Translations under genes and position numbers: made by a program
DNA from: a virus
Virus record (IMG/VR): IMGVR_UViG_3300025138_000175
Location: 1-33,322 of that record
Reading direction: 5' to 3' (one strand)
DNA: 33,322 nt
Part shown: positions 1 through 33,322 of the stretch, piece by piece
Position numbering within the stretch: the first letter of the stretch is position 1
Layout of the letters: each line of letters opens with the position of its first letter
Notes under the pieces: generated by a model
What the model was told of the DNA's origin: nothing
The model's database searches: none
What the model saw: only the letters and a program-made list of their open reading frames with translations

Positions 1-160
1 ACGCTTGTGTGCGTTCTCGACGCTGCACAAATCACCAGCCTCCTCGTCGGTCAAGCAAGGTCGGCACAACGGAGTAGCTTGATTCCATGTGTCTTCAGGG
101 TCGTGTCTGTAGGCATCGTCGTGGTGACAATAGGCGTGGAGCACTCTAAGCCTTTGACTG
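1..160. repeat. Left copy of 160-bp terminal direct repeat
   Basis: Bases 1-160 match 33163-33322 except at two positions: base 18 is C here and T at 33180, and base 133 is G here and A at 33295. The repeat lies inside a coding frame. Joining the ends restores an uninterrupted 127-residue gene, which supports a circular or circularly permuted molecule. The two mismatches suggest that reads from more than one strain went into the ends. Confidence 0.95.
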
Positions 161-240
161 TATCGCCTTTCTCCAAGTGCTTTGTCGCTTGCTGCTTTCA
201 ATGAGTTCGCTGGGTCGCTTGAACGTGCAGGGTAGTTCAT
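1..240 (-). CDS. Zinc-motif winged-helix protein, N-terminal part (runs off the window start)
   Basis: The frame opens at ATG 240-238 behind AAGGAGAC and stays open to base 1. Through the terminal repeat it continues into the frame ending at 33019, giving a 127-residue protein. The first 32 residues, starting MNYPARSSDP, exist only in this copy. The joined protein has two CxxC pairs (residues 59-62 and 103-106), which could bind one zinc, and a helix-turn-helix-like stretch at about 72-93, as in small phage regulators. This copy encodes Glu at residue 75 where the right-hand copy encodes Lys; the second mismatch is silent. It is the last gene of the small early gene run and feeds directly into the replication genes. 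The function is inferred from fold features only. Confidence 0.8.
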   Translation of the reverse strand, partial: MNYPARSSDPANSLKAASDKALGERRYSQRLRVLHAYCHHDDAYRHDPEDTWNQATPLCRPCLTDEEAGDLCSVENAHKR

Positions 241-254
241 AAGTTTGTCTCCTT
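241..254 (-). promoter_or_regulatory. Ribosome binding site that fixes the start of the junction gene
   Basis: On the minus strand this reads AAGGAGACAAACTT directly before ATG 240. It matches the leader found before most early genes here. It shows that the true start lies left of the circular join, and not at the GTG at 33306 that a linear reading would pick. Confidence 0.8.
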
Positions 255-261
255 AATGTCA

Positions 262-296
262 GGAGAGGGGCTGCCCACCAAGGCAAGCCCCTCCCC
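262..296 (-). terminator. Strong hairpin between the Gp157 gene and the junction gene
   Basis: The arms at 262-275 and 282-296 pair over 14 positions, with one bulged base at 285 and one wobble at 264/294 on the RNA strand. The loop is six bases. It follows the stop codon at 304 and precedes the ribosome site at 241-254. There is no U-tract, so it may be an attenuator, a processing site or an mRNA-stabilising structure instead of a simple intrinsic terminator. Confidence 0.55.
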
Positions 297-303
297 GACT
301 GGT

Positions 304-816
304 TCACTTTAATCGTAGATGATCGCCGCGAGGCACTTCAGTGACTCCCGGAATTGCTTCGCCTTGCTTCAACGCCTCACGAATTGAATCCATGTTCGGT
401 GTCAGTACAGTGTTGAAGAACGTGTTTGGCAAGTACTCCTCATCGACTTGCAAAGGTAGCTTCCCGCCGTTCTTCGCTACTGTTGCTTTGAACAAAGCAG
501 TTTCAACCTTCTTGCATCCAAGGTCTTTCATGCAGAAGAACAAGTAATCTTTCAACCTCGACGCTGCACGCTTGCTGACTTGCGCTGCTTGTCGAAGTCG
601 TTCAGCTTCTGCCTCACGAACGATCGCCTTGCCGTTTAGCTCCTGAATGATCTTGCCGATCTTCTCGACCTTGCCTTCGATGTCCTCGCGGATGTAGCCG
701 ATTTGTTCTTCAATCGCCTCAACCACATCGGCTTGTTCTTCCGAGCCATCTAGCTGCTCCATAACATCCATCAATGTCAGTTCAGCTTGTGTCATCTGAT
801 ACAGTGTCTCGCTCAT
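304..816 (-). CDS. Siphovirus Gp157-family protein
   Basis: This 170-residue protein has the layout of the Sipho_Gp157 family: an opening like SETLYQMTQAELTLMDVMEQ, a long alpha-helical and coiled-coil middle (about residues 25-95), then a short beta-rich end with VETALFKATV and a run to GDHLRLK. The family is common in phage recombination loci, and its first-described member was linked to phage resistance in Streptococcus thermophilus; its biochemistry is unsettled. The start codon directly follows the TGA of the upstream gene (stop at 817-819), so the two are probably translationally coupled. The neighbour is a candidate single-strand annealing protein, which fits a recombination and early-replication role. 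Confidence 0.85.
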   Translation of the reverse strand: MSETLYQMTQAELTLMDVMEQLDGSEEQADVVEAIEEQIGYIREDIEGKVEKIGKIIQELNGKAIVREAEAERLRQAAQVSKRAASRLKDYLFFCMKDLGCKKVETALFKATVAKNGGKLPLQVDEEYLPNTFFNTVLTPNMDSIREALKQGEAIPGVTEVPRGDHLRLK

Positions 817-1662
817 TCAAATACCTACTTTCTTGAGTTGCACGTTTACAGCGTTCCACTTGAGATCGCCTTTCTTAGTTTCCTTCAACTTGACAAGGCC
901 TTCAATGACTGCATCCTCGATACATGTTTCAGCCATCGTGGTGCTGAACGTGCTGAACTCCTTGATCTCGTTGTGATCAGTCTTGATGACGAACCAATTC
1001 CATTCACCCGAGCTCACAGGAATCACCTTGGTGACAGTTGCCTCGAACGACACCTCGCAACCAACGTTGCGCAAGGTCGGGCCATCAGCGTGATAGCTAC
1101 CTTTGAAGGGTTGCCCATCGTTGTCGGTGAACTCTTTGGTCTTGATGCCTAGCGGTTCAAGTTGCTTTGTGTTTGCAACCTCAGCAGGAATGATCTCCGC
1201 ACCTTTAATCGTTTCAACTTCGGTCTCATCAAGCATCCCCAGCCCAAGCAGCGAAAGCGTGACACGCCTCTTCGCCTTCGTGACTGCTTTGAGTTTGGCG
1301 TTTGCGAGTGCTTCATGATTGAGGTTGCCTACATAGACCGATCCGCAATCAGTGTCGCTTCTGCCATCTGGAGTCGAAGCATCAATCGTGACTGTGAAAA
1401 GCCCATCGTCGGAGTGCATCTGCATGTTTGACAGGCTTATGTTGTGTCGCTTGCGCAACTGTTCAGCACAACCCTTCGAGGCGTACAAAGTCAACTTGCC
1501 TTGCAGTCGGATGTACTGGAACGGAAGAGCAGAAGGGTCGAGGCCGACATGCTCGCACTTTGCTTTGTAGAACTGAACACGCTGTTCAGTCGTCAGTTTG
1601 CTCAAGTCGCCTTCAAGCATTAATCGCTCTAGACCTTGGGCATCGAGTTGGATCTCGTTCAT
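817..1662 (-). CDS. Candidate single-strand annealing / recombination protein
   Basis: This 281-residue protein starts at an ATG behind TAGGAGACACACA. Residues about 20-155 contain the pattern seen in phage annealing-type proteins: GLDPSALPFQYI, then LYASKGCAEQL, and a helix ending AKLKAVTKAKRRVTLSLLGL followed by GMLDETEVE. The basic TKAKRR helix recalls RecT/Bet and Rad52-like annealing proteins. The last 80 or so residues look like a separate small beta domain, perhaps an OB fold. Its position next to Gp157 is typical of phage recombination loci. Assignment to one named annealing family is not secure; it may be a conserved phage protein of unknown role. Confidence 0.55.
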   Translation of the reverse strand: MNEIQLDAQGLERLMLEGDLSKLTTEQRVQFYKAKCEHVGLDPSALPFQYIRLQGKLTLYASKGCAEQLRKRHNISLSNMQMHSDDGLFTVTIDASTPDGRSDTDCGSVYVGNLNHEALANAKLKAVTKAKRRVTLSLLGLGMLDETEVETIKGAEIIPAEVANTKQLEPLGIKTKEFTDNDGQPFKGSYHADGPTLRNVGCEVSFEATVTKVIPVSSGEWNWFVIKTDHNEIKEFSTFSTTMAETCIEDAVIEGLVKLKETKKGDLKWNAVNVQLKKVGI

Positions 1663-1689
1663 TGTGTGTCTCCTAGTTGGAAGTGAAAG

Positions 1690-1717
1690 GCCGGGTCAGG
1701 ACGAACCCTGACCCGGC
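1690..1717 (-). terminator. Perfect 11-bp hairpin after the DUF932 gene
   Basis: GCCGGGTCAGG at 1690-1700 pairs perfectly with CCTGACCCGGC at 1707-1717 around a six-base loop. It lies in the 88-base gap after the DUF932 stop (1751) and before the annealing-protein leader. On the RNA strand it is followed by CUUUCACUU, a weak U-rich stretch, so it is terminator-like but may only attenuate. Confidence 0.65.
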
Positions 1718-1750
1718 GCAATTGTAAAGCCATCAAAGCTGAGAGGCTAC

Positions 1751-2764
1751 CTAGCAGCCGATCAGACTCATGACCTTTGCCTTGTGCTTTGCTGCCATGC
1801 CGAACCAGTTGTTGAACTCCCTTGCTTCGCCGAGGCCGTTGTGCGATGACTTGGAATTCAGCTTGACCTTCATGTCGTGGTCAATCCAGTTCGTGACAGC
1901 GTTTGCAGTGGTCCACGCTGTTCGTGCAAGATTGTGAGTGTGAAGTTCACGGTGAAGAATGTCCTTCCACTCCTGAACACGATCAACTCTCTTCATGCTG
2001 TGACGATTAGACTTCTTCTCGTCGAGGGCGACTGCCTTTGATGGCTTGCCGTACATCAAGTCGTAAGCGTCAAGCATGATGTCATTGACTTGATGGTCTG
2101 AAATCTCAGCAGTGTTCATTTCGCGAACCTTGTCGTTCCATGTTTTCAGGTGTGCGAAGCCTTCACGGATCGCATGCGTTGCAAGTTGTACTCGATCAAG
2201 AAGTGACTGTGTGTGCTTGAACTTCATTCCAGTGTAGTCACCTCGCTCTCGTGCAAGCGTCATTGTGTTCTGACACACAACACGAATTCCAGAAGGCATG
2301 AATTCCAACGACGATGATTGATCGTGACTGTTGTACAGCATCATATACGGCACTGTTGCATCGGTCTCTCTCTTGTCGGCGAACAAGGTGTCGCCTCGAA
2401 TCAAGAACCACACTCGCTTGCCTCCTCGCAGTGATCCAGCAGTTTCGATTCTGACATCTGCCTTGTCTGCAACGTCATAGCAGAACATCGCAAGTTCATC
2501 GTTCTGGAGTGGCCTGTAGTTGTGACCGACAACGCTGAGAAGGTCGCCTGTGTCAGAACGTGTCAGTGCCTTGTGCGATTGGATTTCGAGGCCGTTGCCT
2601 GTTGCGATGTCGTGTTCTTCAACCTCCCAATCAAGTTTGGCAAGGCTGAGAGCTTGTCCCGGTGTCGGTGCTTCTTCGACAACAGTTCCAAGGCCGTGCC
2701 ATGCCTTTTCTCCTGTAAGAACAAGGTGGTCGGTCTTTTCAATTCTGTGGCATTCAATAGTCAT
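1751..2764 (-). CDS. DUF932 phage/plasmid-like protein (TIGR03299-type)
   Basis: This 337-residue protein has the hallmarks of DUF932 proteins: GEKAWHGLGTVVEEAP near the N-terminus, a middle part with VVGHNYRPLQNDE, then SLEFMPSGIRVVCQNTM and a C-terminal half with TWNDKVREMN and FNNWFG. The frame stays open upstream to 3070, but ATG 2764 is preceded by CAGGAGACACGCA, the standard early leader, and upstream sequence belongs to other genes. DUF932 genes are widespread on phages and plasmids; their function is unknown. The gene sits between a tiny membrane-peptide gene and a strong hairpin. Confidence 0.85.
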   Translation of the reverse strand: MTIECHRIEKTDHLVLTGEKAWHGLGTVVEEAPTPGQALSLAKLDWEVEEHDIATGNGLEIQSHKALTRSDTGDLLSVVGHNYRPLQNDELAMFCYDVADKADVRIETAGSLRGGKRVWFLIRGDTLFADKRETDATVPYMMLYNSHDQSSSLEFMPSGIRVVCQNTMTLARERGDYTGMKFKHTQSLLDRVQLATHAIREGFAHLKTWNDKVREMNTAEISDHQVNDIMLDAYDLMYGKPSKAVALDEKKSNRHSMKRVDRVQEWKDILHRELHTHNLARTAWTTANAVTNWIDHDMKVKLNSKSSHNGLGEAREFNNWFGMAAKHKAKVMSLIGC

Positions 2765-2784
2765 TGCGTGTCTCCTGCTGTTGT

Positions 2785-2880
2785 TCAGCGGTTGTTTGTT
2801 GAATCGGCGTAGATGAAAACCATCGTCATAACGAATGAGATGGCAATGAGAAGTGTGAGCATTGTGTAAGCGTAGATCAT
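2785..2880 (-). CDS. Tiny single-pass membrane peptide (31 aa)
   Basis: The reading frame encodes 31 residues beginning MIYAYTMLTLLIAISF and ending YADSTNNR. Residues about 5-24 form one hydrophobic helix, with a polar C-terminus. The leader AGGAGATTCGATTA precedes the ATG, and the start overlaps the previous stop as TAATG, so it is probably translated by coupling. It is too short for usual gene finders. The function is unknown; phages often use such peptides to act on host membrane proteins. Confidence 0.6.
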   Translation of the reverse strand: MIYAYTMLTLLIAISFVMTMVFIYADSTNNR

Positions 2881-3416
2881 TAATCGAATCTCCTACAGAC
2901 TGCGGGAAGTTGTGATTCTGCTTGTGTAAGCAGGACAGGTCTATACGGGGCGAACACGACAAGTTCATGTTCCAACGAATGGCCTTCAAAGACAACGTGT
3001 TCAACGTCGACCCAAGTCTTGACGACATGCCTGCATGCAGGGCGATTGAACGAACCTCCTGCTGCTTCATAGTGCGCCCACTTCAAAGCAAGGTCGAGAT
3101 TGGTCGTGACCGAGATCAACTTGCTGTGATTAGAGTTGTTCCACTTCGCCTCGCCGTTGGCCTTGATGTCGATTTCCGTTGGTTCGCAGGAGCGAAACAC
3201 AGGGATGACATCGCCAAAGGTGTCTCCGAGACGCTTGTGCAGGTCCCTTCGATAGGGTTTGTAATCATGCGCACGAGGCACAAGGTAGCGTGCAACGTAT
3301 CGACCTCGATCGTCGCATCCGCCTCCACAACTTCCAATGTGCTGGTCAATCATCATGATCGTCGGCATTGACATGATCTCGTGTGTTGCTGCTTGTGCAT
3401 GGTAATCGTAACTCAT
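2880..3416 (-). CDS. Candidate ADP-ribosyltransferase-fold protein
   Basis: This 178-residue protein starts at ATG 3416 behind TAGGAGACACACA, although the frame is open to 3497. I do not recognise it by overall sequence, but three motifs appear in the right order and spacing for an R-S-E mono-ADP-ribosyltransferase: Arg75 in a beta-strand (IPVFRS), S102-V-T-T before a helix (LISVTTNLDLALKWA), and a C-terminal E149-H-E151 after a strand (EGHSLEHELVVF). In that family Arg and Ser bind NAD and the ExE glutamate is catalytic. T4-like phages inject or express such enzymes to modify host RNA polymerase. An early-operon position fits a host-takeover role. This is motif reading only. Confidence 0.5.
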   Translation of the reverse strand: MSYDYHAQAATHEIMSMPTIMMIDQHIGSCGGGCDDRGRYVARYLVPRAHDYKPYRRDLHKRLGDTFGDVIPVFRSCEPTEIDIKANGEAKWNNSNHSKLISVTTNLDLALKWAHYEAAGGSFNRPACRHVVKTWVDVEHVVFEGHSLEHELVVFAPYRPVLLTQAESQLPAVCRRFD

Positions 3417-3426
3417 TGTGTGTCTC

Positions 3427-3765
3427 CTAGACTGCTGTGTTGCTGTTGTCGCCCGGTGTGTCAGGCAGTTGACTCTTGAACTGACTCCACTCAGCACGGA
3501 TCACGTCCATCCACTCATCAGTGGTCATGACGTGCCTGTTGCGGCAGATGCAGTTCGACAGGAACAAACTGACGAACGGTGGGTCTTGATGCGCAAGCCA
3601 GAGGATGAGCGAACCCGAGCAGAAGCTCAGGCCGCCTTCTTTCATGTACGTCCAAAGGCTTGTCGCACTTTGCACTTGATCCTCGTCGCCTGTTGTGCGT
3701 GCATACTCGACCAGCATGATTGTTGATTCGAGTACTTGTGCGTCTGCTCTGTTGTAGCAATTCAT
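3427..3765 (-). CDS. Small early protein of unknown function
   Basis: This protein has 112 residues, starting MNCYNRADAQ. The frame is open further upstream and an ATG at 3771 lies only two bases from the AGGAG, so ATG 3765 is chosen: it has eight-base spacing and overlaps the previous stop as ATGA. The middle contains a hydrophobic helix (about 53-75, with LILWLAHQDP) and two closely spaced cysteines in SNCICRNRH. The last third is acidic with tryptophans. No family is recognised. Its stop codon lies inside the ribosome site of the next gene, so the two are tightly packed. Confidence 0.65.
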   Translation of the reverse strand: MNCYNRADAQVLESTIMLVEYARTTGDEDQVQSATSLWTYMKEGGLSFCSGSLILWLAHQDPPFVSLFLSNCICRNRHVMTTDEWMDVIRAEWSQFKSQLPDTPGDNSNTAV

Positions 3766-4073
3766 GAACATGTCTCCTTGTTTGCTTTCTCGTTGAGCCA
3801 TTGGAGAGCACCGAAGCAATTTCTGCTTTCAATCATGGCCTTGAGCCTGCCTTGTTTGACTTCAATCTGGAGTGCTGTACTTGAGAGGTTGGGTGTGTGG
3901 AATTGGATACTCACTCCCCCTTCGTTCGAAGCATCCTCGTATCGATTAAGCATGTCTCTCAGATGATCACAGTCGTGCTGGATCTCAATCTTAAGTCTTG
4001 CAATCTCCTCATCGCCTTGATGGACATAGGCGTTGATTTGATCGGTCGTGGTTCTTGAGTCGTTCTTAGTCAT
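3762..4073 (-). CDS. Small coiled-coil early protein, unknown function
   Basis: This protein has 103 residues from ATG 4073 behind AAGGAGACACGCA. It is predicted to be mostly helical and charged (EEIARLKIEIQHDCDHLRDM and a second helix near the C-terminus), which suggests a small coiled coil. It ends in an ATGA overlap with the next gene. I recognise no family. It belongs to the run of small early genes that share the same leader. Confidence 0.7.
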   Translation of the reverse strand: MTKNDSRTTTDQINAYVHQGDEEIARLKIEIQHDCDHLRDMLNRYEDASNEGGVSIQFHTPNLSSTALQIEVKQGRLKAMIESRNCFGALQWLNEKANKETCS

Positions 4074-4095
4074 TGCGTGTCTCCTTGTTCGTGTG

Positions 4096-4362
4096 TCAGT
4101 CTTTGAGTGATTCGATCTTCGTTCGCGTTGCTCTTAACTTCCAAATCTCAGCCTGAAGGTCGCTGTGGTCACCCCAGTTCAAGTTGCCCAACCACTCGTC
4201 GGCAAGGCCATTGGCGGGATGTTCGTCCTTGATCTGTTCATACGTTTCGAGGACACGTTCTGCTCTCTTGATTCGAGCAGTCATGCCTTTGGTCAACTGC
4301 TTGAGTTCATCTTGTGTGAATGAAACTGAGCAGGAACGGTCTCTATAGCTTTCGGTTTTCAT
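4096..4362 (-). CDS. Small helical early protein, unknown function
   Basis: This protein has 88 residues from ATG 4362, behind CAAGGAGACACACA within a CA-rich leader. Two charged helices are likely (about 17-47, with TQDELKQLTKGMTARIKRAE, and about 65-88, with LQAEIWKLRATRTKIE), separated by a loop with WLGNLNWGDH. It may form a helical hairpin or coiled coil. No family is recognised. Confidence 0.7.
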   Translation of the reverse strand: MKTESYRDRSCSVSFTQDELKQLTKGMTARIKRAERVLETYEQIKDEHPANGLADEWLGNLNWGDHSDLQAEIWKLRATRTKIESLKD

Positions 4363-4385
4363 TGTGTGTCTCCTTGTTTGTGTGT

Positions 4386-4616
4386 TTATAGAACTTCAAT
4401 GCCGAGTTTGTCGGCTCGCTTCTGACATCGTTTGCAATCGAGATCCCAAGTGCCATCTGTGATCGCACCGTATGGAACTCTCTTACCGCACAGAGTCTTG
4501 TCCTCGTCGTTCGGGTCTTCGAGATGACCCTTGGATTCTCTAGTTGTGATCCTGTCGCTTGGGTGTCGAACGTCGACGATCCATTTGAATGGTCTTTGTG
4601 GATATGCAGTAGTCAT
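4386..4616 (-). CDS. Small zinc-ribbon-like early protein
   Basis: This 76-residue protein starts MTTAYPQRPF behind AAGGAGACACGCC; the frame is open to 4655 but only ATG 4616 has the leader. It carries TLCGKRV and, about 18 residues later, DLDCKRCQKR. Three cysteines, together with a histidine upstream (HLEDP), could bind one zinc. Short phage proteins with a CGK...CxxC pattern are common, and their role is unknown. Confidence 0.7.
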   Translation of the reverse strand: MTTAYPQRPFKWIVDVRHPSDRITTRESKGHLEDPNDEDKTLCGKRVPYGAITDGTWDLDCKRCQKRADKLGIEVL

Positions 4617-4669
4617 GGCGTGTCTCCTTGCGCGTTGTTGAGCCGCGCCCCTCATGTTGTTGTTGTTAA

Positions 4670-5071
4670 TCAGTCAGCAAGAAAGTGTGCAGGTGGTGTC
4701 ATGAGTTCGGGATAGTTGTCATCAACTGTCCACTCAGTGCCTGTCCATGTTGCTGCGTAGCACTCATGAAGGTCGTAGTCGTCTTTCGTCTCACCTGACC
4801 CGGGCCAGTTGTGGATCGGGAGGTAGACGTAGATGTCGAAGCACATGCCAACTTCGAGTTCGAGGCCTTGAAGGTCTTCAATACCGCCTATGTCGCTAAG
4901 GTCAATGTCCTTGCCCCACTTGCGAACATCCCAAGTGTCGACCTGAATATCGTTCTGTGTGCAGTCAGTTCGTCTGCCCACATCGATGCGACACTTCTGA
5001 CCCTTGCCCACGATTGGGCAAGCGTGTCGGATCTGTCTCAACATCGCCAAAGTCACTTTGCGTTTTCTCAT
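4670..5071 (-). CDS. Small early protein of unknown function
   Basis: This protein has 133 residues from ATG 5071 (MRKRKVTLAMLRQIRHACP) behind AAGGAGACAAACA; the open frame to 5137 is ignored for lack of a leader. The N-terminus is basic and helical. The rest is acidic and looks beta-rich, with LQGLELEVGMCFDIYVYLPI. No family is recognised. The basic head on an acidic body could suggest binding to nucleic acid or to a host protein. Confidence 0.7.
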   Translation of the reverse strand: MRKRKVTLAMLRQIRHACPIVGKGQKCRIDVGRRTDCTQNDIQVDTWDVRKWGKDIDLSDIGGIEDLQGLELEVGMCFDIYVYLPIHNWPGSGETKDDYDLHECYAATWTGTEWTVDDNYPELMTPPAHFLAD

Positions 5072-5093
5072 TGTTTGTCTCCTTGTGTTTGAG

Positions 5094-5396
5094 TTAGCAC
5101 GCTTCGAAGTCATCGACGCAACGCTTGTTCTTGACAAGCCAGTGGTCGAGCCACTTCATCGCACAGTACGGCGTCCATGTTGTTGGAATGTCCAGCACGT
5201 TCTCGCCTGCTTCGCAGCAATCTCGAATCACTGTGATGTAGACTCGATCAGTGTCAGTTGGATGAACTGCGATCTCGATTCGAATCATCGTGCTGTAGTC
5301 TTCAGGCAACTGTTCGATGAAGTAAGTGCCTGCGACCTCTTCGGTCGTCATTGAGTTTGCGAGCTTGAATGCTTCTTCGATGGTCATGTCGTTCAT
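5094..5396 (-). CDS. First small early protein, unknown function
   Basis: This protein has 100 residues from ATG 5396 (MNDMTIEEAFKLANSMTTEE) behind TTGGAGACACACA. The open frame further upstream reads through a CA dinucleotide tract and is not coding. The protein is acidic, with a helical start and a beta-rich middle (STMIRIEIAVHPTDTDRVYI), and ends with two tryptophans and cysteines. It is the first gene after the long non-coding region, so it is probably the first product of early transcription. No family is recognised. Confidence 0.7.
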   Translation of the reverse strand: MNDMTIEEAFKLANSMTTEEVAGTYFIEQLPEDYSTMIRIEIAVHPTDTDRVYITVIRDCCEAGENVLDIPTTWTPYCAMKWLDHWLVKNKRCVDDFEAC

Positions 5397-5411
5397 TGTG
5401 TGTCTCCAATG

Positions 5412-5450
5412 TTGTGTGTGTGTGTGTTTGTGTTTGTGTGTGTGTGTGTT
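5412..5450. repeat. CA/TG dinucleotide tract in an mRNA leader
   Basis: On the minus strand this is CA repeats broken by two CAAA steps, ending 15 bases before the ribosome site of the first early gene. It would form an unstructured CA-rich leader. Shorter CA-rich stretches precede other early genes (for example before 4362), so it may be an expanded form of a shared leader element. Confidence 0.75.
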
Positions 5451-5737
5451 TATTGTTCTGCTAGAGGCCAACTGCATGGCCCGGATCCGATATGGAGATC
5501 GAGTCCGTTTGTTCCAGCACTGACTTGTCAAAGACTGGCTCTAGGTCCCACCGTTAGCTCTCAAGGGCGCGGCGCGGGCGAGGGTCGTTGAACCCCCAGC
5601 ACTGAAGACATTGTCGCACAAACAAGCACAAAGGCAAACTCACACAAACACGATTCCCAGTATTCCGGCACAAATAACAGCCCTCACGGCCTGTGAGGCG
5701 TGCTTTGTGAAATTGCGCAAGTTTGTTTGCTGTGCAG

Positions 5738-5749
5738 GCCTGTACAGGC
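5738..5749. promoter_or_regulatory. 12-bp perfect palindrome, possible operator
   Basis: GCCTGTACAGGC is a perfect inverted repeat in the non-coding region between virion and early genes. A dimeric regulator could bind it. No second copy was noticed nearby, so the call rests on symmetry and position only. Confidence 0.35.
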
Positions 5750-5803
5750 TTCGGATTGCACGGTTGACACATGGCGCGGATTGAACGCGTGAGAGCCTTA
5801 GGC

Positions 5804-5818
5804 AGGCTCCACGAGCCT
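5804..5818. other. Short stable hairpin in non-coding region
   Basis: AGGCTC and GAGCCT pair perfectly around a three-base loop. The same AGGCTC arm can instead pair with GAGCC at 5793-5797, giving a mutually exclusive fold (5793-5809). Such a switch could be regulatory or may be chance. Confidence 0.4.
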
Positions 5819-5837
5819 TGTTAGGCCACCAGCAAGA

Positions 5838-5872
5838 GAGCGGCGCACAGGGAGACATTCCGTACGCCGCTC
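5838..5872 (-). terminator. Stem-loop after the last virion gene
   Basis: GAGCGGCGCAC (5838-5848) pairs with GTACGCCGCTC (5862-5872): eleven pairs with one wobble on the RNA strand and a 13-base loop. It lies 33 bases after the stop of the distal virion gene. No U-tract follows, so termination is plausible from position but not certain. Confidence 0.5.
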
Positions 5873-5904
5873 ATCTTGAAAGGGAGCCCGCGAGCAGCGC
5901 GGTC

Positions 5905-7338
5905 TCAAGTCACGAGTGCATCGTCGATGCGTTCACTGCTTGTTGCGTTCGGCAGGAAGATGCCCATTCGATACGTGTCGAAGCACTTGTCGAGGTACTT
6001 CTCAAACAAGCCTTCGCCGTTGTTCGTCACTGCAACAGTGAACTCGTCATCGACAACAAAGTCAGTTGCTCCCGGAACAATAGCACAATGCACGCCGCCG
6101 GGAGCAGTTGGAATCATACGCGTGAACACAAGCCTGTCGATCGTCAAGTAGGTTCCGCTTGTGAATGCAGTTGACTGACGAATGCCAAAGTACAAATCGT
6201 CAGGCAACACAAGCCCCGCCCCGCCCGCTCGGAACGTGAAGGTCTTCTGTGTGTAGCTTCCTGAGATGTCGCCATGTGCAATGGTCGTTGTTGAGTCGGT
6301 GACTGCTGTTCCATCTTGCTGCATCAACCCAACAGTCAACGCACCTGCGCTCGACGATGTGTTCGTTTGTTTGATCAAGAAACTGAGAACGTACAACCCG
6401 TCGACATCAACTGTGCCAAGTGTGCCCGAGCCTGTTCTTGAATCAATCTGCTGTCGAATGAACAGGTTGGTGCTGCCATCGCTTCTGAATTGAAGCGAGT
6501 TTGTTCCATGTGCAGGCGTGGAAGTGTTGGGAAGGATATTTGTATTCGCTGAACCTGCACCAATCGCCCATCCGGGATTCTTGACACTCTGGTCAAAGTT
6601 CTCGAACCCCGAGTTGCGCAAGATGTTCCGGCCAGCACTTTGTCCATCCTGCAACAGTTCGGATGTCGCTGCATACGTTCCAACATTTCCTGACCCGCCG
6701 GGCCAACGATGGTCGATGTTGCTGAACGGTTGCTTGCCGTTTATCGAGAACAGTTCGCCACCTTTCACGATGCCTTTGCTTGTTGCATCTTTGATGCACT
6801 TGAACCGGAGTGTTTCAGTCCTGCATGTTGGGTATGAAGCCATCGTTGAATGGTTCTTGTTGTCTGCTTCAGCACTCACAACAACTGTTCCTGTGCCAGT
6901 GTTACCAGATGCAGCAGCAGTCGAACCGATTGACACTGTTGTGGCGTCTAGCGTTTCAACTGTTCCCGCTGTCGCCATCAACCGCCGCAACTCAAACATC
7001 GCTGCTCGTGCTGTCTTCTTTTCCAGCGGAGTTTCATCATTCACCATTTCAATGAGAGTCTTCATCGCTGTTGCGTAGCACCTTGAAAAAATGGGCATCG
7101 CAACCTCGTTGCGCAAACTGTCATGATCACCAATCAAGGCATTCGCGAGTTCGAGCTTTGTGTTTGTTGCGTCATTCAACGCCGAGATGTACTCATTGAT
7201 CCCTTTGCGAAACGACTTGGTTGTGCTATCAACTATGTCGCCTTGAAAGGTTTCAACACGGTCAATGATGCCAAACACCTTTCCAAGCCTTGCCATGATG
7301 CCCACATTAGCTGTGTCGATGTCACTGATCAGACCCAT
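5905..7338 (-). CDS. Distal virion protein with lectin-like beta-sandwich domain
   Basis: This 477-residue protein starts at ATG 7338 behind CGGAGCGACGACA. The N-terminal 130 residues are helical (FRKGINEYISALNDATNT). A region at about 238-400 opens with NILRNSGFENFD and contains SYTQKTFTFRAG, the pattern of carbohydrate-binding jelly-roll modules in tail fibres and glycanases. The C-terminus (about 415-477) is a further small domain. It is the last gene of the virion operon, where receptor-binding or adhesion proteins often sit. No catalytic motif for a hydrolase was seen. A receptor-binding role is inferred. Confidence 0.65.
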   Translation of the reverse strand: MGLISDIDTANVGIMARLGKVFGIIDRVETFQGDIVDSTTKSFRKGINEYISALNDATNTKLELANALIGDHDSLRNEVAMPIFSRCYATAMKTLIEMVNDETPLEKKTARAAMFELRRLMATAGTVETLDATTVSIGSTAAASGNTGTGTVVVSAEADNKNHSTMASYPTCRTETLRFKCIKDATSKGIVKGGELFSINGKQPFSNIDHRWPGGSGNVGTYAATSELLQDGQSAGRNILRNSGFENFDQSVKNPGWAIGAGSANTNILPNTSTPAHGTNSLQFRSDGSTNLFIRQQIDSRTGSGTLGTVDVDGLYVLSFLIKQTNTSSSAGALTVGLMQQDGTAVTDSTTTIAHGDISGSYTQKTFTFRAGGAGLVLPDDLYFGIRQSTAFTSGTYLTIDRLVFTRMIPTAPGGVHCAIVPGATDFVVDDEFTVAVTNNGEGLFEKYLDKCFDTYRMGIFLPNATSSERIDDALVT

Positions 7339-7606
7339 TGTCGTCGCTCCGGTATAGTTTTCTCGTTGCCCTGTTCATTGCTTCGCGTCTTTGTTGACAC
7401 TTCGAACACGTCTTGATTCCGAGTGCCTTGGTTGCACGATTGATCGTGTCTCCGAGGCCACGATCTTTGCCTTGATACGATTCGCAGTTCTCGCAGCAGT
7501 CAATCAACACCGGCAATTCACAGAGTTGTTTGTTGCACACTCTGTTTTCATCGGCGTCTTTGACTGCATGTGAACACCAATATCTTTGACGCCGCCATCG
7601 ATTCAT
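7322..7606 (-). CDS. Cysteine-rich small protein of the distal tail region
   Basis: This 94-residue protein overlaps the end of its upstream neighbour by four bases (ATGA) and the start of the next gene by 17. It has a cysteine-rich middle (VCNKQLCEL, DCCENCESY) and a C-terminal block with LGDTINRATKALGIKTCSKC then QQRREAMNR. This last pattern is frequent in short phage and prophage proteins encoded near tail genes. Several zinc ligands are available. The exact role is unknown. Confidence 0.75.
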   Translation of the reverse strand: MNRWRRQRYWCSHAVKDADENRVCNKQLCELPVLIDCCENCESYQGKDRGLGDTINRATKALGIKTCSKCQQRREAMNRATRKLYRSDDNGSDQ

Positions 7607-8652
7607 GTAATCACCTGCAATGAGACCTCTTTGTCGTCCCAGTCATAACTCCCACAGCAACTGCATTCGCCGTATCCTGCATAGATAGTTCCTGAGAAAG
7701 GCGTTTGTTGGTCTTCGCAATACTCACTGTACCAACCGTTCTTGCATTCTCCGAAGATGTATTCACTGCCACTACAGAAGTTCGATCGTCCAGCCCATGA
7801 ATTCGAGATCGATCCGGGATCCTGTGCTTCGATAAGCGCCTGAATGTCTGCCGGGACGCCGCACCTGTTGCCCTTGATAAAGCTCACAGGCTGATTGTCT
7901 AGCTTTGTCATCGGCGAAATTTCTTGAGGACATTGGGTACAGTAATCCGGCCACGTTCCAGTGACAGGATCACAGTCCAAATCGAGTCCGCCATCACGAG
8001 TTGTTCCCCTATTAAATTGAAAACCGATCGCAAAGTCCTCCGGACCAAATCCCTTGCTCGAAGACAATCGGATATAGCCAGATCCGATCGTGTGGCACCC
8101 TCCTCCATTGCATGCCACTGGTCCTCGCATCCTTAACTCAAGTCGATCAAAGGATCCAGTTTCTATCGGTGACGCTACACCATTCAGGATGTCGTCGATG
8201 GAATCCTCCGGATTCCTGAACCTCTTCCATGTTGCTGCTGACCAAGAATTTGGGAACTGTGCGCCATAAGCCCGAAGCAGGCTCTCGCGAATGAATATGT
8301 TTCCCGATCCAGTAGCTGGACCCCAGTTGCCTGCCTTCGCGCCGAAGTATTCATAGTCATTCGGGTATGGCTCTCCATAGCTTAAACGACCGCCGACAGC
8401 ACTGAAAGCAGCAGGGATTGAATCGTACTGAATCCTGTAGTTTGAATTGATGCTTGCGCCTATCCATGGACCCGGGGGGATCCTAGTCACATTGACTTGC
8501 ACGCCAAGTGTCTCTTCTTGATACGGAGGCAAGTCAAAGATAGGGTGGTCGAAGATCCTTCGACCTGAGCAGCAATCCCAGAAGTTCCAGTCAGTGTCGC
8601 AAGGATCACCAGCAACTGTGCAACAACATGCAGCGAGAAGAGTGCTCATCAA
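7603..8652 (-). CDS. Cysteine-rich virion-region protein, unknown function
   Basis: This protein has 349 residues (or one fewer if the second Met is used; that ATG overlaps the upstream stop). The first residues, MMSTLLAACCCTVAGDPC, resemble a very short lipobox but lack the basic n-region of a signal peptide. The body is rich in Trp, Tyr, Gly and Cys, with paired cysteines near the C-terminus (GECSCCGSYDWDD), suggesting a disulfide- or metal-stabilised beta protein exposed on the virion. No catalytic motif or family is recognised. Its place among distal tail genes suggests a tail-tip or fibre component. Confidence 0.6.
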   Translation of the reverse strand: MMSTLLAACCCTVAGDPCDTDWNFWDCCSGRRIFDHPIFDLPPYQEETLGVQVNVTRIPPGPWIGASINSNYRIQYDSIPAAFSAVGGRLSYGEPYPNDYEYFGAKAGNWGPATGSGNIFIRESLLRAYGAQFPNSWSAATWKRFRNPEDSIDDILNGVASPIETGSFDRLELRMRGPVACNGGGCHTIGSGYIRLSSSKGFGPEDFAIGFQFNRGTTRDGGLDLDCDPVTGTWPDYCTQCPQEISPMTKLDNQPVSFIKGNRCGVPADIQALIEAQDPGSISNSWAGRSNFCSGSEYIFGECKNGWYSEYCEDQQTPFSGTIYAGYGECSCCGSYDWDDKEVSLQVIT

Positions 8653-9083
8653 TAGCTTGCAATCTGTCCAGTGCTGCCACTTGTGCTCGTGCCGCTTTGC
8701 ATTTCAGACACGGCAGTTTGTGTCAGTGAATCAGGGACAATTCCATAGGCTGTGATCGTGATGCCATCACCGGAGTGCAACTGACAGAAGATTTGATCAC
8801 CCGGATTCATGATGATCTTGGTGTTGTTGATTTGACCAGTCAGGTTCTTTGCGGTTGCGCTGACACCTGCACGCATAATCATGTTCGAGACTGAAGGAGC
8901 TTCATCGGGTCCGGCATGATAGATGCGAAAGTAGTTTGATGCGCCTCCAGACGAACCGCACAACATGATTTGATTAATCATGCTCACCCCGCCTTCGGGT
9001 GCAACGAATGAAAGTGCCCCATCTGTGAGGTCAGTGCTTGCAACTTGGCTTTCAAACTGAAATAGAATTTCGGGTCTGCTCAC
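8649..9083 (-). CDS. Small beta-rich virion protein
   Basis: This 144-residue protein is coupled by ATGA overlaps on both sides. The sequence is strand-rich with few charges (INQIMLCGSSGGASNYFRIY, then a C-terminal half with IIMNPGDQIFCQLHSGDGI), typical of small beta-sandwich proteins encoded near tail-tip genes. The last 20 or so residues are a Ser/Thr/Gly-rich tail. No enzyme motif is present. It is likely structural, exact place unknown. Confidence 0.65.
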   Translation of the reverse strand: MSRPEILFQFESQVASTDLTDGALSFVAPEGGVSMINQIMLCGSSGGASNYFRIYHAGPDEAPSVSNMIMRAGVSATAKNLTGQINNTKIIMNPGDQIFCQLHSGDGITITAYGIVPDSLTQTAVSEMQSGTSTSGSTGQIASY

Positions 9084-10123
9084 TTTGTCATCTCCCTGAG
9101 AATGTTGCCTTGATATCGTTCAATCCTGCTGATGTTGTTCAAGTGCCTTGGGTGAACAACTGTCTTCCTTGCCGCAGGAGATGCGTTTGTTTCTGCTCCA
9201 CAACATCCGACACAAAGCTCGTTGGTGACTGTGAAGGCATAGAAACTGTCGTGACCAACGTTGTCACTCGATGCAGCCGAACTCCTGAACATACGGGTCG
9301 CCGTTACGTAAGTGCCAACCGGCAAAGGTGTCCTCGACAAGTTTGTGCCACCCTCACAACTGTTCTCGCCGTTGATGATCGAACCTCCTAAGTGCGTTTC
9401 GCCGTTGAGTTCGATCAGGTTCACGCCGATTGTTGTTTGCGCTCCTTCAAACAACTCTTCTTCGAATACAAACTTACCACCACCCGTAGCATCGAACCCG
9501 CTGACTGTGCCAACTTTGATCTGGTAGAGGTGCAGATTTGGAATCGATTCGCCTCCCGTGTTCACGATCTCGCATTGCTTTGAGCCCGATTCGTATCCAA
9601 TGATCTGTGCGACATACGTTGTCGGTTCTGCTGGAGGCTGGAATGCTAACATCGGCACTCCTGTAGACGATCGAGTAGGGAACAAGTGGACGATCTTGCC
9701 TGCATAGTCAGGCAAGTATTCCGACAACCCGTATGGATTGTTGAATGAACCAGTGCCTGTTGTAAGGCCCAAACCGTATGCAGCGTTGCGACCTTTGTCA
9801 GTGTACCTTCTAAGATCGTTCTGGTAACTGACTTCCGCGGGCCACTTGCCGGTTGTGATGTCGTACTTGACTTCAACCCATTCATAGCCCCCAAAGTAGT
9901 TGCTGCCACCTTCTCCGACTTCCTCTTCGTCTGGATCGACCCTCTTTCCTAGCATTGCAACGATTGGGAACTGTGCAAGGCCACCCATGTACTTGGATGT
10001 CGGACTCGCAACCTCTTCAGGGCTGCTTGCACGATTGACAGTAGAACCAATCTTGTTGATTGCTTTCGAGTCGAGCTTGCCAATCTGCCCGGATGAGAAT
10101 TTCGGGATGTCACTCAAGGTCAA
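9080..10123 (-). CDS. Virion-region protein, unknown function
   Basis: This 347-residue protein is linked by four-base overlaps to both neighbours. The N-terminus (about 1-60) is helical. The middle is beta-rich with YEWVEVKYDITTGKWPAEVS and repeated short strands separated by glycine loops. A cysteine cluster (ELCVGCCGAE) lies near residue 305, and the end is basic (HPRHLNNISRIERYQ). I do not recognise a family. Its place in the translationally coupled block suggests a tail-tip or fibre component. Confidence 0.6.
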   Translation of the reverse strand: MTLSDIPKFSSGQIGKLDSKAINKIGSTVNRASSPEEVASPTSKYMGGLAQFPIVAMLGKRVDPDEEEVGEGGSNYFGGYEWVEVKYDITTGKWPAEVSYQNDLRRYTDKGRNAAYGLGLTTGTGSFNNPYGLSEYLPDYAGKIVHLFPTRSSTGVPMLAFQPPAEPTTYVAQIIGYESGSKQCEIVNTGGESIPNLHLYQIKVGTVSGFDATGGGKFVFEEELFEGAQTTIGVNLIELNGETHLGGSIINGENSCEGGTNLSRTPLPVGTYVTATRMFRSSAASSDNVGHDSFYAFTVTNELCVGCCGAETNASPAARKTVVHPRHLNNISRIERYQGNILREMTK

Positions 10124-10500
10124 TCATCCAGTATTGTGTATTGAAGGAACCCGTTCGATGAAACTGCCTTGGCAAACAACTGCTCACCAGCAAGGCGCGT
10201 GATTGCAAACTCGCCGCCTTTGAGTTCCATTACATCGTGAAACGTGCCACTCACCACGATGCCGATTTGAATCGAAGCATCTGCACTTGTGCCAATGTTA
10301 CGAAACCACGCCCATCCTTGATTGGTGACAGTCATCTCGTTCATGACAAGAGTTTCGTGACCGGAAGTGAGAATCTGCTGCACGCCGCCGACTGCTTCAA
10401 CACCTGTCACGGTGATCGATTGCGTATCGGGAGTGAATGACTCTTGGTGGTTGTCTTTCTCGTATGTAATTGAAGCCGAGACTGAGAGTTCGTTTGCCAT
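10120..10500 (-). CDS. Small beta-sandwich virion protein
   Basis: This 126-residue protein resembles a recurring type of short phage virion protein: an opening like ELSVSASITYEKDN, a middle with WAWFRNIGTSADASIQIGIV, and an end with ELKGGEFAITRLAGEQLFAK then LQYTILDD. Such proteins are encoded between tape-measure and tail-tip genes in many siphoviruses. No enzymatic residues are evident. It is probably a structural accessory of the tail. Confidence 0.7.
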   Translation of the reverse strand: MANELSVSASITYEKDNHQESFTPDTQSITVTGVEAVGGVQQILTSGHETLVMNEMTVTNQGWAWFRNIGTSADASIQIGIVVSGTFHDVMELKGGEFAITRLAGEQLFAKAVSSNGFLQYTILDD

Positions 10501-10515
10501 TGAGGTCTTCCTTTA

Positions 10516-11376
10516 TTAACTGATTCCAGTGTTAGTTGGGACGTAGCTTGCTGGGTCGGTTCCGTCAGCTTCTGGGAATGGTTGAACGTGTCGAACAATC
10601 TTAAACTTACCAAGTTCAGTTGGTTTGTCGGGGTCTGTTCCTAAGTTCGGTTGTCCATCGGGCAAGTATTCAGGTGCTTGAATTAGATGGTATTCGGAAT
10701 CAAACAAATAGGTGTGCGATATGCTGAACAGGTTTGTGCCGATCCTTTGAATGGCTGCTCCCTTGTACAACGTCCCCTTGCCATCGAGACCCAGAACGCT
10801 ACTCCTGCAACGCTTGCCAACTGATTCAGAGAACCCTGTCAACGAATCACCGTTCTTCGTAACGTTGACAGTCATCTCGTATTGCGTTCGCATGACTGAA
10901 GTTGGCACACCTCCACAGTCAACTCGTTCTCCACCAATGTCCGCATCAGTAACCGTGCCACTGCTTATGTCGAGGCCCGCTCTGTAAACATCATGAAAGC
11001 TACCAGTGCATCTTGCACTCACATCAACAAAGTCAACTGTTTCAGGACCCAAGGTAAGCCCTGAACTGTCTACGCGATCAATTGGCAAGTACTTTCGATA
11101 GTAGAAAGTGACACGCCATTGGTCTGTTCCGCCGCTCTCTTTGACGAGGTCGTACTTATAAGCGTACAAGGTCTTGAACAGTGGATGTTTGTCTCTGAGC
11201 TTTGGCACAGGAACTGTTTCAGTCGTACCAATTCCAACAGGACTTGAACCGAATGCGTTTCGTACCACCAGCAATTCGTTCGCGTAACCGTCAAGGAAGA
11301 ACGTCCGCACTGCATCCGCTGCACCATCTCCAACACTTAGCCTTGCACCGTCAGTCAATTCAATTGCTGTCGCCAT
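10516..11376 (-). CDS. Virion-region protein following the tape measure, unknown
   Basis: This 286-residue protein starts at an ATG that overlaps the tape-measure stop by one base (TAATG). It is beta-rich, with alternating strands and Asp/Gly loops (SSGLTLGPETVDFVDVSARC, DADIGGERVDCGG). The position directly after the tape measure is where distal-tail or tail-tip proteins are normally encoded, but no conserved Dit or Tal motif was recognised, so this remains a positional inference. Confidence 0.55.
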   Translation of the reverse strand: MATAIELTDGARLSVGDGAADAVRTFFLDGYANELLVVRNAFGSSPVGIGTTETVPVPKLRDKHPLFKTLYAYKYDLVKESGGTDQWRVTFYYRKYLPIDRVDSSGLTLGPETVDFVDVSARCTGSFHDVYRAGLDISSGTVTDADIGGERVDCGGVPTSVMRTQYEMTVNVTKNGDSLTGFSESVGKRCRSSVLGLDGKGTLYKGAAIQRIGTNLFSISHTYLFDSEYHLIQAPEYLPDGQPNLGTDPDKPTELGKFKIVRHVQPFPEADGTDPASYVPTNTGIS

Positions 11377-12506
11377 TATACGAACCCCACTCGTTGCGCA
11401 AGTTGCTTCAAGATTTCCTCAATGCGTTTCGCTGTTCCATCGATGCGACCTTGAATGTCTTTCGCTTCCTTGGCTAACGATGCCATCACGTCTTGCGCAC
11501 CTGATTCAGCAAACGTAAATGACCCCATCGCTGTGCTTGCAGTTTGTGTGAACCCTGACTTGGATCCTGCACCACCTCCGCCCATCATGCCGAGTCGCTT
11601 GTTGACCTTGCCGAGCCTTTCTTCTTCTAACTTGTTCGCATCGCCCAGTTGTTTGAGCTCTTCTTTGCGTTGCTCGCGTAGTTGCTTTTCTGCTTCTTTG
11701 CGTTCTTGAGCGAGCCTCTTCCTTGCTTCTTCTTGTTTCTTCGCTGACTCCATGAACACGTCCATGATGCCGTTTGCAACTGCCTCCATCCTCCGCTCTT
11801 GTTCAGCTTGGATGGCTTGTTGGCCTGCGATTTCAGCCATCTCTTTCTTCAACGCAAACTCTTCGCGCAACGCTTTCAGGATGTTACGCTTCGAAGCGTC
11901 ATCCATTTCAGAGTTGTTCATTATCTCTTGCCCTTGCCTTACCTTTTCGCGCTGTATGGCAGCAAGGTCAAGTTCGAGTTTCAACTCCGCTCGTTTGAGT
12001 TCGTCTGTTTCAGCAGCAAGATCGCGTTGGTCTTTGAGTAGCTTGTTCTGGTTCCTGATGTTGTCTGCAATGTCGTTGGCAGAAAGTATGGTATTCCACT
12101 CAGCGAGCTTCGCTGCCGACTCTTCCATCGACTTATTGAACCCACCGACTGCTTTGATGAGGTCCTCGATGCCCTGCACAACAGGCCCAATGCCAAACGG
12201 CAAACCTTTAAGAAGCTCGCCCGCCTTCTCCATTGAACGCCTGAACTCTTCAGAGTCTCCGGTCAGTCCAGCAAAGATGCCGCGAGTCACTTCCGTTGCC
12301 GCTGAAATGCCTTTCGCTGCACCTTCAATCGCACCCATCACTGCGAAGACTTTGCCCATCATCAAAGCAGCCTTCGCGCCCTTGCCTCCAAGTGCGCTCT
12401 CGACGGTGTCGCCTGTCCTTTTCATCTGCGACTCGGCTCTCTTCAAACCCTGTTCGAGGTTCTTCGTGCGAGCGATGATGTCGACTTCAAGTATGCCGGC
12501 GGCCAT
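11376..12506 (-). CDS. Short tail tape measure protein
   Basis: This protein has 376 residues. The N-terminus (LEVDIIARTKNLEQGLKRAE) matches the opening of tape measure proteins. Hydrophobic patches follow at about 50-80 (AALMMGKVFAVMGAIEGA), and then a long helical, Glu/Lys/Arg-rich coiled coil (about 170-300, with KRLAQERKEAEKQLREQRKE). It follows the frameshifted chaperone gene, the canonical order. With the usual rule of about 0.15 nm per residue, the tail would be only some 55-60 nm, short for a siphovirus. The start codon overlaps the end of the frameshifted reading frame by 20 bases. Confidence 0.85.
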   Translation of the reverse strand: MAAGILEVDIIARTKNLEQGLKRAESQMKRTGDTVESALGGKGAKAALMMGKVFAVMGAIEGAAKGISAATEVTRGIFAGLTGDSEEFRRSMEKAGELLKGLPFGIGPVVQGIEDLIKAVGGFNKSMEESAAKLAEWNTILSANDIADNIRNQNKLLKDQRDLAAETDELKRAELKLELDLAAIQREKVRQGQEIMNNSEMDDASKRNILKALREEFALKKEMAEIAGQQAIQAEQERRMEAVANGIMDVFMESAKKQEEARKRLAQERKEAEKQLREQRKEELKQLGDANKLEEERLGKVNKRLGMMGGGGAGSKSGFTQTASTAMGSFTFAESGAQDVMASLAKEAKDIQGRIDGTAKRIEEILKQLAQRVGFV

Positions 12507-13085
12507 GTGCGATTCTCTCCATCTCGCGTTCTACATGAGCGCGATGATCGTTCCCTACTTCTTCATCGGCTGCTTGTTCGCCCAAGGCGTTGCAGATTCC
12601 AGCTAACTGCCTCATCGTTAGGTCCAGCGGGTTGCCGATGCCCGGCGCAAGTTTGGCGACCGTCACGACTTCGCTGAAGAAGTTGCGCGGTCTTTCGTAG
12701 GGTTTTCAGTTTCATCTTCCGCACCTTCTTCAACATCGTTCGTGTTGAATCCAAGCAAACGCAAGGCAAGCCAGACAAGTTGATCTGGATCAAGTGCCAA
12801 TGCCTTCTTCACCTTGTCTTCAGGAACGGTGTACTCGATGACTTCCATCGCGCCGCGCAAAGTAAAGGCGTATCTGATCAGCTTTGATGTGAGTCCTTTC
12901 TCATCGCGCAACTTCTTAACTTCATCGAGCTTCAATTCAGCAGGAGCATCGGCAGCTTCAAGGTCGTCGATGAGCTCTGCACGTTGTCGCTCGAATTGAT
13001 AATCCATCAACCCGATCACTTGTGCGACAGTCGCCTCTTCGAAACGCATCTTCTCGCCGTCAGCCTCGAACAGAATGTAGCTCAT
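12487..13085 (-). CDS. Tail assembly chaperone, long -1 frameshift product (GT-like fusion)
   Basis: Translation starts at 13085 in frame 0. After the codon CCT ending at base 12699, a -1 slip re-reads base 12699 and continues to a stop at 12487-12489, giving 129 + 70 = 199 residues. The site is A AAC CCT, a canonical X XXY YYZ heptamer. The -1 frame is closed by a TGA immediately upstream and open for 70 codons from the site. It encodes a sensible T-like tail (NFFSEVVTVAKLAPG, NPLDLTMRQLAGICNALGEQ). Lambda gpG/gpGT uses the same arrangement directly upstream of the tape measure. The frameshift itself is inferred from sequence. Confidence 0.85.
12663..13085 (-). CDS. Tail assembly chaperone, short (G-like) product
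   Basis: This 140-residue frame-0 product starts at ATG 13085, overlapping the previous gene as ATGA. It is helical and acidic, with MRFEEATVAQVIGLMDYQFE near the start, PDQLVWLALRLLGF near residue 105 and an acidic C-terminus. It has the position and length of G-type chaperones that coat the tape measure during tail assembly. Ribosomes that do not slip at 12699-12705 end at the TGA at 12663-12665, making this the major form. Confidence 0.85.
   Translation of the reverse strand: MSYILFEADGEKMRFEEATVAQVIGLMDYQFERQRAELIDDLEAADAPAELKLDEVKKLRDEKGLTSKLIRYAFTLRGAMEVIEYTVPEDKVKKALALDPDQLVWLALRLLGFNTNDVEEGAEDETENPTKDRATSSAKS
12699..12705 (-). other. Programmed -1 ribosomal frameshift heptamer A AAC CCT
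   Basis: On the minus strand this reads AAACCCT, phased as A AAC CCT in the chaperone frame, the ideal X XXY YYZ form. The -1 frame has a TGA just upstream and then stays open to 12487. No downstream stimulatory structure was modelled. Confidence 0.85.
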
Positions 13086-13321
13086 GCCTGCACCTTCAAC
13101 CTTTCTGATCTTCTCATAATCTGTACATCCTCGATCATATCAGATTGGAGATAGGTTGAGCTGACAGCGGAACGCATTGCAGTTTCTTCGCTCGCTTCAG
13201 GTTGCACGCCTTTCCAGATGATGCGGCCATCGCTTGTCTTAATCCTAACAAGCCAATCACGCATCGTGAAAATACGATGACCCAACGGTGTGATGATTGA
13301 AGACCCCACGTTGCGTGTCAT
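13082..13321 (-). CDS. Small tail-region protein, unknown
   Basis: This 79-residue protein starts by a TAATG overlap with the tail tube stop and ends in an ATGA overlap with the chaperone. A later in-frame ATG (MRDWLVRIKTSDGRII) is a second possible start. The sequence has a compact alpha/beta look (WLVRIKTSDGRIIWKGVQ). It sits between the tail tube and chaperone genes; function unknown. Confidence 0.65.
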   Translation of the reverse strand: MTRNVGSSIITPLGHRIFTMRDWLVRIKTSDGRIIWKGVQPEASEETAMRSAVSSTYLQSDMIEDVQIMRRSERLKVQA

Positions 13322-13767
13322 TAAGAGCCTTCATCCCAAATTTCAATAGCTGCTGGGCTGCCTGCACTGGTTGTGTCGAGGCCGCCAGCCATTTGAAAGT
13401 TCATTGTGATCGTTGCATCACCACCAGCGGCAGTTGAAATCGCCATTGAGTCAATGACTGCATTGAAAGTGTACGAGCAACCTGTTGCGACCGTCAGAAG
13501 GAATTCAGTAGCAACATCGCCAGCGGCCATAGTGTTCTGGAACACAGATGGAGAGTTGTTCGCAGCATCGAACGACATGAACCCGCCAGCGGATCCTGAG
13601 ATGTCAGCAATGCCGAGGATTCGCCTTCGACCTGTATCTGCGAAAGCAGTTACATCGTGAACCTGTCTTGAAAACGTTGCGCTCCAAGTGTTGAAGAGTG
13701 CATCGTGGTTGTTAAGTGTACCGAGACGGCATAACCCGTTCGATCCGTGGATTGGTGTTTGTGCCAT
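13321..13767 (-). CDS. Major tail protein (tail tube)
   Basis: This 148-residue protein contains a pattern seen in short siphovirus tail tube proteins: GSNGLCRLGTLNNHDALFNT, then SRQVHDVTAFADTGRRRILG and a beta-rich C-terminal half with GDATITMNFQMAGGLD. It lies between the terminator-like protein and the chaperone/tape measure pair, the standard place for the tube gene. The length is at the low end for tail tubes, without an added Ig-like domain. Confidence 0.8.
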   Translation of the reverse strand: MAQTPIHGSNGLCRLGTLNNHDALFNTWSATFSRQVHDVTAFADTGRRRILGIADISGSAGGFMSFDAANNSPSVFQNTMAAGDVATEFLLTVATGCSYTFNAVIDSMAISTAAGGDATITMNFQMAGGLDTTSAGSPAAIEIWDEGS

Positions 13768-13769
13768 TA

Positions 13770-14189
13770 TTAAAGCTCCGAAATCTGCATGTGTTTGGTG
13801 CTGACTTGCACGGTTCCTATAAACAGTTCATCGGCACGAGAGACCTCTGTGCCGCTAGAAACATCAATCGTAATGTCTAAATTCTTCACAGTGACGGTGG
13901 TGCCGTGCATTGCTTCAACGATGGCCGCCCCTATGTCTGCAATCTTTGTGATGCCTTCTTCGTATCGACCGACCGCACGAATCTCGTAGGTTTCGTTGAG
14001 CATCAATTGGGTGTGACCGAACACTTCGATGGCTTCAGATCCAGTCTGCTCGAAAACAACCAACGGAAAGTCTTCGCCGGGATCGGCATAGCTTGCCGAG
14101 ATGCGACCATTCGTAAGGTCATGAACTGAACCTGCAAGCGTGCTCGCCGTGAGTGTTTCGTAAATTGCCTTGTCGCTATTGAGGCTCAT
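13770..14189 (-). CDS. Tail terminator-like protein (DUF3168-like)
   Basis: This 139-residue protein starts at ATG 14189 (MSLNSDKAIYETLTASTLAG), which overlaps the upstream stop as ATGA; the longer frame to 14237 lies within the previous gene. The opening, followed by DFPLVVFEQTGSEAIEVFGH and RYEEGITKIADIGAAIVEAM, fits tail-completion proteins that cap the tube and bind the head. Gene order between the neck protein and tail tube supports this. Confidence 0.7.
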   Translation of the reverse strand: MSLNSDKAIYETLTASTLAGSVHDLTNGRISASYADPGEDFPLVVFEQTGSEAIEVFGHTQLMLNETYEIRAVGRYEEGITKIADIGAAIVEAMHGTTVTVKNLDITIDVSSGTEVSRADELFIGTVQVSTKHMQISEL

Positions 14190-14695
14190 ACTTGTCTGAA
14201 CTCCATATTGCTTTTCGCAGTCGCCTTCTTCAACCAACGGTTGGCGATCTTCTCAAGTGCCTTGTCGTTTCGCATGCGTTGAATCGATGGCTTGAAGAAC
14301 GGATGCGTTCGTTCTAACTTAGGGCCGTACACCTTTGAAGCATTGATAGTCGCCTGTCGAAAGTTGACAGCCATGCCTTCAGCAATCTTCCTTGTTGCCC
14401 CGATGCTTCGCGACCCTGCGACGAAACTGTTGCGAAGGTCTCCTGTTTGAACTGCTGGTGGCTTGCCGGGCAATGCGGATTGGAACTTAAGACCCGGATG
14501 ATGCTTGCCTGTTCCTTGTTGTCCCAGTGACTGACGAACACGCTTCTGCAACGCGAATGCCGCGAACATGAGGATCTCTTCACCGATCGTCCTGTTGTAA
14601 CGTGCCATGTGCTTCTTCACAGGGAACTTCACATTGGCCATGTATCGCAATCCAGTGGCACGTACTTGCGACCGTGTTGTTCTGCCTAAAGCCAT
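14186..14695 (-). CDS. HK97 gp10-like neck / head-tail protein
   Basis: This 169-residue protein starts at the ATG that overlaps the upstream TGA (14695); a TTG one codon earlier is less likely. It is basic, with FAAFALQKRVRQSL, a proline-rich loop GKPPAVQTGDLRNSF and THPFFKPSIQ near the C-terminus. The last two features are typical of HK97 gp10-type minor neck proteins. Coupled translation with its neighbours supports a head-tail joining role. Confidence 0.8.
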   Translation of the reverse strand: MALGRTTRSQVRATGLRYMANVKFPVKKHMARYNRTIGEEILMFAAFALQKRVRQSLGQQGTGKHHPGLKFQSALPGKPPAVQTGDLRNSFVAGSRSIGATRKIAEGMAVNFRQATINASKVYGPKLERTHPFFKPSIQRMRNDKALEKIANRWLKKATAKSNMEFRQV

Positions 14696-15045
14696 CAAAC
14701 ACCTTCATTCGATTGTGCGTCGATGATGTGGTAGAAAAGGCGATCGCCTGCTTCGCGATGCCCCGGAGTTCGCTTGCCGGTGACTTCGTACATGCGGCCA
14801 TCGACCTTGATTCGGTCTGTAACCTTCACATCTGTGCCACCATGAACGTACACTGTGATCGTTTCGACTGCTTGTTGTCTATCGCCGACGAATGATTCTG
14901 CTTCTGAACGACTTGCAACGTAGGCCTTGAAGCTCGGTCCCATCTGGAACTTCTGAATGCGAGTACCAACAGAATCGCGAGTGTATCGAGCGCGATACCT
15001 TCTGCACGTTCTTCCTTTGATGTTGATCCTCTGTGTGATGCTCAA
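14695..15045 (-). CDS. Head-tail adaptor / head closure protein
   Basis: This 116-residue protein matches the phage head-tail joining (SPP1 gp16-like) pattern: a short beta barrel with TITVYVHGGTDVKVTDRIKV then DGRMYEVTGKRTPGHREA. It overlaps both neighbours by four bases. These proteins form the ring that plugs the connector after packaging. Confidence 0.75.
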   Translation of the reverse strand: MSITQRINIKGRTCRRYRARYTRDSVGTRIQKFQMGPSFKAYVASRSEAESFVGDRQQAVETITVYVHGGTDVKVTDRIKVDGRMYEVTGKRTPGHREAGDRLFYHIIDAQSNEGV

Positions 15046-15902
15046 CGTATTCTCCTAAACGGATCGAGCAACGCCTTGATTGATTGATTCCACTCAGCCA
15101 TTGGTCGAACTGTGTAGCTGTAATCGCCGAGGCTTTCTTGGTTGATGTTGCGATCCCGATCGCGGCCGCGAAACGCATCTGAGATCAACTCGAATGCTGC
15201 TTGCACAAGTGCGTTCGGAATTGTTGCGTACCCACCAGAGTAGCGAACGAACACGCTTTGGAATTGCGTAGGGAATCGATTCACTCTTCGTGCCTCGTGT
15301 GAGCGGGGGAACGCATCTGCACGCAAGTGTACCAACCCGCGATCATAGTCAATGCGATAGTCGCTTTCGGCATCGTCTGGAGTCGTAAGGTATGCAGTGG
15401 TCTCAATTACATCCCTGCCGCCCAACCTATGCAGAGCGAAACTTGGTGCGTTGAACACGCTTTGCGCACTGAATCCAGTCGTTGACTCTATCTGTGCCGC
15501 CAAGAGCGCGGTTGTCGGGTAGTCGGCAAAGGTGAGAGTTGTCGTAACCGTTGTCCCGTTGGACGCAACTCTGAACAACCGGGCCTGATCGTCTTCAATT
15601 CCGACCGTTGCAAGCAGGTCTGTCGCTTCACTGCTTTGCACAGATATAGAATCTCGGGATCCGAAGGCGACAAGATCCACACTAATGACAGGCGGGTTTG
15701 CAACAGCAATGGTTCGGTCTCCATGCCCATCGATGTACTCGGTGAATGTCTTCTGTGCAAACTCACGATCACAGTACCTTTCGATCTGGTCACTCACATT
15801 GTTGACAAGGATCTCAAGCAGATCATCATCCGTAGATGCAGTGATACCCATGTATGTCTTCACTGCTGCAACTGTTGTCAGTGCGTTTGATGCAAGTGCC
15901 AT
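15042..15902 (-). CDS. Head-tail connector protein (gp6-like)
   Basis: This 286-residue protein has an N-terminal helical region of the gp6/gp15 connector type: ALTTVAAVKTYMGITASTDD, then LVNNVSDQIERYCDREF. A large beta-rich insert (about 65-215) separates it from the C-terminal helices, including IPNALVQAAFELISDAFRGR. Known gp6-like proteins are often only about 100 residues, so the insert is an elaboration that could project from the neck. It binds below the portal in related phages. Confidence 0.8.
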   Translation of the reverse strand: MALASNALTTVAAVKTYMGITASTDDDLLEILVNNVSDQIERYCDREFAQKTFTEYIDGHGDRTIAVANPPVISVDLVAFGSRDSISVQSSEATDLLATVGIEDDQARLFRVASNGTTVTTTLTFADYPTTALLAAQIESTTGFSAQSVFNAPSFALHRLGGRDVIETTAYLTTPDDAESDYRIDYDRGLVHLRADAFPRSHEARRVNRFPTQFQSVFVRYSGGYATIPNALVQAAFELISDAFRGRDRDRNINQESLGDYSYTVRPMAEWNQSIKALLDPFRRIR

Positions 15903-15914
15903 CGAGAATCTCCA

Positions 15915-16418
15915 TCAAGAAGTAGCGCGGAAAATTTGAGGCACTGAATCACCACTCGTAGCCTGTGCCAAAGACACGTCATCTGCTGGACTGGTTGCAT
16001 TCTGCTCGCCAAGCAAGTGAGCGATGGCACTGTATGAAGCGTTGTTCGAGTTGCTGTTCTGAATTAGGCCGCGAATGTATCTTTTCCTTGGGGGTACGAG
16101 TGGGATGTAGAAAGTCATCAGCGTGTGATCTTCATCAGCTTGCAACACTCCTTCATTTCCTGATCCGTCTGCTTGCAGGTCTGCAATAGTGTCACAACCC
16201 GGAATTACTGTCCATGTTGATCCATCATCAGAATCTTCAAGTCTGCAAGTTGCAATGAACGGTCCATCAGAAACAAGTTGATCGAAAAGGATATTGAACA
16301 CGCAAAGCCCGCCAGTGAAACCATTGGTGTCTACGTTGTTCACTGTTGTGCTTGACCCTCCACCATTGGTTTGCCTTTGCATACACAACACTGGCTTGAT
16401 TGAATCGAATTTGTACAT
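15915..16418 (-). CDS. Capsid-adjacent beta-rich protein, paralogue 3
   Basis: This 167-residue protein is similar in layout to the two following entries to the right: NVDTNGFTGGLCVFNILFD, a strand pair with TCRLEDSDDGSTW, an acidic loop, PPRKRYIRGLIQ and an alanine-rich end with SAIAHLLGEQ. The shared pattern is found in small phage proteins encoded just after the major capsid gene. A capsid decoration or head-associated role is inferred from position. No enzyme motif is seen. Confidence 0.65.
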   Translation of the reverse strand: MYKFDSIKPVLCMQRQTNGGGSSTTVNNVDTNGFTGGLCVFNILFDQLVSDGPFIATCRLEDSDDGSTWTVIPGCDTIADLQADGSGNEGVLQADEDHTLMTFYIPLVPPRKRYIRGLIQNSNSNNASYSAIAHLLGEQNATSPADDVSLAQATSGDSVPQIFRATS

Positions 16419-16419
16419 G

Positions 16420-16902
16420 CTATGACTTTCCTTTGGCTTTGAATATCTTTGAGTTTGGTCTCTTCGTGTTGAGAGTCGTTGATTGTGCTTGGCCGTTTGT
16501 TCGACCGATCAGAACAGCACTGCACGCAAGGGTGTTTTTCCCTGCTCCTCCCGAGCCACTTGTATAAGTGACCTTGAAATATCTTTTTCGATCTGCGTCG
16601 AGAGGCACGTCAAACACGACATCAAGGTTGTCATCATCTTCGTCAAGAGCAACGCCTTGCCCGCCATCGATGTCAAGGTCTGTGACATTCATGAATGTAG
16701 TGTAGTTGGAATTGTCATCGGACTCTTGCAGGAAGCACTTTGTTGTCGTTCGACCCATGTTGCCCGTTTGCAAGAAGATAATGCAGCGACCGCCTGAAAA
16801 TCCTTGCGAGTCGATGACCTCTGAAACTGGTGGAGTTGTGTTCACGCCAACTGTCACAGGTGAAATGTGTCCGATTACTTGGAACTGGTCAAACTGGTTC
16901 AT
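16420..16902 (-). CDS. Capsid-adjacent beta-rich protein, paralogue 2
   Basis: This 160-residue protein aligns with its neighbours through VIDSQGFSGGRCIIFLQTGN, KCFLQESDDNSNYT, an acidic stretch (DEDDDNLDVVFDVPL), DADRKRYFKVTY and LACSAVLIGRTNGQAQ. The start is preceded by CAAGGAGATCC. The C-terminal tail is basic (NSKIFKAKGKS), unlike the others. It is probably a virion surface protein; the three copies presumably arose by tandem duplication. Confidence 0.65.
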   Translation of the reverse strand: MNQFDQFQVIGHISPVTVGVNTTPPVSEVIDSQGFSGGRCIIFLQTGNMGRTTTKCFLQESDDNSNYTTFMNVTDLDIDGGQGVALDEDDDNLDVVFDVPLDADRKRYFKVTYTSGSGGAGKNTLACSAVLIGRTNGQAQSTTLNTKRPNSKIFKAKGKS

Positions 16903-16922
16903 GGATCTCCTTGAAATGCAGA

Positions 16923-16942
16923 GGCAGGGCTTTCACCCTGCC
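16923..16942 (-). terminator. Hairpin between two capsid-adjacent genes
   Basis: GGCAGGG (16923-16929) pairs with CCCTGCC (16936-16942) around a six-base loop. It lies in the 49-base gap after the stop at 16952 and before the ribosome site of the next gene. There is no U-tract after it, so it more likely moderates transcription or mRNA decay in this highly expressed region than ends it. Confidence 0.5.
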
Positions 16943-16951
16943 CCTACTTAT

Positions 16952-17422
16952 TTAGGCAGTCGCATCGGGGATGCGAAGAATCTGTGAACAACCACGTTCG
17001 GCAATGGTACTCGGGGAGTGACCATCATTAGCACGACTGAGCAATGCCACACAGGCCATTGCAATTCCATTCGTGCCGTTGCCGGCAGTAATGTTCATCT
17101 TCAAGAACTGTTCGACCAGCTGACAATTAACATCGAACATGAGAACGACACCATCAGTGGTGTCGAGTTGTGTTGATGCCGCATTGGCAATGGTTTCACT
17201 TGTTCCACCGATCAATCCAGTGACATCACTGTAAGTGCCACCAGTGGTGGAGCATTCGGTCACCTTGAGAACTGTAGAGGCAACATCAGTCGCCCCAACA
17301 GTCACGATGAAAGTGCAGTAGTCGAACCCAGTGGTATCGACTGCAATCATTGTGGCTGCTGTATTATCAATAACAGCAGGACGAATCGCTTGCACTGCTT
17401 TGAAATCTTGTGCTTGAATCAT
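16952..17422 (-). CDS. Capsid-adjacent beta-rich protein, paralogue 1
   Basis: This 156-residue protein follows the major capsid gene by 20 bases, with a GAAAGGAA ribosome site. It has VDTTGFDYCTFIVTVGATDV, then TVLKVTECSTTGGTYSDVTG, a strand LMFDVNCQLVEQFLKMNI and ACVALLSRANDG. This form, with GATD and KVTES-like strands, is the commonest version in other phages and is usually found next to the capsid gene. A head-decoration role is plausible but unproven. Confidence 0.7.
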   Translation of the reverse strand: MIQAQDFKAVQAIRPAVIDNTAATMIAVDTTGFDYCTFIVTVGATDVASTVLKVTECSTTGGTYSDVTGLIGGTSETIANAASTQLDTTDGVVLMFDVNCQLVEQFLKMNITAGNGTNGIAMACVALLSRANDGHSPSTIAERGCSQILRIPDATA

Positions 17423-17442
17423 TTCAAATTCCTTTCGTTCAA

Positions 17443-18966
17443 TTACGAGGCCGGGCCGAGCTTCATTGCAACGAGCGGGCCAGCTTCTGAGCTAGTTCCG
17501 GGCGAGTGCAGGTTGAAGTCGAAACGCTCGGTTCCCCGAACAACGATCTCGTCCTGCTCGAAAGCGTTCAGAGCCGAATCACTGAATGAGATGGTGTTGC
17601 TACGACGATCGCCAAAGCACGTTGCGAGTGCCATATCACCGAAGATGATTGGGTACTTCAGTGGCATAGCAGAGTCACCATCAGCAGTGCTGAAGGTAGG
17701 CATGACTTGCGTGAACTCGACAGGGTATCCGAACAGGTTCGGGCTGTACTTCTCGTTCAGCAGTTCGCCGCGAGTTGAACCACCAGCAGCAGTCACGAGC
17801 TTTTCTGCAACGCCGTGGAAGATCGACTTGTGCATGTAGAACTTTGCACGAGGCGTGTCAGCGTATGCAGGAAGCAAAGCCATCAACGAATGCAGATCGC
17901 CGATACCGATTTCAGTGGTGTCGTCGGTTCCGGTTGCAGTCGTGAAGATGCCTGCATTGCTCGACACGTTGTTGATGCCGTTAATGATGCCGACAATGTT
18001 TCCGAACGTGCTTGACCCGTCACCGAGGAAGCCACATTCGTCTTCCTTGAGCGCGAAACTGTAAGCCACTTCACCGGCCACAGAATCTCCGAGGTTGATG
18101 AGGCTATCCTCATTCAATTCGTTGGAGATCGTGGTCAGCACCATGAGCTTCTTCGCAACAAGGTTGACCTGCTGGAACGTCTGAGTGGTCTCAGATCCGG
18201 CAGTTGCTTCGCCCACGAACGATGCCGTGAGAGTTGCGCTTCGCTTCGGAATGCGCTTGGTGTCAGAGGTCATTGGCTCGATCTTCGCGTTGCGACGAAG
18301 AACACCATACTCTTCTCGAAGGCTGATCAGCGTGTCTGCGAACTGTTCAGGCACAAGGAAGCCACCTGCACTGTTCACACTTTCGAGATGCGCCTTGGTT
18401 TCGATGCCGCGATTAGCGCACCAGTCCATCGACTTCTTGTGTCCCATGCAAGCAGCAGCCCAACGGCCAAACTTGTACGCTTCGAGTTCAGGGTCGCCGC
18501 TTGCAACCTTGATCTGGCTCATGTGCTTGAGGCTACCCCATCGCACCATGCCGTCACGATCGTTGTTGATTCTCATATCGAGTCCTTTGCTTTTCACATT
18601 CTTGTTTGCTGCAAGAGCCTTTGTGACTGCTTCGGAAACTGCTGCTTCGATGTCGAAAGACTTTGAGCCTTCTTCTTCATCTTCTTCAGCCTTTTCTTCT
18701 TCGTCGTCGGCCATTGCCTTTTCTTCTTCTTCGTCCTCACCCATTGCTTTCGCATCTTCGTCTTCTTCATGTTCCATCTTCTCAGCGGCGGGAGCCACTT
18801 CGATGGACATGTCGATGCTGTCGGGGTCGATTGGGTTGCCTTCGGAGTCCATGATCTGAACGTCCTTCAGGTACAACGCTTTGACTCGCGGAAAGTCTTC
18901 CGCACCCGATTCATCAAGAAGAACCTGCAGATCCTTCTGGATCTCGGGCATTGTTTTCTTGTGCAT
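17443..18966 (-). CDS. HK97-fold major capsid protein with acidic delta domain
   Basis: This 507-residue protein starts at ATG 18966 (MHKKTMPEIQKDLQ) behind CAGGAACAAATCA; the longer open frame to 19113 overlaps the protease gene. Residues 1 to about 195 form the delta (scaffold-like) domain, with a run rich in Glu, Asp, Lys and Met at 61-100 and a helix AAVSEAVTKALA. The capsid core begins near SVNSAGGFLVPEQF and includes IPKRSATLTASFVGEATAG, LGDGSSTFGNIVGI and an end with VVRGTERFDF. The protease encoded just upstream presumably removes the delta domain during maturation. The extra-long delta domain explains the lack of a separate scaffold gene. Confidence 0.95.
   Translation of the reverse strand: MHKKTMPEIQKDLQVLLDESGAEDFPRVKALYLKDVQIMDSEGNPIDPDSIDMSIEVAPAAEKMEHEEDEDAKAMGEDEEEEKAMADDEEEKAEEDEEEGSKSFDIEAAVSEAVTKALAANKNVKSKGLDMRINNDRDGMVRWGSLKHMSQIKVASGDPELEAYKFGRWAAACMGHKKSMDWCANRGIETKAHLESVNSAGGFLVPEQFADTLISLREEYGVLRRNAKIEPMTSDTKRIPKRSATLTASFVGEATAGSETTQTFQQVNLVAKKLMVLTTISNELNEDSLINLGDSVAGEVAYSFALKEDECGFLGDGSSTFGNIVGIINGINNVSSNAGIFTTATGTDDTTEIGIGDLHSLMALLPAYADTPRAKFYMHKSIFHGVAEKLVTAAGGSTRGELLNEKYSPNLFGYPVEFTQVMPTFSTADGDSAMPLKYPIIFGDMALATCFGDRRSNTISFSDSALNAFEQDEIVVRGTERFDFNLHSPGTSSEAGPLVAMKLGPAS
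18667..18786. repeat. Low-complexity TTC-rich tract encoding the acidic delta segment
   Basis: The plus strand is dominated by TTCTTCTTC-type trimers. On the coding strand these give GAA/GAT codons and loose repeats of the form EDEEEEKAM. Trimer slippage could lengthen or shorten the segment in frame. Confidence 0.7.
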
Positions 18967-19072
18967 TGATTTGTTCCTGTGTTTGTGTTTGAGTCTAAAC
19001 GCTTGGGCTTGCTTCTTCTGTGTGTTCGGCTTGCGCCACCACCTTTGTGTCTGCTTGCCACACGTCACTTGT

Positions 19073-19774
19073 TCAGTCGAGCTTGCCCATCTTCTTTCGG
19101 ATGGTCCGTTCAACCTGTTTCAGAATCACTTGTTTGGCACACACTGGAGCCTTCAATTCGATTCGATGTTTCTTTGTGATACGCACTTGGGCCTTCGGTT
19201 CGTTGACTTCGAATCCAAGGAACCTCTTGCACTGCATTGGTGTCACGATGCCTTTGCCGACAGCAGTCACGAGCGCGTCTTGGTTAGCCGGCAGCGGAGC
19301 GATCGAGACCTCAAGCAGTTTCCATTTGTTGAAAACACGCTTGATTGCAGGGCCAAACTTAGTTCGATCCGCCTTCGAGGCCATACGCGATCCGCCTTCT
19401 TCTGCAACGAACCCGACCGACACGCCTTTGACGATGTCCTGTCGCACAAGTGCCTCAATGAATTGCGGAAAGAAGTCGCCTTCATAGCCTTCGGGCCTTT
19501 GTGCGAACTCAAGTTCACCTGTCACTGCATTGTCATCACGCTTGATGTTTGTGACTTTGCCCACAGGCTGGTCGTATTCGTGATTGTAGAACAGCACTGG
19601 GTTCTTGTCGTAATCGACTGTGTTCATGCCTTGCGGGATCAACACCTCGCCGTCACGGTCCACGCTGTCAGTTGTGAGCTTCGCAATGATTGCTCCGCCC
19701 TGTTCTTTCACTTCTGTGCTGAGTGTTTTCACTTGCATCGTCATGCTTCTTTCATCGGCAATGAACGCCTTCAT
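19073..19774 (-). CDS. HK97-type prohead protease
   Basis: This 233-residue protein contains the family signature: FYNHEYDQPVGKV with candidate catalytic His65, and VKGVSVGFVAEEGG with candidate Ser119, plus LLEVSIAPLPANQDAL. It cleaves the capsid delta domain inside the prohead. The start is uncertain: ATG 19774 lacks a clear ribosome site, while ATG 19744 (MTMQVKT) has AAAGAAG nearby. The last 60 or so residues are lysine-rich and extend beyond the usual catalytic core. Confidence 0.92.
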   Translation of the reverse strand: MKAFIADERSMTMQVKTLSTEVKEQGGAIIAKLTTDSVDRDGEVLIPQGMNTVDYDKNPVLFYNHEYDQPVGKVTNIKRDDNAVTGELEFAQRPEGYEGDFFPQFIEALVRQDIVKGVSVGFVAEEGGSRMASKADRTKFGPAIKRVFNKWKLLEVSIAPLPANQDALVTAVGKGIVTPMQCKRFLGFEVNEPKAQVRITKKHRIELKAPVCAKQVILKQVERTIRKKMGKLD

Positions 19775-19788
19775 TCAACAGGGTTGGA

Positions 19789-20637
19789 TCACGGAACGTC
19801 AGGTATAAGTGTGCATCGACAGTTGGGATGCAGTGGCGGGCTCTTCACAGAAGCATAGTCAAATTTCATCATGCCGCCTTGTTTGCCTGTGAGGCTGTCG
19901 CCTTGGCTGAAGAAAGGTGTATCGATCGATTGCATCTTGACTGACATTGCGTCACAGAACTGACATGGGCTAGGTGCAATCTCCCACTTCATGTGCGTGA
20001 CACCAGCTTCCTTCCATGCAGTGACTTGTCCTTCATTCAGCGACCTGCTCGATTCTGTTCTTGCAATGCGTTCGGCACGCCACTTGACTGCTCGATCGCC
20101 ATCTCCGTCTTTCTCAAAGTAGTTCTGAACGCGCCTTGTCAGTGTGCTGATCGACTCCCCGGTTTCAAGGCCGTCACCGAGAATCTGTTTCAACATGTGC
20201 TCGCTTGTGATTCTGCCTTGCTTGCTCAAACGCACAGCCTGTTCGCGGATCTGCCTGTTGACTGCATCGACACGAATTTCAGGATCGAGCATCGCACCGA
20301 TTGCCCCAAGACCTGCCGACACACCAAGTTGTGCAACGCGCCGCAAGTAGTTCTCGATCCCAAGGGGAAGCGTTTCAGAGTTCAGTGCGATGTTGTGTTG
20401 CATCTGTGCGACTGCTGCTTGTGTGCTAATCAGTGCCGGGCCACTGAGGTCCTTCATCGAATCAAGCAAGATTGATCGCAGCCACTTGTCATAGTCATTT
20501 CGATATCTTCCGAACGCTTGTGCGCTAGTCACGACAGTTGGATCAGGCGTTGCGGCCTTGGTGTGCATGATCGGCGCAATGCAGTCAATGAACGACTGAC
20601 TGACGGTGACTGATTTGTTGCAGCAGGTTTCACACAT
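19789..20637 (-). CDS. Phage Mu F / SPP1 gp7-like minor head protein
   Basis: This 282-residue protein carries the C-terminal MuF signature: ERIARTESSRSLNEGQ, WEIAPSPCQFCDAM and PPLHPNCRCTLIP, with conserved Cys and His that probably bind metal. The N-terminal 180 residues are helical. The start overlaps the portal stop as TAATG. MuF proteins bind the portal and are packaged in small numbers, in some phages being ejected with DNA. There is no toxin domain fused to the C-terminus. Confidence 0.9.
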   Translation of the reverse strand: MCETCCNKSVTVSQSFIDCIAPIMHTKAATPDPTVVTSAQAFGRYRNDYDKWLRSILLDSMKDLSGPALISTQAAVAQMQHNIALNSETLPLGIENYLRRVAQLGVSAGLGAIGAMLDPEIRVDAVNRQIREQAVRLSKQGRITSEHMLKQILGDGLETGESISTLTRRVQNYFEKDGDGDRAVKWRAERIARTESSRSLNEGQVTAWKEAGVTHMKWEIAPSPCQFCDAMSVKMQSIDTPFFSQGDSLTGKQGGMMKFDYASVKSPPLHPNCRCTLIPDVP

Positions 20638-22778
20638 TACTCTTCTTCGACTTCAATCGCTTTGCCTGTAGCGTTTTCAATCTCTTCGATTTTACGCTTC
20701 GCCCAAGCAGCCCCGGCCGCCTTTGATTCGTTTGGATCTCCGCCCCACAACAGCCATGCAATGACTCCGGCACTTGGATAGTCTTTGTGGTCTCTTTGTG
20801 CTGCGGGTGCTTGCAAGTCAACACGATGGCGCTCGAAGAAGGCATGCATGCGCTTGATGGTTTCCGGACTTAAGTTCTCGCGGTTCTTGATATCGCGTGC
20901 TCTCGACACGCCGATCTGTGTTCCGCCTCGCTTATACTCCCTGCGCATTTCAAGACCACGTTCAGCAAGGTTGGCCATCTGCTCTGTTGGTTTCGTGTCA
21001 ACATCTGCAATTGCCTTTGAGTGTTCGAGTCCTGTGATGTCAGTGTACTCGTCCATCTCCCCGCAGGGCATGTAAAGCGTTTCGCCGTTCTCGCCTTCGT
21101 GTTCGTGAAACCCTTCACAGCCCAATTCAGCAGCACGTTCGAGTGCCTCTTCCTTTGTTGCGAAGATGTCCATCTGTGTTGTTTCGTATGCCTTGCGCCG
21201 CAAAGCGTTCTGTGCAAGTACAACTTGCGACATCACCATCTCTTCAGCTTCTTCATCGTCAATGCCCATGTGCTTCACGATGGAGATTGCTGCATGTGGT
21301 GCAATGGTTGCATCCGCAACACCAGTCAGCACGCCTTGCAACTCCACAACATTGAATGACTTGTCATGCTCCTCGACAACGTATTCATAGTCCTGTTCCT
21401 CGACTTCCAATTGAGGTTGTTGCTGCTGAACAGGCTCTTCAATTGCCGCCAACCCAAACGGGTCAGGTGCAGCAGCACCAAGAGCTTGACCGTTGAACAG
21501 TAGCTCGTCAGCGAGCGGGTTGTCGTCATCTTCCATCCCCTGCTGTTTCCTTGCCTCGTTCAATGTCATCCAACCGCCTGCGACTGCTGCCTGTCGCTCT
21601 TGCAACTCGAATGCCTTGTCGCCCGGTACTGGGTTGTCGTAAGCAAGCACAGCGTCATTTTCAATGCCGAACAATGGGAGCAGCACTTGATTCAGCACGT
21701 CCTCGTCAATGCGAAGCAAAGGGAGAATGGTAGACTCTCGCCATTGCGCGAATCCTGCTCTTGCACTTGCAAGGTTTGGGTCGTTAGCTTTAAGCATCGA
21801 CACAGGAACGCCGAACACTGCTGCAATCTCCTCGACGATCTCCTCGCGACCGCTGAGGTCCTTTGTCGGGAAGTTCAAAGGCTGGAACGTAACATCGCCT
21901 GACACTGCAAGGAACTGGCCTGACTTGCGAGTGCCTCTAAGCCTGTCGCCAACGTGCTGTTCAAAGATGTCAAGGTCGTTGCGCCTTGCCGGACCATTGA
22001 CAACAACAGCGTAGTCAGGCCGCGCGTGGTTCTCAAAGACTGCTAGGTCCATTTCGTGAACAGCATGATTCGCTTTCACTGCCCCGTATGCTGCTTCGAC
22101 CTTGCCAAGGCCATAGTACAGGTTATTCGGGTTGGGTCGCCTGAAGTGAATGACCTCATCGCGCTCGAAACGAAACTGTTCTTGATCGGGCGAACCGTAT
22201 ACGTATCCATCAATGAACGACTCTCGACTTGGAATCACAGAAACCCACTGTGCTGGCATGGGCCACAACTCAGTTGGAACCCCCATCGTGTCGTCAAAGA
22301 TTGGATGAAGATAGGCGTTGCCGGTCAGCTCTTGATACATAGTGCGCAACAGCGTCAAGTCGAACCCGTTGTACACTCCGTTGGCCTTGCGCAACACCTC
22401 AATGACCGGGTGCATCTCAGTGACTTCAACCATGTCCTCGCCAAGGTCCATCACCTTAGTCATGACGGAACTGCTCGGTCGTTGATCTCCACAACCATCA
22501 CCCATCAAGAACGACTTGCGTTGCGTCGACACGCTGCGAGTCCGCCACATGCTCTTGGTCTGCGAACGGTTGCGTGCATAGAGGCGCAACGGTGTCGCGG
22601 CAACTGCACTCGCATTGATCCACGTTGCAGCGTATATCCACGAGTGAAGTGACTTGACTGCACTCGAATAGTTGAATGGTGGGTATGCAGAGCCTTTCGG
22701 GCCGCTGGTGTCGAGCAGTCGGACGGACCCTGCATTGTACTTGGAACTGTCAAAGAGTCGTTTGATGCGTTCAAGCAT
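20637..22778 (-). CDS. HK97-type portal protein with long C-terminal extension
   Basis: This 713-residue protein starts at ATG 22778 (MLERIKRLF), which overlaps the terminase stop as TAATG; the open frame to 22850 is inside terminase. The portal core covers about residues 1-440: LRTMYQELTGNAYLHP, VIHFRRPNPNNLYYGLGKVE, EEIAAVFGVPVSMLKAND. The extension has a Gln/Glu-rich linker, a small domain with EALERAAELGCEGFHEHEGE and YMPCGEMDEY, and a last domain with IGVSRARDIKNRENLSPETI and PSAGVIAWLLWGGD. Both small domains recur on phage head proteins; HK97 portal itself is only about 420 residues. A normal ring-forming DNA-entry role is expected. Confidence 0.92.
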   Translation of the reverse strand: MLERIKRLFDSSKYNAGSVRLLDTSGPKGSAYPPFNYSSAVKSLHSWIYAATWINASAVAATPLRLYARNRSQTKSMWRTRSVSTQRKSFLMGDGCGDQRPSSSVMTKVMDLGEDMVEVTEMHPVIEVLRKANGVYNGFDLTLLRTMYQELTGNAYLHPIFDDTMGVPTELWPMPAQWVSVIPSRESFIDGYVYGSPDQEQFRFERDEVIHFRRPNPNNLYYGLGKVEAAYGAVKANHAVHEMDLAVFENHARPDYAVVVNGPARRNDLDIFEQHVGDRLRGTRKSGQFLAVSGDVTFQPLNFPTKDLSGREEIVEEIAAVFGVPVSMLKANDPNLASARAGFAQWRESTILPLLRIDEDVLNQVLLPLFGIENDAVLAYDNPVPGDKAFELQERQAAVAGGWMTLNEARKQQGMEDDDNPLADELLFNGQALGAAAPDPFGLAAIEEPVQQQQPQLEVEEQDYEYVVEEHDKSFNVVELQGVLTGVADATIAPHAAISIVKHMGIDDEEAEEMVMSQVVLAQNALRRKAYETTQMDIFATKEEALERAAELGCEGFHEHEGENGETLYMPCGEMDEYTDITGLEHSKAIADVDTKPTEQMANLAERGLEMRREYKRGGTQIGVSRARDIKNRENLSPETIKRMHAFFERHRVDLQAPAAQRDHKDYPSAGVIAWLLWGGDPNESKAAGAAWAKRKIEEIENATGKAIEVEEE

Positions 22779-23995
22779 TAGAAGATCCTGAAGTCGAAGG
22801 CCTGAGTCGTAGTTTGCTTCCACGCCTTGACCGCCAAAGCGAGTGCGCACACTCCATCGTCGTGTGATCCGACCGGTGCAGAGTATCTGACACCTGTTCG
22901 TGTGTGTTCGAATTCAAAGATGTCGAGTTCGGTTCGCAGCCATCCATCAGGGTATCGGACATCCTGTGTTGAGATGGCTGCTGCCAAACCCTCCATGAGT
23001 TGTTGCTTGCTTGTGCTTGAGAACTTAAAGCCTTGAACCTGCAAGCACTTGCTTTGTAGTTGTTCGACGACAGGATCACCCAAGCCTGTCGAATCAACGA
23101 GAGCGAAGGTATCACCGACGAGTTCTTCAATTCGTTGGACAGTGGTTTTCCAATCGGTCCCGTGCCATCGTTCACAGACTGCTACTCTACCTTCATCGTC
23201 CAAACCAATCACAACTGTGTAGTCAACAGACTTTGCAAGGTCCACTCCGAACACAATTGCAGGGCTGGACGACATTGGACCGACACACTCGTTGATTGCT
23301 TTGATGCCGAACGGGTTGCCTCCATCGTCGCTAGGTTCTGCAAGGTACAGTTCGCGAAACACATGCTCCGGCAAGATGCGTTTGGCTGATTCAACTTCTT
23401 CAGGGTCAAGCACGCCACCTTCGATCGCATCGTATGCCGTGAGCTTGTGATACCCCATATCAGGCGCACCACCTTCAGCAGTGCGTGCAATTTGATATGC
23501 CCAGTTCCTCCGGCCTTTGACGTTGCCGATGATGCGAATTGGTCCCTTTGTTGCAGTCAAGGTCGAGCGTACTGCAATCCATGACTCTTCACGACATCGC
23601 GATGCCTCGTCGATGACAGCAGCATGCACGTCTTCACCGTACAGGCTGTCGGGATTGTCAGCGCCTTTGAACCATATCTTTGACCCATTCCACAACCCGA
23701 TCCAGAGTTCCGAGTTGTGTTCGGTCCACACTTTGTGTTGCGGGTCTGCTTGCATGAGCATCGACTTCATGCGTGCGAAGCCGATCGCCTTTGCTTGTTG
23801 ATATATCGGTGCAACCCACCAGAACGCTTTGCCTTCACCACCGTTGTTCCAAGCCTGCAACAACAGCCATGCAAGGCAGCCGGCAGTCTTGCCGCTCTTC
23901 GTGCTTGCCTCAATGACAACAATTCGTGCAGGGTCACAGATTGCTTTGTGTTGCTTCTTGTAAGGCGGGGGCAATTTAAGCGTAGGTGTTTCCAT
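22778..23995 (-). CDS. terL: Terminase large subunit
   Basis: This 405-residue protein is a packaging ATPase and nuclease. Walker A is ASTKSGKT (30-37), and Walker B with catalytic Glu is AVIDEA (D129, E130). The RNase H-like nuclease has Asp252 in FGVDLAKSVDYTVV, Asp301 in ALVDSTGLGD and Asp379/380 in GSHDDGVCALALAVK. The length is slightly short for TerL, but all motifs are intact. The start overlaps the sigma-like gene by 20 bases. No classical small terminase was recognised next to it. Confidence 0.95.
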   Translation of the reverse strand: METPTLKLPPPYKKQHKAICDPARIVVIEASTKSGKTAGCLAWLLLQAWNNGGEGKAFWWVAPIYQQAKAIGFARMKSMLMQADPQHKVWTEHNSELWIGLWNGSKIWFKGADNPDSLYGEDVHAAVIDEASRCREESWIAVRSTLTATKGPIRIIGNVKGRRNWAYQIARTAEGGAPDMGYHKLTAYDAIEGGVLDPEEVESAKRILPEHVFRELYLAEPSDDGGNPFGIKAINECVGPMSSSPAIVFGVDLAKSVDYTVVIGLDDEGRVAVCERWHGTDWKTTVQRIEELVGDTFALVDSTGLGDPVVEQLQSKCLQVQGFKFSSTSKQQLMEGLAAAISTQDVRYPDGWLRTELDIFEFEHTRTGVRYSAPVGSHDDGVCALALAVKAWKQTTTQAFDFRIF

Positions 23996-24485
23996 GTTGC
24001 TTGAACTCGCCTCCTTGCCTTGCTTGCTTTAATCGTTGCGAAATACGTGACTCGCTGACTTGCACAACTCTGCCGACTTGCCTTTGCGTCAAACCCCTAG
24101 CGATCAGGTGCATCCAGTCTGGATGCGTTTCATTCAACATGCCTTGATGTTCGTCATGCGTATCGTACCAAGGCACTTCAGGCAGTTCGTCGACTGTGAA
24201 CTCCCTTGTTCTGTATACCCTGACTCCACCACTTCGAGGTTGCGAGCACTGTGTGCATGTGTGTTTGAAGTACGACCGAGACACAGGGCAGTACAAAGAG
24301 GTGAACAGGAATGCAGCATACGAGCCTTTGGTTGGATTGTAACGGTGTGCAATGTGGTGTGCAGCTATGAACGCCTCATTGTACAACTCATTGAACTCCC
24401 AGCGATAAAAGAACTCACGCTTCTTGTTGCACCACTTGCGCAATATGTAGGCAAGCCGATCCGGCTCTACTTGTCCGGGTTCCAT
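23976..24485 (-). CDS. Sigma-70-like / helix-turn-helix protein
   Basis: This 169-residue protein has an N-terminal helical block like sigma region 2 (about 32-72, with FNELYNEAFIAAHHIAHRYN) and a C-terminal helix-turn-helix like sigma region 4 (about 129-157, with ARGLTQRQVGRVVQVSESRI). A Cys pair (CTQC) and an acidic linker lie between. It could redirect host RNA polymerase to late promoters, or serve as the DNA-recognition partner of terminase given its place just upstream of terL. I favour a sigma-like factor but cannot separate the two. Confidence 0.6.
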   Translation of the reverse strand: MEPGQVEPDRLAYILRKWCNKKREFFYRWEFNELYNEAFIAAHHIAHRYNPTKGSYAAFLFTSLYCPVSRSYFKHTCTQCSQPRSGGVRVYRTREFTVDELPEVPWYDTHDEHQGMLNETHPDWMHLIARGLTQRQVGRVVQVSESRISQRLKQARQGGEFKQHGNTYA

Positions 24486-24811
24486 TGGATTGGCCCTAGC
24501 TCGATCCGGTCAGTTGCCTCGCCTGAATCCAGTCGATCAATCTTGTCAACGACTTGTGCCGCATCAACGTTGTCCCTTGTCATTGAACGGAGTATCTCAA
24601 CAGCACGCAACCTCTCGCGGTCGCCTTTCTTTTCATCGATTGCGATCTTTGCGCACAGTGCGGGCAGTGCGTCTCGAAGTTGATCCGGTATCTTCCAACC
24701 GTTTCCAACTGCACGCTTGATGACGTTCAAGTCATCTCGCGTAGGTGCAAGGTCCCCCTGACCCCCTGCCCATTCGGGTATTTCGTTTCCTTGCTTGCTC
24801 ACTTCTATCAT
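24467..24811 (-). CDS. Small protein upstream of packaging genes, unknown
   Basis: This 114-residue protein starts at ATG 24811 behind TGGAGTAGCCGAT. It is helical, with TRDDLNVIKRAVGNGWKIPD, then DRERLRAVEILRSMTRDNVD. Short proteins of this build often lie near terminase in phages and prophages of diverse bacteria, and it could act as, or with, the missing small terminase. That is positional inference; there is no clear DNA-binding motif. Confidence 0.6.
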   Translation of the reverse strand: MIEVSKQGNEIPEWAGGQGDLAPTRDDLNVIKRAVGNGWKIPDQLRDALPALCAKIAIDEKKGDRERLRAVEILRSMTRDNVDAAQVVDKIDRLDSGEATDRIELGPIQWNPDK

Positions 24812-24816
24812 ATCGG

Positions 24817-25365
24817 CTACTCCAGTGCAAGAAGCTCACCCCGTGCAGTGGGGTCGTCTTTGAGAATGCCTAGCATGCAGGATGTTGTCATCATTGCATC
24901 GGGCTGCCTTACCCCACGACAACCCATACAGGAGTGGTGAGCGCGAATCACAACACCGACCCCGCGAGCGTCAACGTGGTCGAACACAGAATGCGCAATC
25001 TGTTCAGTCATGCGCTCCTGAACCTGCAAACGCTTTGAGAACACGTCGACAACTCGTGCAAGTTTGGACAACCCCACAACACGATCGCCCGGGATGTATC
25101 CAACTGTTGCTGTGCCTTGAAACGGCAAGCAGTGGTGTTCGCACATGCTTGTGAACCGTATGCCTCGAAGTATGATTAGCTCATCGAACTTGACATCGAA
25201 CGTTGTTCCGAGAGCTTCGGCGGCGTCCATTGCGTATCCAGCAGTCATCTCCCTCCAAGCCTTTGCCACACGCTTTGGAGTATCGAGCAAGCCTTCACGA
25301 TTAGGGTCTTCACCAACGTGTTCAAGCAGTGTCCTGACTGCTGCCCTTGTTTCTTCTTCGCTCAT
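24817..25365 (-). CDS. folE: GTP cyclohydrolase I (FolE)
   Basis: This 182-residue protein starts at ATG 25365 (MSEEETRAAVRTLL), overlapping the QueE stop as ATGA; the longer frame to 25440 is inside queE. It has the complete FolE I signature: GLLDTPKRVAKAW, then SMCEHHCLPFQGTATVGYIP with zinc ligands Cys75 and His78, GLSKLARVVDVFSKRLQVQE, and HSCMGCRGV with the third zinc ligand Cys146. It converts GTP to 7,8-dihydroneopterin triphosphate, the first step to 7-deazaguanines as well as folate. Beside queD, queE and dpdA its role here is surely DNA modification. Confidence 0.95.
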   Translation of the reverse strand: MSEEETRAAVRTLLEHVGEDPNREGLLDTPKRVAKAWREMTAGYAMDAAEALGTTFDVKFDELIILRGIRFTSMCEHHCLPFQGTATVGYIPGDRVVGLSKLARVVDVFSKRLQVQERMTEQIAHSVFDHVDARGVGVVIRAHHSCMGCRGVRQPDAMMTTSCMLGILKDDPTARGELLALE

Positions 25366-26000
25366 CTTCTGTTCCAAACCTTGTGCAGTTGTGCGCACAA
25401 ACGCCACTCCGGATTCTGCTCGACGAGTTCGATGCACCATCGCAACGACTCTTGATCCAATGTGAGACCGTTGAAAGCGGGAGAAAGTAATTGATGATCC
25501 GCCTTACACTTTGGCTTTGGCACTGCTTGCCCAACACCTCGAACGTACTTTACTTCGTCTGCTGTTTCGCAACGCACTGCATGCTCTGCAACTTTAGGCG
25601 ACACAGTGATCCAATCAATGCCTCTGCCCCGCACGTCGATGGAACCATTCGTCTCGATTGCAACATAGAACCCACGCTCCTTCAACAGTTCAATCAGTCT
25701 TTTATCAAGTTGAATGCCGGGTTCGCCACCTGTGCAGATCACTGCTTTGTTGTCTGACTCTGGATTACCCGAGCCTTCGCTCCAGCACTTGTCAACAAGA
25801 TCAACGATCTCTTCAGCAGTGTGTCGGTTGCCGCTCTCAAACTCTGTGTCGCAATCAAACCCGCCCGGCGACTTGGGCCCGGCCTCTTTGGCACAACGCA
25901 TGTTGCATCCAGTGAAACGCAAGAACACGTTCGCTGTTCCTGCACGCATGCCTTCGCCTTGCAGCGAGTAGAACCATTCATTGACTTTGTAGCTTTTCAT
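25362..26000 (-). CDS. queE: 7-carboxy-7-deazaguanine synthase (QueE, radical SAM)
   Basis: This 212-residue protein starts at ATG 26000 (MKSYKVNEWFYSLQGEGM). The radical SAM cluster cysteines are C32, C36 and C50, in GCNMRC then GGFDCDTEF; this is CX3CX13C, an inserted-loop version of the canonical CX3CX2C, a kind of variation known among QueE proteins. CTGGEPGIQLD binds SAM. The enzyme converts 6-carboxy-tetrahydropterin to 7-carboxy-7-deazaguanine. The start overlaps the queD end by 23 bases. No mutation of key residues is seen. Confidence 0.93.
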   Translation of the reverse strand: MKSYKVNEWFYSLQGEGMRAGTANVFLRFTGCNMRCAKEAGPKSPGGFDCDTEFESGNRHTAEEIVDLVDKCWSEGSGNPESDNKAVICTGGEPGIQLDKRLIELLKERGFYVAIETNGSIDVRGRGIDWITVSPKVAEHAVRCETADEVKYVRGVGQAVPKPKCKADHQLLSPAFNGLTLDQESLRWCIELVEQNPEWRLCAQLHKVWNRR

Positions 26001-26424
26001 GATCTGCCTTTCTGTATACAACTGTGGAGCTTTGTGTTTCACGCAATCGAACCCACTCGACATCGAGCACGCAATTGGTCAACTTTTCATACAGCCATCG
26101 TGCCAACATTTCAGCACTGGTCGGGCCGTCGAAGTGAACAATCTTATGCGCTGACATGTCCTGTGTTGTGAGCAGTTTCATCGCCATCACGAGCGCACTG
26201 TCATCCTTGTCGACAAGTATGCTGTGATCAAGCGTGTCAGTAAAGTGCGACAGATGTGTTTCGATTTCACTGAACAGCATAGTCACACCATCGTCACCTT
26301 CTTGGCCTACGTTGAAGCATGCCGTTACGTAGTACGTGTGGCCGTGCAATGAATGACACTTGTCACCACGAAGGTGTTGGTTGCGATGTGCTGCATAGAA
26401 GTAGCCTGTGCGTTCAATCCTCAT
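25978..26424 (-). CDS. queD: 6-carboxy-tetrahydropterin synthase (QueD)
   Basis: This 148-residue protein starts at ATG 26424 (MRIERTGYFYAAHRNQH) behind AAGGAAGATCAACA. The zinc triad is His13, His27 and His29 (SLHGHTYYVTACFNV), the catalytic Cys is C23 (DKCHSLHGH), and D66-H67 (LDHSIL) and Glu129 (RLRET) complete the site. The length is normal for the family. It makes 6-carboxy-tetrahydropterin from dihydroneopterin triphosphate, the step between FolE and QueE. The coding order in the cassette places it directly before queE. Confidence 0.93.
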   Translation of the reverse strand: MRIERTGYFYAAHRNQHLRGDKCHSLHGHTYYVTACFNVGQEGDDGVTMLFSEIETHLSHFTDTLDHSILVDKDDSALVMAMKLLTTQDMSAHKIVHFDGPTSAEMLARWLYEKLTNCVLDVEWVRLRETQSSTVVYRKADHEKLQSQ

Positions 26425-26995
26425 TGTTGATCTTCCTTGTCTGCTTAGGCGTAAGCGACTTCGCTTGCATGTCGAACCAATCGACATCTTTGTAGTTGTC
26501 AAGAAACCACTTAAACAACTGAATGGCAACAACTGACCAGAACAAGCCACCGATGAACTTGCTTCCTGCTTGTGTTGCACTGAGCCAGTAGTCGACAGAA
26601 GCGAACGCGATCATTGGGAACACAATTGAATCCATGAGCGCGGCGACTGCATTGCTTATGTTCATCTTGAACATGCGATTGTGATGCCTGAACAAGTGGT
26701 ACACAAGAGCGTTCGCAATGCCTGCCAATGAGAATGCAGCAGTCGAAGCAACTGCAACGTGCAAACTGGCAGGTGAACACAAGTAGGACAACACAGATCC
26801 ACCAGCGATCAAAGCAAACATGCGAAGCCAAAGGTGATTGTGCTTCCATCGTTCGTGCAACAAGTCTCTCGTGACAAGGTCAAACGGGATCAACACAAAG
26901 GCAGTCACAGGCAGTGCAGCCTGTCCGAACGCTGCAACTGACAAGTTGGCAATCACGATTGCGGCAAGGAATACAATTACAACTGCAACAGTCAT
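26414..26995 (-). CDS. VUT/YhhQ-like membrane protein, putative 7-deazaguanine precursor transporter
   Basis: This 193-residue protein has about six hydrophobic segments. It shows the VUT-family pattern: an early ANLSVAAFG, IPFDLVTRDLLHERW, then FSLAGIANALVYHLF and ISNAVAALMDSIVFPMIAF. E. coli YhhQ of this family imports preQ0/preQ1. The start overlaps the upstream gene as ATGA and the end overlaps queD by 11 bases, so it is an integral part of the cassette. It may supply a precursor that the phage pathway cannot finish, since no QueC is present. Transport is inferred from family. Confidence 0.75.
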   Translation of the reverse strand: MTVAVVIVFLAAIVIANLSVAAFGQAALPVTAFVLIPFDLVTRDLLHERWKHNHLWLRMFALIAGGSVLSYLCSPASLHVAVASTAAFSLAGIANALVYHLFRHHNRMFKMNISNAVAALMDSIVFPMIAFASVDYWLSATQAGSKFIGGLFWSVVAIQLFKWFLDNYKDVDWFDMQAKSLTPKQTRKINNED

Positions 26996-27336
26996 GGAGA
27001 GTAGATAGCTCCGTTCTCACCGTCTTCCAGCACTTCGACCGAATTGAAATCAAACTCATCGCATATTCTTCGCGCCCACTGTTCGCACGACCATGCGTAG
27101 ATGTCGTGGTTGACAGTTGCATCGTGCATTGTTTCTTCGCACCATGTTTGCACTTCTCGCTTCTTGGCGATGAACTCAATCTCTCTTCTGCTGTCAACGC
27201 CTTGGCCTTCGACGTTGAACCAGCAAGTGACACGAAACATGTGTCGATGCAGATTGCCAAGGTACGAATGCTCGGATGGAGCGTCAGGCCAGCAGTGGAA
27301 TCCTTCGAACTCAAACTTGCACAGTAGTGTCATCAT
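26992..27336 (-). CDS. Divergent QueD-like (T-fold) protein
   Basis: This 114-residue protein aligns with the neighbouring QueD: GNLHRHMFRVTCWFNV against HSLHGHTYYVTACFNV, SCEQWARRICDEF against the QueD helix with SAEMLARWLYEKL, and VEVLEDGENGAI at the end. His14, His30 and His32 match the QueD zinc triad. The catalytic Cys before the LHxH motif and the DH pair are absent, so it is probably not a standard carboxy-tetrahydropterin synthase. The start may be either of two adjacent ATGs. It might act on a related pterin or deazapurine, or be a binding subunit. Similar small phage proteins exist without known function. Confidence 0.6.
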   Translation of the reverse strand: MMTLLCKFEFEGFHCWPDAPSEHSYLGNLHRHMFRVTCWFNVEGQGVDSRREIEFIAKKREVQTWCEETMHDATVNHDIYAWSCEQWARRICDEFDFNSVEVLEDGENGAIYSP

Positions 27337-28207
27337 CGGACAAGCCTTCTTTCATGTATCCATGTTTGACGATTAGTTGCCTCGCAACTTTAATCATATC
27401 AACTTCAGCAAGCGTGCCGAGTGCCATGAACGTTCGTGTTCCCAGTTGCTGCCTCAGTTCGATGACGTAACGCAACCACGACATGGTCGTAACACGTTGA
27501 TGAATGCCTTTGTTTGTGACCCACTGCTCTGTGTTCTGCAATTCGCGCACTGTGTATCCAGCGTCATTGATAGCTCTTTTCATCTGCATGCTGATTGGTT
27601 GTGTTGCAACATTGTCACGACCTAACCTTGTCATCTTGCCTTTGCCTTCGTACACGTGAACTTGTGCAAACAACATGCCAGTCTTCCAACTCATTGCATC
27701 GCAACTGTGTGGCGTAAGGCTCGCAACCATGTCGAAGTTTGTGTATCCAAGCCAATGCACCTTGCGGCCTTTCGCCATTCGCATCTTGTCGACTACATAC
27801 CCCTTCGGTGCTGGACCACGTCCGGGCCTTCTGAAACCTCCGAGACATATCTTTGATGCACGCTCGAACAGTTCATCCATCTTCTTTGCAGTGTCGCCCC
27901 AAACATGCACGGGCATTGGATCCAAACCTGCATCCCACATCACTTTGAGGTTGCTTGCTGTGGCAGCAGGATTCCCAAGCACGTCGAGAGCAACAAAGCC
28001 ACCAGTGAACTGATCGCCGTAAGTTGAGACGAACTCCATGTATTCATCTAGTTCAATGACAGCCCCAGCGTTCTTTGCACTGAACGCGCCACTGTCTAAC
28101 ATGACCTCGAACCCGTCAGCAGTTGCGCCGCCGTGAGTGAAGTAGCGTTTCCGTTCTTCGCCGAGCTTCCTGAGATAGTGGTACGAAATCAGGATAGGGA
28201 TACGCAC
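27311..28207 (-). CDS. dpdA: DpdA-type 7-deazaguanine DNA transglycosylase
   Basis: This 298-residue protein is counted from GTG 28207 (VRIPILISYHYL), preceded by CAGGAACTTT; an in-frame ATG at 28297 would add 30 residues but overlaps the ParB-like gene. It belongs to the tRNA-guanine transglycosylase superfamily in the phage DpdA form: VMLDSGAFSAKNAGAV (Asp38), FVALDVLGNP (Asp75), KICLGGFRRP, HWLGYTNFD, and HSCDAMSW with candidate nucleophile Asp170. DpdA enzymes replace guanine in DNA with a 7-deazaguanine base. The flanking folE, queD and queE genes make a DNA-modification role very likely. Confidence 0.85.
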   Translation of the reverse strand: MRIPILISYHYLRKLGEERKRYFTHGGATADGFEVMLDSGAFSAKNAGAVIELDEYMEFVSTYGDQFTGGFVALDVLGNPAATASNLKVMWDAGLDPMPVHVWGDTAKKMDELFERASKICLGGFRRPGRGPAPKGYVVDKMRMAKGRKVHWLGYTNFDMVASLTPHSCDAMSWKTGMLFAQVHVYEGKGKMTRLGRDNVATQPISMQMKRAINDAGYTVRELQNTEQWVTNKGIHQRVTTMSWLRYVIELRQQLGTRTFMALGTLAEVDMIKVARQLIVKHGYMKEGLSDDDTTVQV

Positions 28208-28247
28208 AAAGTTCCTGTGTCCTTGTGCATGCACAACTCCGCAAGGC

Positions 28248-28808
28248 TTAGAACGCTTCTGCTTTGTATTTGTATTCACTGTTGTTGAGTGTCTCATTGA
28301 TAAGGTCCGTCACTGCTTGTTTGTCGTCGTGACTCACACCAACTACTTTCACAACGTAGTTCTCGTGAACTTTCTCGTCGTAGTCAATGTCCGCAATGCC
28401 TTCAATCTCAGGCCAGCTTTGTTGCATGCTGTCGAGTTCAGATTGATTGAACCCAACAGTTTCAATTGTCATTCCAAGGCTTGCAAGCTCTTCGAGTGTT
28501 CGTTGCAGTTGTTCGTCGTCCCAACCACCCAACTCGCTTGTTCGATTGTCAGCAACAGCGAAGGCAGTTTGTCCGACCTGTTCGAGACTTGAAACAACTA
28601 CGAACAGTTCTTCCCAGCCTAGCTCTTTCGCTGCTTGCGTTGTGCAGTGGCCCGCGATGATTTGGCCTTCTTCGTTGATGACGATCGGCTTCTGTTGCCC
28701 GAAGTTTTCGAGGCTCGCTTTGACTGCTTCTTTGTTTCTTTCGTCGTGCTGCCTTGCGTTGTTTGGGTCTTCCGTGAGGTCTTTGATCTTGCGGGTCTTG
28801 ACTTGCAT
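28248..28808 (-). CDS. ParB/Srx-like domain protein
   Basis: This 186-residue protein starts at ATG 28808 behind TTGGAGACACA. It has the ParB-like pattern: KIKDLTEDPNNARQHDERN, SLENFGQQKPIVINEEGQII and AGHCTTQAAKELGW. The C-terminal half is acidic and helical with no catalytic methylase motif, although such N-termini often precede DNA methylases. It is directly upstream of dpdA. Bacterial dpd islands also pair DpdA with a ParB/DndB-like partner (DpdB), so a helper role in base exchange is a reasonable inference. The first 190 bases are overlapped by the tail of the upstream gene. Confidence 0.75.
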   Translation of the reverse strand: MQVKTRKIKDLTEDPNNARQHDERNKEAVKASLENFGQQKPIVINEEGQIIAGHCTTQAAKELGWEELFVVVSSLEQVGQTAFAVADNRTSELGGWDDEQLQRTLEELASLGMTIETVGFNQSELDSMQQSWPEIEGIADIDYDEKVHENYVVKVVGVSHDDKQAVTDLINETLNNSEYKYKAEAF

Positions 28809-29062
28809 TGTGTCTCCAAGCGTTTCACCCTGAACTGCATTTCAGTAATGCAGTCTGTCATCAGGGTCTTCGCGTATTGAATGTCGAGTTTGTTTTCGTG
28901 TTGAGGCGACAGCTCTTCCATCACCATGTCGATGATCACAATAGCACTTCGATGGATTCTGACAAGTTGATGCGTGCTTGCATCTGGAAGGCCGGATCGA
29001 TAAGTGTTGGAATCATCTAGCTTCCATGATGGCTTCGCTTTGTGTTTCGCCTTATGCGCCAT
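28619..29062 (-). CDS. Protein with basic histone-H1-like tail, overprinting the ParB-like gene
   Basis: This 147-residue protein starts MAHKAKHKAKPSWKLDD at ATG 29062, one base after the previous stop, with AGGACGATTAAG as leader. Residues 1-85 look like an ordinary protein with a helix (AIVIIDMVMEELSPQHENKL). From about residue 85 the sequence is almost only Ser, Thr, Lys, Arg, Gln and Ala, and this part is read out of frame over the first 190 bases of the ParB-like gene. The tail could bind DNA, or the true protein could be shorter if a stop is hidden by a sequence error. No family is recognised. Confidence 0.5.
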   Translation of the reverse strand: MAHKAKHKAKPSWKLDDSNTYRSGLPDASTHQLVRIHRSAIVIIDMVMEELSPQHENKLDIQYAKTLMTDCITEMQFRVKRLETQCKSRPARSKTSRKTQTTQGSTTKETKKQSKRASKTSGNRSRSSSTKKAKSSRATAQRKQRKS

Positions 29063-29063
29063 C

Positions 29064-29243
29064 TTAATCGTCCTCGTCCTCGTCGTCATCGTCGGGTTCA
29101 TACCCGAACAACTTGTCGACGGCCACATCCATGAGAACGCCGACAACGGAGAAGTGGTCGAGATCGAATTCGGTCTGCCACCACATCACCCGAGCTTCGA
29201 GTTCTTCCTTGAACTTGTCTGCTGCTGTCCGAGGTTTACTCAT
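29064..29243 (-). CDS. Small acidic-tailed protein (59 aa)
   Basis: This frame encodes 59 residues beginning MSKPRTAADKFKEELEARVM. The start overlaps the metallophosphoesterase stop as ATGA and the stop is one base before the next start, so it is tightly coupled on both sides. After a helical, Trp-containing body the last 10 residues are nearly all Asp and Glu. It is followed by a protein with a very basic tail, so the two could interact. It is short enough to be missed by gene finders. Confidence 0.7.
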   Translation of the reverse strand: MSKPRTAADKFKEELEARVMWWQTEFDLDHFSVVGVLMDVAVDKLFGYEPDDDDEDEDD

Positions 29244-30019
29244 CGTGAACCTTTACGAATTAACTCTGCATCCCAACACTTGCCGTGAAGGTGACTAGGT
29301 TTATCCCATTTCGCTTCGACCACGAGTATAGCTGCATCCCACTGACTCGTATCTTTACGAGCAGCCCACTCGGGATTCAATGGTCCGCATGTTCCAACGT
29401 TTGCATAGTAATACGGCAAAGGGATCCGTGCAGTTCTCTTCGCTTGCGTTGGTGGCACTGGCCTGTGTGTGTGTCCACGCACAGCGAGCGAATGAGGTAT
29501 CCATCCGCTTAACCCAATCATCTGCAATCCTTCAAGTTCGTCGGAGTTGCCACCAGCGTCAAACCCATGCCAATAGTGAACTTGGCCCACCCTGTAGACT
29601 GCTTTCTTTGTCTTTGTATATGGCAGCCATTGCCAATTCGCTGCCTCCTTGCTGAACTGCTCGTGATTAGACCAATGCACCATCGAGCGCAATGACTTCG
29701 GAATACGCCTTGGATCCGAGGTCATTATGTTGTCATCATGATTGCCTGTGTTGATCCAACGACGACAGTCGTGCGGGATGACTTCCCTTATCGAGTGCAG
29801 GAATGCAGCAGCATGTTCAAACTCATCACACAATGAATGTGTGTACTCATTCGCATGCACAGATGCAGCAGCTCCCTCGAACACGTCACCTAGATGTCCG
29901 AAGTGCGTTAGACCATCGATGCGCGAAAGCGTGTCGAGGAGCCACTGATGAGTTTCAGGAGGCGTGAAAGGTGCATGTGTGCAAGATATCGTCGCGATCT
30001 TTGCGGTTCGCACAGTCAT
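29240..30019 (-). CDS. Calcineurin-like metallophosphoesterase
   Basis: This 259-residue protein starts at ATG 30019 behind AAGTAGGTGACGA. Metal-binding motifs appear in order: ISCTHAPF where DxH is usual, HLGDVFEG, TGNHDDN, VHYWHGF and RGHTHRP. The first motif has Cys in place of the canonical Asp, while the rest are intact, so activity is likely but metal preference may differ. Phage enzymes of this type act on phosphodiesters of nucleic acids or small nucleotides. The substrate is unknown. It lies upstream of the ParB/dpd group. Confidence 0.88.
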   Translation of the reverse strand: MTVRTAKIATISCTHAPFTPPETHQWLLDTLSRIDGLTHFGHLGDVFEGAAASVHANEYTHSLCDEFEHAAAFLHSIREVIPHDCRRWINTGNHDDNIMTSDPRRIPKSLRSMVHWSNHEQFSKEAANWQWLPYTKTKKAVYRVGQVHYWHGFDAGGNSDELEGLQMIGLSGWIPHSLAVRGHTHRPVPPTQAKRTARIPLPYYYANVGTCGPLNPEWAARKDTSQWDAAILVVEAKWDKPSHLHGKCWDAELIRKGSR

Positions 30020-30037
30020 TCGTCACCTACTTGTTTG

Positions 30038-30178
30038 TCACTTGTTGGAACAGTCAGCCTTGCAGATGCGTTCCATATCCTTGCGGAGTGAACGAACCAG
30101 TGTGTAGTAAACAAGAACCCAAGCGATGAGGGGTGCGCCTGTTGTTTCAGCTACCTTGATGAGCGTTTCAGGATCCAT
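30038..30178 (-). CDS. Small single-pass membrane protein (46 aa)
   Basis: This frame encodes 46 residues beginning MDPETLIKVAETTGAPLIAW with one hydrophobic segment (about 14-29, through VLVYYTL) followed by a basic stretch (RSLRKDMERICK). The start lies two bases after the upstream stop. The size and charge pattern fit small holin-like or accessory membrane proteins. It is one of four adjacent membrane proteins. Confidence 0.6.
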   Translation of the reverse strand: MDPETLIKVAETTGAPLIAWVLVYYTLVRSLRKDMERICKADCSNK

Positions 30179-30180
30179 GT

Positions 30181-30318
30181 TCACTTGCCTTTCAAATCGT
30201 TGAAGAAGTTTGTCACTCGTTCTTTGAGTGCTGCACCTGCACAGAATGAAACTGCTGCAAGTAGAAGCATGAACCAGAACGTGCCTAAGAATTCACTGAG
30301 TGCTGCTGCTAGAATCAT
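30181..30318 (-). CDS. Small membrane protein (45 aa), holin candidate
   Basis: This 45-residue protein starts at ATG 30318 (MILAAALSEFLGTFWFMLLL) in the end of the previous gene; the open frame to 30393 has no leader. It has one strong hydrophobic helix (about 3-31) and a basic, amphipathic C-terminus (KERVTNFFNDLKGK). It could be a class III-like small holin or an accessory membrane protein. No family assignment is possible from sequence alone. Confidence 0.55.
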   Translation of the reverse strand: MILAAALSEFLGTFWFMLLLAAVSFCAGAALKERVTNFFNDLKGK

Positions 30319-30676
30319 GTGTTCTCTTTTCTTTGAGGATCGTTGTGATCGTTCGGTATGTCCATGCTGCTGAAATTGCAGCAGTGCAGACAACCAGAGG
30401 GTAGAAGATCAAATCGCTATATCGACTCATGATGAAATTCAAGACAATGAAGATGACACCACCGATTGAAGGGAACCAACCTTTGCGGCCGGCAGTGACA
30501 ACAAGCAATGCCATGCCTGCAACTAAGCACAACCCACCAATCATTGAAAGCATGCTCATCGTTTGCAGACTTTCGACATGTGTATTCGTCGCATCAACTA
30601 CAGGTTGGGTCGATCGCGTAACGCTGAACGACTTGCATGCTGCAAGCAGTAGCGGAAACAAGCACAACAACCTCAA
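30293..30676 (-). CDS. Putative lipoprotein with three membrane segments
   Basis: This 127-residue protein opens MRLLCLFPLLLAACKSFS, a good lipoprotein signal with lipobox LAAC (Cys14). Three hydrophobic segments follow at about 43-63, 70-85 and 88-107, and the tail is Ser-rich. It overlaps its upstream neighbour as ATGA and the next gene by 26 bases. A lipobox plus several helices is unusual; the role may be in lysis (holin or spanin-like) or superinfection exclusion. Confidence 0.6.
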   Translation of the reverse strand: MRLLCLFPLLLAACKSFSVTRSTQPVVDATNTHVESLQTMSMLSMIGGLCLVAGMALLVVTAGRKGWFPSIGGVIFIVLNFIMSRYSDLIFYPLVVCTAAISAAWTYRTITTILKEKRTHDSSSSTQ

Positions 30677-30927
30677 CCTTCGAGCCTCGCCACACGTTCG
30701 AGCAACCTTGCAAGTTGTTCGTTCTGGTACTGGTCGGAGATTTGTACGCTGATCGAGGTCTTCAGTAAATCCTCAGTGATGTTCCTGAGTTCTTTCAGAT
30801 CCTCAATGTTCCTGCCGATCTGTGCGTCACGTCTTCCGATCGTCGTCATCGCTGCAATGATGCCGATCACTAGAACGAGCAGTTGCGCTCCCTGAATTGA
30901 AGTCTGAAGGTTGTGTCGACTTTGCAT
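30673..30927 (-). CDS. Membrane-anchored coiled-coil protein
   Basis: This 84-residue protein has a short N-terminus, one membrane helix at about 14-28 (AQLLVLVIGIIAAM) and a long charged coiled coil (about 35-84, with IGRNIEDLKELRNITEDLLK). This topology resembles an inner-membrane spanin or a phage membrane scaffold. The first 101 bases overlap the nuclease gene in another frame; a later ATG at 30849 would lose the membrane helix, so the longer start is kept. Confidence 0.6.
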   Translation of the reverse strand: MQSRHNLQTSIQGAQLLVLVIGIIAAMTTIGRRDAQIGRNIEDLKELRNITEDLLKTSISVQISDQYQNEQLARLLERVARLEG

Positions 30928-31246
30928 CTTGCAGTGATTCCGTTAGCTGTTCGAAGTCTTTCAGCTTGACCATGACGAACCAATCACCACGGTCTTCTCG
31001 CATAAGCACGAAAGGGGTTGCACCTGCAACACAATCGTGTTCTGCCTGTTCATGATATCGGCATGCTGCTATTGACTTCCGTACCTTGACCTCCGCATGC
31101 AGTTGTGGATTGATGTCGATGTCAGCCACACCCGTGCGGCCACAATGCTGTGCCGTCCTTGTGCTGTCCACGTCCAGAAACTGCTTCAAAGCCTTTACAG
31201 CAAGCCTTTCACCACGTTTGCCTTTATCCCTCTGCGAGCGTCCCAT
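30827..31246 (-). CDS. PD-(D/E)XK nuclease, Holliday-junction-resolvase-like
   Basis: This 139-residue protein starts at ATG 31246 (MGRSQRDKGKRGERLAVKAL). The motifs fit Hjc/VRR-type resolvases: Glu13 in KRGERLA, Asp in GVADIDI, and AEVKV giving E-x-K on the next strand. The core ends near VMVKLKDFEQL. The last 35 residues (SGSATARSSDRHHCSDDDD) are low-complexity and are read over the start of the next gene. It probably processes replication or recombination intermediates. A GTG 27 bases upstream is a less likely start. Confidence 0.75.
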   Translation of the reverse strand: MGRSQRDKGKRGERLAVKALKQFLDVDSTRTAQHCGRTGVADIDINPQLHAEVKVRKSIAACRYHEQAEHDCVAGATPFVLMREDRGDWFVMVKLKDFEQLTESLQDAKSTQPSDFNSGSATARSSDRHHCSDDDDRKT

Positions 31247-31568
31247 GCTTCCTCTTCCATCTGTCAATTGCACACAAGCAAGTTGTGCGTTTCATGTCCA
31301 GCATTTGAGCAATCGAGTCCGGCGACATCATCCAACTCAATCGCTCGAAAGCACAAACACACACCAGTTCAACAAACTCAGCGAACCTCTTTGTCCCGGG
31401 TTCGCGTTGCAGAAAGTCATTCCATGTGATGCCTGTGATGCGTTCAATGTCGTGCAAGTCTGCATCGAACGCATCACGAGCTTGTTTGAATTGGCTGCCA
31501 TACGTTCTTCGTTGGCCGTAGAAGTATTCGCCTACTGGAATCAACTCGTCTTTTCTGCTTTGATCCAC
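31224..31568 (-). CDS. Helix-turn-helix protein with DnaA-C-terminal-like motif
   Basis: This 114-residue protein has a C-terminal third (about 78-112: SPDSIAQMLDMKRTTCLCAI then DRWKRKHG) with the spacing of the DnaA domain IV DNA-binding helix, where a TTVL-like segment recognises DNA. The N-terminal part is helical (FDADLHDIERITGITWNDFL). It lies in the replication gene group and could bind an origin or act as a repressor. The resemblance is by pattern only. Confidence 0.6.
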   Translation of the reverse strand: MDQSRKDELIPVGEYFYGQRRTYGSQFKQARDAFDADLHDIERITGITWNDFLQREPGTKRFAEFVELVCVCAFERLSWMMSPDSIAQMLDMKRTTCLCAIDRWKRKHGTLAEG

Positions 31569-31753
31569 TCATCGACCTCCTGCACTTTGCTTGGGCTGAC
31601 TGCTGCAATGCTGCCTCCGTTGTTGTCATTCTTCATCACGATGTCACCTTGTTGCTTAAGCTCTTCAATGAGCTTCTTGACTTCAGAAACTTCCTCGTTC
31701 ATCAATGCGGCGATGACTTGCAATTGCGTTTCGTATGCTTCATTCACTTTCAT
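31541..31753 (-). CDS. Small winged-helix-like protein
   Basis: This 70-residue protein starts at ATG 31753 behind CAAGGAGACACAC. Two helices (QLQVIAALMNEEVSEVKKLI) and a short beta hairpin (GDIVMKNDNNGGSIAAVSP) are consistent with a minimal winged helix. It overlaps its neighbours by 14 and 28 bases. The function is unknown; placement suggests a replication or regulatory role. Confidence 0.6.
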   Translation of the reverse strand: MKVNEAYETQLQVIAALMNEEVSEVKKLIEELKQQGDIVMKNDNNGGSIAAVSPSKVQEVDEWIKAEKTS

Positions 31754-32234
31754 GTGTGTCTCCTTGTTTCAAGTAATAACAGACCGCCTCAAGTTTAAGG
31801 TGCGTCCAATCTGCTATCGGCTCGGGATGAAATTGCACTCCAAGTTTTCGAGTGACTTCTTTCGTTGCTGCTGTGACGCACTCGGGTTGATGCCCTTCAA
31901 TGACCTCGATCAAGCGTTCACGCTGTATGGCTCTGCATTGCGTAAACTCTTCATCCGCAACCTCTTTCGACTTCGATTCTGTCTTCCAAGCATCCATGCG
32001 ATTCTGGCTCTCAAGTTGTTCTCTGAGTTTGTTGTACGTTGCGAGGACCCAAGCGAGTGCAGGTTTCTTCCTTGTGTTCGTTGCTGCAACTTCCTCAATT
32101 GCGTTCTTCACTATCTCTACATCGAGCGGGCCGAGCTTCTTCAACCACAACTCCCTCTCGATTGGTTGCCAATCTGCTTCGGGCCACAGGCCGTTGATAA
32201 GCGATGCGATGTCGCCCCACATTGATTCGGTCAC
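31740..32234 (-). CDS. G39P-like helicase loader candidate
   Basis: This 164-residue protein is counted from GTG 32234 (VTESMWGDIASLINGLWPE), which forms a GTGA overlap with the upstream stop and follows a GGGGGG ribosome site; ATG 32222 is an alternative. The helical N-terminal part (ELWLKKLGPLDVEIVKNAIE, then KKPALAWVLATYNKLREQLE) resembles SPP1 G39P-type loaders that deliver replicative helicase. The C-terminal half is helical with a Tyr-Tyr end. It follows an initiator-type gene, matching phage initiator-loader pairs. Confidence 0.6.
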   Translation of the reverse strand: MTESMWGDIASLINGLWPEADWQPIERELWLKKLGPLDVEIVKNAIEEVAATNTRKKPALAWVLATYNKLREQLESQNRMDAWKTESKSKEVADEEFTQCRAIQRERLIEVIEGHQPECVTAATKEVTRKLGVQFHPEPIADWTHLKLEAVCYYLKQGDTHESE

Positions 32235-33028
32235 ATGCGCCCCCCTTCTCCGTTTGTAGGGGTCCACGCTTCATCCTGCTCCTCCCATGCCTGTTGTTCC
32301 ATCCACTTCGCAGGGTATCGAGCGAACTTGCTTCGACCTTCGATACTGGAATAATAGGTCTCAACTCGCTTCGCTAAGAAGCTGACATGATCAGCGACCC
32401 CTTCAGCGTGCAACTTCTCAAGTGCCTCTGAGATCGCACGTCTCGCTGTGACAGGTTGCTTTCTAATTCGGACCGGGATCTTCCTCCAGACCTGTGCAAC
32501 ACATTCGTCATCATGAGCCTGATACGCCGAGGCAGGAATGTTTTCATATATCGCAGTTGAGGATGAAGGTGTAACTGGAAATGAAGAGGAAGATGAAGAG
32601 GAAGATGAAGATGAAGACCCGTGTTGAGGGTTGGGTGGTGGGTACGCTGTTGCTGTGTGGGAGGGTTTGCCTCCCTTCTTCCCTGCCTCCGATAGCTTGA
32701 CCCTTGTTGCCTCGTCCCTGCACATTCTCACAGAGTAATAAGTGGGTACGCCATCATCGCGAACAACACTCACAACCCCGTTCGACAACAGTTCAGACAG
32801 CAATGGCTTCAACTCTTCAAGCCTTAAACCAACCACTCGTGCAATCTGGCTCTCGCTCATTGGTGTTTGCTTTGTAATCATCAACTCGCCTCGCACTGGT
32901 GACTCGTGCATGAGGCAGAGCATGTCGATCCACAACCCTCGGGCAGGAATCGACGTTGCTCGAAGGCTTGGATCCTTCATCCAGTCGCCGGGGTAGAACT
33001 GGAACGCTGGGAGTTTCTTCAGAGCCAT
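32231..33028 (-). CDS. Replication initiator-like protein (DUF1376/DnaD-like winged helix)
   Basis: This 265-residue protein starts at ATG 33028 behind TTGGAGGTGAATCGAA, one of the strongest ribosome sites here. The N-terminus, with LPAFQFYPGDWMKDPSLRAT then GLWIDMLCLMHES and a winged helix to about residue 105, is typical of phage replisome organisers. A linker with 12 consecutive serines (138-149) leads to a C-terminal helical domain. Without a phage polymerase, helicase or primase, it presumably recruits host replication proteins to a phage origin together with the loader candidate. Confidence 0.8.
   Translation of the reverse strand: MALKKLPAFQFYPGDWMKDPSLRATSIPARGLWIDMLCLMHESPVRGELMITKQTPMSESQIARVVGLRLEELKPLLSELLSNGVVSVVRDDGVPTYYSVRMCRDEATRVKLSEAGKKGGKPSHTATAYPPPNPQHGSSSSSSSSSSSSFPVTPSSSTAIYENIPASAYQAHDDECVAQVWRKIPVRIRKQPVTARRAISEALEKLHAEGVADHVSFLAKRVETYYSSIEGRSKFARYPAKWMEQQAWEEQDEAWTPTNGEGGRM
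32582..32617. repeat. GAAGAT/GAAGAG hexamer tract encoding 12 serines
   Basis: The plus strand repeats GAAGAG and GAAGAT; the coding strand gives TCT, TCA and TCC serine codons. The repeat is in frame and forms the linker of the initiator-like protein. Slippage here would change linker length by codons. Confidence 0.8.
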
Positions 33029-33322
33029 TTCGATTCACCTCCAAGCATGCAACGCCAAACCGCAATGCCATGTTCTGTTGGAGAGCACAAGCGACAAGGT
33101 GTGCCATGCACATTCACATCACCGACCTTGTGCAACATTCCGTCCCGTAGAAGTTCACTGACACGCTTGTGTGCGTTCTTGACGCTGCACAAATCACCAG
33201 CCTCCTCGTCGGTCAAGCAAGGTCGGCACAACGGAGTAGCTTGATTCCATGTGTCTTCAGGGTCGTGTCTGTAGGCATCGTCGTGGTGACAATAAGCGTG
33301 GAGCACTCTAAGCCTTTGACTG
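33019..33322 (-). CDS. Zinc-motif winged-helix protein, C-terminal part (runs off the window end)
   Basis: This is the other half of the junction gene. The frame is open to the last base and stops at 33019. The part seen here ends with HGTPCRLCSPTEHGIAV and CMLGGESKWL, and contains the CxxC pairs and the helix-turn-helix-like stretch LCSVKNAHKRVSELLRDGML. A GTG at 33306 could start a 95-residue form, but continuity into the left copy and its AAGGAGAC leader show a 127-residue protein. It overlaps the initiator gene by 10 bases and may regulate it. Confidence 0.8.
   Translation of the reverse strand, partial: SQRLRVLHAYCHHDDAYRHDPEDTWNQATPLCRPCLTDEEAGDLCSVKNAHKRVSELLRDGMLHKVGDVNVHGTPCRLCSPTEHGIAVWRCMLGGESKWL
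33163..33322. repeat. Right copy of 160-bp terminal direct repeat
   Basis: Same sequence as bases 1-160 apart from the T at 33180 and the A at 33295. Removing one copy leaves a 33,162-base circle. Such exact end overlap is what an assembler reports for a circular or terminally redundant phage chromosome. Confidence 0.95.

Follow-up and report, generated by a model that had tools for sequence, protein, structure and literature searches.

A small QueD-like protein of the DpdL type appears to take the place of QueC in a viral 7-deazaguanine DNA-modification operon

Our results indicate the presence of a phage DpdA-type 7-deazaguanine DNA-modification cassette, as judged by its sequence, in an IMG/VR virus record of 33,322 bp (hereafter the window, analysed over its full length; the record is linear and possibly incomplete). 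The genes that make 7-carboxy-7-deazaguanine (CDG) lie in the same operon, QueC is lacking, and a small QueD-like gene appears to have replaced it, in which case CDG would not be left unfinished. The variant described here is a DpdL-type 7-deazaguanine operon with ParB-DpdA and a VUT transporter, and the kind itself is already known. The pathway as a whole, in which a DpdL-type protein replaces QueC and 7-deazaguanine (dDG) enters the DNA, is probably correct. The most interesting part of the finding is the apparent recurrent exchange of the block that carries this gene, of which we know of no earlier description.

Seven genes, all on the minus strand and running from 28808 to 24817, form the cassette; in the order of transcription they encode a ParB-like protein, DpdA, the small QueD-like protein, VUT, QueD, QueE and FolE (Table 1). 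Every junction from ParB to FolE is an overlap of 4-50 nt, the longest being the 50 nt shared by the parB-like gene and dpdA, which is the pattern of a single operon. Downstream of FolE there are small genes, followed by the large terminase, the portal and the major head protein. The first-pass annotation had named these same seven genes, and profile matches bear out each of them. It had also described folE, queD, queE and the DpdA gene as consecutive and overlapping; the overlaps are there, but FolE, QueE and QueD do not adjoin DpdA, being separated from it by the QueD-like gene and the transporter.

Table 1. Genes of the cassette in order of transcription, with positions in the window and the matches that identify them
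Feature	Position	Strand	Evidence
ParB-like (DpdB-like) DpdA partner	28248..28808	-	phrog_620 E 5.5e-39, PF02195 E 4e-5
DpdA DNA-guanine transglycosylase	27311..28297	-	phrog_887 E 3e-23; motifs; tblastn to named-phage DpdA
Small QueD-like T-fold protein, putative DpdL-type, 114 aa	26992..27336	-	phrog_17812 E 4e-12
Putative VUT/QPTR-type membrane transporter	26414..26995	-	PF02592 E 3.5e-6, phrog_4899 E 4e-32
QueD, CPH4 synthase	25978..26424	-	PF01242 E 5e-22, TIGR03367 E 4e-17
QueE, CDG synthase, radical SAM	25362..26000	-	TIGR04508 E 2e-45, phrog_2076 E 4e-31
FolE, GTP cyclohydrolase I	24817..25365	-	PF01227 E 2e-69; TIGR00063 over cut-off

Catalytic motifs are recognisable in FolE, QueD and QueE alike. 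In alignments, the C-x3-HGH motif of QueD is intact and the cluster motif of QueE is present (CX3C-X13-C), and the alignment profile of QueD matches the QueD of PDB 4ntm. Homology and comparison with relatives place the likely starts at 26424 (ATG) for QueD, 26000 for QueE and 25365 for FolE, which differ from the first start codons of the open reading frames (that of QueD opens at 26580). QueC (PF06508) was found in none of the six frames of the 33,322-bp record, in a search that was positive in 12 of 14 control genomes, and it was also missing from longer records of the same type, of 53.6 and 64.1 kb. The earlier view of a DpdA-type cassette without QueC, whose FolE, QueD and QueE end at CDG, is upheld. 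A PADLOC run gave no match to deazaguanine defence.

DpdA carries the motifs DSGAF (D68) and SCDAMSW (D200), with both Asp residues invariant in the local set, and is homologous by tblastn to the DpdA of phages CAjan and 9g. At E 0.01 it had no Pfam or NCBIfam match, and hence no recognisable match to tRNA-TGT, its matches being to phage DpdA PHROGs. The structure model is poor (pLDDT 61), with generic TIM barrels as the only Foldseek matches, and a PDB sequence search returned nothing; for this reason the identification relies on profiles and motifs. A search for related loci with the DpdA of the window found none; the QueD-like gene and QueE served as the queries that led to relatives. A ParB-superfamily gene adjoins dpdA in most of these relatives, and bacterial DpdA works with a ParB-superfamily partner, DpdB (PMC6392294, PMC12839542).

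In single-sequence searches, the sole match of the QueD-like protein was phrog_17812. Twenty-five more loci with the gene came from a scan of viral contigs, and it occurs in named phages that include Acidovorax ACP17, Cellulophaga phiST, Chryseobacterium MA9V-3 and Faecalibacterium Roos; nearly all of the relatives adjoin FolE, QueD or QueE. A search for a bacterial origin of dpdL gave only three matches, all of them metagenome-assembled contigs. The profile of the family matches that of QueD (hhalign E 1.4e-6), and an AlphaFold2 model of the protein (pLDDT 92) retrieved E. coli QueD and other PTPS-fold proteins as the top Foldseek matches (E 3e-5). According to this model, the protein is a member of the QueD/PTPS T-fold superfamily with a remodelled active site. 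Relative to E. coli QueD, the three zinc histidines (here H14, H30 and H32) and the C-terminal Glu (here E104) are retained, the position of the catalytic Cys27 is occupied by Leu26, all five of these residues being invariant across the 28 sequences of the family, and the Asp70-His71 segment is deleted. A protein with the QueD fold, a Leu in place of Cys27 and no Asp-His pair should hardly be capable of the QueD reaction. The other invariant positions in the 28-sequence alignment are F34, R51, E54 and S83-C84-E85. The dN/dS of the gene, 0-0.22 in five pairs, corresponds to purifying selection.

The QueD-like protein matches proteins of ACP17 and phiST in sequence. These two phages are reportedly among the examples given by Cui et al. 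2023 for DpdL, a protein said to have been predicted, but not proven, to be a CDG decarboxylase. We take the QueD-like gene of the window to be dpdL, in keeping with a QueD-like gene that accompanies CDG genes where QueC is lacking. This identification should be regarded as a lead, which the comparisons described here support.

To avoid choosing loci by the answer, phage loci were gathered by QueE alone, with a query seeded from DpdL-type loci (a 7-row alignment, a 16-row version being too diverse), and the best 80 of 465 were surveyed; the search for QueC covered whole records, and that for the QueD-like gene and VUT the loci themselves. Eighteen of these 80 had the QueD-like gene, 47 had QueC, 15 had neither and none had both (Fisher p 3e-9, relatedness being ignored). 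In the opposite direction, a search of the 47 QueC records for the QueD-like gene gave 0 positives, and QueC was found in 0 of the 25 DpdL-type records that had been reached independently. Among 10 named-phage records, comprising Bipper and nine that carry the QueD-like gene, a QueC match appeared only in Vibrio phage D479, and it was weak and partial. In QueC-type loci, QueC lies between dpdA and queD, the very slot of the QueD-like gene. Chance co-occurrence was rejected as the cause of this pattern by the survey together with the trees described below.

The distribution of the two genes on trees suggests that they have been exchanged repeatedly. On the best QueE tree of the survey loci, QueC and the QueD-like gene interchange 15 times; at least five of the exchanges fall on strongly supported branches, all in the expected direction (sign test p 0.06). 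On the DpdA tree, DpdL-type labels are strongly clustered (0 of 500 shuffles gave so low a value), and on the QueE tree they are unclustered (149 of 500 shuffles); the same 66 loci require 7 changes on the former against 13 on the latter. The tie between DpdA clade and base is not absolute, given that three QueC records (L045, L046 and L053) sit within the DpdA clade of the window.

Two contigs of the survey, L052 and L055, capture such a difference. Identity is 97.4% over a stretch of 743 nt that ends inside parB and 95.6% over one of 3,508 nt that begins shortly ahead of queD; between these flanks no nucleotide similarity was detected. There, L052 has a block of 1.9 kb with the ParB C-terminus, DpdA, the QueD-like gene and VUT, and L055 one of 2.1 kb with the ParB C-terminus, DpdA, a QueF-like gene (PF14489 E 3e-16) and QueC (PF06508 E 3e-57). 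The N-terminal halves of the two ParB proteins are the same and their C-terminal parts differ. The block difference implies that the transglycosylase and the finishing enzyme move together. On balance, though with no great confidence, we favour the view that a phage switches to another DNA base by exchanging one block, made up of the C-terminal part of ParB, DpdA and one or more finishing enzymes (QueC or QueF-QueC versus DpdL-VUT), while the genes for CDG synthesis and the N-terminal domain of ParB are kept and the transglycosylase accompanies the enzyme of its base.

The mutual exclusion, the recurrent exchange and the L052/L055 block difference all argue for the replacement of QueC by the QueD-like gene. 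Combined with the position in the QueC slot and with a QueD fold whose active site is remodelled, this replacement suggests that the cassette has a finishing step of its own. The first-pass annotation had noted the QueD paralogue and had left it out of its interpretation, which considered either CDG in the DNA or a base completed with preQ0, made by host QueC or imported. Both readings now lose ground to a family that replaces QueC (found in 0 of its 18 loci among the best 80 of 465) and lies in the QueC slot.

The transporter, a putative member of the VUT/QPTR family, has five predicted transmembrane helices by hydropathy and scores 27.9 bits against PF02592, just above the cut-off of 27.2, which relatives L041 and L058 also clear; its TIGR00697 match (E 5.8e-5, 23 bits) is below the cut-off of 50.95. 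VUT was present in 11 loci of the best 80 of 465, in 10 of them beside dpdL. It is perhaps an accessory of the DpdL version that serves, at a guess, in re-import or supply of the free base.

In the pathway that we infer, including the decarboxylation, the identity of the base and the roles of ParB and VUT, GTP would be converted to CDG by FolE, QueD and QueE. The DpdL-type protein, in the place of QueC, would then most likely remove the carboxyl group of CDG to give 7-deazaguanine (DG). Decarboxylation is the most plausible reaction for a site that keeps the zinc ligands and the guanine-anchoring Glu and has gained an invariant Arg and Glu. DpdA, probably with its ParB-like (DpdB-like) partner, would exchange guanines in the DNA for DG, which may protect the phage DNA from restriction. 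A QueD-like enzyme and a transporter where related phages use QueC make plain 7-deazaguanine the most likely base.

This base is likelier than dCDG or than preQ0 obtained from the host or by import, both of which are the less likely outcomes. Insertion by DpdA of preQ0 that comes from host QueC or enters through VUT is unlikely, even though members of the VUT family import preQ0/preQ1 (PMC11130926), hosts may provide precursors (PMC6884629), and in phages such as PEAT2 VUT adjoins dpdA in a neighbourhood where no synthesis genes are annotated. Import of preQ0 would make FolE, QueD, QueE and the DpdL-type gene pointless, and their presence would be left unexplained. Moreover, 8 of the 18 DpdL-type loci among the best 80 of 465 have no VUT, and QueC is missing from all eight; near-identical phages also bear either QueC or DpdL-VUT. 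It is quite improbable that the pathway ends at CDG, with the QueD-like protein only binding CDG or channelling it to DpdA and dCDG present in the DNA. The metal site does not vary across 28 diverse sequences, nor do several new residues, and QueC, which the protein repeatedly replaces, is an enzyme; these observations weigh against a non-catalytic binder, conceivable as it is for a protein that lacks the catalytic Cys and the Asp-His pair in a record from which QueC is missing. Three loci with neither QueC nor DpdL among the best 80 of 465 (L062, L063 and L081) look like better dCDG candidates.

A base that is modified further, or made at the nucleotide level, with VUT or a glycosyltransferase partner marking an additional step, is very improbable for the window, which has neither a glycosyltransferase nor a kinase; locus L042 likewise has a minimal DpdA-DpdL-QueD-QueE-FolE set with no partner gene. 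The idea draws on a glycosyltransferase with the motifs EX7E and R-X4-K, which adjoins dpdL in about half of the DpdL-type loci and was found in 0 of the 47 QueC records (best 80 of 465), and on a class of loci in which dpdL is often accompanied by a P-loop kinase or fused to one. Most of the DpdL-type loci unlike the window belong to one of these two forms, in which the base that finally enters the DNA may be a different one.

Hutinet et al. described phage DpdA systems in CAjan, Rosebush (dPreQ0) and 9g (dG+) (PMC6884629). The window shares with these phages FolE, QueD, QueE, a phage DpdA, a presumed post-replicative base exchange and restriction protection. Unlike them, it has no QueC, Gat-QueC, QueF-L or ArcS, its QueC slot is filled by the QueD-like protein and VUT, and its DpdA shares only some 30% identity with the DpdA of CAjan or 9g. 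ACP17 and phiST also combine CDG-making genes and the QueD-like protein with a lack of QueC, but they have a glycosyltransferase or a DpdA3-like partner and no phrog_887 DpdA, whereas the window has DpdA with the ParB-like gene and VUT. Mycobacterium phage Bipper (KU728633), for which Hutinet et al. suggested CDG (PMC6884629), has the same order of ParB-like, DpdA, QueD, QueE, FolE and terminase genes, also without QueC. In Bipper, however, DpdL-type and VUT genes were not found, and an unrelated 142-aa gene lies between dpdA and queD; its gp4, examined as a possible DpdL homologue, was discarded, as the DpdL profile gave no match to it. In the Streptomyces tubercidin pathway (PMC6112128), CDG is likewise made without QueC and its carboxyl group is later removed, but by a UbiD-family decarboxylase that acts on a nucleotide and is not of the T-fold, and the product is an antibiotic and not DNA. 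Bacterial Dpd islands resemble the window in having DpdA with a ParB-superfamily partner (PMC6392294, PMC12839542); they differ in that preQ0 is inserted there, and the window has no DpdC or restriction operon.

These results correct the common inference that a cassette without QueC must yield CDG or depend on host preQ0, since another finishing enzyme may occupy the QueC slot. Phages that are near-identical but for the block constitute a natural experiment on DNA-base switching, which plausibly allows escape from restriction or from deazaguanine-directed defences, and they bear on whether the specificity of DpdA follows the base. The link of dpdL to VUT or to a glycosyltransferase raises questions about steps not yet described. 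In the dpdL class with the P-loop kinase, where phrog_887 DpdA was not found in the records, there is a 270-aa family with DpdA-like motifs, which matches the DpdA profile weakly, with an hhalign E of 0.001 but a probability of 20%.

Nucleotide comparison of the phage contigs L052 and L055 showed that they are near-identical, with 95-97% identity in the flanks, and that the ParB C-terminus, DpdA and the finishing genes stand replaced as one block.

Loci and features
Feature	Position	Content or context
Exchanged block, L052 version	L052:890-2819	finishing genes QueD-like + VUT
Exchanged block, L055 version	L055:743-2824	finishing genes QueF-like + QueC
GT4-like glycosyltransferase	L022:10754-11830	beside DpdL-type gene
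GT4-like glycosyltransferase	L008:6637-7650	beside DpdL-type gene
GT4-like glycosyltransferase	L026 (ACP17):6972-8000	beside DpdL-type gene
GT4-like glycosyltransferase	L030:8366-9457	beside DpdL-type gene
DpdL-type locus without phrog_887 DpdA	L028 (phiST):7385-9547	
Endonuclease VII-like, then DpdL-type domain	L029 (Chryseobacterium phage MA9V-3):7428-8330	single annotated reading frame
DpdA profile match with ATP-dependent DNA ligase domain	L103:6421-11721	1767-aa open frame
Metallophosphoesterase-like gene	window:29240-30019	upstream of parB

FolE-QueD-QueE-DpdA cassettes occur in L062, L063, L081 and Mycobacterium phage Bipper (L036), in records of 42-78 kb from which both QueC and the DpdL-type gene are absent; these phages are better candidates for dCDG than the window.

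About half of the DpdL-type loci have a glycosyltransferase (motifs EX7E and R-X4-K) adjoining the DpdL-type gene, the tabulated examples being part of a larger set, and all 47 QueC records among the best 80 of 465 QueE loci lack this neighbour.

The phrog_887 DpdA is absent from the DpdL-type loci L028 (phiST), L029, L002, L016 and L019. Loci of this kind contain a 270-aa protein with the DpdA-like motifs LDNGAF and WDSSS, often accompanied by a P-loop kinase, and phiST also has a MazG-like gene, which together suggest a nucleotide-level route. In L016 and L019, the kinase and the DpdL-type protein form a single fusion protein.

The long frame of L103 is possibly a DpdA-ligase fusion. The metallophosphoesterase-like gene of the window matches phrog_221 (E 2e-8), and L008 and L009 carry weak relatives of it on the upstream side of their cassettes.

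Follow-up and report, generated by a model that had tools for sequence, protein, structure and literature searches.

A QueD-derived T-fold protein stands in the place of QueC in phage 7-deazaguanine cassettes and may act as a 7-carboxy-7-deazaguanine decarboxylase

The locus described here raises the question of how a phage cassette for 7-deazaguanine synthesis and DNA insertion operates without QueC, and what a small gene of that cassette contributes. The window, i.e., the whole stretch of DNA that was analysed, comprises 33,322 nt (IMGVR_UViG_3300025138_000175, positions 1 to 33,322). Its minus strand carries, in this order and with small overlaps, genes for a ParB-like protein (28248..28808; PHROG 620, 5.5e-39), a DpdA-like DNA-guanine transglycosylase of 328 aa (27311..28297; PHROG 887 'queuine tRNA-ribosyltransferase', 3e-23; no Pfam match at E ≤ 1), the 114-aa protein in question, here called DpdL-like (26992..27336), a YhhQ/COG1738-like queuosine-precursor transporter of 193 aa (26414..26995; Pfam Vut_1 3.5e-6, just over cut-off; PHROG 4899, 3.9e-32; TIGR00697 5.8e-5, below cut-off), QueD (6-carboxytetrahydropterin synthase; 25978..26424; Pfam PTPS 5e-22; PHROG 2389), QueE (7-carboxy-7-deazaguanine synthase; 25362..26063; TIGR04508 2e-45, below its cut-off; PHROG 2076, 4e-31) and FolE (GTP cyclohydrolase I; 24817..25440; Pfam 2e-69; TIGR00063 2e-65, over cut-off). 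The listed QueD ORF opens at 26580, with a probable ATG at 26424, and QueE probably starts at about 26000. A profile search found no QueC domain (PF06508) in the whole window, nor in the DpdL-like protein. Downstream of FolE, a 169-aa ORF (23976-24485, minus strand) matches sigma-70 region 4 at 1.5e-5, over the cut-off, and region 2 weakly; judged by these matches, it is a possible phage sigma factor.

The DpdL-like ORF begins with ATG, ends with a stop at 26992-26994, and shares 26 nt (27311-27336) with the DpdA ORF and 4 nt (ATGA, 26992-26995) with the YhhQ-like ORF. These overlaps with both neighbours place the gene in a single row of genes, flanked by dpdA and the transporter gene, which is where the sequence-only reading had put it. 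The single protein has no Pfam or NCBIfam match at E ≤ 1, and hence none over the PF01242 gathering cut-off, and it belongs to no PADLOC family. Its sole family match is PHROG 17812 (4e-12), a family whose function is not annotated, with residues 7-111 aligned on 10-111 of 115.

The protein had been taken for a paralogue of the adjacent QueD, and its fold and profile bear this out. By BLASTP, the pairwise similarity to the adjacent QueD is weak (21 aligned residues, E 9e-4 in one single comparison), but an hhalign comparison of 98 family sequences with 125 QueDs aligns them over the full length at 96.7 % (E 4e-10), and negative controls with profiles of FolE and of the glycosyltransferase, DCD-like and X9 neighbours discussed below stay at or below 1 % each. 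An AlphaFold model built with 45 family sequences (pLDDT 92.7, pTM 0.84) shows the T-fold order strand-helix-strand-helices-strand-strand. In a Foldseek search of the PDB, E. coli QueD is on top (E 3e-5, TM 0.70-0.72), and VIA-align gives Z 10.3-11.1 over 93-111 residues for the ten best PTPS/QueD chains, followed by dihydroneopterin aldolases (Z near 9) and by QueF-like, with Z 8.3 for 84 residues. Searching PDB sequences with the family profile (hmmsearch) reaches QueD at E 0.06 only, among chance matches to repeat proteins; the kinship is settled by the fold search and the profile-profile comparison. A recent local duplication of the adjacent queD was considered and rejected, since the family and all the QueDs fall into two separate clades in a tree built from 28 members of the former and 33 of the latter (support 100/100, with several long branches and a bootstrap that had not settled). 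The DpdL-like protein is thus an ancient QueD paralogue in which the metal-type site and the Glu that reads the base persist, the reaction residues of QueD are gone and a conserved set of its own has been gained.

The residues give this descent its detail. Mapped on E. coli QueD, H14, H30 and H32 correspond to H16, H31 and H33, L26 to the catalytic Cys27, R31 to Gly32, and E104 to Glu110, whereas the Asp70-His71 pair has no counterpart in the aligned stretch of any family member. The earlier observation that three histidines are kept and that the Cys and the Asp-His pair are lost therefore holds for the window protein and for the family alike (L26 in 101/101); it had overlooked the kept Glu110 equivalent, E104, and an invariant Cys of the family's own, C84 in an 'SCE' motif, elsewhere than the QueD Cys. 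H14, L26, H30, H32, R51, E54, S83, C84, E85 and E104 occur in 101/101 family sequences, and R31, V102 and D105 in 100/101, the exception being Aeromonas phage Ahp1 (F in place of R31, E for D105, I for E107). A first count over 98 sequences had omitted L035, L036 and L066, which were checked whole separately to give the figures of 101. The window protein has R31, R51, E54, S83-C84-E85, D105 and E107 at the family-conserved positions, the alignment of 45 family sequences contains 14 invariant columns, and the active-site residues are identical across glycosyltransferase-positive, glycosyltransferase-negative and window-type members. By homology, H14/H30/H32 would form a metal-type triad, with the bound metal presumed from these ligands. 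In the QueD set drawn from the same loci and the control loci (n = 125), the Cys is present in 125/125, the Asp in 124, His71 in 125 and the Glu in 123, but H16 in no more than 77 and H33 in no more than 72; the window QueD itself retains its Cys, Asp-His and Glu. Many phage QueDs, e.g., ORFs of L079 and L099, have Tyr for the zinc His33 (53/125) or Phe, Tyr or Ala for His16 (48/125), with Cys, Asp-His and Glu retained.

Relatives in PHROG 17812 are mainly viral, and at least 572 stretches with a member were confirmed when IMG/VR was scanned with a motif. Named phages with a member include Cellulophaga phages phiST, phi13:1 and phi19:2, Acidovorax phage ACP17, Faecalibacterium phage Roos, Chryseobacterium phage MA9V-3, Sinorhizobium phage Phosso, Rhizobium phage RHph_I1_18, Vibrio phages Bakedbeans and D479, Aeromonas phage Ahp1, Pseudomonas phages PA5oct and Paride with relatives, Xanthomonas phage X1 and Synechococcus phage BUCT-ZZ01. 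In addition, 11 GTDB genome contigs each have one family member, and a plasmid search gave no family match. For the analysis of neighbourhoods, 125 family loci were retrieved, among them nine phage records; removal by eye of 24 near-copies left 101, and together with nine further loci (L128, L129, L130, the window, L189, L198, L199, L204 and L211) these make 110 family loci, in which L051/L198 and L059/L211 are from the same contigs. As controls, 80 loci whose FolE resembles that of a QueC-bearing dPreQ0 phage were collected regardless of the family, a way of choosing that counts against the contrast drawn below, and 75 of them are family-free; FolE was chosen as the query as the QueE alignment was too divergent. 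Whole-record searches covered 50 chosen records (nine phages and 41 contigs, longer ones preferred), three further phages and the window, 54 in all.

The family gene keeps the company of the pathway. Flanks of the 110 family loci contain FolE in 75, QueD in 58 and QueE in 67, 97/110 have a TGT/DpdA-like gene from any of four groups, and at least one of FolE, QueD, QueE or a TGT/DpdA-like gene lies near the family gene in 105/110 loci. The sequence-only reading would have been refuted by a predicted fold other than the T-fold or by homologues lying mostly away from 7-deazaguanine genes; the model is a T-fold, and these counts place nearly all homologues beside such genes. QueC, in contrast, is found in the flanks of 0/110 family loci vs. 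70/75 family-free FolE controls. Among all 80 controls, 70 have QueC only, five the family only, none both and five neither (Fisher 1e-5, to be read as a guide only, as the samples share descent; family loci and control loci are both phylogenetically non-independent). The 50 whole records contain QueD in 39, QueE in 45 (44 strong, one weak), a DpdA of the PHROG 887 kind in 19 and QueC in one, and among all 54 records QueC is above the cut-off in that one alone: the three further phages have none over the cut-off, with a sub-threshold match in Xanthomonas phage X1. The single co-occurrence is Vibrio phage D479 (OZ195776.1), in which an annotated QueC-like gene and the family gene are separated by about 100 kb; this case and the X1 match count against strict exclusion. 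In D479, the DpdL-like gene is at about 51 kb (L035), and the QueC-like gene (153707-154513, L131) is beside a nicotinamide phosphoribosyltransferase gene.

Gene order points in the same direction. Mycobacterium phage PenguinLover67, which has the same ParB-like neighbour of dpdA as the window, has the order ParB, TGT-like, queC, queD, queE, folE, and queC's slot there, the dpdA-queD interval, is taken in the window by the DpdL-like gene and the transporter gene. A family match in PenguinLover67 (E 0.03) proved to be its QueD and was discarded. The transporter is no hallmark of the window's cassette, given that a dPreQ0 phage also has a YhhQ-like gene next to queC. The window belongs to a small group with a PHROG 887-type DpdA and no glycosyltransferase hit (L004, L029, which is Roos, L038, L039, L065, L123, L124 and the window), and L039 has the gene order of the window with the transporter in the identical place. 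We are highly confident that the DpdL-like protein replaces QueC in gene set and position, downstream of 7-carboxy-7-deazaguanine (CDG). The earlier suggestion that the protein substitutes for the missing QueC step thus stands as regards position (0/110 vs. 70/75 in flanks, and queC's slot); as regards chemistry it is unlikely, since QueC has a Rossmann fold and consumes ATP, and the 114-aa T-fold protein shows no domain of that kind.

The DpdA-like partners fall into four groups, some only remotely related to one another: the tie of the PHROG 10773 TGT-like protein to DpdA is an hhalign score of 82 %, with no match to PDB sequences at E ≤ 1, and the Par540-DpdA (67 %) and C4-PHROG 10773 (45 %) ties are each weak taken singly. 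Minimal sets, in which a DpdA-like gene is present and FolE, QueD and QueE are absent from the flanks, occur in Faecalibacterium phage Roos and in an Aurantimonas locus (L122), suggesting that the DpdL-like protein acts close to DpdA. The Aurantimonas genome contig has TGT-like, YhhQ-like, DpdL-like and glycosyltransferase genes in a row (L122:6056-9430), FolE, QueD and QueE being absent nearby, and looks like a salvage version of the cassette. In the DpdL-like locus of Synechococcus phage BUCT-ZZ01, a phosphoribosyltransferase annotated as XGPRT (L130:5444-5902) lies between QueE and QueD; such an enzyme could convert a 7-deazaguanine base into the nucleotide.

Passages of PMC13329287 and PMC6884629 describe QueE as the enzyme that makes CDG, at which the pathway ends in the absence of QueC. 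The exclusion of QueC, the company of FolE, QueD, QueE and DpdA and the kept pocket Glu thus make CDG the most likely substrate. As to the reaction, we lean, with only slightly more belief than doubt, towards a reading absent from the earlier note, in which the DpdL-like protein is a metal-dependent CDG decarboxylase that acts after QueE and gives 7-deazaguanine for DpdA. For decarboxylation via protonation of C7, the carboxylate must be held by a metal or by arginines and an acid must lie close to C7; residues of these types are offered by the family (H14/H30/H32, R31, R51, E54, C84 and E107). The 2-amino-4-oxo edge is common to pterins and 7-deazaguanines. The analysis shows the fold, the homology, the conserved residues, the partner genes and the near-exclusion with QueC; we infer the metal, the substrate, the reaction, the insertion and the protection in the following scheme. 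FolE, QueD and QueE of the cassette would supply CDG, the 2-amino-4-oxo edge of which would be gripped by E104; the H14/H30/H32 metal and the conserved R31 and R51 would lie near the 7-carboxylate, and a conserved acid group, for which E54, C84 and E107 are candidates, would protonate C7, upon which CO2 leaves. DpdA would then swap the resulting 7-deazaguanine for guanine in the phage DNA to form 2′-deoxy-7-deazaguanosine, and the absence of N7 from the major groove may blunt host restriction.

The main doubt about decarboxylation comes from a glycosyltransferase family linked to the DpdL-like gene, which is present in 62/110 family loci, in 0/75 family-free controls and in 5/5 family-positive controls (e.g., L122:8369-9430; L028:5972-6997, Acidovorax phage ACP17; L128:13837-14895, Paride). 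It is GT-B kin, by a PDB sequence match (E 6e-5) and by the Pfam Glycos_transf_1 score of one member, which passes the cut-off, and the linkage suggests sugar-bearing 7-deazaguanine DNA. In two lineages (L012, L014 and L015; L059/L211), each with a glycosyltransferase gene nearby, the DpdL-like ORF is 284-302 aa long and includes a fused N-terminal PIG-L/LmbE-type (GlcNAc deacetylase-type) domain, as identified in one lineage by a Pfam match below cut-off (1.5e-4) and in the other by motif; an NAD epimerase-type sugar gene occurs in 17/110 family loci vs. 0/75 controls. At C7, plain 7-deazaguanine lacks an ordinary O- or N-linked handle; the product in those phages may therefore be another one, which counts against decarboxylation. 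Thus, a tentative alternative, which we rate as clearly doubtful, is a different change of CDG, in which the 7-carboxylate is activated or transferred, or a C7 derivative with a handle is formed as the sugar acceptor in the glycosyltransferase phages. However, the active-site residues are alike in all groups, so one product should serve all and would also have to be the end product where the glycosyltransferase is absent, and the neighbour clusters contain no partner gene for ATP, SAM or redox chemistry that all members share. 7-Deazaguanine as the end product fits the window, which has no linked glycosyltransferase and no kinase-like or PIG-L fusion, and fits a group of 31 loci with a short TGT-like gene (C4); the glycosyltransferase group needs glycosylation at C7 or elsewhere, or a different product.

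Other readings concern the role of the protein rather than its product. The sequence-only reading had also offered escort of the base to DpdA, and a non-catalytic carrier that passes on CDG or a related base after binding it, leaving dCDG as the DNA base, would agree with the retained E104 and T-fold pocket and with Roos and L003, which have the family gene and a DpdA-like gene and lack QueD and QueE throughout the record. We regard it as unlikely, since almost every one of the 101 sequences keeps the metal-type triad together with two Arg and several acidic residues despite four quite different DpdA-like partner groups, a poor fit for an escort, and since no DpdA-like fusion is found among the inspected family ORFs over 190 aa, in which kinase-like, PIG-L and X9 fusions do occur. 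Performing the reaction of QueC by other means, i.e., making ADG or preQ0 from CDG, would explain the gene's position in the slot of QueC, and QueF-like T-fold enzymes amidate 7-deazaguanine nitriles; against it, no ATP-binding domain is seen in the 114 residues and no QueC domain is present. A degenerate regulator without an enzymatic role is likewise at odds with a large family that has 14 invariant columns in 45 sequences, and we hold this pair of readings to be very improbable. The least likely of the alternatives is a second pterin enzyme before QueE, either a QueD variant or one that processes H2NTP or CPH4. The QueD fold would suit it, and some phage QueDs lack the zinc histidines (H33 in 53/125, H16 in 48/125), so the work might be split; yet Cys and Asp-His are gone in every family member, QueD itself is present in 39/50 whole records with its residues kept, and the exclusion with QueC would be left unexplained.

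Further accessory genes set the C4 group apart. The 31 C4 loci and the 62 glycosyltransferase loci have an overlap of 0, and a dCTP-deaminase/dUTPase-like gene is present in 25/31 C4 loci (e.g., L079:9384-9926) and never with the glycosyltransferase. A P-loop AAA_18-type (nucleotide-kinase-like) domain is fused to the family protein in two C4 loci, one of which, tested against Pfam, scored 6e-6, just below cut-off. Such a domain, fused or adjacent, is seen in L016, L017, L024 and L056, in L019, and in L027 (phiST gp039-gp042, adjacent); these loci also have the short TGT-like gene, phiST has a MazG-like gene as well, and the arrangement looks like nucleotide-level chemistry. A 176-aa domain, X9 (motif GxEVExTxxxxxxTLFVxG), adjoins the family gene in L091 (7430-7957) and 24 other family loci and forms the C-terminal part of the DpdL ORF in L037, L040, L064 and L189; its model (pLDDT 76.7) has no PDB match at E ≤ 0.001, and the domain has no Pfam or PHROG match.

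A wider reading, speculative and rather unlikely in its entirety, is that one QueD-derived enzyme feeds three genome chemistries. In the window group, DpdA would insert 7-deazaguanine as such; in the glycosyltransferase group (62/110), C7 of 7-deazaguanine, exposed and electron-rich, would be the acceptor of the GT-B enzyme, giving a carbon-linked glycosylated guanine in DNA that is sometimes deacetylated by the fused PIG-L domain; and in the 31 loci that never have the glycosyltransferase, the short TGT-like and dCTP-deaminase-like partners and some P-loop kinase-like fusions would lead to nucleotide-level exchange and wholesale replacement of G. If the preferred reading of CDG decarboxylation is right, one T-fold enzyme derived from the pathway's own QueD repeatedly diverts the queuosine pathway at CDG in phages, and the smallest possible change of a DNA base, the loss of the guanine N7, serves as a simple way of evading restriction enzymes; decarboxylation by a metal-type T-fold protein would itself be unusual. 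For the window phage, it predicts that part of the guanines are 7-deazaguanine, and the travelling glycosyltransferase predicts sugar-bearing 7-deazaguanine DNA in relatives, including the cultured Pseudomonas aeruginosa jumbo phage Paride and Acidovorax phage ACP17. What is out of the ordinary is the near-exact exchange with QueC together with the accessory chemistry around the relatives.

Compared with known systems, QueF and QueF-like enzymes share with the DpdL-like protein a T-fold and, as proposed here, action on the 7-substituent of a 7-deazaguanine, and QueF-like forms a covalent thioimide (title of PDB 5jyx), whereas the structural match to them (Z 8.3, 84 residues) is far weaker than that to QueD. 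QueC (7-cyano-7-deazaguanine synthase, PF06508) has the same place in the pathway and in the gene order and seldom shares a genome with the family, but it is unrelated in fold and size, being described in a passage of PMC13329287 as a Rossmann-fold enzyme that uses ATP and ammonia. QueD (PTPS, PF01242) shares the T-fold, the three metal-type His, the Glu110 equivalent and a similar length; the family differs in the Leu at the catalytic Cys27, the missing Asp70-His71, its own HRH/R51/E54/SCE/ED set, its separate clade and its position below PF01242 detection. Also close is the DpdL of Cui et al. 2023, who reportedly found 2′-deoxy-7-deazaguanosine and 2′-deoxy-7-carboxy-7-deazaguanosine in phages and are said to have given the name 'DpdL' to a proposed CDG decarboxylase that accounts for dDG, with FolE, QueD and QueE making the substrate and DpdA inserting the product. 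This DpdL we believe to be the QueD-like family PHROG 17812, and the window protein is very probably a member of the family already proposed under that name. The title of that study appears among the works cited in PMC12783734; the literature searched contained no paper on the PHROG 17812 family and, with the key papers beyond its reach, is silent on whether the glycosyltransferase link is in print. The window and the family resemble DpdL in occurring with FolE, QueD, QueE and DpdA and without QueC (with the exception of D479), whereas the glycosyltransferase link and the fusions are not known to be part of the DpdL account. The glycosyltransferase link and the kinase-like and PIG-L fusions are what is new here, and the glycosyltransferase link is also the main new lead.
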